From NCBI GenBank assembly GCA_963576725.1, contig OY755237.1, positions 68,341,472-68,405,471 on the forward strand: a stretch of DNA of 64,000 nt, given 5' to 3'. How positions within the stretch are numbered: the stretch's first letter is position 1; every line of letters begins with the position of its first letter. The position numbers and the translations under genes are program-made. Shown piece after piece: positions 1 to 64,000 of the stretch. The DNA comes from Azorinus chamasolen (Eukaryota > Mollusca > Bivalvia > Cardiida > Solecurtidae). Below the pieces are notes generated by a model. The model was not told the DNA's origin and did not search any database. It saw only the letters and a list, made by a program, of their open reading frames with translations.

Positions 1-765
1 TGACTTCATCCACGTCTCTATAAACACATACATATGATACTGATTTATCGGAAACGTTCCAAGCATAATCGAATAATCGTCGGCACAGTTCGTAAACGGT
101 AAAACTTTAAACAATCTCTTGGTTATCTGAGCTGATTACACCATTAATTACTGGTCACTTGTTGTTACTTTCAACTTTATTTCTAAGTGAGAACCAGGGT
201 TCAAATAGCTACGTTGTCATCGTAAATTTGGTTTCAAGACGACCAACGCATTATGGATATATTTCATTGTTTCAATGAATAAAATGTGTTCATTAATCGA
301 AATTCTATTATTTTACATAAATATTTGTACTGCAGCCATTGAAGTCGTTGCAACTATTTACCCAGTACAGTTCAGTTATGTTCGTCTTTGAAAACCGACT
401 TGACCCAGATAGCAGACCCAGATGAGACGGCTCCTGTAGGGATCGTCTCATCAGATTCTGCTGTTTGTTAATGAAATAATATAGAGCCATCCGATTCTAA
501 AGTGCATGTCAGTCATGGTCATCATTCGCTGTGTTCACAATGCCACTATAAACAGTAAGCTAATTAATGTTTATACAGTCAAGTATGCTCATCGGAACCT
601 TATCGGTATGATGTAATTATATAGGAAGGCAATGAAGTTGTAACATTCCATTGGGTTTTGTTTTAAATTACTGTTAGGAAATGCGTTATAAAACCCGATT
701 ACGGGAGACAGTGGACGAAATGAAGAAACCAAATGCACTGTAATAGCGCTCTCCATAAAATAGTA
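1..765. other. Non-coding stretch with one small palindrome
   Basis: No credible gene is seen. The only structure is an inverted repeat at about 411-462 built around GATGAGACG and CGTCTCATC, a member of the dispersed hairpin family that recurs through the window. Confidence 0.6.
411..462. repeat. Dispersed palindrome, TGATGAGACG family
   Basis: The left arm CAGACCCAGATGAGACG and the right arm CGTCTCATCAGATTCTG pair over about 20 bases around a short loop. Similar hairpins occur at 29362, 47945, 49824, 53690, 61440 and 61950, two of them (47945, 49824) at the centre of TTAA-flanked MITEs, so this is probably the core of a decayed MITE. Confidence 0.6.
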
Positions 766-970
766 CGGTAAAACCTCTCTATAAAGGCCACTAAATTACA
801 TCAAATGTTTTGTGTTAAAGGCAGGTGGCTGATTCAAGCAATGTGAATGTAAAACAGAACGCTCCAATAGGAGCGTTCTGTTTTACTTTCACCTTGCTTA
901 AAGCAGACACCTGCCCTAAATACGAACTAAATAAACACAATTTAGTGACCGTTATAGAGCGGTTTGACTG
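766..970. mobile_element. Pogo/Tigger-like foldback MITE, 205 bp
   Basis: The ends are inverted copies of CRGTAAAACCTCTCTATAA, flanked by TA, and nearly the whole element folds back on itself around an inner hairpin with AGAACGCTCC and GGAGCGTTCT. A second full-length copy of almost the same size lies at 10711-10914. It has no coding capacity; a 60-codon frame across it is chance. The TA duplication and CAGT ends point to Tc1/mariner/pogo-type mobilisation in trans. The left terminus has a CA to CG change. Confidence 0.85.
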
Positions 971-1484
971 TACCTACTTTCACAATGAGAACAATAACAC
1001 TTATTAAAGCTGATAGATGTAAGATAAATGTAAGTTAAGACATTTGTGTTTGACACGTGTGCTTCTGGATCTATTCTTGTGACGTAACTTGAATAAATAA
1101 ATGTTCATATACCACCGTCCTATTATTCGTAAAAGTGCATATTTTAAAGGCAGCCATCAAGGACATTTTAAAATTCATACTTCCCATGACAGAAATTTAT
1201 ATGTTTTAGAAATAAGTGTCTGTGGCAAACAAAATATAGTGTACACTCTCCAGTTTCTACGATAACAAAATAATCCTATGTATACCTGTCTTTATAAAAC
1301 TTAAGCGAACATATGTTCATGATGTCATTATTTCTTACATAAATACTCAACAGGGAAAGGGTTAACGAGATCAAAGTGTTAAAGTGGACTTGACTATAGG
1401 ATGTTTAACGATCCTACGATGCTTCACATAGTTTAACATTTTAGAACAGGATCTATTCAACATCTAGCGTTCGTTTCATGGTAG
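971..1484. other. Non-coding stretch
   Basis: No gene seen. An AGGGAAAGGGTTAA motif near 1352-1366 matches the right terminus of the TTAA-flanked MITEs found later in the window, so a decayed copy may end here. Confidence 0.5.
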
Positions 1485-1576
1485 TGGTAGATTAATGCAG
1501 GCCATAAGTAATGCTGAAGTTCTCACGGGAGCTTTGTGCATTACTGTTGTTCTGCATTAAGCAAAAACCTGCTTTA
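1485..1576. repeat. MITE hairpin core (decayed)
   Basis: The arms around TTAATGCAGGCC and TTCTGCATTAAGCA pair, with GGGAGCTTTGTGC at the loop. This matches the inner fold of the pogo-like MITEs at 11588 and 23673. The outer terminus is partly visible at 1605-1625 as TTAGGCCAGGTTCTACTA. Confidence 0.6.
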
Positions 1577-1834
1577 TAGGACTCCAATATTATCTAAATG
1601 AATGGTCGCTTAGGCCAGGTTCTACTATATTGCACATTGAATGCTGCTACAAATCGTTGCATGGAGGTTTCTTGCAGTTATAGCTGTAAATAGCTGCATT
1701 CATGTCTAAGTAACACACACTGCGTTTTGCCAGATCACTTTGTTGGCATTGATCATTAGCTGAAATAAGCATTCAATTCAATATCTTTATTTCCTCCAGA
1801 TTGGAGATATGAATAATATGCATTGTCGTACAAA

Positions 1835-1881
<47 letters not shown>

Positions 1882-2427
1882 CAAAAGAAAAGAAAAAACA
1901 AATATCTGTACACAATACACCCGTAGTAACGGTTAGGTAATGTAAAGATGTCTAGTACTTTCGACACGTTATATAAACATTTTTACAAGTACTTGTCGCT
2001 TTCAGATTTCAGATCATCAAAACGTCATGCACAAGGGAATAATCGGACTATATTCTGCACATCGCAATACGCCTGATAGAACCCTTATCGAAAAGAAACA
2101 TAAGACTTCTAGGCGTATTACATAACTGTATGAACATGTTCTACATTTACATTAGCAATAATTCATATAGTATACTGACTCTCATGAATATAGACCCGCC
2201 ACTTAATGGGGTCGCACTGGTTGCTAGCCTAGTAACAACACATAGTAAACAACACTTCCGTAAAAAGTAAGGCGGTAATCTCTATAATTAGTTTGAAGTC
2301 CGATCGGACACGCAGTTCAAACAGGAACTAATCAGATTCGAGCCCGTATACGGAGTCAGAGATCTGCACACGGTCAACGTTTCGAAATTCAGGTAAATGA
2401 ATTTACATATACTACAGTGTAACGTTA
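1577..2427. other. Non-coding stretch with microsatellite
   Basis: No gene seen. It contains the (CA)n/(TA)n tract listed separately and runs up to the 3' end of the minus-strand LINE. Confidence 0.5.
1836..1881. repeat. (CA)n then (TA)n microsatellite
   Basis: A pure CA dinucleotide run of about 33 bases is followed directly by a TA run. A cysteine/valine-rich frame read from the other strand is an artefact of this repeat. Confidence 0.95.
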
Positions 2428-3520
2428 TCATACACTGTTAAAGCAAGATGCAATGTACTTAAAGGAAGTTGAAAGGAATTGCTTTTCGCTATGAGACTCA
2501 TTATCCAGGATAGGTGCGATCGGCGATCCTAGGATTTTGAGTGTCCAAGCGAAAACGTCTAGTCGCGAAAGTTCGTCTGAAAAGTTTATGCCGTGAGTTT
2601 CCCTGACATCAGATTTAAAGTGCTGTCTGTGATATTCAGTATGCATACACTCGCTAAGGAAGTGAACAAGTTCTTCGTAGTATGTAGACCCACATAGGGG
2701 GCATGTTTTAGCCTCTAACTGAGGAGTTCTGTACCATACCTTGGCTACGGTTGCCATAATATGCCTAAATGAACTTTATTTAAACACTTTGTATACGACA
2801 CATGGTTGAACCACGGGATGTAATATTCTGAAAAATGCGAAGTCAGTGTCAGTAGCCATTCTTTGGTCCCACAAAACAGATTCACTGATAGCTACTGCAT
2901 TGTTAACAATGTTTTTCCAGGTACGTTTTCGTGGCAAATAGTTCGGGTCTGAAATGAAGGTATTGACAATTGCAGTCAGCCTGTATTTTGCAAGTAGATT
3001 ACAAATGTCTGGTATAAATCCATAAGTTACTGACGATTTACTTGATATATACAGGTAGTATTTCCGTAAAAAGATTTCTTTCGTTATACAATATGTCGGT
3101 AGCGTTAAGATTTTATGAAGGAAAATCAGTTTCTGTTTTTCTATCACCGAACATAGTCGATATAGGCCCAGCATTGATTCTGCAATATCCGACCTGTATT
3201 TTCTTGACGATGTAATGTTGGAATTTGTCTATTGCATTTATGTCAGTTTGCGTTAGGTTGTTCCACAATTCAGATCCATATAAAACTGTTGGTATAATTA
3301 CCTTTTGGTACAGGTCGCGTGATACGAGGGGATTTACTCCTTGCGGGTGGATTCCTTGACCGGCCATTGCATAAAATAAATTTCTGCCCTTTTGTATTCT
3401 TTGTTCGATACGGACACGGAGTTGCAAATTCGAGGTCTGTGTAATGCCTAGATGTTCAGTAGCTTTAGTCTGTTCGAGACAGTTATTCCCGAAAAGAATG
3501 GTAACTTCTGGAGGTATTCG
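2428..3520 (-). pseudogene. LINE ORF2, C-terminal region with zinc knuckle
   Basis: Downstream of the RT stop the minus strand continues as LGITQTSNLQLRVRIEQ..., shifts frame near 3170, and runs through a helical region to another in-frame TAA at 2776-2778. The last segment carries CPLCG...HFLSEC, a CxxC...H...C knuckle typical of the ORF2 tail in CR1/Jockey-like LINEs, and ends at 2428. It is thought to assist nucleic-acid binding during target priming. Two stops and one frameshift make it non-functional here. Confidence 0.8.
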
Positions 3521-5248
3521 TCATTTACTGAATACTACAATATTCGACTTCCGTACATTTATATCCATAAGCCAAGAGCAACAATATCTGTAGACAATGT
3601 CAACTAGTTTCTGCAGATTCAAAGGAGATATCGCGATTAAGGAAAGATCGTCGGCAAAAGCTGGGTTACCACATTGTACTGACATTATGTTTGCTCCGTA
3701 ACTACTAGTTTCTAAAAGGTTCAGAAGCTCATCAATATACGCGAGATAGTAAAACGTGGAGAGTACACCACCCTGACGAACGCCCCGTTTTACGTAGATG
3801 ACGTCTGACTTCATGTTGCAGGTCTTGATGATGCATTTCAACTCATCGTAAGATGCTTTCAGAAGACGTAAGCATTTACCCCTAATCCCTAGACGTCCGA
3901 GCTTAACGAATAGTCGATCATGGTCTACACAGTCAAATACGGCCTTTTGATCAAGGAACGCGACGTATACGTCACTGTGACGTTCTATATTGTAATAGAT
4001 AGTTTCCTGAAGGTTAAAAGCAGTAGTCAAGCAGCTCAGATTTTTCTGGAAGCCGTGCTGCTGACAAGAGGGGAACTGTTCTACAAACCTGAGTTTGTTT
4101 CTGTTAATTCTGTTTAGCACGGCTTTTTCAAATATTTTACAAAAGCACGGCATTAAAGAGATCGGTCTAAAACTGTCTGGAGCGGTTTTACACTTTCCCT
4201 TTCCTTTGTAAACTGGAATAAGTATGCTTGTCTTCCAGTCGCTCGGTATCTTTTCGAAATGTAAGATCGTATTGAATAGGAATGTAATTGCTGTGCGGAA
4301 CGAGTTACCTGCGAATAAGACGTGCTCGTTAAGGATTCCATCGTGGCCAGGGCTTTTACGTTTAGAGAGGGATTTAACAACGCTGCCGATTTCTTCCTCG
4401 GTGTCACCGGTACTAATCTCAGAGTTTTCACGATAACAGTAACCGTTCAACTCTTCGATTAGACCTGTATTATCTACACGGTTAGCACTGAACACATTAG
4501 AGTAATGTTGTTCAAAGCCTTTTATGACATTTTCGTTACAATATGAAGTTCCATTGACGTTTAATTTCGTACAGTTCCCTGGTGGTTTCCCACTTTTCTT
4601 ACGTAGTAGTTTCCAAAACATTCTATAGTCGAGTTCCGCGGCTTTGTTGAGTTCATCGAACACTGAATTGTCGTAAGCTTCGCGATTTTTTCTCTGTGTC
4701 TTTCTAAATATTCGTTTCGCTTCTTTGTAATTCCTGTACGATTCAAATGCATTGCCACGCGGTCTACCTTCGTTAATACATACTCGTCTTTTCAGTCTGG
4801 CGTGCGCATGCGTATATTTCACTTCCTGTGACCAGTACGGTTTTGCGCGTTTATTAAAGTGGCTGGTCGGAAGTTGACGGTCCAATTCATGAAGGATAGT
4901 AACTAGCGCGGAGTTTATAACATCAGGTGTGTGTGTATAATTAGATTGATCCGAGTAGGCAATTTCTAATAGAGTTTCCAGTTGCCTTGTGACCTCGTTA
5001 CTGTAGTTTAGAAGATGCCATTCCGTGCATTTGTTCCAGGCCGTTTTGTGTCCTACTACCGGTGGCGGCATTTGTACTAGCGCCTGTTTAATTTGAAAGG
5101 TCATCGGCAGATAGTCAGAGGTAAATATATCAGTTTCACTAACGATGTCAAACGATTGAATCGAGGCTGCCGATGAGCTATCAACAAATACATAATCAAT
5201 GGTGGATCTACTAGGAATGAAGGTAAATCGGTCGCAAAGTTTAAACAT
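3521..5248 (-). pseudogene. LINE ORF2, reverse transcriptase core
   Basis: An open stretch of 575 codons. It begins in the last endonuclease motif (SRSTIDYVF, residues 14-22) and carries the RT motifs in order: SILIPVYKGKGK near 341-352, SFRPISLMPCFCKIFEK near 359-375, motif A FLDQKAVFDCVDH at 431-443, motif B RQGGVLSTFY at 491-500, and motif C FADD at 531-534. All catalytic Asp residues are present, so this segment alone could look intact. The frame ends at a TGA (3521-3523), but homologous protein sequence continues in the same frame beyond it, so the TGA is a nonsense change within a decayed ORF2. Confidence 0.9.
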
Positions 5249-5877
5249 CTTTTGAAGGGAAACTAACCCATTTTACTTAACAAACGAACTGACGAGCAAA
5301 GATTTCCGTGAAGTACGTGGCCTTAACTTGTCTTGTACTTCTACCAGTTGCCCATTGAAATCACCGGCAAGGATTACATTACCAAATTGGGTATAGTGCA
5401 TTAGCAATGCTTCTACCTCCCCTAGCGTGCGTTTATAAGTTTCTATGTCGTTATCAGCAGGCATATATATATACAAAAAATGAGCATAGGATCAGTATGC
5501 TGGGCCTTTAGCTCGATTCCTATGACTCTGTCACTGCTTATACCATCGATCTTCTCCGCACAAGCTGCTACCGATTTCCTTAGTAGTATCGCTGTCCCCG
5601 CTTTCCCACATGCCAGAGTACTGTACTGATCGACGGACTCGTCGATCATAAGTATCGATTAGTATTCAGGATTAATACTGTCCAAGAAGCAGGCTGACCG
5701 CGGTAGGAGCTTATGTTCCGTAATTAAGGCTATGTCGACATTATACTTGTCTAGCATTTGGGAACGCGGGTACGCCGAAGACATGATACCCCTTACATTC
5801 CAGCAGAATACGTTAAGTACCATTAAAGTTAGTAGGGTGGTCGCTAAGGGGTTTCGACCCATTGAAAAGTACTTCAT
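5249..5877 (-). pseudogene. LINE ORF2, endonuclease (EEP) domain
   Basis: Motifs of the exonuclease-endonuclease-phosphatase family appear in order: NVFCWNVRGI at the start, ALITEHKL with the catalytic Glu, VILAGDFNGQL with the catalytic Asp/Asn pair, and SRSTIDYVFVD at the join to the RT segment. The domain nicks target DNA for target-primed reverse transcription. It is broken by an in-frame TAA at 5659-5661, a frameshift at the short TA run near 5466-5473, and a second in-frame TAA at 5273-5275. The likely start is the Met at or near 5877, though the first hydrophobic residues may belong upstream. Confidence 0.8.
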
Positions 5878-5918
5878 GTATAAGTCTTGCTACTATCACT
5901 AGCTATTTTAGACAAACT

Positions 5919-7527
5919 TTACCAATCGATGTCACTTGCCTGCCACGAGTTCCTGGGCTCGTAACTGTCATATGCCCTATTCGACGTCCCATTCGACGTT
6001 CCATAGTCGTCGTAACCATACTCGTTATAGACATCGTCTCTGTCCCTGTACGTATATCTGTTCCGTGAATATCTGTTTCTGTATGTCCTACCACGTTTCC
6101 TCTGTCGCCCTTCGCGTTCTTTCTCCCATTCTGTCTTGCTGACCCATTTGCGGCAAGACACGCCTTCGGTCCAGAAATCGTCGCTTTCGAGTTTCCCTTC
6201 GTATTCGAAGTACACGTTTACCCTCGCTGACCAGCCTGTTTTCCCGTAAAACATTGTCATATGTGTCGGTTCCACGTCATTTTCCCTCAGATAATCGCGA
6301 ATGTCCGTTTCGCTAACACTTGCATCTATGTTCCCAACGAAATAAGATGTCACTTTGCGTCTTCTGGCTGCAATAAATCTACCGGTATTAGACTCACCGT
6401 ATCCCATTTCCTTCCGTTTACACTTCTGGGTAGCCTTTCCTCGAGCTACAGCAACTGTAGGCTCTGCGAGGTCTAACGGTGTCGACTTTGCGTCGCCATG
6501 ATCAGATGTCCGGCTTGCTTCACGGGATATCTGGGGGGACCCTACACTATCTGCCGTATCCGTGTGCGTCCTTCCGTTAGCAGTTACGTTCTCTACGCCG
6601 CTTGTACTTCCCGAGCACACATATGCGTCGGTTTCGTTTGCCGAACTATCTGCCCTAGATCTGCCACTATTACCCCTCCCTGGGGTTGCGACTTCAGCGT
6701 AACTTAATCCCAAGCTGTCATCCGTTGTGCCAGTCTGCCCCACTTCAGCATTTCTTGGACGATCGAGGAACCTCTTGTTCATTATAACTACCGTGGACCC
6801 TAGTCTTGTCATATCACTCTGTAACTTGGCCACCTGAGGCGTAGATGCCTGGACTGGCATTCGAGAAAATATACTATTAAGTGTCCCATGAATAGTACAA
6901 AATGTCACTGTTACCTTCGCAACATCAGACTTCAGGTCATTCAGAATATGTGAGTCGGTTCTCTGTCTAATAGATATCTCCGCTACTTCGGATTGTATCT
7001 GGGTTAATATCGCAAGGACATCAGGCTTAAGTAGTTCGTTTGTCAGGTCAGTGGGATCCGTCCCTTCGTCGATAACCACTGTATCGTTATTCGCGCCATG
7101 TAAACCAGTAAACACGTCAGTTATCTCCCTTGTCCGTTCACCATTAAGGAACGCACTCAATACGTAACAGTCTGACGCACATTTCTTCTCGCGTGTAGCG
7201 TATGACGAGTTGCGTCTATTGACAATACGCGATTCGGGACATTCCGGGAACCCATCTAGCCCGTTCCGCCAGCCTCTCTCTGTAGTCATTGATCCTACTG
7301 TAATCGTTCCCACACAGTTGCAGCAGTTCCGCTACGTAAATATCCCTCGGGTAACTTTCTAAGCTAACATCGATGTCCTGGTAAAATTGCTGTGGCCTTG
7401 GTGCCTGTGAGTAATCTTCCAGATCACCATCGCCATCGCAGGTCGCATACGGCACATCTTTCTCCATTTTAATCTTCATTAGTCGATTATTAATAATTTG
7501 CTTCGGGTCCGTCTGATCAGGATCCAT
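5919..7527 (-). pseudogene. LINE ORF1 with RRM-like domain, one frameshift
   Basis: The first 103 codons (7527 to about 7250) and the next 450 (7313 to 5919) overlap in different frames. Reading AERARWVPGMSRI in the first and then ESRIVNRRNSSY in the second suggests a single ancestral protein with one frameshift near 7250. The N-terminal part is acidic and polar. The middle is low-complexity and Ser/Thr/Asp-rich. Around 110-180 residues before the end a fold starting SYFVGNIDASVSETDIRDYL resembles an RRM (beta strand, DI helix, VNVYFEYEG strand). The C-terminus is Arg/Tyr-rich, consistent with RNA binding. In related LINEs ORF1 coats the element RNA. No known domain was confirmed by search. 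Confidence 0.65.
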
Positions 7528-8639
7528 ACTATGGGCTACATTTGCTACTAATACTCCCGATTATCTCCCTTGACCTACTACTGTCTTCCATGTATAACAA
7601 TACACATCCATATAACATACCAGTGGGCAGTAGAGCGTGACGGATTTTCGCTCATTGCCCGTAGGGGTTATTTCAAATTTCGTACTCCCCCCACCCACTT
7701 CGATCTGCAAGTAATACAGGAAAGTTCTCCAAAGTCACAAAACGCGATTTCAAATCTCCACAATGTCACCTGTGCTGATGCTACATACTATTCAGGAGTG
7801 CGATGGCTGCTTTTTCCATCAGTATGGATGTCTATACTATTTATCTACCAGTTTTCTTTTCCCACAATCGACAGAAGGCAATGTAAACAATGCTGGTTCC
7901 CGACAGCCCATCAAATACCACACAACCACGCACAAAAACTAACTGCAGCCATAGGCGGATATACTGTTACTGCTTATAGTAGTAGTCTCATTTTTCAGGC
8001 ATAACGGAATAGAAAGTGTGTAATTATCGTCTCTAATCTGTTTTATAATCAGTTGAGCATTTAAAGTAAATAATCACTATTTCCACAACGGATTGGAAAA
8101 TGGAAATACTTTACAGTCGAATGTCTATAAAGCGAATATCGATACTCAGCAAGAATAGAAACGCCCATCTTTTATACATAACGTAGCTCTATTTGTGTGT
8201 GTATAACGTGTCCGATGTAAATGTATTTGTTACCCTGCCAGTATAAAGAATACGACCATGCAATGTTTCACCATGTAAATTACGCACATGTCAGTCAGTA
8301 GCTAGAGCAATGAGTTTCCCTGTGTACGCTACACATATAGTCGATAACTCCATGCCGTACAAATCATGCGGTCGTACATTCCATCGGTAGTTATGGCAAA
8401 ACAACTGAGCGACTTACAGCACGTTACCGACTTACAGCACGTTACCGACCGACAGATACTGTTTGAGAACGGCCTCGACTTGAAAAACCACGTGTGACGA
8501 TAGTCAGAATCTACCGCCACATCACGTTGATCAATGTCGATCGCCAGCCCCCCCTCCCCCTTGCGGCTAGGCGGTTCGTTGTCTAGGCTAAGTGTCTAAG
8601 TGTCGTTTGCGTCGGTCGCAACCACCAACGTATTAGAGC
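7528..8639. other. Non-coding stretch; may include LINE 5' UTR
   Basis: No gene is recognised. A 144-codon frame at 7570-8004 (+) has no family resemblance and is probably chance or the antisense of the LINE leader. An 18-bp unit GACTTACAGCACGTTACC is repeated in tandem at 8411-8428 and 8429-8446. Confidence 0.5.
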
Positions 8640-9107
8640 ACGGTGACATGGCATTGGTCAGATAGTGACCTGGCGCCATCGTGCTGCCAGATTTCTACGG
8701 GCATGACATAATCTGTTTTGGAGAAGCACAGAATGGAACTGGGTTTTGTTTATGGACGAATCTCGGTTCAACGGAGGTTATGCAGATTGTAGGCTACGCG
8801 TCTACATGTTCAAGAAAGTAGTATTAGCAGATTACTGCGTTGTTGAGAGTGACAGATGTCATGGTTTGGAGTGGGCTCATAGGAAACCTAAAGATATGCC
8901 TGGTTATTATAGAGGCATTAAGTTCAGCGTAATTTTGCTGATGTGCTAAATACACATGCATTACTATTTATACAGCAGCGTGACCCAAACGTGTTATCAT
9001 TGCAAGATAATGCCCGTTCGCATATTGCCAAGTTCACCACGCAGCATTTGGCACAGAGCAACCTCCTTCCATGGCATGCAGGTTCCCCATAACACTGAAA
9101 ATGTCTA
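8640..9107 (+). pseudogene. Tc1-like transposase relic
   Basis: Fragments of the DDE transposase of Tc1/mariner elements lie in shifted frames. The first reads WVLFMDESRF, holding the first catalytic Asp, then ADCRLRVY and ADYCVVESDR. After a frameshift near 8940 the strand reads QQRDPNVLSLQDNARSHIA, which carries the second catalytic Asp, and ends LAQSNLLPWHAGSP with a stop where the family has the PxxSPDLSPIEH block. The third catalytic residue is therefore lost. The N-terminal DNA-binding half is not recognisable. No terminal inverted repeats were found. Confidence 0.8.
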
Positions 9108-10710
9108 CTCACATTTAAACCTGGTGTACTTTTGACACCCCAGATTCGATCAAGCTTTTAATATATCACTGACAGATTGTCAAACTGATTGGATCCTAAT
9201 CAGACGCCGAATTTGCAAATGCAATTCAGCCTGCGATTAGTGTTATAAACGTTAAATTGCAGATAGCTAAGGGTTCATTATGAACTTTAGGCAGATGACC
9301 TTCAGCAGAGTTCGAGAAAGGAGCCACGACTACTTATGTTTGTTATATCCACCATGTATAATACACGTGACATCAAATCGTCCGTAAATGTGGACCTGCT
9401 CGGAGAAATAGCTCTTACGGAGCTTTATTTATCGTTTTAAAAATAATCCAAACACAAAACATCATCTTTAAACAAAATAAATTAATCTGTGAAATGAGCT
9501 GGTTGATAAAAATAAGCTGACTGTTATGCTCATAAAAGGAGTATGTGAGGATAGAATGCCACTTTGTCCGCCTGTTCGTCCCGCCGTTCAGTCTGTATCC
9601 ATAACTATATCCAAAATTATTTAATGCTAATTAATAAAAAAAACACTTACAATTGTAATAGAGCAGGATATTTGGACGTTCATTGTATATGTATAGGACA
9701 TTCAACACTGCGTTTTCTTGCCCAGGCAATATTTCTAGAAACTGGTGATGGAATGCATATATAAAGCTTGACATAAGGGAGTTCACTGTACACGGATATT
9801 AACTATACATTGTTTCACATATATCCGTCTTATTTTAGTCCTTTTTGTTCTCTTGTCATTTTTATCTACAACATTTCCTAATTTCAAGCTCAAGTATTGA
9901 ACCAAAGTAGTAGATCAGTATACCACGAGGAATTGCAGGGCTTATTTCACACAACTCTCTCATCTTTCAAAGAGGTTATGTCCCCTTTTTGATATTTTCC
10001 ATATCTTCTTTCTTGTCTTGTACTTTGTCTGAACGTGCTAGTTGTGACCCCTAACACTGTCCCATTATTTTATTGGCACCATATGCTTTTTACCATGTGT
10101 TTTACTTTCTTGTCACTTATGTCTGTAAAAATAACTTCAACGATATCACATGCAAACAAATGACACATGATTTACTAATATAGCAGATGACGAGAAAGTG
10201 CAGTATAATACGTACACAACGCCAAATCCTTATTGACATATCTCATCTTTGGTATTCCTTTTCGTATTTGCAATAGTCTCCTGTTTGGATCATTGCGTCT
10301 GATACTGTTGTAGGGAAATTATGGAACTAAGTCTAAATGCAGTGTGTGATGTTCAAGTTCAATAACTGATGTATCGCAATAGTCAATTAGTCTTAGTTGC
10401 TATTATTTTTTATCCTTTTTGTTTGTACTAAATATCATGGGATACGAAGAACATTAAACAGATATATAATAATGCCGTATCTTATTTCGAAATTATTTCT
10501 CATTGTCACGTTGCGCCGTTAATGCTGAACCATTAGCTGATAGACACTTATAAAGCATGGCCTACAATCTCGAGAAACCCTTGATTAGTATACGTGATAT
10601 GTGTGTTTGAGTACTTTTACATGACTTTGTGCGAGAGCGCATTTCATTTGTGCTTCTGACGTTGCTAGACACTGTCATGTGTCTTGTTCATATTTTCTGC
10701 CTGACTTCTA
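9108..10710. other. Non-coding AT-rich stretch
   Basis: No gene seen. One arm of the dispersed palindrome (GGATCCTAATCAGACGCCGA) lies at about 9191-9210. Confidence 0.5.
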
Positions 10711-10914
10711 CAGTAAAACCTCTCTATAACGGCCACTGAATGACATCAAGTATTTTGTGTTAAAGGCAGGTGGCTGTTTAAAGCAAGGTGAAAGTAAAAC
10801 AGAACGCTCTTATAGGAGCTTTCTGATTTACTTTCACCTTGCTTTAAGCAGCCACCTGCCCTAAATACTAACTAATTAACACTTTTTAGTGGCCGTTATA
10901 GAGAGGTTTTACTG
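10711..10914. mobile_element. Pogo/Tigger-like foldback MITE, 204 bp, perfect ends
   Basis: Both termini carry the same 27-bp inverted repeat beginning CAGTAAAACCTCTCTATAAC, with no mismatch, and the element is flanked by TA on each side. The interior is a second long inverted repeat: GGCAGGTGGCTGTTTAAAGC and its partner GCTTTAAGCAGCCACCTGCC, with AGAACGCTC/GAGCTTTCT at the tip. It encodes nothing. This is the best-preserved member of the family in the window and would serve as its reference copy. Confidence 0.92.
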
Positions 10915-10916
10915 TA

Positions 10917-11587
10917 TTCTAATATTCGAAACCTTAAAACAAGACAACAGGGTTTGTTTAAAAAGGTTTCTTGGCACACGGTGTCTCCACTATATAAACG
11001 TGATAGTACATGCTGCTGGCAATAAAATTAACTGTTTTAACACAATTTAAGAATTATAGGTGTTTGTTGTTTTAAAACACTTTAAATAATGTTAATTGAC
11101 GGCGCAATACTAGTACAGTGTCTCTTTTAGTTAATTGTTTCTGTGAGCAATAATTAACCTCTTTTTGCTACTACAACACTATTGTACTGACGTAATACCG
11201 ACTGACATTGTAGGACAGTAATATTTTTTTTATGGCAGACACCAGTTCATTGACAACAATAATGCATTTGACTGCTTCGAGTCATTCCTTACTATACTGA
11301 ATAATTGCAAGTCTGTCAACAGACTGAACACATATATTGGACTGCCACAACGACACATTAACCTGCTATATACCAATGTGAGTTTTTTTGTACTTGATAT
11401 ATATTTGTAGGGACTGTATACTTTCCAACCAAACATACACAAAAGGTCGTAAAACATACATTATAATCTGAAAGTGTATTATTGCATCTAATGGCAATTG
11501 CAAACCTACATTTTCACATATATTTCACATACATTTTCCAACTATAATGCTTTAACCCAAGATAATCAAATATTGATCATAAAGATA
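10917..11587. other. Non-coding stretch
   Basis: Nothing recognisable beyond AT-rich sequence between two MITEs. Confidence 0.5.
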
Positions 11588-11776
11588 CAGTAGAGCCTGT
11601 CTTAAGAGACCATTAAAACGAGATCTTATTATATGTATGTAAGGCAAGTGGTAGTTTAATGCAGGTCAAAGTATATTGAAGCTTCCTGCATTACGTTTGC
11701 CTTGCATTAAGCAACCACCTGCTTTTAAAGAGTCTCAAGTTTAATAAATGGATGGTTGCTTAAGACAGGTTCTATG
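11588..11776. mobile_element. Foldback MITE, second pogo-like subfamily
   Basis: The left end CAGTAGAGCCTGTCTTAAG is preceded by TA. The right end CTTAAGACAGGTTCTA is its imperfect inverse. The interior pairs TTAATGCAGG with TTGCATTAAGCAACCACC. Non-coding, moderately decayed. Confidence 0.75.
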
Positions 11777-12004
11777 TACGTTATATTTTTACATTGCATT
11801 TGTTCCTAAATGTGCGATTTTGCATATTTGCAAAGAGAGTATTCACAGGCCAGGCAGTTTCTGTGGGACCCGTCTGAGCAGTTGGTTGGTTGGTTGTGAT
11901 TAACGTCTGTTTCTTCCAACTATTGGCTATTTGGGTGCCCAAGAGAGAAGAGATTGGATGCAGAAAACCCCGGGTGAAATGTTAAACTCTTATGATCGAT
12001 AGTT

Positions 12005-12410
12005 TCTCTGGTTAGGGGGCGTGGGCAGTGTTATACTTTAAATTTACTGCTCATGAACAGACTAAATAAAACCGAGTCTACAATGTTCTCGTTTTGCATC
12101 GTTGGTTTTGCTTTCGAAGGATCTTATCTTATCAGAGGATATTTACTTCACAACAGCAAGTTTTAAGTGCGTGTGTAGCGGCCGTAAAATGTTGCCCCGC
12201 ACTTTATTCTCAGTGTTGTTACATATTCTGGTATGTATATTTCAGTGCTTACAGTTTTGAAAATTGAATACCGCTTAAGCCGGTACTAGAGGGCATGAGC
12301 AGTGTTTTACTTTTGATTACTGCTCATGAATAAAACCCAGTCTGCTATTTTCTCATTTTGCATTGCTGCTTTTGATTTTGAAGGATCTCATCGTATCACA
12401 TTTGATTATT
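12005..12410 (+). repeat. Dispersed repeat E, two units
   Basis: Each unit runs from GCTTAAGCCGGTGCTAGGGG-like sequence, through a CTGCTCATGAACAGACTC / AATAAAACC / GAGTCT hairpin, to GCTTTCGAAGGATCT. A linker with GCGGCCGTAAAA...CCCCG separates the units. The same order recurs at 14215, 20465, 22430, 42780 (minus strand) and 62870. It has no coding capacity and no visible RNA polymerase III promoter boxes. The family is unnamed here. Confidence 0.75.
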
Positions 12411-13675
12411 TCAGACACCAGTGTAAAACACTGATACATCGGATCTCGTCTCATCCGAAGGACTTGATCTTTGTTTGCTTATGGAATGATATAGATCCGA
12501 TTAGTTTCTGGCATGGTCAACATTTCTCTCGTTCGTTATTCAATGATCGATGTTAACCTTTTACTCAACACATACAGGGCATACTCTGTTTGCTTATGAA
12601 ATAATATAGATCTGCATCTACAGGTTTTTCTCTGGTCAAAATGTGTAATGAGTTATTAAAAAGATTCAGCTAGTTTACATTCATGATGGCATGTGCATAT
12701 TCACGGAATAGAGGGTTGAGCCAATTAATATTCATACAGTCATGTAAGTTCACCTGGAACATGACGGCACGACGCAGCGAGATGTTCAAACGATATAGGT
12801 TTTACATCTTGTTCCGTTTTGGTGAGAGGAAGTTAAAATCATTAAAGGCAATTTGATGAATATGAAGAAAATTTATGCAATAGCTCTCTTTATTTGGCTG
12901 CCGACAGGCAGCCCATACTCATACGGCTTTGAAATTGTTGAATGATTAACTGCGGTCCTGTGTTTCTGCCGACTTCTATAGATTGTTTTTGTTATCTTGT
13001 CTATTTTAAATTAAAGAAACTTGTTTTTTCAATATTTATAACGAACCCATTTGTTACTGTTTAAACTCTGCATGATGGTTTTTCATTTTAATTTCATATG
13101 CACATGTTTACGAACATGTTCTTCGAAAGCGGGTTTTCAATTAATAGAAAGGAAATACTTACAAAAACAAGTGTCATTCATGAAAAAGAATGCATAATGT
13201 TTATATGAACTAAAACCAAATACTGTACTGTATAATTGCAATTACATTTTATGAAAGATTGTTTTTATTGCGTGTGCTTGATTTCATTAAGTATTCAAAC
13301 GTGTATTACGGACACGAACATTTGCACCCTTTCAATTTTGCCCGTCGGCTATATAATCTGCTTCTTGGTTTACACTGCTGATCTTGCAACCTAATACATG
13401 CTAGGCAGCCATTTTTCTCTTGCGTAAAATCTCGCTTGTTTACTGTTTTCTACCAATCATTATAGGAGCAATCATAATTGTTAAAAGTAAACTGTTTTGT
13501 TCAAATTTAGTTATGCCAAATAAGACACATTTGTATAGATAAACAGACTAGGTATGGCAGTTACAATACGCCAAAACAATATCAAAACTCAAAACAGACA
13601 GGGTTTCCTCAATATATGCTGTGCATGGGATAAATAATAAATTCTGAAGGGAGGTGATACACAAGACAAACAATG
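12411..13675. other. Non-coding AT-rich stretch
   Basis: No gene or strong repeat seen apart from ordinary AT-rich sequence. Confidence 0.5.
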
Positions 13676-13683
13676 CACCTTGG

Positions 13684-13760
13684 ATATCTTATACCGTGGT
13701 CTAAAGGACGTGTATGCGGCCTTGCATTCGCGCTACCTGAGTTCGAAACTCACCGGCGTT
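13684..13760 (+). repeat. Possible tRNA-derived SINE head
   Basis: A TGGTCTAAAGG motif resembling an A box lies about 45 bases before GAGTTCGAAACTC, which resembles a B box with a T-arm stem. A T-rich tract follows. The acceptor stem does not pair convincingly, so it is more likely a tRNA-derived retroposon than a functional tRNA. Confidence 0.35.
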
Positions 13761-14214
13761 TATACTTTTATTTGTTTGTTTTTTTAATATTTTTGAATAC
13801 TTTTGTTAGTATAATATTTCTTTACGATCTATTATCTTTTTATATTTTGTGTTCTTCGTTAATCTTTTTTACATAATGTGTTGCTGAGGGAAAAAAAGAT
13901 TGACTGACGTGGGTACATTTTGATTTGGATAAAACATCTTTATCCAGTCCGCTATCGATAAGAAGCATGTCAGCATAACCAAATAGTCACAGCCTTCTAA
14001 TTTAAACAATAACATGTTATATGAATATTCAAGTAAACTAATTATGACGTAACTGTTGTACTATATCGGCAAAACACTCCGCTTTGATTTTACTAATATT
14101 GAAATTTGCATTGAATAAATAATCGAACAAAATTCACGGCCGATTGGTCGTGTTCTAAATACCGCCAGCAATTAAATATTATAAATCCATATTCTCGCTT
14201 TCAGACGGACCTGA
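13761..14214. other. Non-coding stretch
   Basis: Nothing recognised. Confidence 0.5.
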
Positions 14215-14490
14215 TTAATTCTGATCACTGCTTCACGAAACAAGTAACTTTCAGCTTTATGTACCTCACAACAGCAGGAGTTAAGTGCTCGTGGCGCCGT
14301 GAAAAGACGCCCGTACTTAATTCTCAATGTTGTTATATGTTCTAGTCTTTCGGAATATTCAGTCTCAGTGCTTTTAGTTATGAATACTGCTTAAGTCGAT
14401 GCTAGGGACATGAGTAGTGTTGCAATTTTAATCACTGCTCATAAACAAACTCGATAATACCAATGCTTCTGCTTTCGAAGGATCTCTTAC
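14215..14490 (+). repeat. Dispersed repeat E, one decayed unit
   Basis: Contains ACAACAGCAGGAGTTAAGTGC, the GGCGCCGTGAAAAG segment, TTCTAGTCTTTCGGAATATTC (the tetraloop hairpin region), CTTAAGTCGATGCTAGGG, ACTGCTCATAAACA and GCTTTCGAAGGATCTC in the family order. Confidence 0.65.
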
Positions 14491-14734
14491 GTTCATAATT
14501 TAATATTTACTGATTACACGGTAATTGTCCTGATAATTGTCTTCCTCAGGTAATTGCTTCCATTGCTCAATGTTGCATAAAACCTGTATCATTGTTACAA
14601 AACAACCAGCTAGTGATACAAGATGGTCATCTTGTTTGCTGCAATAATACGTTCGTCTGCTCTTGTAACTGGCGTTTAATTCCTACATATTCTAAAAGCT
14701 TATTCTGTGAATTTAATAATGTTCTTACTTTGAT

Positions 14735-15002
14735 AAAGTTTCGTCTAAAATATACGATAAAAGGGAAGATTTCGATTTCAAAATTGTTAATTATCCTTCT
14801 AGATGGAGATGTCCTCCGGTCTATATCTTATGGGGTTTACATTTCTCAACCTATTCGCTTTGCCCGAGCCTGTTTTTTTGCTGTTCTTTGCTAGAAGATT
14901 TTAATAGTCGTAATTTAGTTATAACTCATGAACTTTTTAAGCGAGGCTACAGATATCATAAAATTCGGAAAGCTTTTTCGGAAATATTTTAATCGAATTT
15001 TA
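14735..15002 (+). pseudogene. Naiad subfamily B RT fragment, left of insertion
   Basis: Translates as SKIYDKREDFDFKIVNYP, then RSISYGVYISQPIRFARAC and further residues with frame breaks, matching residues about 890-980 of the intact element. The strand is interrupted at 15002 by the intact subfamily A element and resumes at 19331 with the continuation LISKYKCNL. TTTTA is present on both sides (14998-15002 and 19327-19331) and may be the target duplication. Confidence 0.85.
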
Positions 15003-15371
15003 GGTGGATACAGTATGTTCAATTAAATGTTTTTTGTTATACATGCACTTTACCACTGTATTTGCTGTCGCGGTTGTTGTAGATTAGTCGGAGAGGGGAT
15101 ACGTTTATTTACACTGTTTGTCTTTTAGGATGGGGATGGAATAAGGGTGAGGTTGGGCGCCCATAAACCGGTTTAAACCCCCGGTGACTTTTGTCACTGA
15201 CCGTTCCAAGGCGGTACTTCCATCTTCCTCCTATTGAATGTTTGTTTTGTCTTTGTGCGTCTCTTGTTGTTTTTTCTACCCATGTACATTTGCTGTTTCC
15301 TTGTGTTGCTGTTCGGGCGAGTGTTTGTTCTGTATGTGGTATTTCCTGCATGACTCATTTTTGTACTTTTA
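15001..15371 (+). repeat. Upstream pseudo-LTR (subfamily A)
   Basis: Identical to 18961-19331 over all 371 bases by line-by-line comparison. It contains a GTGACTTTTGTCAC mini-hairpin and a GTTTAAACC palindrome. In Penelope-like elements this repeat supplies promoter and 3' end functions. Confidence 0.95.
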
Positions 15372-15630
15372 TTATCACAACAGTGTTGCTTGTGCCGTGT
15401 GGTGGCCGTAAAAAGTCTCCCCGTACACGTAATCGATGTTGTTATCATTCTCTTGCAGGATATGCAAGTAACATACACAACTCTCATTCGCCTCTTACAT
15501 CATCATAAGTATGTCATGCACCTCGTGGTAGGTGTTGTGTTCACCAACAATTTGATGCACTTGGTAGCTACACTTATGTAATTGACGTGTTGTTGAACAC
15601 AATACAGGTGCCCCTCTATCACTTTCCAAT
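15372..15630 (+). other. 5' leader of the Naiad element
   Basis: This non-coding segment lies between the pseudo-LTR and the start codon. A GTGGCCGTAAAAAGTCTCCCC stretch resembles part of dispersed repeat E. A pyrimidine-rich tract ending TCTCTTGCAG at 15449-15458 would fit a 3' splice site, so a leader intron is possible. An in-frame stop lies upstream of the ATG at 15631. Confidence 0.5.
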
Positions 15631-18600
15631 ATGAATAAAGTTAAAATACCTCGAATAGAACTAAAAGCTTTAAATATGCAATCTGTGTCGTCTGTACAAG
15701 TACCCAGAAATATTTCTAATTTCTCTTCCCTTCAACCTTTTGTTCGTTTAAAACAACTTAATCTTCAGTCGGCTTCATCTTTTCACATACCATCTCTTTC
15801 TATTAATAAATGTTTTTTCAATGGACCAAGAGTTGTACTTTCACCTTTAAAATCTGTTATCCAAAATGTTTCTTCTATTCGTAAACGGTCCTTATGCAGA
15901 CGACACAGAGTGTATCCAATTATCCAAAAGTGCTTTGCTAAGAGGTGCATATGTTGTAGTAACATTTCTTGTAATTCCACTATAAAATCTACAGTTAATG
16001 GTAGAACATTTAATGTCAAGATAAACTCAGACGTTGATTGTACTACTACTAACGTTATTTATGTTTTAACTTGAAACGCGCCTAGTTGCGGTATACAGTA
16101 CGTAGGACAAACAGGACGTGCTTTGAAAACTCGATTTCGTGAGCATGCATATCAGTGTCGAAATCGTAAACTAAGCAATTTTTTATACCAACACTTTCGG
16201 AAATCTGGCCATTCTTTTAAAGATGTTTTAGTACAAATTGTTGAGCATATAACATACGATAAGGAGGCGACTAGTAGCTTTAAATCGAAAGCTAGATTTA
16301 TATCTGAATTAAATTGGATCAAAAAATTGCAAACACCTTTTCCTTTAGGACTTAATGATAATATTTACCAGACTGGAAATATTTCAAAAGAACCAGATAT
16401 AGATATTTTTTCAATTTTTTCTATTAGAAAACGCAAATCTCGATCGCATGGCATTCGCAAGAATGGTAATATTAAACGAAAATCTCGTTTGAAATTGACT
16501 CTTCTTGATCTACATACTTTACGTCTAATTTCGGGTAAACATGCCATGCTTTCTAGACTTTCCTCCTTATCTATATGTTCATTAAAAGAAATTGACGAGC
16601 AAGCCGATAAAATTATTTTTCGATCAGATCCTCTCATAGGAACTGCTAGTTTGATACAAAGCTTTACTCTACATGTTCTCAGACCGCACATCGACAAATT
16701 ATCTGAACACCAAAGATTCTTCTTGAAAATTCCTTTTATTAATAAAGGTATTGATTTTATTGACCTACAAAGTATTTTTAGAGACAAAAATGTAATTGAC
16801 ACTATTCCTAAATACTTTAAAAATACAGAACCACCTATCATCTGCTACAAATATAACAAACCCATCAGAAATACAATTTTCAACTACAATAAAATTGTGG
16901 CCGACCTTAATATTAATGATAATATTCCTGATAATTGAGATTGCGCCACCTCAAAATTTTGCTATTCTCCGGCTGGTCATGTGATTACTGGTAATTTTGA
17001 GATAATTAAAGATAAACGTCTACGATCTCTTTTGAATAAAGGTCCCAAATATAGAATACCATCCTTGATAGATTTTAACTCTTGTCGAGTTCAGATTGCG
17101 GAGGCTTTACAAAATTTTAGTATTAAATGGTGTCGAAGAGAACATGTTGAGTCTACTGCCCTTTCTTGTTGGAAAAAACTAATTTTTGATATAATTGATA
17201 AACGCATTTCCTTTTACAGCTCTAATAAACACCTTCTTCCACCTAAACCTAGAACTTCATTTAGACATCTTAAAAAGGGTTTACAGGATTTCCATTCAAA
17301 ATACGTTTTTGTTCCTGCTGATAAGGCATCAAATAATGTGATTATTATTTGACGATTACATTATATCGATGTCTTGAAGCAGGAAATTACTAATACCAAG
17401 TCATACATTTCAGTTACCACTGACGAAAAGACCATCATTTCAGACCATGTCAAAAAGTGTGAACAATTTGGAACCGATATTAAAATTACACAACATAAAC
17501 TTCCTACTATGTATTGGTTACCAAAACTACATAAAAAACCATATAAAGCGCGTTTCATTGCAAATTCTAGTTCATGTACAACTACTAAATTGTCTATACT
17601 TTTGACTTCTTGCTTAACGAAGGTAAAGGAACATTTAATATTTTACTGTGATAAGACTTATGAAAATTCTGGAATAAATCTCTTCTGGTCTATTAAGAAC
17701 TCTTCAGAAGTCTTAAACAAACTTAAGAACAAAAGGTATCTTGCATCCACTGTAAGCACGTACGATTTTTCTACTCTGTACACAACTCTTCCTCATGTTT
17801 TAATTAAGGATAAGCTTACTAACTTGATCCAGAAAGTATTTGCCCGAGAAAAAACATCATTCTTGGCATGTAATGCTGAAAAAGCTTTCTTTACTGACGA
17901 GCAAATGAAGTATTACACCAATTGGACTTGCTCAGAAGTTTGCGAAGCACTAACCTTTCTTTTGGACAACATATTTGTACGTTATGGGAATGCTATATAC
18001 CGTCAGGTAATTGGTATTCCCATGGGTACGAATTGTGCACCACTTGTCGCAGATTTGTTTTTGTACTGCTATGAGAGAGATTTCATGTTGAGTTTGAATC
18101 CTCAATCACAAGAAGATGTTATAAAAGCCTTCAATGATACTTGTCGATATTTGGATGATATTTTTAACTTAGATAACCCTTTCTTTAATGCTCTGATTCC
18201 TACAATTTATCCTAAAGAACTCAAATTGAATAAAGCTAACCCGTCCGACAATTATGCAGCGTTTCTTGACCTAGTCCTTAAAATTAATAATGGAATGATT
18301 TCTTCTAAAATATATGACAAAAGAGATGATTTTGATTTTAATATTGTAAATTTTCCTCATCTTGACGGGGATGTTCCCCGTGCTCCATCTTACGGGGTTT
18401 ATATATCTCAACTTATTCGTTTTGCTAGAGCTTGTTCATCTATTGACGATTTTAACAGTCGAAATCTCATTTTAACTGAAAAACTGCTTAAACAAGGATA
18501 TAGATACCATAAACTAAGAAAAACTTTCTCTAAATTTTACTATCGAAATCTCTCGCTTATTGGCAAGTACAAATGTAATCTCAAGGTACTTTTGCGACAC

Positions 18601-18822
18601 GGTATTTCACATCCTGAATTTTATGGTGATGTGATTTACAAACTTCGTAGAATTATTGGACATACCCATTTTCTCACTTTGTTCATCAAATATATAAAAC
18701 AATTCATTAAAAAGGGATATGATCCTGTATTATTACAACATACTGCATGTTTGGTTGTGAACCCTTTTACAGTTGGCAATCACGCTGGCCTCTTTGCATG
18801 TACGCCGACAAGAAAGGTTTAG
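15631..18822 (+). CDS. Naiad selenoprotein: GIY-YIG endonuclease-reverse transcriptase, 1063 aa, three Sec
   Basis: One frame from ATG 15631 to TAG 18822 if three in-frame UGAs (16072, 16936, 17350) are read as selenocysteine at residues 148, 436 and 574. A Cys cluster near residue 100 (KRCICCSNISC) precedes the endonuclease: NVIYVLT-Sec-NAPSC, GIQYVG at 154-159, RFREH at 168-172, catalytic-type Glu226 in RFISELNW. The linker has Sec436-Asp-Cys438, the Naiad CxC motif with its first Cys replaced, then GHVITGNFEI. RT motifs follow: YWLPKLHK 628-635, motif A TYDFSTLYTTLP 710-721, motif B GIPMGTNCAPLVADLF from 795, motif C YLDD 840-843. The C-terminus LQHTACLVVNPFTVGN is family-typical. Each Sec lies where relatives usually have Cys. 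The alternative, three chance nonsense changes in a dead copy, is unlikely given no frameshift, no other stop, and the SECIS at the stop. Confidence 0.92.
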
Positions 18823-18884
18823 TACTCTATGAAGGCGACCTCTTAAATCCAGAAATGGAAGGAGAACGTCGGATATCTGTACTA
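18820..18884 (+). promoter_or_regulatory. SECIS element, form 2, overlapping the stop codon
   Basis: Helix I pairs TAGTAC (18820-18825, including the UAG stop) with GTACTA (18879-18884). The non-Watson-Crick quartet is UGAA (18830-18833) against GGAU (18871-18874), preceded by the usual A. Helix II is 11 pairs between 18834-18844 and 18860-18870, with two adjacent A-facing mismatches in the middle. The conserved AAA lies at 18845-18847, 12 bases after AUGA. A TCCA/TGGA mini-stem with a GAAA loop caps it, making it form 2. SECIS elements recruit SBP2 and the Sec-specific elongation factor to recode UGA. Older copies keep the fold with compensatory changes. Confidence 0.92.
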
Positions 18885-18960
18885 TTTCATTTTTGTCGTA
18901 CCCTTTATTACTTTTCTACAGTTACTCTGTTTGCAGCTCAATCATTGAGTACACTAGCAA
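18885..18960 (+). other. Naiad A 3' untranslated segment
   Basis: Lies between the SECIS and the downstream pseudo-LTR. A related segment is retained in the truncated copies at 27751-27830, 32690-32757 (minus) and 37814-37860. Confidence 0.7.
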
Positions 18961-19331
18961 TAGGTGGATACAGTATGTTCAATTAAATGTTTTTTGTTAT
19001 ACATGCACTTTACCACTGTATTTGCTGTCGCGGTTGTTGTAGATTAGTCGGAGAGGGGATACGTTTATTTACACTGTTTGTCTTTTAGGATGGGGATGGA
19101 ATAAGGGTGAGGTTGGGCGCCCATAAACCGGTTTAAACCCCCGGTGACTTTTGTCACTGACCGTTCCAAGGCGGTACTTCCATCTTCCTCCTATTGAATG
19201 TTTGTTTTGTCTTTGTGCGTCTCTTGTTGTTTTTTCTACCCATGTACATTTGCTGTTTCCTTGTGTTGCTGTTCGGGCGAGTGTTTGTTCTGTATGTGGT
19301 ATTTCCTGCATGACTCATTTTTGTACTTTTA
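18961..19331 (+). repeat. Downstream pseudo-LTR (subfamily A)
   Basis: Exact copy of 15001-15371. Beyond it the older subfamily B copy resumes. Confidence 0.95.
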
Positions 19332-19702
19332 CCCCTCATTAGTAAATATAAATGCAATTTACGGACGTTACTGCAACAAGGTGTTTCTCACCCAAAGTTA
19401 TATGGTGATGTTCTCTACAAACAAGTTGATTGTGCAACCAATGCACTACAGAGCAGAGCAGTGATTGCACAGCGAAATACTTGTACACAGTGAAGATTTA
19501 TGTAATTATACAGCAGAGCATGTGTAAAGAAGGAGAATGTATTTTAAAATTCAGCAAGCGAAGGGTTAAACGCATTAAAACTTTTAGGAAGAAAGGTTAT
19601 GACCCTATTAATTTGCAACACACTTCGTGTTTGGTTATCGTCCCTTTTACAGTCGGTCGCTACGCTTCCCTCTTTGCTTGCACGATGACAGACCGAGGAT
19701 AG
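19332..19702 (+). pseudogene. Naiad subfamily B C-terminal region, right of insertion
   Basis: Resumes the reading interrupted at 15002: LISKYKCNL, then QQGVSHPKLYGDVLYK, a foreign insert (19424-19576), then KKGYDPINLQHTSCLVIVPF and TVGRYASLFACTMTDRG with a TAG stop at 19700-19702. The last block is the conserved C-terminus of the Naiad protein. Non-functional because of the insertions. Confidence 0.85.
19424..19576 (+). repeat. Half of a TTAA-type MITE inserted in the Naiad B relic
   Basis: The stretch from CAAGTTGATTGTGCAACCA to TTCAGCAAGCGAAGGGTTAA is a close inverted match to 53534-53680, part of the complete MITE at 53538-53781. Only one half, up to about the inner palindrome, is present here. 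Confidence 0.8.
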
Positions 19703-19764
19703 TACTCTATGATGGTATACTGTTAAACCCAGAAATAGGATGAGCTTACCAGACTCATGTACTA
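19700..19764 (+). promoter_or_regulatory. SECIS element of Naiad subfamily B
   Basis: Same layout as at 18820: TAGTAC/GTACTA helix I starting on the stop codon, AUGAU (19709-19713) against AGAC (19751-19754), an 11-position helix II (19714-19724 with 19740-19750), AAA at 19725-19727, and a CCCA-GAAA-TAGG cap. Helix II positions 2-4 pair as G-C, U-A, A-U here against G-U, C-G, G-C in subfamily A, which is compensatory change. Confidence 0.85.
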
Positions 19765-20320
19765 CCTTTTCTCTGTCGTGCCCTTAACGGCTTCCCTGCA
19801 GTTGCTCTGTCTTCAGCAAATTCATTGAGTACATATTTGAAGAACTTTCATAGTTGTTATACTATGTTTTACATTTTGTACTGTGATTACTGTCTTCTAT
19901 GTTGTGGGAAAGTCCGGCGGGGATACCTTTATTTACAATGTTTGTTAAGCTAGGGTGTAAGGTTAGGACGTCCGTAAACCCCCATTGGTGATTTTGCTAC
20001 TGACCGTCCCAAGGCGGTACTCTCTTTGTCACCCTTACTTTTGTTTGTCTTGTGTCTTTGTACTTGTGCTTTTGTTCATGTTTGTCTCTGGTGTTTGTGT
20101 GTTTGTTGGTGTTTTCTGTGTTCTCGTGTGTGTGTGTGTGTGTTTGTTTATGTGCTTGTGTGTGACATGCTGTCTATTGATGTGTTGGTGGTGGTTGCGT
20201 CTTGTATGGGGTTTTCTCCTGTATGTGTATGTGTATAAATTGCCATATAAATGCTTTCTGTCGGTGTTTTGGTGATGGTGGCGTTTTGTGTGTGGTTTTT
20301 CCTGCTTGACTGAACTACCT
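19765..20320 (+). repeat. Naiad subfamily B 3' UTR and pseudo-LTR
   Basis: After the SECIS the 3' UTR runs to about 19890, followed by a diverged pseudo-LTR: GGGGATACCTTTATTTACAA, TGACCGTCCCAAGGCGGTAC, then a TG-rich tract (20085-20165). A partial second copy of its tail follows at 20240-20320. The related copies are at 28550, 38540, 45810 (minus), 49510 (minus) and 55806 (minus). Confidence 0.75.
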
Positions 20321-20464
20321 TTTCATTTACAGTTATCGTAACAATAAGTACACCTGGTAATTCCACTAATACCGTACAGACATCCGCGACGAACAACTTG
20401 GACCAAGCTTGGTTACAATTAGATATATGTATTGGCATATAATCTGATCCTTCAGGTTGATCAA

Positions 20465-20625
20465 TTTCAGTGGTTTTAGTTTTGAAAATTGAATGCCGCT
20501 TAAGCCGATGTTAGGGGTCATGAGCAGTGTTGCACTTTAAATTACTGCTCATGAACAGACTCAATGAAATCGAGTCTGCAATTTTCTCTTTTCGTAGTGT
20601 TGTTTTTGCTTTCGAAGTATGTCAT
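20465..20625 (+). repeat. Dispersed repeat E, one unit
   Basis: TTTTGAAAATTGAATGCCGC, TTAAGCCGATGTTAGGGG, ACTGCTCATGAACAGACTCA, CGAGTCTGCAATTTTCTC and GCTTTCGAAG in family order. Confidence 0.75.
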
Positions 20626-20883
20626 CTTACTAGAATTTATAACACAAAATATGGGACGTCAAATAGAGCGGATAAACACCCGATGTCATATTGGAACCAA
20701 CACTTTGTATCGTAATGCCAACCCAACGGCATTGACGTTGAAGGTTTGTATTATACATGCCAAAATATACAATATTAACTTTGAAAAAATGAGAACAATG
20801 AAGTGGAGGTTTGTTACACTTAAAGGTCATCTCTCTCTATAAAAGACGCATTCTAGAAATCTGTTAACCAGAATAAACCTGTA

Positions 20884-21075
20884 CGGTTGAACTTAGATAT
20901 CCCAAACTTGAGTAACCCGAACTTTCAGTTAACTCACACTAAACGTTCGGGCCTGCCAACATTTAAAATACAGAATTGCTGAAAAACGTATCACTATAAA
21001 TATCTCGAAACACATGTGACAGCTTAATACAGGTCTAAAATAGTGTTGAAAGTTTGAGACATCGAAATTCAACTG
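20884..21075. mobile_element. Short TA-flanked MITE (GGTTGAACTT ends)
   Basis: The left end CGGTTGAACTTAGATATCCC and right end GAGACATCGAAATTCAACTG are imperfect inverse copies, with TA on both sides. A related element with the same kind of ends spans 62343-62773. Confidence 0.7.
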
Positions 21076-21361
21076 TAGTTTATTTAGTGAGACGAATATA
21101 TAGGATATTACAAGCGATGTAAACCGTTATTATTTTATTCGAAAATGTGTTTCACCATAAAAGGTTTTCAAGGAAAACATTCATGCAATGGTTCAAATAG
21201 TATGATCTGAATGTTTATTAGATCGCCTCAAGTGAAGCTGTTTGTTCGGCCACTTTGACATCACTGCAAAGGATTATTATATGAGCCAAGAAAGATATAC
21301 AATGTATTAATAAAAACCTGATTATTAGAACACTCTAATACGTATCACTATTGATTTTTAA

Positions 21362-21466
21362 CACAAGTGGCAGCTTAAGGAAGGTTGAAAGTCATGCAGT
21401 AAGCTCCTTTTGGAGCTTTCAGTATGACTTCCACCCTGTATTAAGCAGTCACCTACATACAAATAC
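21362..21466. repeat. MITE hairpin core
   Basis: CAAGTGGCAGCTTAAGGAAGG pairs with the region around CCTGTATTAAGCAGTCACCT, and GTAAGCTCC/GGAGCTTTC forms the tip. It is the inner fold of the pogo-like MITEs; outer ends are unclear. Confidence 0.6.
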
Positions 21467-22094
21467 ATAAAATCTCCTTCCTAAAATGTCATAGTATCTA
21501 GTTTTCTATACGTTCTATAGTTTTCTGTTTCTAGATTTCATCTTTTGAAAACCCTTAAACATATAAGTCGTAGTAACATAAAGGGCTGATATTTCGATTT
21601 ATTTAATGTACGTCTCTCACATCAGATCTACTAGGTAGGTACACCATCGTTGTTATATTTTCTGTTTTTTCGGGATCATAAAATTTCAATGCATTTCGTA
21701 ATGAAAATTGCAAGTTTCTTTTTGCATTTCTGCGTTTGCTTTCGAATGATCTCATTCTTTCTGCATGTTTACCCTTGCTACCAACTAGATTAACGATTGC
21801 TGTCTGCTTCAGATTTCAAAGTGGACTTTTCTTCAATTACTTGTCCAAACAACTGCCAAATTGTCTAACAGCTTGGGCCATGATGAGACACCAATAAAAC
21901 TGATTGCAAAGGTAATCACGGCTCGCCTATGGCGGTGGAATAGGTAACAATATAACACTTCTGATTACGTTTACTCAATAACAAATGTCCGTTCGGTTCG
22001 CTATCGTTTCGGTGTGTTTCTAAAGGGTGTAGGTTTTCAATACACGACGCTAATGAAATCGAGTGTAATGAAGGTGGTCTGCGGATGTCTCTCA
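21467..22094. other. Non-coding stretch
   Basis: No gene seen. Near 21640-21760 a decayed repeat E fragment is suggested by GTTATATTTTCTG, TTCGGGATCATAAA and GCTTTCGAATGATCTC. Confidence 0.45.
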
Positions 22095-22275
22095 GTGATA
22101 TTTGTCACTGACCGTTCCAAGGCGGTACTTCCATCTTCCCCTATTGTTTGTTTGTTATGTCTTTGTGCGTCTCTCTGTGTCTTTTACATGTATATTTACT
22201 GTTTGTTGTCGTTGTGCTGTTCGGGCGGTTGTGTGTTCTGTATGCGGTGTTTTCTGCATGACTAATACATGTACT
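22095..22275 (+). repeat. Naiad A pseudo-LTR fragment
   Basis: Begins inside the pseudo-LTR at the TTGTCACTGACCGTTCCAAG block and runs to TTTCTGCATGACT, about 80 to 90 percent like the 3' half of 15001-15371 by eye. Frames across it are not genes. Confidence 0.8.
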
Positions 22276-22429
22276 TTAATCGTAGTAAAACTTGTAAAAT
22301 TGTATTCTATGGTGACATGTACACTTTCACAAAATATATTTTAGTATATAGAGGAATTATTTTGTATCACGTGCAAAATACCGTAAAACATTTAAGATGG
22401 AAAATGATATTTCTTATCGTTTGCATTAT

Positions 22430-22940
22430 GGTTTTTCAGATAGTAAGTGCTTGTATGGCGGCCGTAGAAATTCGCACCGTATTTCATTCTCAGTGTTCTT
22501 ATGTTTTCTGGTCCTTCGGGATCATTAATTTTGATGTTATTAGTTTTGAAAATTGATTACTGTTTAAACCGGTGCTAGAGGGTGTGAGTAGTGCTGCACT
22601 TTTAATTACTACGCATGAAAAGACTCAATAAAACCGAGTCTGCAATTTTCTCTTTTTGCATTTCTACTTTTACTTTCAAATGCTCACCCATTAGATGAAC
22701 ATCACAACAGTATGTGTTATCTGCTTGTGTGGCGGCCGTAAAAGTCGCCCCGTACTTCATTCTCAGTGTTTTTATATTTTCTCGTCCTTCGGGATCATTA
22801 GTTCTGATATTATTATTTTTATAAATTGAATACTGTTTAAGCCGGTGTTAAGGGGCATAAGTAGTGTTGCACTTTTAACTACCTCGCATGAACAGACAAA
22901 TCTCTGTTTGCATTTCTACTTTTGCTGTCGACGGATTTCC
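22430..22940 (+). repeat. Dispersed repeat E, two tandem units
   Basis: Two head-to-tail units each carry GCGGCCGTA, TCCTTCGGGATCATTA, TTAAACCGGTGCTAGAGG-type sequence, then ACGCATGAAAAGACTCAATA with CCGAGTCTGC. The spacing of about 280 bases defines the unit length. Confidence 0.8.
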
Positions 22941-23672
22941 CATTTTTCAGAATTATTCATTACTCAAAAAGAGAAACGATTCCAATTATATCTGACACTA
23001 TTTTTAAGCTATTGATCAAATACGAACACATGGAAGTCCATAATAATAAAAAAAATCAGATACTTTGAAGTTTGTGATAGTAAATATTCGGGCAAAAAAT
23101 CAAAATTCCCTTCAGTAAAATGATTCTAGATTCATTGAAGAAACTGTCACAGTTGTCATCGGTATATACCTAGTTTTTCATCCTATTGACACTTAGTTTG
23201 GGAGATATATATATATCTAAGTGACGCATCAGAAACACTTTATTTGACTTGTAGCATGTCAATGCAAGTATCGATACCAACGTGCTCATCATTGGCAATA
23301 TCAAATTCAAGAAGAAATATCTTTGTATGGATTCAATTTTCTTGTACAAACATTTCCAAACATTAATACTGTGTAAGTCAATTAAATGTTGTTTAGCTTG
23401 ATGTCAGTTGTTATTTACATTTCAAGATTAATCATCGTAGATCATTAAACATATCGATATTGTATAAGACAATGTTTCACAACATCTTATGCTTCCCCAA
23501 ACAACCAGAAACTGTTATATGTTATTATTAATTGCCCGTCATCACATATATTTATATGTACAATTCTAATCACATAGAGTATTGACATGAAATCTTGCCA
23601 GAGGGTATTGGTAATCAGCTCAAACTTAGCGGGATAAATAACTGAGACGAATACCAAATTCAAGCAAACATA
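22941..23672. other. Non-coding AT-rich stretch
   Basis: Nothing recognised. Confidence 0.5.
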
Positions 23673-23883
23673 CAGTAAAACCTCTCTAAACCGGACGTTT
23701 AAACTGATATAGATATCGGTCTTGGAGACAGGGGACAGCTTAATGCTTTCTTAAGGCTGAAAGTTATACAGAAAGCTCATCTAGGAGCGTTCTGTATGAC
23801 TGTCATCCTGCATTAAGCAGCCACCTTCCTGAACGTATATAAAATCTTCTCTACTAGAATTCCAGTTTAGAGAAGTTTTATTG
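23673..23883. mobile_element. Pogo/Tigger-like foldback MITE, 211 bp
   Basis: TA-flanked, with left end CAGTAAAACCTCTCTAAACC and right end TAGAGAAGTTTTATTG. The interior folds through GGGGACAGCTTAATGC with GCATTAAGCAGCCACC, and AGAAAGCTC/GAGCGTTCT lies at the tip. Confidence 0.85.
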
Positions 23884-23885
23884 TA

Positions 23886-25078
23886 TTACCTTATAATAGT
23901 GTTTGCCTTATCTTTCGTTACTGGAGACTATAGTAAGGATCATTTGAATAAACATACTGGAACATCTTTTCATTTTGTAAAACCATTTAAACTTGAGAGC
24001 AAGTATTTTATAATGTAATGTTCTATTTTACATATAGTAAAAGTGAAGGCAAATGCACGACGAATTCGATAATAGTACATTGCATTTAGGCGCGCTTTTG
24101 GAAATGTACATATGTGTTATACAGCATACAGTGTTATCTGTTTGATGAGTAGACGTCAATGCAAAAGTTTCTGAAACAATAAGTGTTTAATGGAGAGAAA
24201 ATTTAAATAAATGGCCATGTTTCGGCACGGATATAAAAAGGTTTTCAGATATCCGTGGAAAACAGCGTCGTTTATTTCAAAAGTTGTACATAAGTGAATG
24301 ATTTTTAAACAAATTGCTAAGACAAATACCTTTTTGTACGATACGTATTAGTGTATATAACCATATAGATGTCGGAGTCGTCACGAATCATACAACTCCA
24401 AGTGGATTCACTACATTAACAAAGAAAATACAAACATGTATCTTTCTTGTATTATAATGCACTTTAACTTTTTAGCCCTAGATCGTCAATTGGGTAATGA
24501 CTTTTGGCAGTTAACTAACAATCGCAAGATACTCTTTGTGTAATTCTGATACTGTATGTAAAGTATTGCTATGTAAACCATTGCTGTATTATACATTACT
24601 CGTATTGTCCAAATACTGTTTGTCATATATCAATTGATATTTTATTTCAATGCATACTAGGCAGAATTTATTACGTTTGTTATTTCAAATGCATTATAAG
24701 TAAAGCCATTACCGGTATTTGCCTGGTAAAATCGTTCTTGATTTCTTCAAAAGTTATTTAATGTGCAATGAAGTTAGAATATACCTCTGCATACATTCAT
24801 CAAAATATGCATAAAATTATATTGTAGTATAAAACAAAAGAAATGATTATCATCAATAATAAATAATTTTATTTTCGGTAATGACATTGTATTTACAATT
24901 ATGCATAGCTGATATATAAAATAACTTGTGAACTAATGTAAGTATGTACAAGGTCAGACTTTGGTTCAGTTTCATGACGATAGAAACAATCGAAACAGTC
25001 AAATTGAAGGCAAACACGCAACTATAGGACTGAGCAATCGGAAAAGATACATCATTTTGTCTTTGGAACAATTTAAGT
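23886..25078. other. Non-coding AT-rich stretch
   Basis: No gene or clear repeat seen. Confidence 0.5.
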
Positions 25079-25175
25079 CCTTGTTCGAGCTCTGACTGAT
25101 GGTGTAATGGGAACATAAGCAGTCTGCATCGCCACGCTAACGGGCCATTTGGAAACCTCCAGAGGGAAAATAACA
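25079..25175 (+). repeat. Dispersed repeat F
   Basis: GTCCTTGTTCGAGCTCTGACT...CACGCTAACGGGCCA... recurs at 37231-37325 and, more decayed, at 54800-54895 in the same orientation. Roughly 95 bases, non-coding, of unknown family. Confidence 0.6.
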
Positions 25176-26228
25176 TTAAGAAAATTGTTTTTGCGGAAAA
25201 GAACCCAATTGGATCTGAGAAAAAATATGTATTTTGCTACTTATAACCGGGAATCTCTGGTAACAGTTTGATTTGGGTCGGTAAAAGTGATTTGATTCTA
25301 GAAATAAATGTAGTATGAATGTATCTAAACAAGATGTTTATACAGACATATAATCCAACAGAGTTACCTTGGCAACACATTGGTACCGTTATATCTTGTA
25401 TGTGTCTATATAATAGAATTTGTCCTTGTACATACGAGATCATACTCGTTTTTTTGTGTATGTGGATTTACATAGGTCTTCATCAATATTGCAGATACTG
25501 GATATTAATTAAGAAATAATAAATTCATACCAGTGTTTTATCGTGCAATCGAACACATGCATGAGTTGAGATGCGTAGTAATTAAATCACGAGGCCGATA
25601 GGCTGGTATAAATTTATTTTTTCTATTGTAACACTTCGATTTAACTATAATTTGCACCGCCACAACGGCACTACGTTTCTTGTCGTACGAATTTTCGAAG
25701 CCATATTACGTCATGTTAGGCCGTTACAGCGCATGCGGTGTTTTATGGAGAATTCAAGCATAGATACGTCCCTTCTTTGTGTATGTAGATGTGTGCGCGA
25801 TGTGTGTTAGATTGAATATTATTATCTGAAACACGTAATGTAGATCATAATAAGTAGCAAACTTAATAAGAACCAACCTCAGTTTCGGGTTCGAAATAAT
25901 CGACCATTTCTAGATAAATTACTTGCATGTTATTGTCAAACAAATTCTGCTATATATAATGGCAGGGACGAATCATCACTACTTTGATGCGATTATTGGG
26001 TTCGTTGGATTGATAAAGTGAAATGTCTGTAATTGCAGATACAAGTTTATGAGACTTGATTATAGAAATATTATCGTTATAGTGGTATTGCTACCATTAA
26101 ACATATTCATACCTTTGATTTACTACTAGTACGCTTGATGTCATGTCTTACTACTATCAAAGAACATGTAAAACGTAACTGTGATAGAATATGCTAAAAT
26201 GCTGGTACTAATATTTTTCGGTCCATAA
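25176..26228. other. Non-coding stretch
   Basis: No gene seen; short frames here lack family resemblance. Confidence 0.5.
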
Positions 26229-26609
26229 CAAAAGTACAAAGATGAGTCATGCAGGAACCACCACATACAGAACAAACAGCCACCCGAACAGCAACACAAG
26301 GAAACAGAAAATGTACATAACTATAAAAACATCAAGAGACGCAAAAAGACAAAACAAACATACAATAGGGGAAGATGGAAGTACCGCCTTGGAACGGTCA
26401 GTGACAAAATTTACTAGGGGGGTTAAACCGGTTTTTGGGAGCCCAACCTCACACTTATTCCATCCCCATCCTAAAAGACAAACAGTGTAAATAAACGTAT
26501 CCCCTCTCCGACTAATCTACGACAACTGCGATGGCAAATACAGTGGTAAAGTGCATGTATAACGAAAACATTTAAGTGAACAAACTGTATCCACCTATCG
26601 CTAGTCTAA
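26229..26609 (-). repeat. Naiad A pseudo-LTR, inverted
   Basis: The minus strand matches 18945-19331 closely, from CTAGCGATAGGTGGATACAG to the terminal CATGACTCATCTTTGTACTTTT. It ends immediately upstream of a plus-strand Naiad body, giving the inverted arrangement often seen at Penelope-like insertions. Confidence 0.85.
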
Positions 26610-26619
26610 CGATATCTTA

Positions 26620-27536
26620 ACTAAACTTGAAAATGAGCTCTTATGATTTCTATACACTCTATACTACCTCGCCATCTTATAAAGGATAAACTGATTAAAA
26701 TAAAAGAAGAAAACCTTTTCCAGAGAAAATGAAATATTCCTTGCTTGTAATGTTCAACGTTCAATCTTGGAACATTACATAATGTGAACTTTGCTTGAGG
26801 TTTGTACAACTCTAACCTTTCTTTTAGATAACGTAACTGTGTGCTATAGGGATACTACATATCGTCCAGTTGTTGGTGTACCTATAGGTACAAGTTGTGC
26901 CCCCTTGTTGCAGATTTGTTTTGCATTGCTATGAGAGGGGTTTATACTTAGCTTAAAACCTGATACACTACCTGATATTGTTGAATGCTTTTAAAACAAC
27001 TTCTAGATATTTTGAATATCTAGGTATCTAGGAGATATTTTGAATTTGGATAATCCTTTTTTTGAAACTATGGTTTCTTCTATTTACCCAAAAGAACTGT
27101 CTTGTTCGATTGCACGATTAAACACTGGAATGAATTTATTATTTCTTAATTAGGGCTTCCTTGTTAGATTCGAATCGTTCCTACCTAGATGATAAAGTTT
27201 CATCCGAAATATAAGATAAGAGGGAAAACTTTAATTTCAAAATTGTTACTTATCCCTTTCGAGATGGAGATTTGCCCCGTTCTATATCTCATGGAGTTTA
27301 CATTTCTCAACTTATTCGTTTACTCGAGCCTGTTCTTGACTAGAATATTTAAAAGTTGTAATTTAATTATAAAATTATAGCTATTAAATTTCTTAAGCAG
27401 GATTACATATAGCACAACGTTTGGAAAGTTTTTTCTAAATTTTATTATCGAAATTTACCTCTCATTAGTAAATATAATTGCAATCTACGGCCGTTACAGC
27501 AACACGGTATTTCACGCAGAGTTATATGGTGATGAT
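26620..27536 (+). pseudogene. Naiad subfamily B RT relic
   Basis: Broken frames give LPHLIKDKLIKIK, then VVGVPIGTSCAP (motif B), then SRYLGDILNLDNPFFETMV (motif C region), SSIYPKEL, KIYDKRENFNFKIV, SHGVYISQLIR and LISKYNCNL. Motif C reads YLGD where the intact element has YLDD. Many stops and frameshifts. The strand switches to subfamily A sequence near 27537. Confidence 0.8.
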
Positions 27537-28190
27537 ATCTCACTTTGTTCACTAAATACATTAACAAATCATTAAAAAAGGGATATGATCCTATGGTACT
27601 ACAACATACTGCATGTCTGGTTAGCAGCCCCTTTTATAGTTGGCAATCACGCTGCCCTCTTTGCATGTACGCCGACAAGAAAGGTTTAGTACTCTATAAA
27701 GGCGACATGTTAAATCCGGAAACGGAAAGAGGATGTCTGATATTTGTACTGATCTCTCGTGTTTGTCGTACCCTTTATTACTTTTCTACGGTTACTCTGT
27801 TTGCAGCTCAATTATTGAGTACACTAGCGATAGGTGGATACGGTTGTTTTGCTTAAATATATTTTCGTTTTACATGCACTTTACCCACATTATTTGCCAT
27901 CGCGGTTGTTGTAGATTAGTCGGAGAGGGTATATGTGTATTTACACTGTTTGTCCTTTAGGGTGGGGATGGAATAAGTGTGAGGTTGGGCGCCCCTAAAC
28001 CGGTTTAACCCCCAGTGACATTTGGCATTGACCGGTCCAAGGTGGTACTTCCATATCCTATTGTTTATCTTTGTGCGTCCCTCTATCTTTTATATACATG
28101 TACATTTGCTGTCTGTCTTCATGGTGCTGTTTAGGCGGTTGTGAGTGTTGTATACGGTGTTTCCTGCATGAATTATACATGTACTTTAAG
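27537..28190 (+). mobile_element. 5'-truncated Naiad A copy
   Basis: Starts in the C-terminal region (KKGYDPMVLQHTACLV), shifts frame, passes a decayed SECIS (27687-27751) and ends with a subfamily A pseudo-LTR from about 27831 to 28190. It appears inserted in the subfamily B copy that continues at 28195. Confidence 0.8.
27687..27751 (+). promoter_or_regulatory. Decayed SECIS element
   Basis: Same order of parts as at 18820, starting on the UAG, and with a TCCG-GAAA-CGGA cap. The core AUGA has become AUAA (27696-27699), which should abolish function. Confidence 0.75.
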
Positions 28191-28194
28191 GAAT

Positions 28195-28960
28195 TGTTTT
28201 AAGTTTATTAAATGCAATAAATGTTCTACGAAGAAAGGCTATGACGCCATTATAATGCAACGCACTGCAAATGTGGTTATTGACCCCTTTACAGCCTGTC
28301 GCTACGCGCTTTCCACTTAGCTTGCACGATGTCAGGCCGAGGGTAGTACTCTATGATGGTATAATCTTAAGCCCAGAAACGGGATGAGTCTACCAGACTC
28401 ATATATTGTCTTTTATCTGTCGTGCCATTAACGGTTTCCCTGGAGTTGCTCTGATTTCAGCAAAGTCATTTAGTACATATTTGACGGACTTTCACAGTTG
28501 TTGTCATGCTATGTTTTTTCATATTATCCTGTGTTTACCGTCTGCTATGGTATGGGGAAGTCCGGCGTAGATACCTATATTAAACTGTTTGTTAAACTAG
28601 AACGACCTTGAGATAAGTGTGAGTTTAGGATGTCCGTAAACCGCTTTAACCCTTAGTTGCGGTTTTGCTACTGACCGTTCTAATGCGGTATTTTCTTTGC
28701 CACCATTATTTCTATGCTTGTCCTATGTCTTATTGGTCTTGTACTTGCACGTTTGTTGATATTTGAAGTTATCATCTCTTCAGTATTGCATGTGTATGTG
28801 CATGTGCGTGCGTGCGTTCGTACGTGTGTGCATGCGTGCGTGCCTGTGGGCGTTTGTTTGCAGTTGTGTGTGTCTCACTTATTTTCTATCGATAGTTTAG
28901 TAAGGGATGTCTCTTGTTTGTGGCTTTTACTGCTTGGCTATACATGTACTACTTTTTCAT
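28195..28960 (+). pseudogene. Naiad subfamily B tail with SECIS and pseudo-LTR
   Basis: STKKGYDAIIMQRTANVV is the conserved C-terminus. It is followed by a SECIS-like hairpin at 28344-28406, a 3' UTR and a subfamily B pseudo-LTR from about 28550 that includes a TGCGTG-rich tract (28790-28870). Confidence 0.75.
28344..28406 (+). promoter_or_regulatory. SECIS-like hairpin, subfamily B
   Basis: AUGAU (28353-28357) and AGAC (28395-28398) form the quartet, with a GGTATAATCTT/ATGAGTCTACC helix. The apical AAA has become AAG, and the cap is CCCA-GAAA-CGGG. Helix I is eroded on its 3' side. Confidence 0.7.
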
Positions 28961-30698
28961 GTAATGATATAGTTGAGACAATAACATCGACTTGGATTTT
29001 GTCATTATTCTTTAGTATATTGGACCCATCACTGCCCGTATCACTAAATCACGTCTAGTAAACAATGCAATTATCGAAACTGCCTTCAGACATATAAATG
29101 TATTTTTGTCTAACGCAGTACTGGAAATGGCAAACAATTCACTATTTGCACGTCTATGGTGCTTAAGCTGTATGGCTCTTAATCAGTCACAAAACAACGG
29201 TGGATGGCAGTTGAGCAAATAAAACAAATACAGCTTAATGACATCATTGATTTGCTAACGATCTAAAAGCAAGGGTTTGTTGTTTTGTGTTTTACGAAAT
29301 ATGTAGTTAACGCCTTCAATGTCATGAACTCTGGTCCGTGATACCATATGCAAACAATTTTGGACCCAGATGAGGCGCGGAGTATCTCGGACTTTCATCA
29401 GGATCTAAACTATTTGACACTATTTGTGCTATCTGTTTTATAGAATACTTTTATAGTAAATGAAGAAAACCCCTCTCTAAAACAGAGATGATGAATATAT
29501 GCTAATTATTTAAATGCTTGCCCTGAAAGGTATAATAAGCGACGTTTGCAATTCCATGTGTATGCTTTACAAAAACAAATAACCGAGGAAACTATAAGTT
29601 TTTATTTTCTAGCAAAGTAGCCTCTACCAAGCCCTGGAAATTAATAGTTGTATTGCAACCCTCTTTTAGGTATATCAGGTGGAATATCTATATCAGTCAG
29701 TGATATCTTAAGATAAAGTTTACCTTGCGTTAACCTACTATGATGAATAATGATAGGGTTGGAGACCATAGCCAACTATATCCAAATTGTATACTACTCT
29801 AATTTGCTTTAGTTTCATTACTGAAATTATAGTAGAAATGCCAGAGGATTTCGACTCGCTCTGAAGCAACATCGGTCGGAGAAATACCAGACCATGTAAT
29901 TTGCATTTCCTGTCCAGCTATTTAATATAAACGCTGTGTTGTGATGTTTCTTAATTTGAATTTGCCGTGGCCAATGTATTACGATAAACGACATTGAGAG
30001 AAATATATATGATTTGTTTTGAAATGGTTATTGTTGAAATATTAACTAAACTATATTTTTTACATTATTAGTCACAATATCTATCGGCATGCTGTTTATT
30101 GCAGATCAGATTTATAACGGGAATTAAGAATTAAATCCTATTGAAAAGATATAAGATTACCTACTTGATGAAATTGACTGTAATTGACTCATCCTATATG
30201 GAACTATTACATATTTAATTGACAAGTTTAAAGCTACTGTGTAATAAAATGCATAGTAGAAAGTTTACTTGATGAGTACTTACTCACCTAAATATAATAT
30301 AAAATAACGTCCGCTAATAATAGACATTTATTCAAAGGATATGTCATACCTCTTTACGAAATAGCGTTCAATGTACAGTATACCATGTCTTAAACATGTC
30401 TTAAAAATGTCGATGTAGATATGGTTGGTGCGTACTACATCATTTAATTTTATGACGTCACTTGTTTTACAGTTTTACAGTTTATTTAAATATTATTTGT
30501 GTTTAGTGATTGCCCTACTTTTCCATCCAATCAACGAGCCGATTTTATTTCTAATTTCTTCTAACCTCTTATAGATAGTGACCACCTTCTACTAGTTTAA
30601 GTTTCAGTGTATTGTTTTCAAACTAATTCTCATAAATTCTATAAAATGTTTCGAAGAAAACATTCCAGTGCGCATGTGCAACAGAGCTCCGCCCGCTA
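28961..30698. other. Non-coding stretch
   Basis: No gene seen. A weak member of the dispersed palindrome family lies at 29362-29420, with TTTGGACCCAGATGAG facing CTTTCATCAGGATCTAAA. Confidence 0.5.
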
Positions 30699-30948
30699 CT
30701 ACGAGGGGTGATCAGGAAATACGCGGAAAAGTGCTCTAAATTCTCTACCGTAATATTGATTTTGCTGCAATTTTGTATGAATATACACTCAACCAATTCA
30801 CATTATGTGATATTTTTTTTTACATCAGTAGCTTGCAGATGCACAACGTTATTGTTACTATGGTAACGTCAACTAGCCAACACCGGCTCAACATTATATA
30901 ACGCCAACGTCAACGTACCTGTTCATGATACGCGTTTCGCTAAAACGC

Positions 30949-31700
30949 TCAATCTTTTTCAAAATACTCCCCATTAAATGAGATACACATCCTGCAACGT
31001 TCTAGCCATGACTGGATTAAACACCGTCTAAATGAAGATGGCTGTATGTTGGATATAGCCACCTGCACTGCCGCTGAAAGTTCATGAGTGTCAACGAAGT
31101 GTGTTCCTCTAAGGTAGGTCTTCATTACCGGGAAAAGAAAGAAGTCACAGGGGGACAAATCCGGACTGTATGGTGGATGACTCAAAAGCTCAAACCCTAG
31201 TTGGCGTACAGCGGTCTGGGTTGTTGCTGCTCGATGAGACGGGGCGTTGTCATGGTGAAATATAACAGATGGTAGGAGTGAGGCCCTCTTTTTGCGCATT
31301 GCTCGCATGAAGTCTCGTTTCAAAACCTGAAAATGTTAGCAAGTTAATATTCTAATTCGTGGCTCTTTGGTAGCTGTTGTATTTTTATCTATATATCTAA
31401 ACCTTATCTACTAACTACGTGTATAACAGGTGAAATATTTTAACCCACCTTCGTATAGTATGCGGCATCCACCGTCTGTCCCTGGGGAACTGCATGGGCT
31501 AAGATCAACCCTCTCGCATCGAAGAATACCACGAACATCTGTTTCTTGGTGGACTGGCTAATTTTGAATTTCTTTGGGGATGGCGATCCTGGGGTTTTCC
31601 ACATTGTCGACTGATCTTTGGTCTCTGGCGTGTACAGGCTGATCCACGTTTCATCAACGGTGACAATTCTGTCCATGCACTTTTCCCCTTCTCGTTCGAA
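30949..31700 (-). pseudogene. Mariner-like transposase, 5'-truncated, with a probable intron
   Basis: Two exons on the minus strand. Exon 1 (31700 to 31449) reads FEREGEKCMDRIVTVDETW with the first catalytic Asp, then PKKFKISQSTKKQMFVVFFD and DAAYYTK. Exon 2 (31326 to 30949) reads VLKRDFMRAMRKKR, then FHHDNAPSHRA with the second Asp, PYSPDLSPCDFFLFP with the third Asp, and ends SFNGEYFEKD. The spacing fits the DD34D signature of mariner. The 122-bp gap between exons begins GTGGGT, ends TTTTCAG, has a CTAAC branch-like site, and its removal joins the frame in phase 0. The N-terminal helix-turn-helix region is missing, and stops precede residue F of FEREGEK. A TIR-like GAGGGGTGATCAGGAAATA lies at about 30701-30721. 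Confidence 0.85.
31327..31448 (-). other. Probable spliceosomal intron in the mariner transposase
   Basis: Minus-strand donor AAG|GTGGGT, acceptor CATTTTCAG|GTT, and TGCTAAC branch-point candidate about 10 bases before the acceptor. Retention would add two codons and a stop; removal restores YYTKVLKRDF, the family-typical continuation. Confidence 0.75.
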
Positions 31701-31759
31701 TCACTTCAGAAACTTTCACAAGATTCCACACGAAGTCATTTCTCGTAGAACAATGAATA

Positions 31760-32304
31760 AGTTGCTGTTTTCAGTATGACGTTATCGACATACAAACCAT
31801 TGTACACACGTGTTCACGCGTGTAAAACGTGGGGAGGACGATTATGGTCAACGAACTGAGAGGCAGAACTATTGTAATTGGACTGCCGTTTGGTAAAATG
31901 ATAATAAAATCACGAAACATCCAACCTGTTGAAACAGGATTGTTGAAAGTTTATTATTCCCCCAAGACTCCGCCCATAATGAATATTCAATAAGCTGTGT
32001 TTTGATATTTGGGGCATGTCCAAGGTTTTCAGTATTCGGTAACAAACAGTGAAGATTTAAATATATAAATATCTATATGCAAAGCGAGTAGAACCTGATC
32101 AGACAGCACAGGAGCTCTATGATGATTTGGGTATACTCGGCTTGCAAAGTCGTTCAAAGGCGTCACTATATAAGGCAATGGGTACGTTAACACATGAACA
32201 ACAAAGTATTGTGTTTTCTTTAAGATCTAAATATCCATTGCAATTAAAGACAGACTGCTGTCGGCCATTATTATTTCAACTATAGAGAATCGCTTAACAC
32301 AAAA
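31760..32304. other. Non-coding stretch
   Basis: No gene seen. No partner for the mariner TIR candidate was found here. Confidence 0.45.
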
Positions 32305-32757
32305 AATACAAAAATGAGTCATGCAGAAAACACCACATACAGAACAAACAGTCGCCCGAACAGCAACACAAGGAAACAGCAAATGTACATAACTATAAAA
32401 ACATCAAGAGACGCACAAAGACAAAACAAACATGCAATAGGGGGAAGATGAAAGTACCGCATTGGAACGGTCAGTGACATAAGTCACTGGGGGTTAAACC
32501 GGTTTATGGGCGCCAAACCTCACACTTATTCCATCCCCACCCTAAAAGACAAACAGTGTAAATAAACGTATCCCCTCTCCGACTAATCTACAACAACCGC
32601 GACGGCAAATACAGTGGTAAAGTGCATGTATAACGAAAACATTTAAGTGAACAAACTGTATCCACCTATCGCTAGTGTACTCAATGATTGAGCTGCAAAC
32701 AGAGTAACTGTAGAAAAGTAATAAAGGGTACGACAAAAACGAAATAGTACAGTTAGG
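32305..32757 (-). repeat. Naiad A pseudo-LTR plus 3' UTR, 5'-truncated inside the SECIS
   Basis: The minus strand starts with CTGTACTATTTC, the 3' strand of SECIS helix I, then runs through the 3' UTR and a full pseudo-LTR. The break therefore falls within the SECIS hairpin. An 83-codon frame across it is not a gene. Confidence 0.8.
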
Positions 32758-34595
32758 AACTATGTAAATATGCGACACACCCAAATAATGCAATGTTTAT
32801 AAGGAAAATGCGCGAAATCAGTTTCACTATGTAGGATTTTCAGAACATAAACACGTGAGCATATCAATAGGACGATGTTTGTTCGATTGGCGGATTTTCT
32901 GGGCATTTCTCATAGGAAGGGGGGGGGTATTCCTTTAGGTGGACCATAATCACGTAATCACGTAACTATACACTTTTGTCATCGCTACGTGGGCGGGGCT
33001 TATAAACTCAGCCTGTTGAAGAGTAAGGCTATCACTAAATAGGTTAGAGCTTATAAACGCCAGTCTTCAAAGATAGGACAGCCGATAACGCGAGCTGCTT
33101 ACCCATACGTGGGACCCCAGTAAGACTGTTTTTCCACATTTAAGCGATCTCAGTGCATGACGAAAGTAATACAGAAAATTCAAATATGACCTGCATCAAG
33201 CAACCACTTGTCGTAAAGGCCAAGAGGTAAACTCCTTTTTAATGATTGCTGAAGAAAGGATTTACTCTTTGTCAAACGTTGTTTGGTTTGTATTCTGGGC
33301 AGTATTGACTTGCCCAGTTACCCTTTGCTTATACTAAGCTATTTCGGTACAACCTTTTCACATCTTTTGGTTTACTTGGTGTTGTCTCGTATAATCCCAA
33401 CCCCGAATCGCCACGGATACAATAATACAGTAGTGATGCGTATAACAAAATAATATCAAATATATATTTGGATATTAAACATTAGTAAAAGAGTAAATCT
33501 CCTTCTCTTAACCGGAATTTTAGTGAAGACTAATTTAGATCGTTTAAGGTAGGTGAGTGGTCCTTTTGTCCTGAATTAAGCTGCCACCTGTCTCATAAAC
33601 CGGCTTTAAACGTCCAGTTTGGTGGGTTTGGACTATACTATACTATATCTGACGACCCATATAACAATTAACCAGAACATGGTTTACATAAATATACACA
33701 AGTATTTATCTATGGTTAGGTCGATAGGTGCTTTACGAAATTTACAAAATATTGAAACAGAACGAATTACACGCATATAACCAACATCATTAATAGGACG
33801 TTGATAAATAATTAAGACAAGTGGTTTTAAATGGAATTGCAAACTATGACAATTTAAAGTTAGCTTGTACTGCACAGGGTTGCAATACATTGCGCTATGG
33901 GTTTTCTGTGTGTTTGATTGTGTTGTTAAGCAAATATTTTTTTAGAGTTATTAGAACGGCTAATACCGTGGTGATTTGATTTAAGTTTGATGCATACATG
34001 CTATATAGTACTTTAACCTTTCTAAAGATAACATTAATGGCATATTTGATATAAATATATTATAAATCATAAACAATCCATCATTTGCATTTTGAACTAT
34101 TTCCTCATATGGCTAGATTTAGATCCAACCCCTTTGAATAAATCTACCGAAAAGGAGATTTAGTAGAGAAAAGGAAAGTTTTGGAATTGTGTAGTTCTGA
34201 AACCATTGTGATGAATCATGAATATAGTATTTGCTCCATGATCTATTTTTCTCGCTTCTCAGTCGTGCTAGATAAGCTGAGTTACTAAAAATAGCCGTAC
34301 TAGAAATCCTTATCTGGAACACCCCGTGACTAGTGTATTCATACGCGCGATTGGGTAAAATCAATACAAGGGAAGGACTTCTTACAGAATTATACCAACA
34401 TTTCTATAGGCAACAACCTTATGAATTGAATCTAATATAAGTAATTAGCACGAATATGAAATTCTATTTATCATATAAACACTTTAAAAGCCTATTTAAT
34501 TAACCGAAGACGTTGTTTTGTAGTCACTCAGTCATTTATATTTACGCCAAAACGTAACGTTTGTGGTTGTCATAACAAATGACGTCATTAGAGGG
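32758..34595. other. Non-coding stretch with MITE debris
   Basis: No gene seen. ACCTGCATCAAGCAACCACTT near 33190 and GAATTAAGCTGCCACCTGTC near 33572 are single arms of the pogo-like MITE core. A GGGGGGG run lies near 32920. Confidence 0.5.
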
Positions 34596-34730
34596 TTAAT
34601 ACACGTTTTTTGGGCAATAACATCTGCAGTGTCCCGAGGGACTGTTGTTGGCCCGAGCCCGAAGGGCGAGGGCAACAACATTCCCGAGGGACACTGCAGA
34701 TGTTATTGCCCGAAAACAAACGTGTATTAA
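34596..34730. repeat. 135-bp GC-rich palindrome
   Basis: Arms of about 46 bases pair almost perfectly: TTAATACACG and CGTGTATTAA at the ends, GGGCAATAACATCTGCAGTG with its inverse further in, and TCCCGAGGGA repeated on both sides. The centre GTTGTTGGCCCGAGCCC-GAA-GGGCGAGGGCAACAAC continues the fold. Non-coding. Confidence 0.9.
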
Positions 34731-35252
34731 CGCTATTCTTGCATAAAACCAATTTTCTGCTCTCCTGCATCAATTTAATTCTTCAAAATACAGGCAAAAC
34801 AACGGCAGCAAAATTATACACTTCTTTGACACTTCGGCGATTTATGCTGTTTCTGGGCCACTGTTTTCTTTTCGACGTTTACACGGAATTTCATTCAATA
34901 TGTTTATCACTAATAACAGTTCATTGTCGGTGCTCCTGGAAATACTCACACCCCGGCGTTCACCTAGCTTAGGTCAAAACGCTGTAGCATTCGCGTCCAT
35001 TGTTTACCTTAGGCCCGTAATAGGTATAATTAAAACTGGTCAACAACAGCGCGTGAGCACGAGAATCGCCTTGTTAATACATGGTCTAGCGGGACTACAA
35101 CAGCACGTTTTATGCAAGAATTTGGTGTCACGCCTAAAGTTATGCTGCGGTCTGTTGCTATTAGATATGGAAGTCGTATTACGCAATGTAAAGTAGTACT
35201 TCACAAATTCGTTAATTTTCTTGGTTTTAGGGCGTATTTCAGCGAGAAAAAT
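34731..35252. other. Spacer between two long palindromes
   Basis: CTTGCATAAAAC (34739) and GTTTTATGCAAG (about 35107) form a further inverted pair, so the two palindromes may belong to one composite foldback element. No gene is recognised. Confidence 0.5.
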
Positions 35253-35400
35253 AATCAAGCATGGGATTTGTTAAAGCCGGTGGGTTCTATACCCTCGGTT
35301 GGTCTGTTCCTATCGGAAACTCGCTAAAGCTCGTTTCCGACTGGAACAGACCAACCGAGGGTATAGAAACCCCCGTCTTTAACAAAACCCATGCTTGATT
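35253..35400. repeat. 148-bp palindrome
   Basis: AATCAAGCATGGG at the left pairs with CCCATGCTTGATT at the right. Inner parts pair through TATACCCTCGGTTGGTCTGT with its inverse, then CGGAAAC/GTTTCCG around a short loop. Non-coding. Confidence 0.9.
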
Positions 35401-37230
35401 CTATTAATCTATCACACTGATTTCAATACGTAACCTTTATAGAGGAGTCAAAAGGCATCATAGAATCGACAATTTAAAATCGACAATTTAATCAATAAAA
35501 ATAAGCTAATCCGAGAACATCTATTTACATATTGAAATTATTATAGACTTGCCCTATTCGACCCAATGAATATAACCGAGATATTGCACACCGCCCGGCG
35601 ATATATAATTACATGTAGTGTAAAATATTGGTAAAAAAGTAACGCATTTAAACAGAAAGTGTTATTAATAAAGACGGGAGTTGTAGTTGCAACACATGTT
35701 CAATTAACATGATATAACTGGGTTATGATATTATAATCGAGTCAATATCACTTTTGAAAATCACTGTCTTGGATTAGATCGGCACTGTGATTTGCCGAAT
35801 TGAAAATGCTTCAGAACATGTAACAACTTACTGCAGTTTGGTTGAAAGTCGTACTGGAAGCTTCTCTTGGAGCTTTCTAGGTTGACCATACGTATAGCGT
35901 GCATTACGCAGTCACATGCCTACCATATCTCAATTTAGCTTTTCATGCTTGACTTTCCAAGTTTATACTAAACCTTTGAATCCATTATTTATTCTTCGTG
36001 ATACAAATTCATACTAAATCTTACACATAATAAAATGTCAGTATGATAGCTACATAACCATAAAAGAAGCTAGCACATTAAAAGAAAAAGCATTCTTAGA
36101 CTTAATACGCCTTTGAAGTTTTCTGGCACACAGTATAACTCACAGTGATCTATGATACTTATTTGTACAATTCAACCTTACCCCACTATAAGGAATAAAA
36201 TATGTTCACATTTAGATCTTGTGCTAGATTGACTACCTCCAATTTGATAATACGGTTGAGTAAATTGTTGATTGATTGTCAAACCTCTTGGATCCTGATG
36301 AGACGCCGAGTTAAGTGTTGGCATTTTTCGGGTTCTACCTGGTTGTAAATGTCAGTCATGTGGTGCTAAGCAGGAGAATGATTAAGATTCAATTTGTACT
36401 TTGTAGTGTATTTGCCATGCTTTATCTTTCATATGTTTTCTCTCATTATGCGAACCTGTCTAGATATAATAGTTTCTGTTATTCCTGTAAATATTCGTTA
36501 TATTATTTATTGCATTGGAACGATTAAATGGCATGTATGCCGCTGATTAATTGTTTTCCCACTCAACACTTATTTAAAACATGAGCTACATTGTTCGTTT
36601 TTTAACAAATACGTAAACACCCAGAATATAAAGTAGTTTGGATTTTGACCAGACGCCGAGTTACATAACGCTTTATGCGGATAAAAAATCTATTCACAGA
36701 TTCATCCGTAGTGTGCTTACGTTACGAACAATATGAAACGTTTGCTTGTAATTTTGTAAACATAATGTTTAACCATTGCTATGAGGCATTGTTTTATGGG
36801 ACAATATTTCAGTAAAGGGAATGCTTGTTTCAAAATTACGCTCTTATAATTCTGAAGACATAACAGAGAATGCATCTATACAATTTTCGAGAGCCGACAA
36901 TATCTCCCAGCTAACTTTTCATCAGATAATTTGTTTCTAGAATTTCCCTTCCAGTCCGAAGATTAATTACTTATAGAAATTAGAATAACATTTTTGCCTG
37001 TTATCATTATGTGGGCTAATACGATTTTGTATTGAAGCTACACGAATATATCTCAACTCATTAAGTTCCAAATTATGTTTAGTTCGTATGCATCAATAGT
37101 TAAATCTATCTTTAGCATGGGTATACCGTATAACTATTTAAGACTTTCACATTTATAACATCTAGCACAACCACGATGGTATTGATCTACTGGTAACCAT
37201 AAATCATCTCTGTCTCGTACAATAGTCTGT
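35401..37230. other. Non-coding stretch
   Basis: No gene seen. A MITE core hairpin lies at 35825-35935 (GGAAGCTTCTC/GGAGCTTTC at its tip), and single arms of the dispersed palindrome near 36288 and 36645. Confidence 0.5.
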
Positions 37231-37325
37231 CCTTGTCTGAGCTCTGACTGATGACAGTCTAGGGATATAACATATCTGCATCAACACGCTAATAGGCCAT
37301 CGAGGAACTCATTGAGAGAGTAAAC
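37231..37325 (+). repeat. Dispersed repeat F
   Basis: GTCCTTGTCTGAGCTCTGACT and CACGCTAATAGGCCATCGAG match the copy at 25079-25175. Confidence 0.6.
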
Positions 37326-37359
37326 AGATAAAAGATTATTGTATTGTATTCCCTGAATC

Positions 37360-38240
37360 AGAGCACACTTTATTCTTCTGTTGACGATTTTAATAGTCGA
37401 AATCTCGTTTCAACAGAAAAGCTGCTTAAGCAAGGATATAGATATCATAAACCAAGAAAAACATTCTGTAAATTTTATTATCGAAATCTCTCACTTATTA
37501 GCAAGTACAAATGCAATATTAAGGCACTCCTACGACACAGTATTTCACATCCAGAATGTTATGGTGATGTGATTAACAAACTTCGTAAAAAAATCGGAAA
37601 TACCCATTTTCTCAATTTGTCCATCAAATACTTTGAAAATATTCATTAAACAGGGATATGATCCTATAGTACTACAACATTCTGCATGTCTGGTTGTCAA
37701 CTCTTTTACAGTTGGCAATCGCGTTGCCCTCTTTTCATGTACGCCTACAAGAAAGGTTTAGTACTTTATGAAGACGATCTGTTAAATCCGGAAACGGAAG
37801 GAGGACGTCGGATCTTTCTACAGTTACTCTGTTTGCTGCTCAATTGTTGGGTACACTAGCGTTAGATGAATACAGTTTGTTTTACTTAAATATGTTTTCG
37901 ATTTACATGCAGCTTACCACTGTATTTGCCATCGCGGTTATTGTAGATAGGTCGGAGAGAGGATACGTTAATTTACACTGTCTGTCTTTTAGGGCAGGGA
38001 TGGACTAAGTGTGAGGTTGGGCACCCCATGCACCGGTTTAACCTCCAAGTGACTATTGTCTCTGACCGTTCCAAGGCGTTACTTCCATCATCCCCATAGT
38101 GTTTGTTTGTTTTGTCTTTGTGCGTCTCTTTTTGATTTGATAGTTATGTAAATGTGCTGTGTTTCTTGTGGTGGTGCTGTTCGGGCGGCCCTTTTGTATG
38201 TGCTGTTCCCTTCATGACTCATATGTGTACTTTTATGTTA
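37360..38240 (+). mobile_element. 5'-truncated Naiad A copy
   Basis: Begins near DDFNSRNLVSTEKLLKQGYR and keeps about 85 codons open through HFLNLSIKYFENIH. It then shifts frame (a TGA lies in TGATATGATCC context) into the FACT-type C-terminus, a SECIS at 37759 and a pseudo-LTR from about 37860. About 45 bases of 3' UTR after the SECIS are deleted relative to the intact element. Confidence 0.85.
37759..37820 (+). promoter_or_regulatory. SECIS element, helix I 3' strand deleted
   Basis: AUGAA (37768-37772), helix II 37773-37783 with 37799-37809, AAA at 37784-37786, TCCG-GAAA-CGGA cap, and GGAU at 37810-37813. The cap base pair A-U of 18820 is G-C here, and helix II pair 2 is A-U instead of G-U. 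A deletion after GGAUCU removed the partner of helix I. Confidence 0.85.
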
Positions 38241-38539
38241 TTTGCTGCCTTCTGTTGGGACTTTCATTTAAGACTGGGAAACTTGTGTTTCAGACCTGGC
38301 ATTTACTTAGCTTATTGTTCCCATTGCAGAGTAATTATAGGCACACAGACGATTTGTAGACGAGCATACGTCTATAAATTTGTTCTTACTAGGGTATCAA
38401 TTAAGTACGAGTGTTTATTTATAACTATACCGCAATTCTTTTCACTCATCCAACGTGATGAAAAATATTTATAGCATCATCTACAATACAGAGATAATCT
38501 CATACAAAAATGCAGACTAACATAATGTTTGTCATGCTA
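38241..38539. other. Spacer between Naiad A and B pseudo-LTRs
   Basis: No family resemblance seen. Confidence 0.4.
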
Positions 38540-38890
38540 AACATTGTTACTGACCGTTACAAGGCGGAACTCTCGTTGTCACTCCTGCTTTTGCTTGTTT
38601 GATGTCTTTGTAATTATGTGTTTGATCCGGTTTATAGGTTTCATCTAGTGCGTGTGTCGGTTTTCGTGTGTTCACCATTACATTTGTGTTGGTCTGGTGT
38701 CTTTGTACTTGTTCGCTTGTTCGTGTTTAAAATTTCCATCTCCTGTGTTTGTGTGTGTGTGTGTTTGTTCGTGTTTGTTCGTGTTTAAAATTTCCATCTC
38801 CTGTGTTTGTGTGTATATATGTGTGTATATGGGGGTGTGTATTACTTGCTTTCTATCGATGTTTTGGTGATGGTGATGTTTTGTGTGTGT
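38540..38890 (+). repeat. Naiad B pseudo-LTR
   Basis: CATTGTTACTGACCGTTACAAGGCGG starts the match. A TG-rich tract and a 44-bp internal duplication (GTTTAAAATTTCCATCTCCTG twice, near 38726 and 38784) follow, then TCTATCGATGTTTTGGTGATGG. Confidence 0.75.
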
Positions 38891-39134
38891 GAAAATGATA
38901 ACAACATTTCTAATATGTCGAACAGTCCTAAAGACTGACATAATAGCTTGTGTTTCAATGTGCAATGTGCTAAGGAATCACCGGTTAGCATTGTCGTGCG
39001 AAGCAGAATGTATATATATGGAAATTGTATATGAAATAGAATCCTCTTTCTATTGTCAATTTGTTTGGGTATACAGAAAGCCTCACTAATACGAGCAGAT
39101 GATTTATTAACACAGGAGTCTGTAAAATGAGGCA

Positions 39135-39230
39135 ATTACCTAATGCATGGTACTAGTAATGCAGAAGGCTCCTACAGGAGCGTTCTGCATAACGTTTGTC
39201 CTGTATTAAGCTACCAGGGTTATATGCTTA
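39135..39230. repeat. MITE hairpin core
   Basis: GTAATGCAGAAGGCTCC and GGAGCGTTCTGCATAAC form the tip of the pogo-like fold, with TAATGCATGG and CCTGTATTAAGCTACC as outer arms. Confidence 0.6.
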
Positions 39231-39983
39231 GCTAGGGTAGTCGCATCAGAGAGTATTTACTGTATTCTTTCAGATCATCTTTCGAGACAGAAACTCAGTA
39301 GGTCTCATAATTATTGGGTTTAGAGACTCATTTAATGAACCAAATTGATGTGTGACCATTTATATAAGATCATTTGTGTTTCAGTGAATGTTACTCGACG
39401 TGGATGTCAACAAAAATATTTCATATTTGAAGAACTTTGCTCTTTCGTCTGACTTTGTCAGAAACAAGGCGCCATGCCATGTGGAATACAGTGTGGTGGA
39501 TGTATGCATTGTTGAAGGGGTCGATATTTTGTTGGAAAGAATAATAATCCACGGGAAACTTGTAATTACATGCGATTGTGTTGTTCGGAAGCGGTTTAGC
39601 CCTTACCTTTATGAACATCTAGTAGGAACTACATGTAATAGCTATATGAATAACAATTTGCGGAATTGCTACACTGGCACTATGAACAATTAATTATTTA
39701 CAATGGACAAAACTGTATAATAACATTTATATTGTGTCATAAAAAAACAAACAGACCCTGATCAGACGGCCTCCACCAGAGTGTTTGTATTAAGTAAAGG
39801 ACTAAAGGCTGATACCATTTAACTCTGCACCATACATCCCTATATTGCTCCAAGCTGTTCGACACTTGGTCAGGTCAATAGTGTCACAAAAACTATGATC
39901 GAATTGATAGTTATCAAACGTGTACAAGATCAAACAGCGGCATCTGAGTTAAAAATGACCATACATGTCATATGGTTTGTATG
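39231..39983. other. Non-coding stretch
   Basis: No gene is recognised. A 101-codon frame at 39388-39693 has no family resemblance and no supporting context. Confidence 0.45.
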
Positions 39984-39987
39984 TTAA

Positions 39988-40111
39988 CCATTTCCCTCAT
40001 ATAAACGTGTATTGCACGCATTTGCAAACACAAAAGACCCACATCAGACTATTTTGTCAATGAATATTCAGTAGGTATTGAAATCTTGAAAAATATAGAA
40101 TTGGGAAAGGG
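39988..40111. mobile_element. TTAA-flanked MITE (piggyBac-like), 124 bp
   Basis: TTAA at 39984-39987 and 40112-40115 flank ends CCATTTCCCTCATATAAACG and TTGGGAAAGGG, which are imperfect inverses. The family copy at 63750-63966 is longer and has an inner palindrome that is mostly lost here. Confidence 0.75.
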
Positions 40112-40115
40112 TTAA

Positions 40116-41664
40116 GTCTGTCGCTGCCATTAGTTAATCCGTGATAGCCTTTGCAAACAGTGTAGATAAAGACCGAAGAGGTTTTAATGAAATTGAGGAA
40201 ATTGCACCCATGAAACCTGAAACAGACGATAATCTAAGTAGATGAAATTTATTTGACGTCGAAAGGGTTGAATGTATCAGAAACAACATTGCAGGAATAA
40301 TCCCCAATTGTCTTTAAATTATGTTTTAGAACGTTTGTAGGTCGCGTTACCTAATGAAGTAAAACCAAAAGCAGCAAACTGAACCTATTTGCGCGTACTG
40401 ACATGGTATGTACTTTTGTTTTATCACAGACTATGCCAACGTACTACTAGTAATGTGTAATTGTAATAGTTTCATTGTGGTAAATACCCACTTTAAGCGC
40501 TCTTTACCTTTGTATTAAAACAGTATTCGTGAATGTAAATGTAATGCAGAATTATTCGAAAGTCGATGGTTTAACCTTGAAGTGCCTTTAATGTAACAGT
40601 TTTGCAAAACGTTCAAATGATGCAGATAACCGGCGTCTTATCAGGATCCGAATTATTTAAACCGCTGAAGATTCCTTTTTAAAAGCAAAGCAAATAAATA
40701 GTTATTAATTATTTATGAAGATGAGCATTTTGTAATTCCCATAAATATTGTAAATGTAGCTACACGTGATTTCCATCAAACCCGTTGTATTGTAAGATGT
40801 TATTATATAACGGGCGCCTGTAAAAACGTTATAGAGTAGATATAAAATGAAATGGTAAATACATTTTTCAACAAGATTAAAACGACCCGGATATAATGAA
40901 TCAATTAAACAATGAGTATTATTAAAATATGAGATAATATATATATATTTAAATTTTATTTTGGATATAAAGGGAAACTGTTTTACTATATAACATAATT
41001 GTAAACAGACAGGCCAAATAACAAATGCCTATTTAAAGATATATGTGTTGAATACGGAGTGCACTCAGTATGAAAGGCATAAACCTGCTAGAGGAGTTTG
41101 TATATCAAACAGTGCATACTAAGATCAGAGGGTTCCTCTACACTGTTTGTAAATGACAGTGCACGTGTTTCTCAAGTTGAAATGTTAACTATCTTTTACT
41201 GAACAACTGACATCTGCCAAACATGTTGCCTGTGTACATTTCTCCCAGTCCTTGTCAGCAACGAGCAGTGGCAATCTGGTTGGATTTGGATGAAATGTTG
41301 ATTATTCGGCGTCTCATCTTAATTCAAACATGTTTCCAATGTAACCACGAACTTTCCGCTAATGTGCACAGGGTTAATATCGCTTAAACCTTGTTACTTG
41401 AGAAATGCGTTTCCGTTAATTGCGTAATCGAAATCAATTTGATTCTGAATAAAACAAATGCTTCCATTGCATTTAAAGAAACTAGCATCCTGTTTTTCAA
41501 TAATTTTAAAGAGTATAAAGCAATTGAAAACGCATTATTGTAGAGCCGTTCTAAGCACCGTTACATCAGTTTTTGTGGTAAAGATAAGCGATAAATGTCT
41601 TTCTAGACCCGTCTAGCTTGTGTGAGCACACATAGGCTCAGACAACATAAGTGCATTAAAACAT
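40116..41664. other. Non-coding stretch
   Basis: No gene seen. Arms of the dispersed palindrome occur near 40632 and 41270-41330. Confidence 0.5.
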
Positions 41665-41785
41665 GTTCAATGCAGCTCATTTATTTCTTTATCAAACTCG
41701 ATGCTGTGACCATTCTTTAGAATTGTCTGTTCGAGACGATGTCAAAGAGTTGTCGCATTATAAGGTTGTATTTAATACACAGCTT
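41665..41785. repeat. Decayed copy of the 55023 MITE interior
   Basis: ATGCTGTGACCATTCTTTAG matches the inner arm of the element at 55023-55384, and a weak partner follows. Confidence 0.5.
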
Positions 41786-42779
41786 TATCTATTGCTCTTT
41801 AGTCACTATGAAGACGATGTCTATTATTTGAATACTATTCATACTGTGTCTTCACTGTTTGAAACGTATTATCTGCAAACCATACGACATGCATTTGTCT
41901 AATCTAAACATATTTTCAGTTTGCATGGTCCATATGTAAAGCTTTGACTGATCATTTTCAAAATATGTCGTTGCAATATTAAATTTTGCACGCAGTGCGA
42001 AGTGAAATGATAGTGAGAATAATTGTATCGGTGATCGCCGCAAGGTAAGGTAAATCGTGTGGCAAGACTATTGTTAAGCCATGTTACACCGGAAATCACT
42101 ACCTGATGATAGGGATTACATTGATGTCTCATTTCTTACAACTCGTAATAATATAATAAATGATAGCATGTAAGTACTATTGAAATTCAGTTATATTCAG
42201 AGCATAGCACTTTATTTATCCTATCAAAACCGTAGGATTATCATCTGGGTCTTGTCACGGACTACACTTTGCGGCTAACGACAATATATAATCATTCTAT
42301 CATTTAAGTTGGGTCTCGATCCACAACTGGGTTCGGATATGGTGTAGACTCGAACATTTTGTGTTCCATGTCAAATATGTCGGAGAACGACAATTACATA
42401 CTTGAAATTTGTCCTGGATCAGTACAACAGAATTATGAATAACATTTAAACAGTATAAATGAACTTAAATTCATTACAGAAGTCGACTATTTCATCAGTC
42501 GATAGTTTGGAGTTTTACTGCCTTCGATGGAACACATTTGTAAATCTAGTTTGATCCAAATGGTCGGCGCATGATCGTGTTCTAAACTGTTTGATGCACT
42601 GAAAAAAGCAATAAACAGACTTTGTGATGTGAAGAAATTAACAATTCTGTATATGTACAATGTACACTAGTGTTTGCACATAAAGGTTTCATTTGATGTT
42701 GTTTACCTGTCATTATGGCCAATAAAGTGCTAAGTATGCTTTATGTCAAATATGACGAGAACAAAACCCCGGAGCAATA
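41786..42779. other. Non-coding stretch
   Basis: Nothing recognised except a weak palindrome arm near 42545. Confidence 0.45.
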
Positions 42780-43060
42780 AATATATTTTGAAAGTGAGTG
42801 ATCCTTCGAAAGCAAAAGAAACAATACGGAAGACGAAAATTGCAGACTCGGTTTTATTGATTGTGTTCATGTGAAGTAAATGAAAGTACAACACTACTCA
42901 TGCTCCTAGCACAGGCTCAAACAGTATTCAGTTTTTAAAACTAATAACATCACAACTAATGACCCTGAATGACCAGAAAATATAACAACGCTGAGAATGA
43001 ATTGTTTGGCGACTTTTGTCGGCCGCCACACAAACACTTAACACAAACACCTGCTATTGT
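42780..43060 (-). repeat. Dispersed repeat E, inverted unit
   Basis: On the minus strand: GTGGCGGCCGACAAAAGTCG, CATTCTCAGCGTTGTTATAT, CAGGGTCATTAGTTGTGATG, then TGAACACAATCAATAAAACC, GAGTCTGCAATTTTCGTC and GCTTTCGAAGGATC. Confidence 0.75.
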
Positions 43061-44154
43061 GAAATACATTTGTTCGGAAAGTGATAGACATTTTACTATA
43101 TTTTCATTATGTACATATAATTAGCCCAGCAGGTTCAATCTAACACTATTTCACTCATTTGACCATTTATTTCCGATGAGTTCGAAGGTGTTCCTATTCG
43201 TCGAAGGATTGGTCCAGTACAATTGAAATGGTACTGTATTAACAAATTAAGTTCAAGTAAACAACATCCTTCTAATTCATATCTTGATTCTGGTGCTCGC
43301 GCAACATTGACAAACACATCTGTTACCATTTTAGCAGCTTGATAATGATAAATGCTGGCAATTTGTGCAGAGGTTTCATCACAATGTCATCATTTATCAT
43401 TGCCATGAACCACAAAACAACACAAAACACACACAAAAATAGTTCAGGCTTTGTAATGGTATCATTGCAGAGGCTGTTATGTTTCATTTTACAGAGTGAC
43501 TCACACTGTTTTTCACGCTGTTTTCGAGTAAAGTATTTAAGAGAAATGAAACAGAAATACCCATGTACACAAGCACGCCGTATAAAAGAAAATACAGCAG
43601 AGCTGTAGCTGTTCACACGGCTTGCTGCAATGTCGAATACGGGTTACCGTGCAAACAGTTTGGGTCGAAAACCAGCATACATTATTTGATTTCGCGGTAC
43701 TGAATATGCAATATGGTGTCGTTGAAGAATGAAATGGACTTTGCAGTAATGGATATGCAATATAGTGTCGTCTTGGAAAGAGGTGATATTGAAGAACCAA
43801 TTAAAAACAAATACACACGCAAAATCATTTACGTGATTGTGGAAAGAAAGAAGATAGTTTCTGACTGAAAAGCATACAATTCTTTTGACATCCATTTCAA
43901 TATAACAACACCATTAGCGAGTGCCTTAATTTGAAGATAAATAATTACACTATTTCTTGTTATTTATGTCTTGTATTGTATAAACTAGTTTCAAGTCACC
44001 GCAATAACAAACAGAGAATAAATCTGATTTGCAGTTCATTTGAATGCCAACGGATTTCCAAATCCACCACTTAGGTCAACAGTAAAAGCTTTATTATGCT
44101 TTCTATTGCGTATAAATCAATCAACAATAAACATTGTACACACGTTGGCATCAT
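43061..44154. other. Non-coding stretch
   Basis: Several 80-100 codon frames overlap on both strands near 43320-43900, but none has recognisable domains. A 50-bp imperfect duplication around GATATGCAATATAGTGTCG is visible near 43700-43770. Confidence 0.4.
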
Positions 44155-44320
44155 TAAAAGTACAAAAATGAGTCATGCAGGAAACACCACATACAGAACA
44201 AACACTCGCCCGAACAGCAACACAAGGAAACAGCAAATGTACATAAGTAGAAAAAACAACAAGAGACGCACAAAGACAAAACAAACATACAATAGGAGGA
44301 AGATGGAAGTACCGCTATTA
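44155..44320 (-). repeat. Naiad A pseudo-LTR fragment
   Basis: The minus strand runs from GCGGTACTTCCATCTTCCTC to the terminal TGACTCATTTTTGTACTTTT and is nearly identical to the end of 15001-15371, so it is a young but heavily 5'-truncated piece. Confidence 0.85.
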
Positions 44321-45339
44321 TTAAACTCATATTTATAGCTCGATTTCTTACAGTGAATTTTTCTTTCAGATACATATGAATATTGTATGGATATTTGTGA
44401 GTCCTTAGAACAGTGTCGACGTTTAAAAAGACGTTAACCGTTGTGGATTGCTACGGAAGTCAAAGGACTTATTCAATTGACTTCGAGTGGATTCCTGTTT
44501 GTACACTATGGATATTAATGAGTTGTTCATATCAACTACTGGCATTCTAAATTGAAACAAAACGAGAGAGTGTCTTCTATTAAATAAGTGACCATAGTAC
44601 ATGAAAATGAATCTGTTACAATGCTCCTTCTATTACCACATTAATTGTCTTGCATTTGCAAATTAACTGAAACTGTAACTCACACATAGTGTATGTATCG
44701 ACGACTCCCTTCTGGTCTTAATGGTTACATTCACTTGATATGATACCCAAACTTAATCAGTAAAATCCGACACCAAAACGACAAAGAAATTCATAAATCG
44801 GTTTATGTATACCATCAGCAGATGGCCTTAGCGTAATGCACCAACTGTGTTGCAATGATTTCAAGACAATGTACGTGGTTTACAATCATGTCTTATAGCA
44901 CGCTAGCCTTTTCTGTTTTGAGTGTTAAACATTTACTATTGCTAAGATATTTGAATAAACGCATTACAGTAACACCACGCTAATGAGACCACATAAAATA
45001 GTATAATTCTGGGTGCTAGATACAAGGGGTAGCTTCATGCAGGACAAAAGTAATGCAGAAAGGCGGATCCTAAAGGCATATGTATGGATTATAGGAATAA
45101 AAGTCACACTGATATGTGCGAATCAATGGGTCGAAAGGGATGTCATTTCGCTTTTGTCGTATTGCTGTCATTTCGGAATTTATCTTTACCACCTACACAA
45201 TCTTAGTATAACAATTAAGCTATGCAGCTAACTCCAGTGTAGATGTGACAATGATATTACATATGAGGTTCAATTAAGTCTCGCTAATACCACCTGTCAC
45301 CACTGAAAATAAGTCTAATACCGAATTGTTAAAACAGGT
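44321..45339. other. Non-coding stretch
   Basis: No gene seen. GCTTCATGCAGGACAAAAGTAATGCAGAAAG near 45030 is a single MITE arm. Confidence 0.45.
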
Positions 45340-45405
45340 GGTGGCTTAATGCAAGACAAAGGTGATACAGAAAGCTCCTTTACATTAAGCAACCACCTGA
45401 ATTTA
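45340..45405. repeat. MITE hairpin core
   Basis: ACAGGTGGTGGCTTAATGCA faces TTAAGCAACCACCTGAAT, with AGAAAGCTCC at the truncated tip. Confidence 0.6.
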
Positions 45406-45809
45406 CAGTATTTATTAATAAATCACATTGTCGATGTAGCGAGACTATACTATATTGAATACACACTGTAAATATGTGATATGCAAGAAACTGTACACTA
45501 AAGTAAATATATTATCTTTAAATATACAATCATAAAGAATATTATCACCTCAAAAGCTTTAACTGAACATTTCGTTTATATTGCTTTCCTTTGCGAGAGC
45601 ATTGTTATAAAACATTGAATCACACTGTATATGTAATATCTTCTTCCACCAGTATGGAGTCTTTTGTCGAAAAGTATTACTTCTTTTCTACATTTATTTC
45701 TGCATAAGTAAACTACATTTCGATGAAAAAGTTCTAGTTTCAGACAGTTGCTAAATAGTTTCCATCTCAAATTTGCCATCGACAGAAGTATGACGCCTCT
45801 GGTACTATT
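45406..45809. other. Non-coding stretch
   Basis: Nothing recognised. Confidence 0.4.
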
Positions 45810-46120
45810 AATTGGAAAAGTAGTAAAGTCAAGCAGGCAAAGCCACATACAAGACACAACCACCACCAAAACACCGATAGACAGCATGACACACATACAC
45901 TCACACAACCACACACCCAAACGCCCACTTACACACGAGATGAACACAGAAAACACCAACAGACACACAAGAACCAGAGACAAACACTCCACACATGAAC
46001 AAAATCACAAGCTCAAAGACGCAAGGCAAACAAAAGGAAGGGTGACAAAGAGAGTACCGCCTTGGCACGGTCAGTAGCAAAAACACCACTGGCAAAAACC
46101 CTTACTCCGCGTTTAAACCT
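45810..46120 (-). repeat. Naiad B pseudo-LTR, inverted
   Basis: The minus strand carries TGACCGTGCCAAGGCGGTAC, a TGTGTG-rich tract, TGCTGTCTATCGGTGTTTTG and a terminal TGCTTGACTTTACTACTTTT. Frames of 109-138 codons across it are artefacts of the low-complexity tract. Confidence 0.8.
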
Positions 46121-46136
46121 TGACCAGAGGTTATAA

Positions 46137-46253
46137 AACGTTTTGGTTTAGTCTGAGATCATTCTCAAGCATTTGATTTGATTGGTCGGATTCTGAGCTG
46201 ACTCAAAATCTGACCAATCAGATACTTGAGAATGATTACAGACTCAAACATTT
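46137..46253. repeat. Hairpin family H3, about 117 bp
   Basis: Left arm TTAGTCTGAGATCATTCTCA and right arm TGAGAATGATTACAGACTCA pair, followed inward by TTTGATTGGTC and GACCAATCAGA. Related to the hairpin at 47281. Confidence 0.8.
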
Positions 46254-47162
46254 GGTCCTTATCTGCTCTAAAATTGAGCAGTTTTGATTATTTCGGATTT
46301 GATAAACTTTTCAAGAAATAATTGTTTGAACGTAAAACAGTTTTGATTCTGATGAGACGTCTCATCTGGATCTAAGCTGTTTACAAATTAAATAAACATA
46401 GCAGAGCAATGGTTAACATTAACATACTTTTTTGTTGTGGTAAAGCCTTGTTCAAATAATAAATCTCAATTAGAATAATGCTTTGCATTAACTGTAAAGA
46501 GTGCATTATTTAGGTCATCCCGGTAACTCTGTCCGAAGGTAACCGCTTTCTAAACTGTGTCAGCGGGTTCAGTCTCCTCTGATTGGGTCATTCATTTGCG
46601 TAAAAATAGTAAAAGAAATAGCATACATTAGCACTCAATATATGAGGACAGTACTAGAACTGGTTGACCCTGTCACGGTATAAATGATAAATTGTGAGTT
46701 ACAATCCGAGCAGGAATCAATACATTACAATAAACAGCTCAAAGAACCAGGAAAACAGACATAGAGAATCCGCGACCGTTAGCAACCTACTAGCACACAT
46801 GGTATCTAGATGAAAGTTCATATGGTCCTTAAACAATCAATTTAACCGGGGTATATTATGAATTCACATTTCTGTTCTGGTATATTTAGATAAAAGACAA
46901 TATACGACTTTAAATTCTACATGGCATTGGTGGGATAACATGCACACAACAATGTAAATAGGCAAACTCATGCATGTTAGGGAAGTATGTCCCTTCAACA
47001 ACATGGTGTTGTATGTCTAACGATATTACGTATTTATCATATAGATCTTTTGGACCGTATCCACATAAACGTTTACATAACATTTACCAATACTTGACTC
47101 CTATCAGCTGGGTAACGGCAATACGACCAAACGAACTATATAATCCTGTCTAAAGTTCTCAT
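46254..47162. other. Non-coding stretch
   Basis: No gene seen. A dispersed palindrome (TGATTCTGATGAGACG facing CGTCTCATCTGGATC) lies at 46340-46380. Confidence 0.5.
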
Positions 47163-47166
47163 TTAA

Positions 47167-47566
47167 TATTTCCCTTCAGACGCATTTTAACGCATTTACA
47201 AACAGAGTACACCCAGATCAACCGGTTGCTATAGGAGCCGTCTGATCAGGGTGTGCTCTGTTCGTTTGTGGTATAATATAGATCAGGGTCCATGCTTATA
47301 AAGCTTTTAGTTGAGTCTGAGTTCGTTCTCAAGCTTTTGATTGGTCAGATTTGAGTTCTCAAGCTTTTGATTGGTCAGATTTGAGCCTTTGGCTCAAATC
47401 TGATCAATCAAAAACTTGAGAACGAACTCAGACTCAACTAAATGTTTTATAAGCATGGACCCTGATTCTACAGTTTCTGCCTGAACCAAAATTCCATGTA
47501 TTAATATGCCATAATTAAAAATAATTTCATTATTATTTATTACAAGAGTATGCAATAGGGAAAGGG
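47167..47566. mobile_element. TTAA-type MITE with a nested hairpin element
   Basis: The left end follows TTAA (47163-47166) with TATTTCCCTTCAGACGCATT; the right end is AATAGGGAAAGGG followed by TAAA. An inner palindrome ACAGAGTACACCCAGATCA/TGATCAGGGTGTGCTCTGT lies at 47200-47265. The H3 hairpin (47281-47466) sits just beyond it. Confidence 0.75.
47281..47466. repeat. Hairpin family H3 with an internal 30-bp duplication
   Basis: Arms start GATCAGGGTCCATGCTTATA and end TATAAGCATGGACCCTGATT. The left arm holds a 30-bp unit (TTCTCAAGCTTTTGATTGGT...) twice in tandem at 47325-47354 and 47355-47384, whereas the right arm has it once. Confidence 0.85.
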
Positions 47567-47805
47567 TAAACAACGATGTCAGTATATATATGGATATTTA
47601 GTGCAGTTTGACTACGTCCAATTTGAACATACCTTTGAGAAACTATTAACCAAATATCAAACTGTGGATAATGATGCATCCTCGCATCTGGATCAAAACT
47701 GTTTGCAATGCAAGATAGAGATTATATGAGACTCTGTAATAAGTATGAATATAATGAAGCGTCACAGAGCATTAAGTGCAATACCAATCGCGTGCGACGA
47801 GTAAC
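47567..47805. other. Short non-coding spacer
   Basis: Contains decayed palindrome arms near 47640-47705; no gene. Confidence 0.4.
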
Positions 47806-47809
47806 TTAA

Positions 47810-48047
47810 CCCTTTCGGTGCCAATTTTCTAATTGTCGTCTGCAATCCAAGTTTGTTAAATCAGTCGGCACAATAAGGAAATGAGATAAATAAATGTAAA
47901 TTTCAAAAGAATAAAGCACATATATAGAACTAGAGAATGAGTCAAAAAATGAAATCCCTGATCTGACGCCGCCTTTTCAATGCGGCGTCTGATCTGGGAC
48001 TGCACTATTTGTCCTGGTGCATTTATGCGACTTCGGCGGTGAAAGGG
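47810..48047. mobile_element. TTAA-flanked MITE (piggyBac-like), 238 bp
   Basis: TTAA duplications at 47806-47809 and 48048-48051. The ends CCCTTTCGGTGCCAATTTTC and GACTTCGGCGGTGAAAGGG are imperfect inverses. The inner palindrome at 47945-48010 (GATCTGACGCCGC/GCGGCGTCTGATC) has the same CTTTTCAA loop as the copy at 49790. Confidence 0.88.
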
Positions 48048-48051
48048 TTAA

Positions 48052-49439
48052 TTCGTTTTCCGCCATAGGCTAATCCTAGGTAACCATAGTAAACAGTTGG
48101 GATCCAGAGGAGACGACGAGTAACTTGGCAACTCCAAAGGATCTAAATGTAAAGCAATTAGCGACAATGCCACTCTGAAACCCGAAACAGATCAAATTTA
48201 TGTGGCGCCGAAAGGGTTAATCACGCGAGGGGGTGAATTTGTTGTAATATCAGCATAGAATCTGGATCCAAATGTCATGCCGAGTAACATGATTAAAACA
48301 TTCTTAAGAAATCCCCACAAAAGATTGAAAGATGTGCAAGAAGTGTATCTGAATTGTGTGCTTTTTAATTAGCAAGCATTGTTTGTGAATCAGAGCTAGT
48401 TATGCGTGCATGTGTAAGAATCGTTACGAAGCCATCTTCATGAAACTCTTGTCGCTGACGTTACTGTTTTTGACGAATTGGCAACATTTGTTCGACGCGG
48501 TCAATATGACACGGTAGAAGAGTGCTTTATAAACAAAGCCTTCAATGTAAGTATAGGATGCCGATACGGGTACGTAGATATGTGCGTTTCTACTCATCAG
48601 ATAAACTTCTCAGTGACTGGTTTGTCACTTTGCCGGGATGTACAGGCCTTTACGATATCGATTTAAGTTGTCAATGGTGGTCACTTACCCCCCTCGGTTC
48701 GATTATTCAGAACGATCAATCTGATCTTATTATTATCAGAGTTTGTTAAATAATCGACAGCAAATGCGGTTTACAAATGTATTCACCGATAAAAGTTGAA
48801 AATCAAGCTAACGTTCGTTATAGTTTTTGACATTTTGGCTCAAGATCTAGCCTGCCTAAAAATAGAAACAAATTGCGTAACAATTCCGACAAGAGGAAGG
48901 TTTGACTCAGGCTAAATGATGTCGTTAACAGAGCACAAGTCCGTCCGTCAGCTCACTGGGATTGTATCACCGTGTGTTCGACAAAGAAAAACTTCAAATG
49001 GGACAGGCGACCACCAATGTAGTACGTGAAAATGATGTCCTCGCAAATGCGGTCCTACCGTCGTCGTCCTCCGCTCTGGCTATCTGCGCCAACAACATCA
49101 TTAACTAGAACAGTGTCATGGGCGTTTATGAAGGTGTTGATATTGACTAGCATATTAATGACTTCTTTAAAAGCGTAAGCTCCACGCCATCTTATAGGAT
49201 GAATATAAAAATCCACCCGGCTCTGCATAATTATGACCTTGTTTAGTGACTGCAAAATTGGCCCCGTCCATGTTATTATCCAGTCAAAATCAATTCTAGA
49301 CCTAATTTATTGTTGTTCCTCATAAGTGTTACGTACGTATTAAATAAAACATCTGAGTTAGACGAATATAAAGTACATCCTTTCATACTGATTTGTTTGT
49401 GAGATTTCAGATTGTAAACATGTCTGTTAAATGAAAAGT
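48052..49439. other. Non-coding stretch with one possible exon-like segment
   Basis: No gene is established. A stretch at about 48419-48545 reads LHETLVADVTVFDELATFVR and on to NKAFN, ending in a consensus-like AAT|GTAAGTAT donor. Further decayed CCCTTTCGGC-type MITE ends occur near 48205. Confidence 0.35.
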
Positions 49440-50335
49440 AGTAAAAGTACAAAAAAGAATCATGCAGGAAACACCACATACAGAACAAACAGTCGCCCGA
49501 ACAGCAAGCAGGAAAAGCCACACACACGACGCAACAGCAACAACTACCAAACCATAGATAGAACAAGCGACACGCAATCACATACATACATGCACACGCA
49601 CGCACGCACATACGCACGAACGCAGCGTGTGCACGCACGTACGCACGCACGCGCACACACAAGAGATGAAGATTCAAAACTCAACGAACGTACACAGACA
49701 CAAAGACACTTGAAAATCAAAACCGTAAGGGTGACAAAGAGAGTACTGACTTGGATCTTTAAGTGCAAAACACTTACTAGCGGGTTTAACTCTTTTGGGG
49801 CCAATGTCGCATGTTGGCACCATTGAAAACAGTGCAGTCCCAGGTCAGAGGCCGCCTTTTCAAGGCGGCCTCTGACCTGGGACTACACTGTTTTCTGTAT
49901 TATTTAGCCCAATCTTACAGGTTTTGTAAAAACAAATGTTTGACTAATATACCTTTATTATTTAGTTAAGAATTATATTTAATATGCGATTGTTATTGCA
50001 GACTACACTTTTAAATTTGGCGCCAAAAAAGTTAAACCGGTTTACGGACGTCCTAACCTCACACTGTTCTCAAAGTCACTCTACTTTAACAAACATTGTA
50101 AATAAAGGTATCCCCCTGGACAGCCCCACACAACAGAAGATGCTAAACACAGGACAATACGCTCGTATGTGAAACACAGCATAACACAACTGTGAAAGTC
50201 CGTCAAAAGTCCGAAAGTACTCAATGATTTTTTTGCAGAAGTCAGAGCAACTGCAGGGATGCCGTTAAGGCTACGACAGAGAAAAGGCAATACATGAGTC
50301 TGGTAATCTCATCCTGTTCTGGGTTTAAATCTAAA
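49440..50335 (-). repeat. Naiad B 3' UTR and pseudo-LTR joined to an A pseudo-LTR tip, interrupted by a MITE
   Basis: On the minus strand: the 3' half of a B SECIS (starting at AAACCCAGAACAGG), B 3' UTR and pseudo-LTR start (50335 to 50036), a MITE (50031 to 49790), the rest of the B pseudo-LTR with a TGCGTG-rich tract, then the last 65 bases of an A pseudo-LTR (49505 to 49440). Confidence 0.8.
49790..50031. mobile_element. TTAA-flanked MITE (piggyBac-like), 242 bp, in a Naiad pseudo-LTR
   Basis: TTAA at 49786-49789 and 50032-50035. The ends CTCTTTTGGGGCCAATGTC and TTTGGCGCCAAAAAAG are imperfect inverses. The inner palindrome at 49824-49896 is almost perfect: CCAGGTCAGAGGCCGCC/GGCGGCCTCTGACCTGG. 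The host sequence GGGTTTAAACCGG, known from the intact pseudo-LTR, is split at its TTAA, so the target duplication is directly shown. Confidence 0.93.
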
Positions 50336-50525
50336 ATGGAAGCCAAAATGTCAGATTGTTTCACTTCGTTTAAAGTCAGTTCGTTTTAGTAAATTGAAGA
50401 AACCATAGTTTCAAAATAAGGATTTTCCAAATTCAAAATATCGCCTAAATACCTAGATGTTTTATGAAAAACATTAATAATATCAACATGTGTATCAGTT
50501 TTTAAACTTAAAGTTACATCATAAT
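50336..50525 (-). pseudogene. Naiad subfamily B RT motif C fragment
   Basis: The minus strand reads SLSLKTDTHVDIINVFHKTS, RYLGDILNLENPYFETMV, SSIY-stop-NELTLNE. It joins the SECIS half directly, so the coding region between motif C and the stop is deleted. Motif C is YLGD, as in the copy at 26620. Confidence 0.8.
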
Positions 50526-52402
50526 ATCATTAGTGATGACATCGATGACTCGTAATAGCCGTGTGTATTTTGACATCCTTTGTACGTATCGTACATAGCA
50601 GGCATAGTTATAGAGATTTGACGGGTAACAAATTTGTTAATAGGTTTATACATTTGTAGATCTTCCTGAACGTTACGCTATATACAATGTCATGGATTCA
50701 GTTTTGTTAATCAGCGTACCTCAGATGATACATACCCAGATATGTTCATGTGGCATGGATATTGTTAGTTACATGACAATTTGACAGGGTAAACGGCATG
50801 GTATGACCGGTGTGGATGGTGCTTTACTTGAGGCGTAGACCTTTCCTTTTCTCTAATGCAAATGCCACTGATTTCTGAAAGCTCTGAAGGTGTTTTTACA
50901 AAACCGATTCAGACGTTCCAAAGCGTATTACAAAACGGCTTACGGTGATAGTTGGAATAAACTAAAATGTTGTTTTTATTGTGTTAATATATAAATATTT
51001 TGGACAATTAATTACTTACTCGAAATATCTGAGACGGATGCAAATAATTCTAAAATATATTACAAAACCGGTTGCAAGAATGGTGTCACAAAACAGTTGA
51101 ACAAACCCTGATTCTATTATAGCTTAATTATTTTAAGTGTTTCAAATTAAATTATGTTTACCTTCCATTTTGTAAAGTCAATGTTATTGTTTGCTAAGCG
51201 TTTTGTTGGCTGTGTTTATATTATGAAACTTGCCAAAATGGTGTTTTCCTATATATGTTAAGCGTTGATACTTTCCTTCACTATAAACATCCCAATTAGT
51301 CACTTATTGGACTGATTTCAAATATGAAAATAATATTGCTTTCATGAATCTTCTCAAACCAAACCATCCCCGAGGTAGTGTAGACAAACTATTTATTGCT
51401 AAATAATGACCACAAAATAAGTCCATTTATTAGTCTTTTGTCTGAATAAGTACAGCAAGTGTTACTAAATGAAGTAGAAGAACTTAGAGTCGATTTAACC
51501 GTATATAACTAGGTCAATGCCTTACCATGGAATCAATGTCAATAAGAGAAACCGCGATCACTGTTTAGACTGTACTATAGTTTGGTGAAACATTGCCTAT
51601 AGTTTAAAACAATGTACGAAGGTTGTTCCAAACTTAATGTAACACTTCTTATATATAGAATTCCGTGCATTTAGCGCTGTAACCACGTTTCGAGCTGTGT
51701 GTAACAATTGGTTGTATTGCATCTATCCATTTTGTAACAGCTCTTCAAAGTATCTGTTACCATTAGCACATTATATTAAGGCGGGAAAACGTTTTGGTCA
51801 TATGGATGTAGTTAGTACGTGCCAAACAAGACTCACATGGATTGCGCGATATGTAGTGTGTTGCATTTTGGAACAATTTTCGTGTATGCCAGTTACGATA
51901 TTGTTACAATAGAATTTCTATTAACATTTTTGCAGATACCTTAGCAAATGGGTTAGACTAAAACATAGAAAATTAAAGTGAATGCCGCAAGAACACGTAG
52001 TTTAACCAGTATTAGTTATCGCCCCTTCCCTTTTGGTTGATTTCAATAGCACTCATGCAAAGCAAAACATGTTTCCAATGGCAGCACATGTTTCAAAGCA
52101 TTAATTCAAAATAACATAGTAAAGAGGGTTGAACAGTGAAATAAAATCAACAAAAAATGAATCTCAGTGTTTAATACTTGTCCTATTGTCAGAATGTTAT
52201 AAATTGTCTTCACCACTGAGCTCAAACATTGCATATCAGTTTGATATAAATTTATTATTACTAAATAGTTTAGCCCTGAAAAGCAAATATCGAATATTAC
52301 GACAAATAAATCACATTAGAATAATATGTACCACATGATAACGAATATGCCACTATAGTTGTCTCATTATAAATTAATCAGAAGTAATTGCCTTTCCTTG
52401 TT
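50526..52402. other. Non-coding AT-rich stretch
   Basis: Nothing recognised. Confidence 0.5.
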
Positions 52403-52725
52403 ACGACACAATTGCAATTCTTTCACGTCGTAAAATGTCAGAATGATAGTTACATTACTATAAATATATAGCTTGCATCTGAAAGAACCCTTTCTCAGGA
52501 ATGAATAGCCATATAACTCGTGATGAAGGTGTTTTATTCATTCTGATAACTAAGAAAAAGTGTAACGACACAATTACAATTCTTTCACGTCGTAAAATGT
52601 CAGAATGATAGCTACATTACTATAAATATATAGCTTGCATCTGAAAGAATCCGTTCTCAGGAATGAATAGCCATATAACTCGTGATGAAGGTGTTTTATT
52701 CATTCTGATAACTAAGAAAAAGTGT
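52403..52725. repeat. Tandem duplication, two 162-bp units
   Basis: 52403-52564 and 52565-52725 are nearly identical (a handful of substitutions such as TTGCAATTC/TTACAATTC and ACCCTTTC/TCCGTTC). Non-coding. The high similarity indicates a recent duplication. Confidence 0.95.
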
Positions 52726-53533
52726 GTGTATTGTGTAGCTTTTTAATAGCTGCTCATGAACAGACTCAATAAAACGAGTATTTCTCCTTTTTAACAATGC
52801 TGTTATTATATTCAAATGTGTAATTATATATACTGTTATTTATCACATAGCCTTCCTTGTATTCGAGTTAATATAACCATCATATGTTTTGCTATATTAC
52901 ACACATTTAATATAAGCTGTAACGTCATGTAGAAATATCGATACATATACATTTAGTACCTGTCAAAAACAGCATTGTTTAGTCGAAATAAGTTACGTGA
53001 TAATAAAAATATGATACTCGACTTACTCGTAGTCATTTTGTACAAACTGACTACTCGCAACATATCATATATTTACGGTACTACCTAGTTAAGTCGAATA
53101 TTTAGTAAAGAAGACTGGATAACGTTTTGGACAAATGGTTGCTTAATGAATGGTGATAAGCATACACAAAGTGTACCGTGGAGCCTTCCGCGTCACGTTC
53201 ACCCTGCATTCAACAGTCATGTATTGGGGATGAGCGAGTTGTAATTGAATGAAGTTAGTGCTTTTGAACGAGTACAAACCGTTACCATACTGAGTCAATT
53301 TTCATCAAATATGGCATTCTTGAATTTAAAAACATGTGACATTGACATTTTCAAAAGGAAATATGCAATCAGAATGTCAGCTATTTTCGATTCTGATTAA
53401 AGCCGAATAACTCTATGTCAAATCTAATATATTGTATGCAAAATTAATCCCAAACTAGTCTATAGTGTGCTTAACGTTATGTATTTGATAATTATTGAAC
53501 GTTCAGCTGCTCGTGATGAATTGCATGTTCAAT
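52726..53533. other. Non-coding stretch
   Basis: A short repeat E fragment (GCTGCTCATGAACAGACTCA then AAAACGAG) lies at 52750-52785 and a decayed MITE core at 53140-53220. No gene. Confidence 0.5.
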
Positions 53534-53537
53534 TTAA

Positions 53538-53781
53538 CCCTTCTCTTGCTGAATTTTAAAATACATTTCTCCTTCTTTACCCATGCCCTGTTGTATAATT
53601 ACATATATCTTCACTGTGTACATAAGTATTTCGCTGTGCAATCACTGCTGTGGAAAGCACTGGTTGCACAATCAACTTGTAAATAGTGCAGACCCTGATG
53701 AGACAGCTCCTGCAGGAGCTGTCTCATCTGGGTCTTCACTATTCACAGGTAGGTATAATGACGTGAACAGCAAGCTAAGGG
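53538..53781. mobile_element. TTAA-flanked MITE (piggyBac-like), 244 bp
   Basis: TTAA at 53534-53537 and 53782-53785. The ends CCCTTCTCTTGCTGAATTTT and AACAGCAAGCTAAGGG are imperfect inverses. The inner palindrome at 53680-53750 is GATGAGACAGCTCC/TGCA/GGAGCTGTCTCATC. A half copy sits at 19424-19576. Confidence 0.9.
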
Positions 53782-53785
53782 TTAA

Positions 53786-55022
53786 GCGTGTTACAAGTTA
53801 TGCACTTAATTTATTGTTTGTAACTTCATGTTCATCCATAGCGTGTTAAACGTTTCGCACTTCCCTTGTTATTTAACATAAAGATAATCGTTTGTAAACT
53901 TATATTTACCCAGAGCATGTTAAACGCTATGCACTTGGTTTATTATGCAACGTACCGCTACTCATTTGTAATTTCATGTAATTTCATACAAACATTGTGC
54001 ACTGTGTGCGTTTATTATGTAACATACATTCACGCGTTTGTAATCTCGTGTTCATGCAATGCGCGCTAAATGTTATGCGCTTGGTTTATCATTTAGCGTT
54101 CAGCGGGTAAACATTGAATAAAATGAGATATCTGGTATTAAATCCGGCAACGTGATAACTCGTGAGATTGTTTTGAACAATCATGTTTAACGTCACTGTA
54201 AATGTTGCTGTTTGTGAACAAATGACTAGTCTCAATAACATACGAGTAACGAGTTCTGTTAACATTTCAGACATAATAGAGACAACATCTATACAAATTG
54301 TAACAGCAGACAAGCTCAAACTAGCGGCAAACACTTTTTTGATCAATTGTTCTCTCGAAATTTCCATTCCAGACCAATGATGGATTACACACACAAATGA
54401 GAATTAGCTTTGTTTGTTGGCATTAAATCCACACGCAAATAATTCAACTCATTATATTCTAAATAAAAACACTAGTGTAAATAGTTATTTGATTTTGATA
54501 TACGGACATAAGCTAGATGCAGTGGATATTATGTTCGTGTTCATTTACTATTAGTTTCAACCAAACTACCTGACTAAAATAATATGTAGTACGTATACCT
54601 TTTGTCATATGAAACAACAAAAAACAAGAAAATACTGGCGTCGTTTCCTATGTATATTCGACTTGTTACGTCATTTGTATATTACACGTGTGCAGTTGCA
54701 ATGGATACAAGCAGTGTCCTAATAATAAAGCTTAATATCACGTTTACCACATCTAGCCCAAGCAAGCTAGTATCTGAAAATATTAATCGACTAGCCAGTC
54801 CTAGTCCTAGATGTGTCTGATGACAGTCAAGGGACATAATATGTATGTATTATCAGCCTAACAGGCCACCAGGAAGCTCATAGAGGAAGGAAATGCGTAT
54901 TCGAATTGTAGTCTATATATTGTATCTAAACACATTATATAATTGGCTATAGTTGGCTACATATTTAGTTTATATGTTTCAGCCCTTCTGTCCTAGATTA
55001 GCAAACGTTAACAGTAGATATA
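53786..55022. other. Non-coding stretch
   Basis: No gene recognised. Repeat F (54800-54895) lies here. Four imperfect repeats containing GTGTTAAACGTT..GCACTT..GTTATTTA-like text occur at 53835-54095. Confidence 0.45.
54800..54895 (+). repeat. Dispersed repeat F, decayed
   Basis: TCTGATGACAGTCAAGGGACATAATATG and CCTAACAGGCCACCAGGAAGC parallel the copies at 25079 and 37231. Confidence 0.5.
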
Positions 55023-55384
55023 CAGTGCTCCCTCTCTACAACGACACCCTTTGGGATGAGAATATTGTATGTGTTGTTCAGAGGGAGTTGTTATAGGGAG
55101 GGAAAATCAAACATAATAAGCTTGTTTGCAGATCCCCAGTTAAGGTGTATTTCGAGAACTAAAACCGTTATGCCTCCATCAGACCTTATGCTGTGACCAC
55201 TCTTTAGGATCGTCACTTTGTGACGATTCTAAAGAGTGGTCACAGCATAGGGTTTGATGGAGGCATAAAGAAAATACGATGGAAAAAGTTTTTTTCTGGA
55301 GCCTTGTTGTTTCGGAAACAGTGACATGCGCTGTTGTAAGGAGGGAATCGTTATTGAGAGGGTCGTTGTAGGGAGGGAGCACTG
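55023..55384. mobile_element. Pogo-like MITE, 362 bp, with perfect inner hairpin
   Basis: TA-flanked ends CAGTGCTCCCTCTCTACAAC and GTTGTAGGGAGGGAGCACTG. The inner hairpin 55169-55267 has 48-base arms with about three mismatches, around a GTCACTTTGTGAC centre. The termini are distinct from, but built like, the CAGTAAAACCTC group. Confidence 0.9.
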
Positions 55385-55425
55385 TATAATCTCAGATATA
55401 TATGCCTACCTCTTATTTTGCTTAA

Positions 55426-55646
55426 CCCATTTCCTCCTACAGACGCATTTTGACGCCAGTTTAAAAGTAATTATTTGAAATCATTATGATAAAGAGTGCA
55501 TATGCTCCATAGATGCAAATGTAGTTTTTATCACATTGGTTTATAAAACTCTATCACTCTAAATGTTTCCTATTGTCTAATAATTGCTCCTTTTCAGTAG
55601 ATCTATTCAACGAGGTTGGTCTAAATGTAGTTTAGGAGGGAATGGC
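55426..55646. mobile_element. TTAA-flanked MITE (piggyBac-like), 221 bp
   Basis: TTAA at 55422-55425 and 55647-55650. The ends CCCATTTCCTCCTACAGACG and TTAGGAGGGAATGGC are imperfect inverses. The inner palindrome is not evident. Confidence 0.75.
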
Positions 55647-55805
55647 TTAATATACAATTCTCATAATATATCAAGGACAAACACATATGATGTACATGAC
55701 GTGTACCTACTGTTTATGATAGAGACACTAACAGAATGATAATTTAGTTTTTACTGGTCAGCAATTAAATAGTGGAGCTTGCCTGAGTGTTTATGTAATA
55801 TCATG

Positions 55806-56033
55806 CTATTAATGGAAAAGTAGTAAAGTCAAGCAGGCAAAGCCACATGCAAGACGCAACCACCACCAAAACACCGATAGACAGCATGACACACACACAC
55901 ACACCCAAACGCACACGCACACACGAAATGAACACAGAAAACACCAAAAGACACACAAGAACCAGAGACAAACGTTCCACACATGAACAAATCATAAGCA
56001 CAAAGCAAACAAAGGAAGGGTGACAAAGAACCC
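55806..56033 (-). repeat. Naiad B pseudo-LTR fragment, inverted
   Basis: Nearly matches 45810-46030: the CAAAGCAAACAAAGGAAGGG start, a CA-rich tract and terminal GTAGTAAAGTCAAGCAGGCA. It is truncated where a TTAA-type MITE remnant (CCCTCATATAAACG...) begins. Confidence 0.8.
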
Positions 56034-56567
56034 TCATATAAACGTCTTTTCACGCATTTGCAAACAGAGTAGACCCATATCTATATATAGGAACCGTCTG
56101 ATCAGAGTCTGCTCTGATTGCTAATGGAATTTGAAATATTTGTTTCTTTACTTTCTGAAACAATGTTCCACCTTCCACTATAACTATTTTGTCCATGAAT
56201 ATTCAGTAGGTATTTAGTTTAAACATATTTTATTCCATAAATTTGCTACATTTTGTACATGATGTAATAGTTTTACAACATTGAGAATAGGATTGGATCG
56301 AAAGCAAAGCTTGTTAAGATCCTTTCCTTGTGTCATGTCTTTTTACAACAAATCAAATGTAATGTCAGTAGGAAATAAACGTGATCATCATTATCACTGT
56401 GACATATATAGTAGTTGAGTTTTGAAAGAAAGGAAGAAACAAAGGAAAAAGAGGAGAGGACATATAGAATATAAGGGTTTGTGGTCGGTGGTGTGGATCT
56501 CACCATTGATGCAGAGTGCTTCGACAACAGAGTAAAAGGGGCTCTCAGCTGAAGCGTTTGCTATCCT
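56034..56567 (-). other. MITE remnant, then 3' UTR of the second LINE
   Basis: 56034-56260 is a TTAA-type MITE lacking its right terminus, with inner palindrome ACAGAGTAGACCC/TCTGATCAGAGTCTGCTCTG. Roughly 56330-56567 is the probable LINE 3' UTR; its exact end could not be fixed. Confidence 0.5.
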
Positions 56568-58600
56568 TTATAAATGTGTGGACTGCTTTAAAAATAGTTC
56601 GTTTGCTGCTAGTGAGAGAGTTGGACTTCCATAGAGAAGAATGTTGGTGGTAGCAGTACAGACGGAGCAGAGTACATTAAGGAGATTGGTCCTGATAGTT
56701 TGGTACCTTGGACAAATGAAATAGTGATTAGCACTATCTATATCTCCACACTGGCATAAGGGAGAATCAACAATGTTTTTATTAAATAAACATAGATTAT
56801 ACAGGGAACTACAATTAGTTCGAAGGCGTGTGTGGAGCATTTGGGTTTTGCGGTCTCCAATGTAATAGTATGGGGGTCTTTCAGTGGTGCTTGGGGAAAT
56901 AAGCTGTTTGAAAGTGTTAATAGATACAGTGTTTCTAATTTCTGGAGAGAGCGCGTTCCATTGTCGGACAACAGTGGGTAAGAAAGAGTTATAGTACAAT
57001 TGAGATCTGCAGCGAATTGAAAGAATATTGTCAGAATTTTTCAGATTATAGGATGATGTATCGCTTACTAGATCTGGAACGAGCTGTGTAAGGTAATGTG
57101 GGGTGTTATTATTTACCATTTTATGGAAAAGTATAAGTTTGTGATTAGTTCTTCTTTTATCAAGAGATTGCCATCCAGTTTCCTTTTGAAGCTCATTTAA
57201 TGAAATTAGTCTGGTGGCACCTATGGCAATTCGAGCTGCCTCATTTTGTATTTTTTCAAGTTCTTGCTTTTCGTAATACGTACAATTGTCCCATATAACA
57301 TCGGCATATTCAAGTAATGGTCTTATAGAACTGGTATAAATTATCTCAAGAGATTTCCTGTCTAATTTATATTTTAACCTGCGCATAATATGTATCCGTT
57401 TCCACGCTGTAGTTTTGATGTAGTCAATATGTGAGTGCCAGGAGCCATCATTTGATAGAAACACGCCTAAGTGTTTGTGAGTTTCAACTTTGGAAATATT
57501 CTCGTTTAGCATAATTAGGGTAGGGTGATGTGGTTGATTTCTTTTTCGCGAGATAATGAGAGATTCTATTTTTGAGGGATTGAAAGTTACAAGCCAGGAT
57601 TCTGCCCAATTTGTAATTTTAGTTATGTCATTTTGAAGGATGGTTGCCGTAGTTTCGGCATGATCGACAATTAAATATAAGTTAGTATCGTCCGCAAATA
57701 ATCGAATGTTAGAGGGGATGTCGTTTACTATGTCATTAATATATATCAAGAACATAAGTGGTCCTAGAATTGAGCCCTGTGGAACCCCTCCAGGTATAAC
57801 AACCCTTTGTTTTCTGTTGTCTAGGTAACTTGAAAACCAGATAAGAAGTTGATCAGACATGCCAGCACTTTTCAGTTTTGATAATAGCCCCTTATGCCAA
57901 ACCCTATCAAAAGCCTTACTGATGTCAAAAAATAATACTCTTATTTCCATTCCGTCATCTAAAGCTTTGCAGAAGGCATTGTATAAGAAAGTAAGTTGGT
58001 TAACAGGAGAGTCTCCCGGGATAAAACCGGATTGGTATTGTGAAAGAAACTGGCTATCTCTAAGAAAGTTATACGTCTGCTTAAAAATTATTCTTTCAAA
58101 TTCTTTATCAAGATTGCTGAGAAGGGAAATCGGACGATAGTTCGATACACCTTTTTTATATACAGCGCATACATTTGCTTCTTTCCAAGACAAGGGAACG
58201 GTCCCTTCATTTAGGGATTTGTTAAATAAAATACTAAGGGGGACACTCAACTCTCTAGCTAATTCGCGTAATATGCGATTGTTAATATCGTCCGGACCAG
58301 ATGCTTTCCCTAAAGGGAGACTTTCTAAAATAGATTGTACTTCCTCAGGTGTCACTGTGAAAATTGGCATGGCAGAATTGCTCGGTTCAAGAAAGGGCAC
58401 TTGGATATTTCTCTCTTCAAGAAGAGTTTGATTAGTAAAGAAATTGTTTAATAAATCTGCTTTTGCAGTTGCATCTGTTGCAACAGTCGAATTGTAAGAA
58501 AGAGTGGGAATTTGCGGTAGATCATTAGGGGATATAAAGGATTTAAGTGTTTTCCACCAGTCACGCGAGGACATGTTTAAGCGAGATGTTATTATAATAA
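56568..58600 (-). pseudogene. LINE ORF2 reverse transcriptase and zinc knuckle
   Basis: An open stretch of about 675 codons. Counting from the Met at 58637: KASGPDDINNRIL near 111-123, VYKKGVSNYRPISLLS near 159-174 (a few residues shorter than usual between KKG and NYRP), QYQSGFIPGDSPVNQL near 200-215, motif A FFDISKAFDRVWH 236-248, motif B GVPQGSILGPLMF 284-296, and motif C FADD 314-317. The C-terminus carries CQCGDIDSANHYFICPRY, a CxC...H...C knuckle. All catalytic Asp residues remain. It is the RT half of a broken ORF2, so it is marked pseudogene although this segment has no stop. Confidence 0.88.
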
Positions 58601-58940
58601 GAATCTTTACACTCACGAATAAGGCGTGTAACTTCATTTCTGAGTTTCCTAAATTTTTCCCAGTGGTATAAGGAGTTTGTAGATTTTGCTTTCTTGTATT
58701 GCCTTTTTCTGGCCCTGATTTTTGTTTTAAAAGGGATGTTATCCATGGTGGCTCAAAGGGTCTAATACGAATGACTTTATTTGGTTTGCATTCTCCTGAG
58801 ATTTTTAGTATTTTATCAGTTAAGTCTATGTTAAATGTATCTATATCGTCATTTTGAAATTCAGTCCAATTTATAGCTGTGGCTTTATTACGTAAGAGGT
58901 CATAATTACCGTTTTCATATTTCCAAAGTTTCCTGGTAAC
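58561..58940 (-). pseudogene. LINE ORF2 linker between endonuclease and RT
   Basis: In-frame continuation to IRPFEPPWITSLLK, a frameshift near 58735, then ARKRQYKKAKSTNSLYHWEK and VTRLIRECKDSYYNN, the basic helical linker usual before LINE RT. A second frameshift near 58587 returns to the RT frame. Confidence 0.75.
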
Positions 58941-59261
58941 TTATTTATATTTAGGTTTATGGTATTTAAAAACTCCAAAAATAGGACAGTGATATCTTTG
59001 TTGCTGATTTAGAAATGGATCTGTAACTCCAGATACTATCAGATTTGTTCTATCATTAACGAGCATGATATCAATAAGAGAGTTTGAGTTTTCAGTGAAG
59101 TGAGTGGATTCATTAATAATCTGATTAAAACGAAATTGTTGGGAAAGAGAGTCAATTTTACGCGCAGAATTAGCTTTAAGCATGTCAAAATTAAAATCAC
59201 CCATAACAATTATATCACTAATGCCAGTGTCTACAGCCAAGTTATAAGACATCTCGATCAT
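58941..59261 (-). pseudogene. LINE ORF2 endonuclease, C-terminal half
   Basis: IIVMGDFNFDML carries the Asp/Asn pair, SLIDIMLVN the Ser-Asp motif, and YHCPIFGVFK the terminal His of the EEP family. A TAA at 58941-58943 ends it, but the same frame goes on as VTRKLWKYENGNYDLLRN, so the stop is a nonsense change. Confidence 0.8.
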
Positions 59262-59560
59262 TTCATAATACTTGACATTTGAGTTGGGTGGCCTATAGAA
59301 AACGCCGGGTTAGGGTGTATATCTCCCGATAATGCTAGAAGAGTGATAATCCATAGTGTAATTGTTATTATACACGAATCTGTTAAAGTATGTGTAACAA
59401 AATCAATATGATCATAAAACTTCGTGTATTTTAGTGATAATCGCTTATATGGTAATTTAATTTTCCTATGTTGGTTTGGATTTTCCATTAAACATGTAAG
59501 TACAGACAATGAAAAGATTGGACACTGGTGGATGAATATGAGGACGATGAAATGGAGCAA
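59258..59560 (-). pseudogene. LINE ORF2 N-terminal stub
   Basis: Encodes IITLLALSGDIHPNPAFSIG and further residues. GDIHPNPGP-type sequence is a familiar start of ORF2 in CR1-like LINEs. It then runs out of frame into YRPPNSNVKYYE, part of the later endonuclease, so the catalytic N-terminal half of the domain (normally about 100 residues) is missing. Confidence 0.75.
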
Positions 59561-60205
59561 AGCTGAGAACCTATAGCTACATCGATATATCGGCAGGCTC
59601 GCGAAGGTCAGTAATTTACGTTTCGTTAATTCGAGAACAGAAATAAATTACATTCTGATCCTTGCGAGCATGTGCCGATATAGGATAGCTCAATGAAACG
59701 TTGTGTACCTGAAACACCCCAGCATTTAAATAAGTTCCACACGACAAACCACAATAAGGAGAAGAAAAGAAAAGAAAAGTTAATAGCAGACTATAATGCA
59801 TTGGAGAAATAGTGAAGATAGCCAGGAAGGACACATATCAACAGGTGTTATTCTAGATATATGAAGTCCTAATAACGCTAACGATATACAGGAATTTAAC
59901 CGGACCGAATGTTTATCAAACATCTCATATATTTTCCAGACATAGATAGCAGTAAACGTGCATATTGACAGCTAGGGGTAGGAAACAGTCGCATTTGGTA
60001 ACTGGTCTCATTTCAAGGCAGTTCAGACCATATGAAGACTGTAAATAATAACTTTAGTACGAATGTAAACAACAGTAACCTAACCCTGCAAACAGTTTGG
60101 AGCCAGATGGGACGCAGCATAGCGAGGAAAGCTCAGAAAGGTCTCATAATCAGAGGTAATGGCCGTCCTCGAACGCCACTAGGTCATCACTGCTGTTGAT
60201 CCTTG
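59561..60205. other. Region between LINE ORF1 and ORF2
   Basis: No further gene seen. It includes an inverted repeat around 59590-59690 (CGCGAAGGTCAGTAATTTAC and GCGAGCATGTGCCGATATAG flanks) and ATCGATATATCGGC. Confidence 0.4.
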
Positions 60206-61024
60206 TTACCTTGAAAGAACTGTCCTTAACGAGTATTGTGCCATCTGAGGACCAGCAACTGTGTATTTTTTCTGTTTCATGAGTAGCCTGGCAGTGTAGA
60301 GGGCGGCACTTCTGCTTTTTGTGAGGTCTTCATTAAAGAATACACCCCTATAGCCTGTGTTCTTCAGACCAGCTCTGGCCTTGTATATTCTCTGCCTGGC
60401 GCGATACGTTGCGAATTTAATAATTATCTGACGGGGATTTCCAGACGGTTTTCCAATGCGATGGCTTCTATCTATGTCACGAAGGTCCATCTGTACATTC
60501 AGTGCCTTACATATTTTGATGACGGCGTCATCTGTGTTTTCATCGGGTGCTTCAGGTATTCCAGAAAGACGCATACAGTTTCGTCTGCTGTACTGCTCTG
60601 CGGTGTCGGCCTTCTGCTCTAGTTGACAAATGCGAGCTCTGAGCCCCGCGTTTTCGTTTGTGAGACGTAAGTTGGAGTCCTCCAGTGATTTCAGTCTAGC
60701 AAAGAGACCGTCAAGAAAACCGTCGACGATGGCCTTTGTTTGATTTGAAGCAATGCTAGTGACCATATCTCCATTTGCTGCCAAGTCGTCCGAGCTGAGA
60801 GATAATTTGCAGGATGAGGGTGGTAAAGATTCAGTACCGGATTGATCCATGTCAGCCATCTCGATATTGGCGTTGGAATAAGGCTTCTTCGGTTCTATGT
60901 CGTCGAAAGGGGACTGTAACGGTCGTTTCTTGGAATTCTGTTGCAAAGGGGTAACTGGTGAGAATTCACTGACACTCATAATAATAAACAATAATAAATA
61001 GAGAGTACGATGTGTTTTGAGCAC
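60206..61024 (-). CDS. LINE ORF1 protein, coiled coil plus RRM-like domain
   Basis: A 272-codon open frame. The Met at 60979 (MSVSEFSPVTPLQQ) is a more likely start than the upstream Met at 61024, because the intervening residues are hydrophobic and unlike the family; that gives about 257 residues. It has a Ser/Asp-rich N-terminal tail, a coiled coil around FARLKSLEDSNLRLTNENAG and LEQKADTAEQYSRR, and then the L1-ORF1-like RNA-binding fold: NCMRLSGIPEAPDENTDDAV, DIDRSHRIGKPSGNPRQIII, VFFNEDLTKSRS. In known elements this trimerises and binds element RNA. It looks undamaged. Confidence 0.85.
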   Translation of the reverse strand: MLKTHRTLYLLLFIIMSVSEFSPVTPLQQNSKKRPLQSPFDDIEPKKPYSNANIEMADMDQSGTESLPPSSCKLSLSSDDLAANGDMVTSIASNQTKAIVDGFLDGLFARLKSLEDSNLRLTNENAGLRARICQLEQKADTAEQYSRRNCMRLSGIPEAPDENTDDAVIKICKALNVQMDLRDIDRSHRIGKPSGNPRQIIIKFATYRARQRIYKARAGLKNTGYRGVFFNEDLTKSRSAALYTARLLMKQKKYTVAGPQMAQYSLRTVLSR

Positions 61025-62342
61025 ACCCCTAACTAGGCCTATATCACTGCCTAGGAAAATGTCCGATGTTCAACGAAGCGTAACTCTATTTGACGAAAAT
61101 ATTTAAATTCCAAACAGAGAAAACTGGCATTTCCAACCTTTTTCTGTTCAACAGTTCCAACTCAAAATCCAGAAGTAAGCATTTCCAATCTCCGCACATA
61201 AATTTTATCCTTCCTTAGGTCGTAGAAATCACATGTTTTTTAAAAATCTGAGGAATAGGTAGAGTGGACCCACCAAGTACGATCACGTGGCCCTCGTTCA
61301 GTAGGTATTTAAATTTGGAATGTACATAGAACAGGGAAAGGGTTAAAAGAGTTGTCTAAGGTCATATGATACTTATTGTGGTGATTGTCGTATTATCTCA
61401 ATTCTTCTCTAAATGGACACGTCTTGGCTGGCATTTGCAAAAAGCTGAGATCCACTGAGAATGAGACGCCGAGTATCTCGACGTCTCATCAGAACCCAAT
61501 CTGTTTGACACTCGGTCAATAGTTTCTCAAAGGATTGAACGAATCGGAAAATAGGAAACAGCCATCAAATCAGAGGTTGAACAGACATTGTTTTTCAGTA
61601 TTAGAACGGTAAAGTCACCGTTGTTGATTGAAAGTACATAATAATGAATACAGAGATAAGTGATACATACATAATTGCTTGCAAACTAACACATTTGACA
61701 TGGTCACTATCATGCAAAACGATACTCTTAGGCACCAATTGACTGATATTATTCAAAACGATCTATTATGACATTGCATTATGTTATATCAAAGGGATTG
61801 TGATGTAGCCGATATTTGCAAACATGAATAATTGATGATGCATTATCAATTATATGTCATGGAATAAATGTATGACAAACACATCTATGGTAAGCCTTCA
61901 TATTTTGATATACGATGTTAACTCTTTCGCTGCTAATGCCGTATTTGTAGTAGTTTGGATCCTGTTGAGACGCCGGCGAACTGGTTGTCTATTCAGAATC
62001 CAAACTATGAGTTACTGTGACTATTGTTTAAACAAAACTGGAAATTGTAGCAGACGACAGAGTTGGCAGTGAACGAATTATAATGACATTCATTGGGTAG
62101 CAGCCGATGCAGATTCCTGGCATTTGTAATCTTTTTGATTTGTATTTTTTTTTCTTATTTTGCTATAGGCACACCAAATTAAATATACTTTTATATTTCC
62201 GCCAAAACACCTTTCACTGGCCAATTAAACATGGTCACTATGATGTGTTGCTAGTTGGTCTCATGCTGAATGTTTTCCTTGTTTACAAACAACGGTGTTA
62301 TCAATTTACCGCGTGGATATTAATGTAAACCATAATGACATA
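61025..62342. other. Non-coding stretch with palindromes
   Basis: LINE 5' leader candidate up to about 61250. An AGGGAAAGGGTTAA MITE terminus lies at 61332-61346. Dispersed palindromes are at 61440-61505 (GAGACGCCGAG/CTCGACGTCTC) and 61950-62010 (GTTTGGATCCTG/CAGAATCCAAAC). No gene. Confidence 0.5.
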
Positions 62343-62773
62343 CAATTGAACTTCGATATCTCTAACTTCAAGGGACCACACAAACTAGTGGAGATAAAAG
62401 CAGTTCGAGTTATCCGATTTCTGATCAAGACAATTTCTTAAGTTCACAGCTGAATGCAGGTCTAAATTAATGCTGAAAGTTCCTGTAGGAGCTTTCAGCA
62501 ATACTTTAGACCCTGGTTTAATTGTCACACATGTTTGTAGATATGCGTAGTTATACCGTTTAGAGTAATTCTGTATTATAAGTTTTTAAATGTTCTATAA
62601 TTTACGCATTATTGTACATAAAATGTATCTTTGTGAAGCGCTTTTGAACGCACATATCCTGTATGAAAAGAGCGCTATATAAATGTGGTATAATAATAAT
62701 AATAATAATAAGTTTTGCAATGACTGAACGTTTAGTTCGAGTTATCCAGGTTCGAGATATTGAAGTTCAACTA
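62343..62773. mobile_element. TA-type MITE with ATTGAACTTCGATATC ends
   Basis: Left CAATTGAACTTCGATATCTC and right GAGATATTGAAGTTCAA are inverses. A hairpin at 62450-62530 (GCTGAAAGTTCC/GGAGCTTTCAGC) is its core, and an (AAT)n run (62689-62711) lies in the right half. It is related to the copy at 20884-21075. Confidence 0.7.
62689..62711. repeat. (AAT)n microsatellite
   Basis: About seven to eight ATA/AAT units in a pure run. Confidence 0.95.
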
Positions 62774-62869
62774 TTCACATTAAACACATGAATTGTTTTA
62801 AAAGCATATGAACAAAGGAAAAATTGGCAATGGAATACACCATGGAATCAGACCTGTATCATAATGAAT

Positions 62870-63490
62870 TATACTGCTTAAACCGGTGCTAGGGGGGGGG
62901 GGGGGGGGGGGGCGTGATTAGTGTTACACTTTTAATTTCTACTCATGAACAGACTCAATAAAACCGAGTCTGCAATTTTCTCTTTTCGCATTGCTACTTT
63001 TGCTTTCGAAGGATCGCCCACTTTCATGATATATTTAATAATTTATAGAAAGTCGTATAAAGTCGCCCCGCCCGTTCGCTCAACCATATGGTTGTTTATT
63101 TTCCAATTTTTCGGGGTCATGAAATTCACTACTTTCAGTTATAAAATTGATAAAGGTTAAGCCGGAGCTAGGGAACATAACTAAGTTTGCACCTTTAACA
63201 ACTGCTCATGAACATACATAATAAAACCGAGTCTGCCATTTTCTGTTTTCGCATCACCGCCTTTGCTTTCGAAGGAACAGCTATAATTATGTTAAGTGCT
63301 TGTGTTGCGGCCGTAATAAGTTGACCCATACGTCAGTGTTGTTATAATTTCTGATCCTTCGGGATCATGAAATTCAATGCTTTTAAAAGCCGGTGCAAGG
63401 GAGCTTGTGAAGTGTTACACTTTAGATAACTGCTCATAAACATACTCAATAAAACAGAGTCTGCAATTTTCACGTGTCGCATTTCAGGTT
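62870..63490 (+). repeat. Dispersed repeat E, three units
   Basis: Units near 62875-63010, 63160-63290 and 63395-63490 each show an AAGCCGG start, ACTGCTCATGAACA- or ACTGCTCATAAACA-type text, an AATAAAAC hairpin and GCTTTCGAAGGA (lost in the third). TGATCCTTCGGGATCA at 63350-63370 is a perfect stem with a UUCG-type loop. Confidence 0.8.
62892..62912. repeat. 21-base G homopolymer
   Basis: An uninterrupted G run lies in repeat E where other copies have only four or five Gs (CTAGGGG). It could form a G-quadruplex and is also prone to assembly error. Confidence 0.9.
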
Positions 63491-63749
63491 TGTTTCACAT
63501 TAATAGCGCTTATGTATTATTGGTTGAAGTGACTGAAACGTCCAGCAGACCAGGTGTCTTACATGTAAAATGAAAATATATATCCATGTCACTGTGATAA
63601 ACAACTCTTACTTACTTAGTCCATGAGCAAACCGGAAATACCTGGATTAGACGTCTCCTACAGGATCTGCCTTGCATTGGTGATCGAAGTTTGCAAAGAT
63701 AAAATGAGAAAAAGGAAGTGATGGGTAGACCACGACAACTTCATCCCTA
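63491..63749. other. Short non-coding spacer
   Basis: Contains a weak palindrome arm (GGATTAGACGTCTCCTACAGG) near 63643; no gene. Confidence 0.4.
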
Positions 63750-63966
63750 AACCCTTTCCCTCATATAAACGCGTTTTCATGTATTTTCAAACAGGAGCCG
63801 CCTGATCAGGGCCTGCTCTGTTTGCTAATGTAATTTGATATATCTTTTTTTACGTTCTAAAACGTCTACAATGTTCCACCTTCCATATTTCATTATAACT
63901 ATTTGGTGCATGAATATTCAGTAGGTATTGAAATTTGGAATAAACATAGAACAGGGAAAGGGTTAG
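63750..63966. mobile_element. TTAA-type MITE, about 217 bp
   Basis: Ends AACCCTTTCCCTCATATAAA and ACAGGGAAAGGGTT are inverses. The inner palindrome is CAAACAGGAGCC...GGGCCTGCTCTGTTTG. The flanks are CTAA and TTAG rather than TTAA on both sides, so the target site has mutated. Confidence 0.75.
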
Positions 63967-64000
63967 TATCAATGTTGATATTGCATTGTCATGTAATCAA

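Follow-up and report, generated by a model that had tools for sequence, protein, structure and literature searches.

An open reading frame of 1063 codons that is broken three times by UGA may be the remnant of a dead retrotransposon or the gene of a selenoprotein. We asked which of these applies to such a frame in the window, the 64 kb stretch of DNA analyzed here as a whole. The frame starts with ATG at 15631, ends with UAG at 18820-18822 and is free of frameshifts, and its only internal stops are the UGA codons at 16072, 16936 and 17350, exactly where the first-pass annotation had placed them. A recount of the stops gave 3 UGA, no UAA and the single terminal UAG in this frame; the other two forward frames contain 60 and 131.

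The full window protein (P0001) was used as the query of a homologue search, which returned 349 matches, and residue counts per column were taken from the best 120 of these 349. In the alignment to these homologues, Cys predominates opposite all three UGA codons, with the following coordinates and counts.

15631-18822, plus strand: single ORF for the EN-RT protein, 1063 codons, translated with TGA as U; 349 homologues
16072-16074, plus strand: UGA, predicted Sec148 in the EN domain; Cys in 41/43 homologues covering the column
16936-16938, plus strand: UGA, predicted Sec436 opening the CxC motif that links EN and RT and that would read U436-D-C438, with Sec replacing the first Cys; Cys in 96/100 homologues, W in 4/100
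17350-17352, plus strand: UGA, predicted Sec574 in the RT 'PADKAxNN' region; Cys in 108/116 homologues, W in 7 and D in 1

Among the 932 columns covered by at least 20 of the best 120 homologues, just 12 carry Cys in 85% or more of the homologues, and all three UGA sites belong to these 12. The chance that three UGAs fall on such Cys-rich columns was 1.6e-6 for random columns and 1.7e-5 for random single-base changes that make stops. C438, the second Cys of the linker motif, is kept in 100/100 of the homologues in this set, and column 137, at which the window copy also has Cys, shows Cys in 40/40. In the window ORF itself, Cys is encoded by TGT 20 times and by TGC 11 times, and TGA occurs 3 times.

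A second homologue search with residues 1-435 of the window protein gave 273 matches. Among the best 120 of these 273, 62 proteins end exactly at residue 435, 42 end exactly at residue 573 and 16 end elsewhere, and all 42 ending at 573 carry Cys at 436. The relatives with shared ends are 49-86% identical to the window protein. Column 148 is spanned by just five of the best 120 of 273, four with W and one with Cys, and the commonest projected starts in this set lie at 155 (42 rows), 185 (15), 158 (9), 175 (9) and 165 (8). A gene caller set to code 4 is expected to render TGA as W. When conserved Trp columns are left aside, the W residues of the 14 rows in question lie at columns 137, 148, 436 and 574, with exceptions at columns 324, 335, 735 and 910 in P0006, P0010, P0013 and P0251. 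Thus, at the level of proteins, the shared ends and the W residues point to UGA codons in the relatives, and gene callers seem to split such proteins at UGA or to misread UGA as Trp. The W residues at 137 were counted only in rows that also have W at 148, 436 or 574; because W occurs there and the homologues have an invariant Cys in this column, 137 is likely a fourth Sec site in the relatives P0263, P0292, P0298 and P0328.

We built a quick tree, with SH-aLRT as the only branch support, from 172 of 241 rows (P0001 and 240 listed matches, namely the best 120 of 349 and the best 120 of 273). We excluded rows that aligned over fewer than 200 residues within 155-430, including 2 of the 42 rows ending at 573. 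A single branch with SH-aLRT 99 sets 55 cysteine Naiads apart from a clade of 117 rows; the window copy belongs to this clade, and the other rows in it are 47-86% identical to the window copy. Of the 104 rows ending at 435 or 573, 102 were placed in the tree (62 and 40, respectively), all inside the 117-row clade. When the state at 436 was scored from C, W or a protein end at 435, the clade comprised 67 rows with stop or W, 44 with Cys and 6 without a call. The cysteine Naiads (for example P0093 of Pinctada imbricata, P0023, P0028) share the domain order and the conserved Cys columns with the window protein but differ from it in that the rows outside the clade have Cys at 436 (55/55) and at 148 (41/41 determinable rows). 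The other 14 of the 55 outside rows were not determinable at 148, and 10 of them start just after this column. Starts just after 148 are found in 103/117 clade rows and also in these 10/55 outside rows, so such a start alone is weak evidence of a stop. The Sec/Cys label at 436 changes 19 times on the tree, at least 12 of which are forced by starred branches. The long branches of P0006 and P0021 meet at the root of the clade, and therefore its exact edge is uncertain. Judged from this distribution, the UGA stops look inherited across the clade.

A putative form-2 SECIS, for which the first-pass annotation had given no position, starts at the UAG stop of the ORF; it was compared with the corresponding regions of other Naiad copies in the window.

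18820-18884, plus strand: putative form-2 SECIS of the element; Rfam SECIS_1 26.0 bits, MFE z -2.33, covariation
19700-19764, plus strand: SECIS-like stretch in the right half of the older Naiad copy (19696 copy), from the alignment of copies
27687-27751, plus strand: SECIS-region copy of a decayed Naiad with quartet AUAA (27683 copy), from the alignment of copies
28344-28408, plus strand: SECIS-region copy of a decayed Naiad (28340 copy), from the alignment of copies and a pattern scan
37759-37822, plus strand: SECIS-region copy in the Naiad fragment 37370-38234 (37755 copy), from the alignment of copies

The form-2 SECIS consensus comprises helix I, an AUGA/GA quartet, AA(A) some 12 nt further on, and helix III, and all these features are present in the window element. 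Helix I (18820-18825/18879-18884) contains the UAG stop of the ORF, the AUGA quartet at 18829-18832 lies opposite GGAU at 18871-18874, AAA is located at 18845-18847, and helix III is capped by GAAA. The minimum free energy fold contains helices I and II, the latter formed around the AUGA/GGAU loop, together with the AAA and the GAAA-capped helix III, with a moderately unusual free energy (8/200 shuffles were equally low). Rfam SECIS_1 (RF00031) matches 18821-18883 with a score under its gathering score of 35, a curated threshold and not a functional feature, and SECIS_5 matches there too with 18.4. The Rfam search of the whole window at gathering scores gave no matches. At E up to 10, SECIS_1 at 18821-18883 was the sole SECIS match in the whole window (E 0.94, computed over 4227 families), and most matches were microRNA families under their gathering scores. 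In a search of 301 bases, SECIS_1 also matched 19701-19763 (14.1 bits, E 7.7).

In the five related window copies, a small sample, 87.2% of the cells in 19 pairs are paired, and both sides have changed in 5 pairs (9 cells); six slid controls gave 30-48% paired cells and 0-1 both-sided pairs. Of 500 letter shuffles, 35 reached the observed both-sided pairs, 443 the pair types and none the other three measures. The lowest-energy fold is SECIS-like in two of the five copies, the element's own and the 27683 copy, the latter of which folds in this way yet has lost the AUGA quartet; such a fold is absent in the 37755, 19696 and 28340 copies. A crude SECIS pattern scan over both strands of the 64 kb gave 9 matches vs 1-6 in 20 first-order Markov shuffles and a top score of 16 vs 14-17. 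Two of the matches are on the plus strand (18829 and 28353), both in Naiad copies, and seven are on the minus strand. The scan is unspecific and was therefore excluded from the evidence. We regard the window element as a putative SECIS in the sense that it would work like one. All 13 homologues keeping the [NA]CTP C-terminus among the best 120 of 349 end with SDSMM.[PS]T, which may be the SECIS 5′ arm translated in an uninterrupted frame, with the stop on the apical-loop UAA. For a SECIS inside a reading frame there is a precedent in fowlpox GPX4, where the SECIS was functional in mammalian cells (PMC6769590).

The first-pass annotation had described the locus as a complete Penelope-like element (PLE) of the Naiad type with GIY-YIG ahead of the RT. 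This description held, as we recovered the whole ORF with a GIY-YIG domain N-terminal to a telomerase-related RT, the RT motif YLDD and identical pseudo-LTRs in a tandem layout.

14738-15000, plus strand: left half of the older decayed Naiad copy that hosts the insertion; 72% DNA identity, tblastn
15001-15371, plus strand: upstream pseudo-LTR, the 3′ end of a 5′-truncated tandem copy; 371/371 identity
15372-15630, plus strand: 5′ untranslated region of the full-length element, between pseudo-LTR and ATG
16048-16350, plus strand: GIY-YIG endonuclease domain, limits approximate and set by eye from the alignment
16849-18720, plus strand: telomerase-like reverse transcriptase region, residues ~407-1030 in the predicted model
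18148-18159, plus strand: RT catalytic motif YLDD, from the sequence
18961-19331, plus strand: 3′ end of the element and downstream pseudo-LTR; 371/371 identity
19332-19833, plus strand: right half of the older Naiad copy, carrying its own SECIS-like stretch

The GIY-YIG domain appeared as a weak match (E 0.0027) of profile positions 118-208 to I-TevI 1ln0. A Pfam scan of P0001 itself found no families, and thus the domain calls rest on the homologues, in which PF01541 was found in 21/27 and PF00078 in 17/27 aligned members, and on the fold. TERT chains took the 17 best rows in VIA-align and the 17 best in Foldseek when the predicted model was compared, suggesting a TERT-like RT fold. R839, Y840 and D842 are invariant in the alignment of homologues. 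The CxC motif, an insertion-in-fingers domain and a microsatellite insertion bias are hallmarks of Naiads; this one element has inserted into an older Naiad copy. Naiads are not known to carry a canonical hammerhead ribozyme, and none was matched in the window by Rfam at gathering scores or at E up to 10.

The pseudo-LTRs form a direct repeat with a spacing of 3960, and their complete identity indicates a recent insertion. The flanks 14738-15000 and 19332-19833 appear to be the halves of one older Naiad copy, with the break near residue 973; positions 14739-14997 are 72% identical to the 3′ part of the element's ORF at the DNA level, the tblastn match starting at 14738, and TTTT(A) is found at both junctions of the element with the older copy. 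Taken together, the identical pseudo-LTRs and the split copy around the element show that it is young and nested. This identity is compatible with the earlier proposal that the element is possibly active. The layout of the pseudo-LTRs is as described for PLEs in two reports (PMC11167929, PMC8969392). The stretch around CACTGACCGT.CCAAGGCGGTACT in the pseudo-LTRs occurs at 15184-15228, 19144-19188, 19987-20031 and 22095-22139; diverged copies of it are 71% and 96% identical to that of the element, in which it folds into two hairpins. A search with the pseudo-LTR core pattern gave 0 matches.

Plain decay, a variant code and readthrough without Sec were each weighed and turned down as the main reading. 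It is very improbable that the locus is a dead copy, that is, a decaying retrotransposon with three ordinary nonsense mutations. Other Naiad fragments of the window are decayed, and the one at 26707-27634 has 12 stops (5 TGA, 4 TAA, 3 TAG); 37374-37758 is stop-free. The first-pass annotation had named random stops of mixed type in other copies as evidence that would speak against Sec; within the window, these were found only in decayed fragments such as 26707-27634, as is expected of dead copies. None of the 12 stops in this fragment falls on a Cys of P0001, whereas the stops of the window ORF are all UGA and all at conserved Cys, with the chance probabilities given above. Moreover, a dead copy fits poorly with the young insertion, the end positions shared by relatives as distant as 49% identity, and the SECIS downstream.

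Slightly less probable still is that UGA specifies Cys instead of Sec under a variant nuclear code, as known from Euplotes. The restriction of UGA to Cys columns in the window ORF would agree with such a code. However, TGA makes up only 3 codons beside the 31 TGT and TGC codons in the same ORF, and the protein ends and W residues of the relatives fall on columns 137, 148, 436 and 574, and we observed none at the remaining eight conserved Cys. In addition, most homologues of a LINE frame of the window carry K, L or I, and not Cys, opposite its TGA at 3521-3523; together with the codon usage, this does not agree with a UGA=Cys code, which would also leave the SECIS without a role. Readthrough with another amino acid, yielding truncated and full products free of selenium, would leave much of the same DNA pattern but is no more probable than the variant code, since Sec coding predicts both a covarying SECIS and an exchange between Sec and Cys at precisely the UGA columns (12-19 changes at 436).

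The three in-frame UGAs are thus most likely Sec codons and not stops, as the earlier note had proposed and as the Cys at all sites, the ends shared within the clade and the covarying 3′ SECIS support. We consider it highly probable that the element is a recently inserted, structurally complete Naiad retrotransposon of an animal and that its single EN-RT protein is a selenoprotein decoded by the Sec machinery of the host. The SECIS at the ORF end would recruit this machinery, and host SBP2, eEFSec and tRNA-Sec would decode all three UGAs, so that Sec would replace one near-invariant Cys each in the GIY-YIG nuclease, the CxC linker and the RT. Without selenium or recruitment by the SECIS, translation would terminate at codon 148, 436 or 574, and the complete RT would be absent. 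Since a complete RT would require three recoding events, low selenium is predicted to cut RT output, and it is reasonable to suppose, with the first-pass annotation, that the mobility of the element is tied to host selenium status. A Sec-dependent polymerase would be costly to a self-copying element, as it calls for host selenium and an inefficient recoding step. A young complete copy with a SECIS and natural Sec/Cys relatives makes it testable whether Sec is a benefit, a limit or merely tolerated.

Only tentatively, and with more doubt than confidence, we suggest that Sec Naiads constitute one old clade that is frequent in public data, with as many as four Sec sites (137, 148, 436 and 574) out of 12 conserved Cys, repeated Sec/Cys swaps at 436 (at least 12) and a SECIS overlapping the ORF end. 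If this were true, Sec would not be an accident but would be maintained to control transposition in a selenium-gated manner, and termination inside the SECIS would act as feedback.

Selenoprotein Naiad PLEs were reportedly described in clams and spiders by Craig, Yushenova, Rodriguez and Arkhipova in 2021 (Mol Biol Evol 38:5005), and are said to have an N-terminal GIY-YIG, a CxC linker, a telomerase-like RT, pseudo-LTRs, several in-frame UGAs and a SECIS. The window element has the same features, the likeness being drawn from this general description and not residue by residue. Therefore, we do not claim it as a new kind of element; the selenoprotein Naiad would be an already known type, and Sec/Cys switching and the overlap of SECIS and ORF may be in the 2021 paper too. 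What may add to present knowledge are the mapping of four sites across the clade, including the likely fourth Sec site at 137 in relatives, the 12 or more Sec/Cys switches at 436 and the ORFs entering the SECIS. Among the papers listed in our literature search, none describing selenoprotein Naiads was found. Fowlpox GPX is likewise a selenoprotein, of a virus, with a functional SECIS within the ORF, and a Cys relative retains a fossil SECIS; unlike the Naiad protein, a polymerase with several Sec, it is a host-captured antioxidant enzyme with a single Sec (PMC6769590). Penelope PAc of Anolis resembles the window element in carrying RT and GIY-YIG in one ORF and in having pseudo-LTRs, but its endonuclease is C-terminal, it has a hammerhead ribozyme, and Sec goes unmentioned in the available part of the report (PMC11167929).

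Protein scans of viral contigs found no relative, and a scan of genome contigs found two loci. One (L001, NYSS01000008.1) is a Naiad of nearly full length that carries Cys at each of the three sites; its 5.9 kb contig is filed under a Planctomycetota MAG, likely as eukaryotic contamination. The other (L002) is a 31-residue fragment on a Ca. Thioglobus contig. The minus strand of the window also contains a LINE RT ORF (790 aa, 56568-58940) and an ORF1-like frame (60206-61069). Of the 120 listed homologues of the LINE RT, 21 are named by organism; 20 of these are proteins of Ca. Thiodiazotropha MAGs and one is a protein of a Sedimenticola MAG. We take these MAGs to be bins of lucinid-clam symbionts, which may hold host DNA, and the Ca. 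Thiodiazotropha matches weakly suggest host animal DNA in those bins. On whether the host is a clam or a spider, these matches in symbiont MAGs give a weak hint, at best of a bivalve-like host. Two cysteine Naiads, P0017 and P0019, have a C-terminal fusion to a ubiquitin carboxyl-terminal hydrolase (PF00443, 2/27, best E 1.2e-31). The Sec-clade fragments P0302, P0312, P0323 and P0333 fall in single 90% clusters with between 539 and 1412 sequences each, which suggests very many copies in some hosts.
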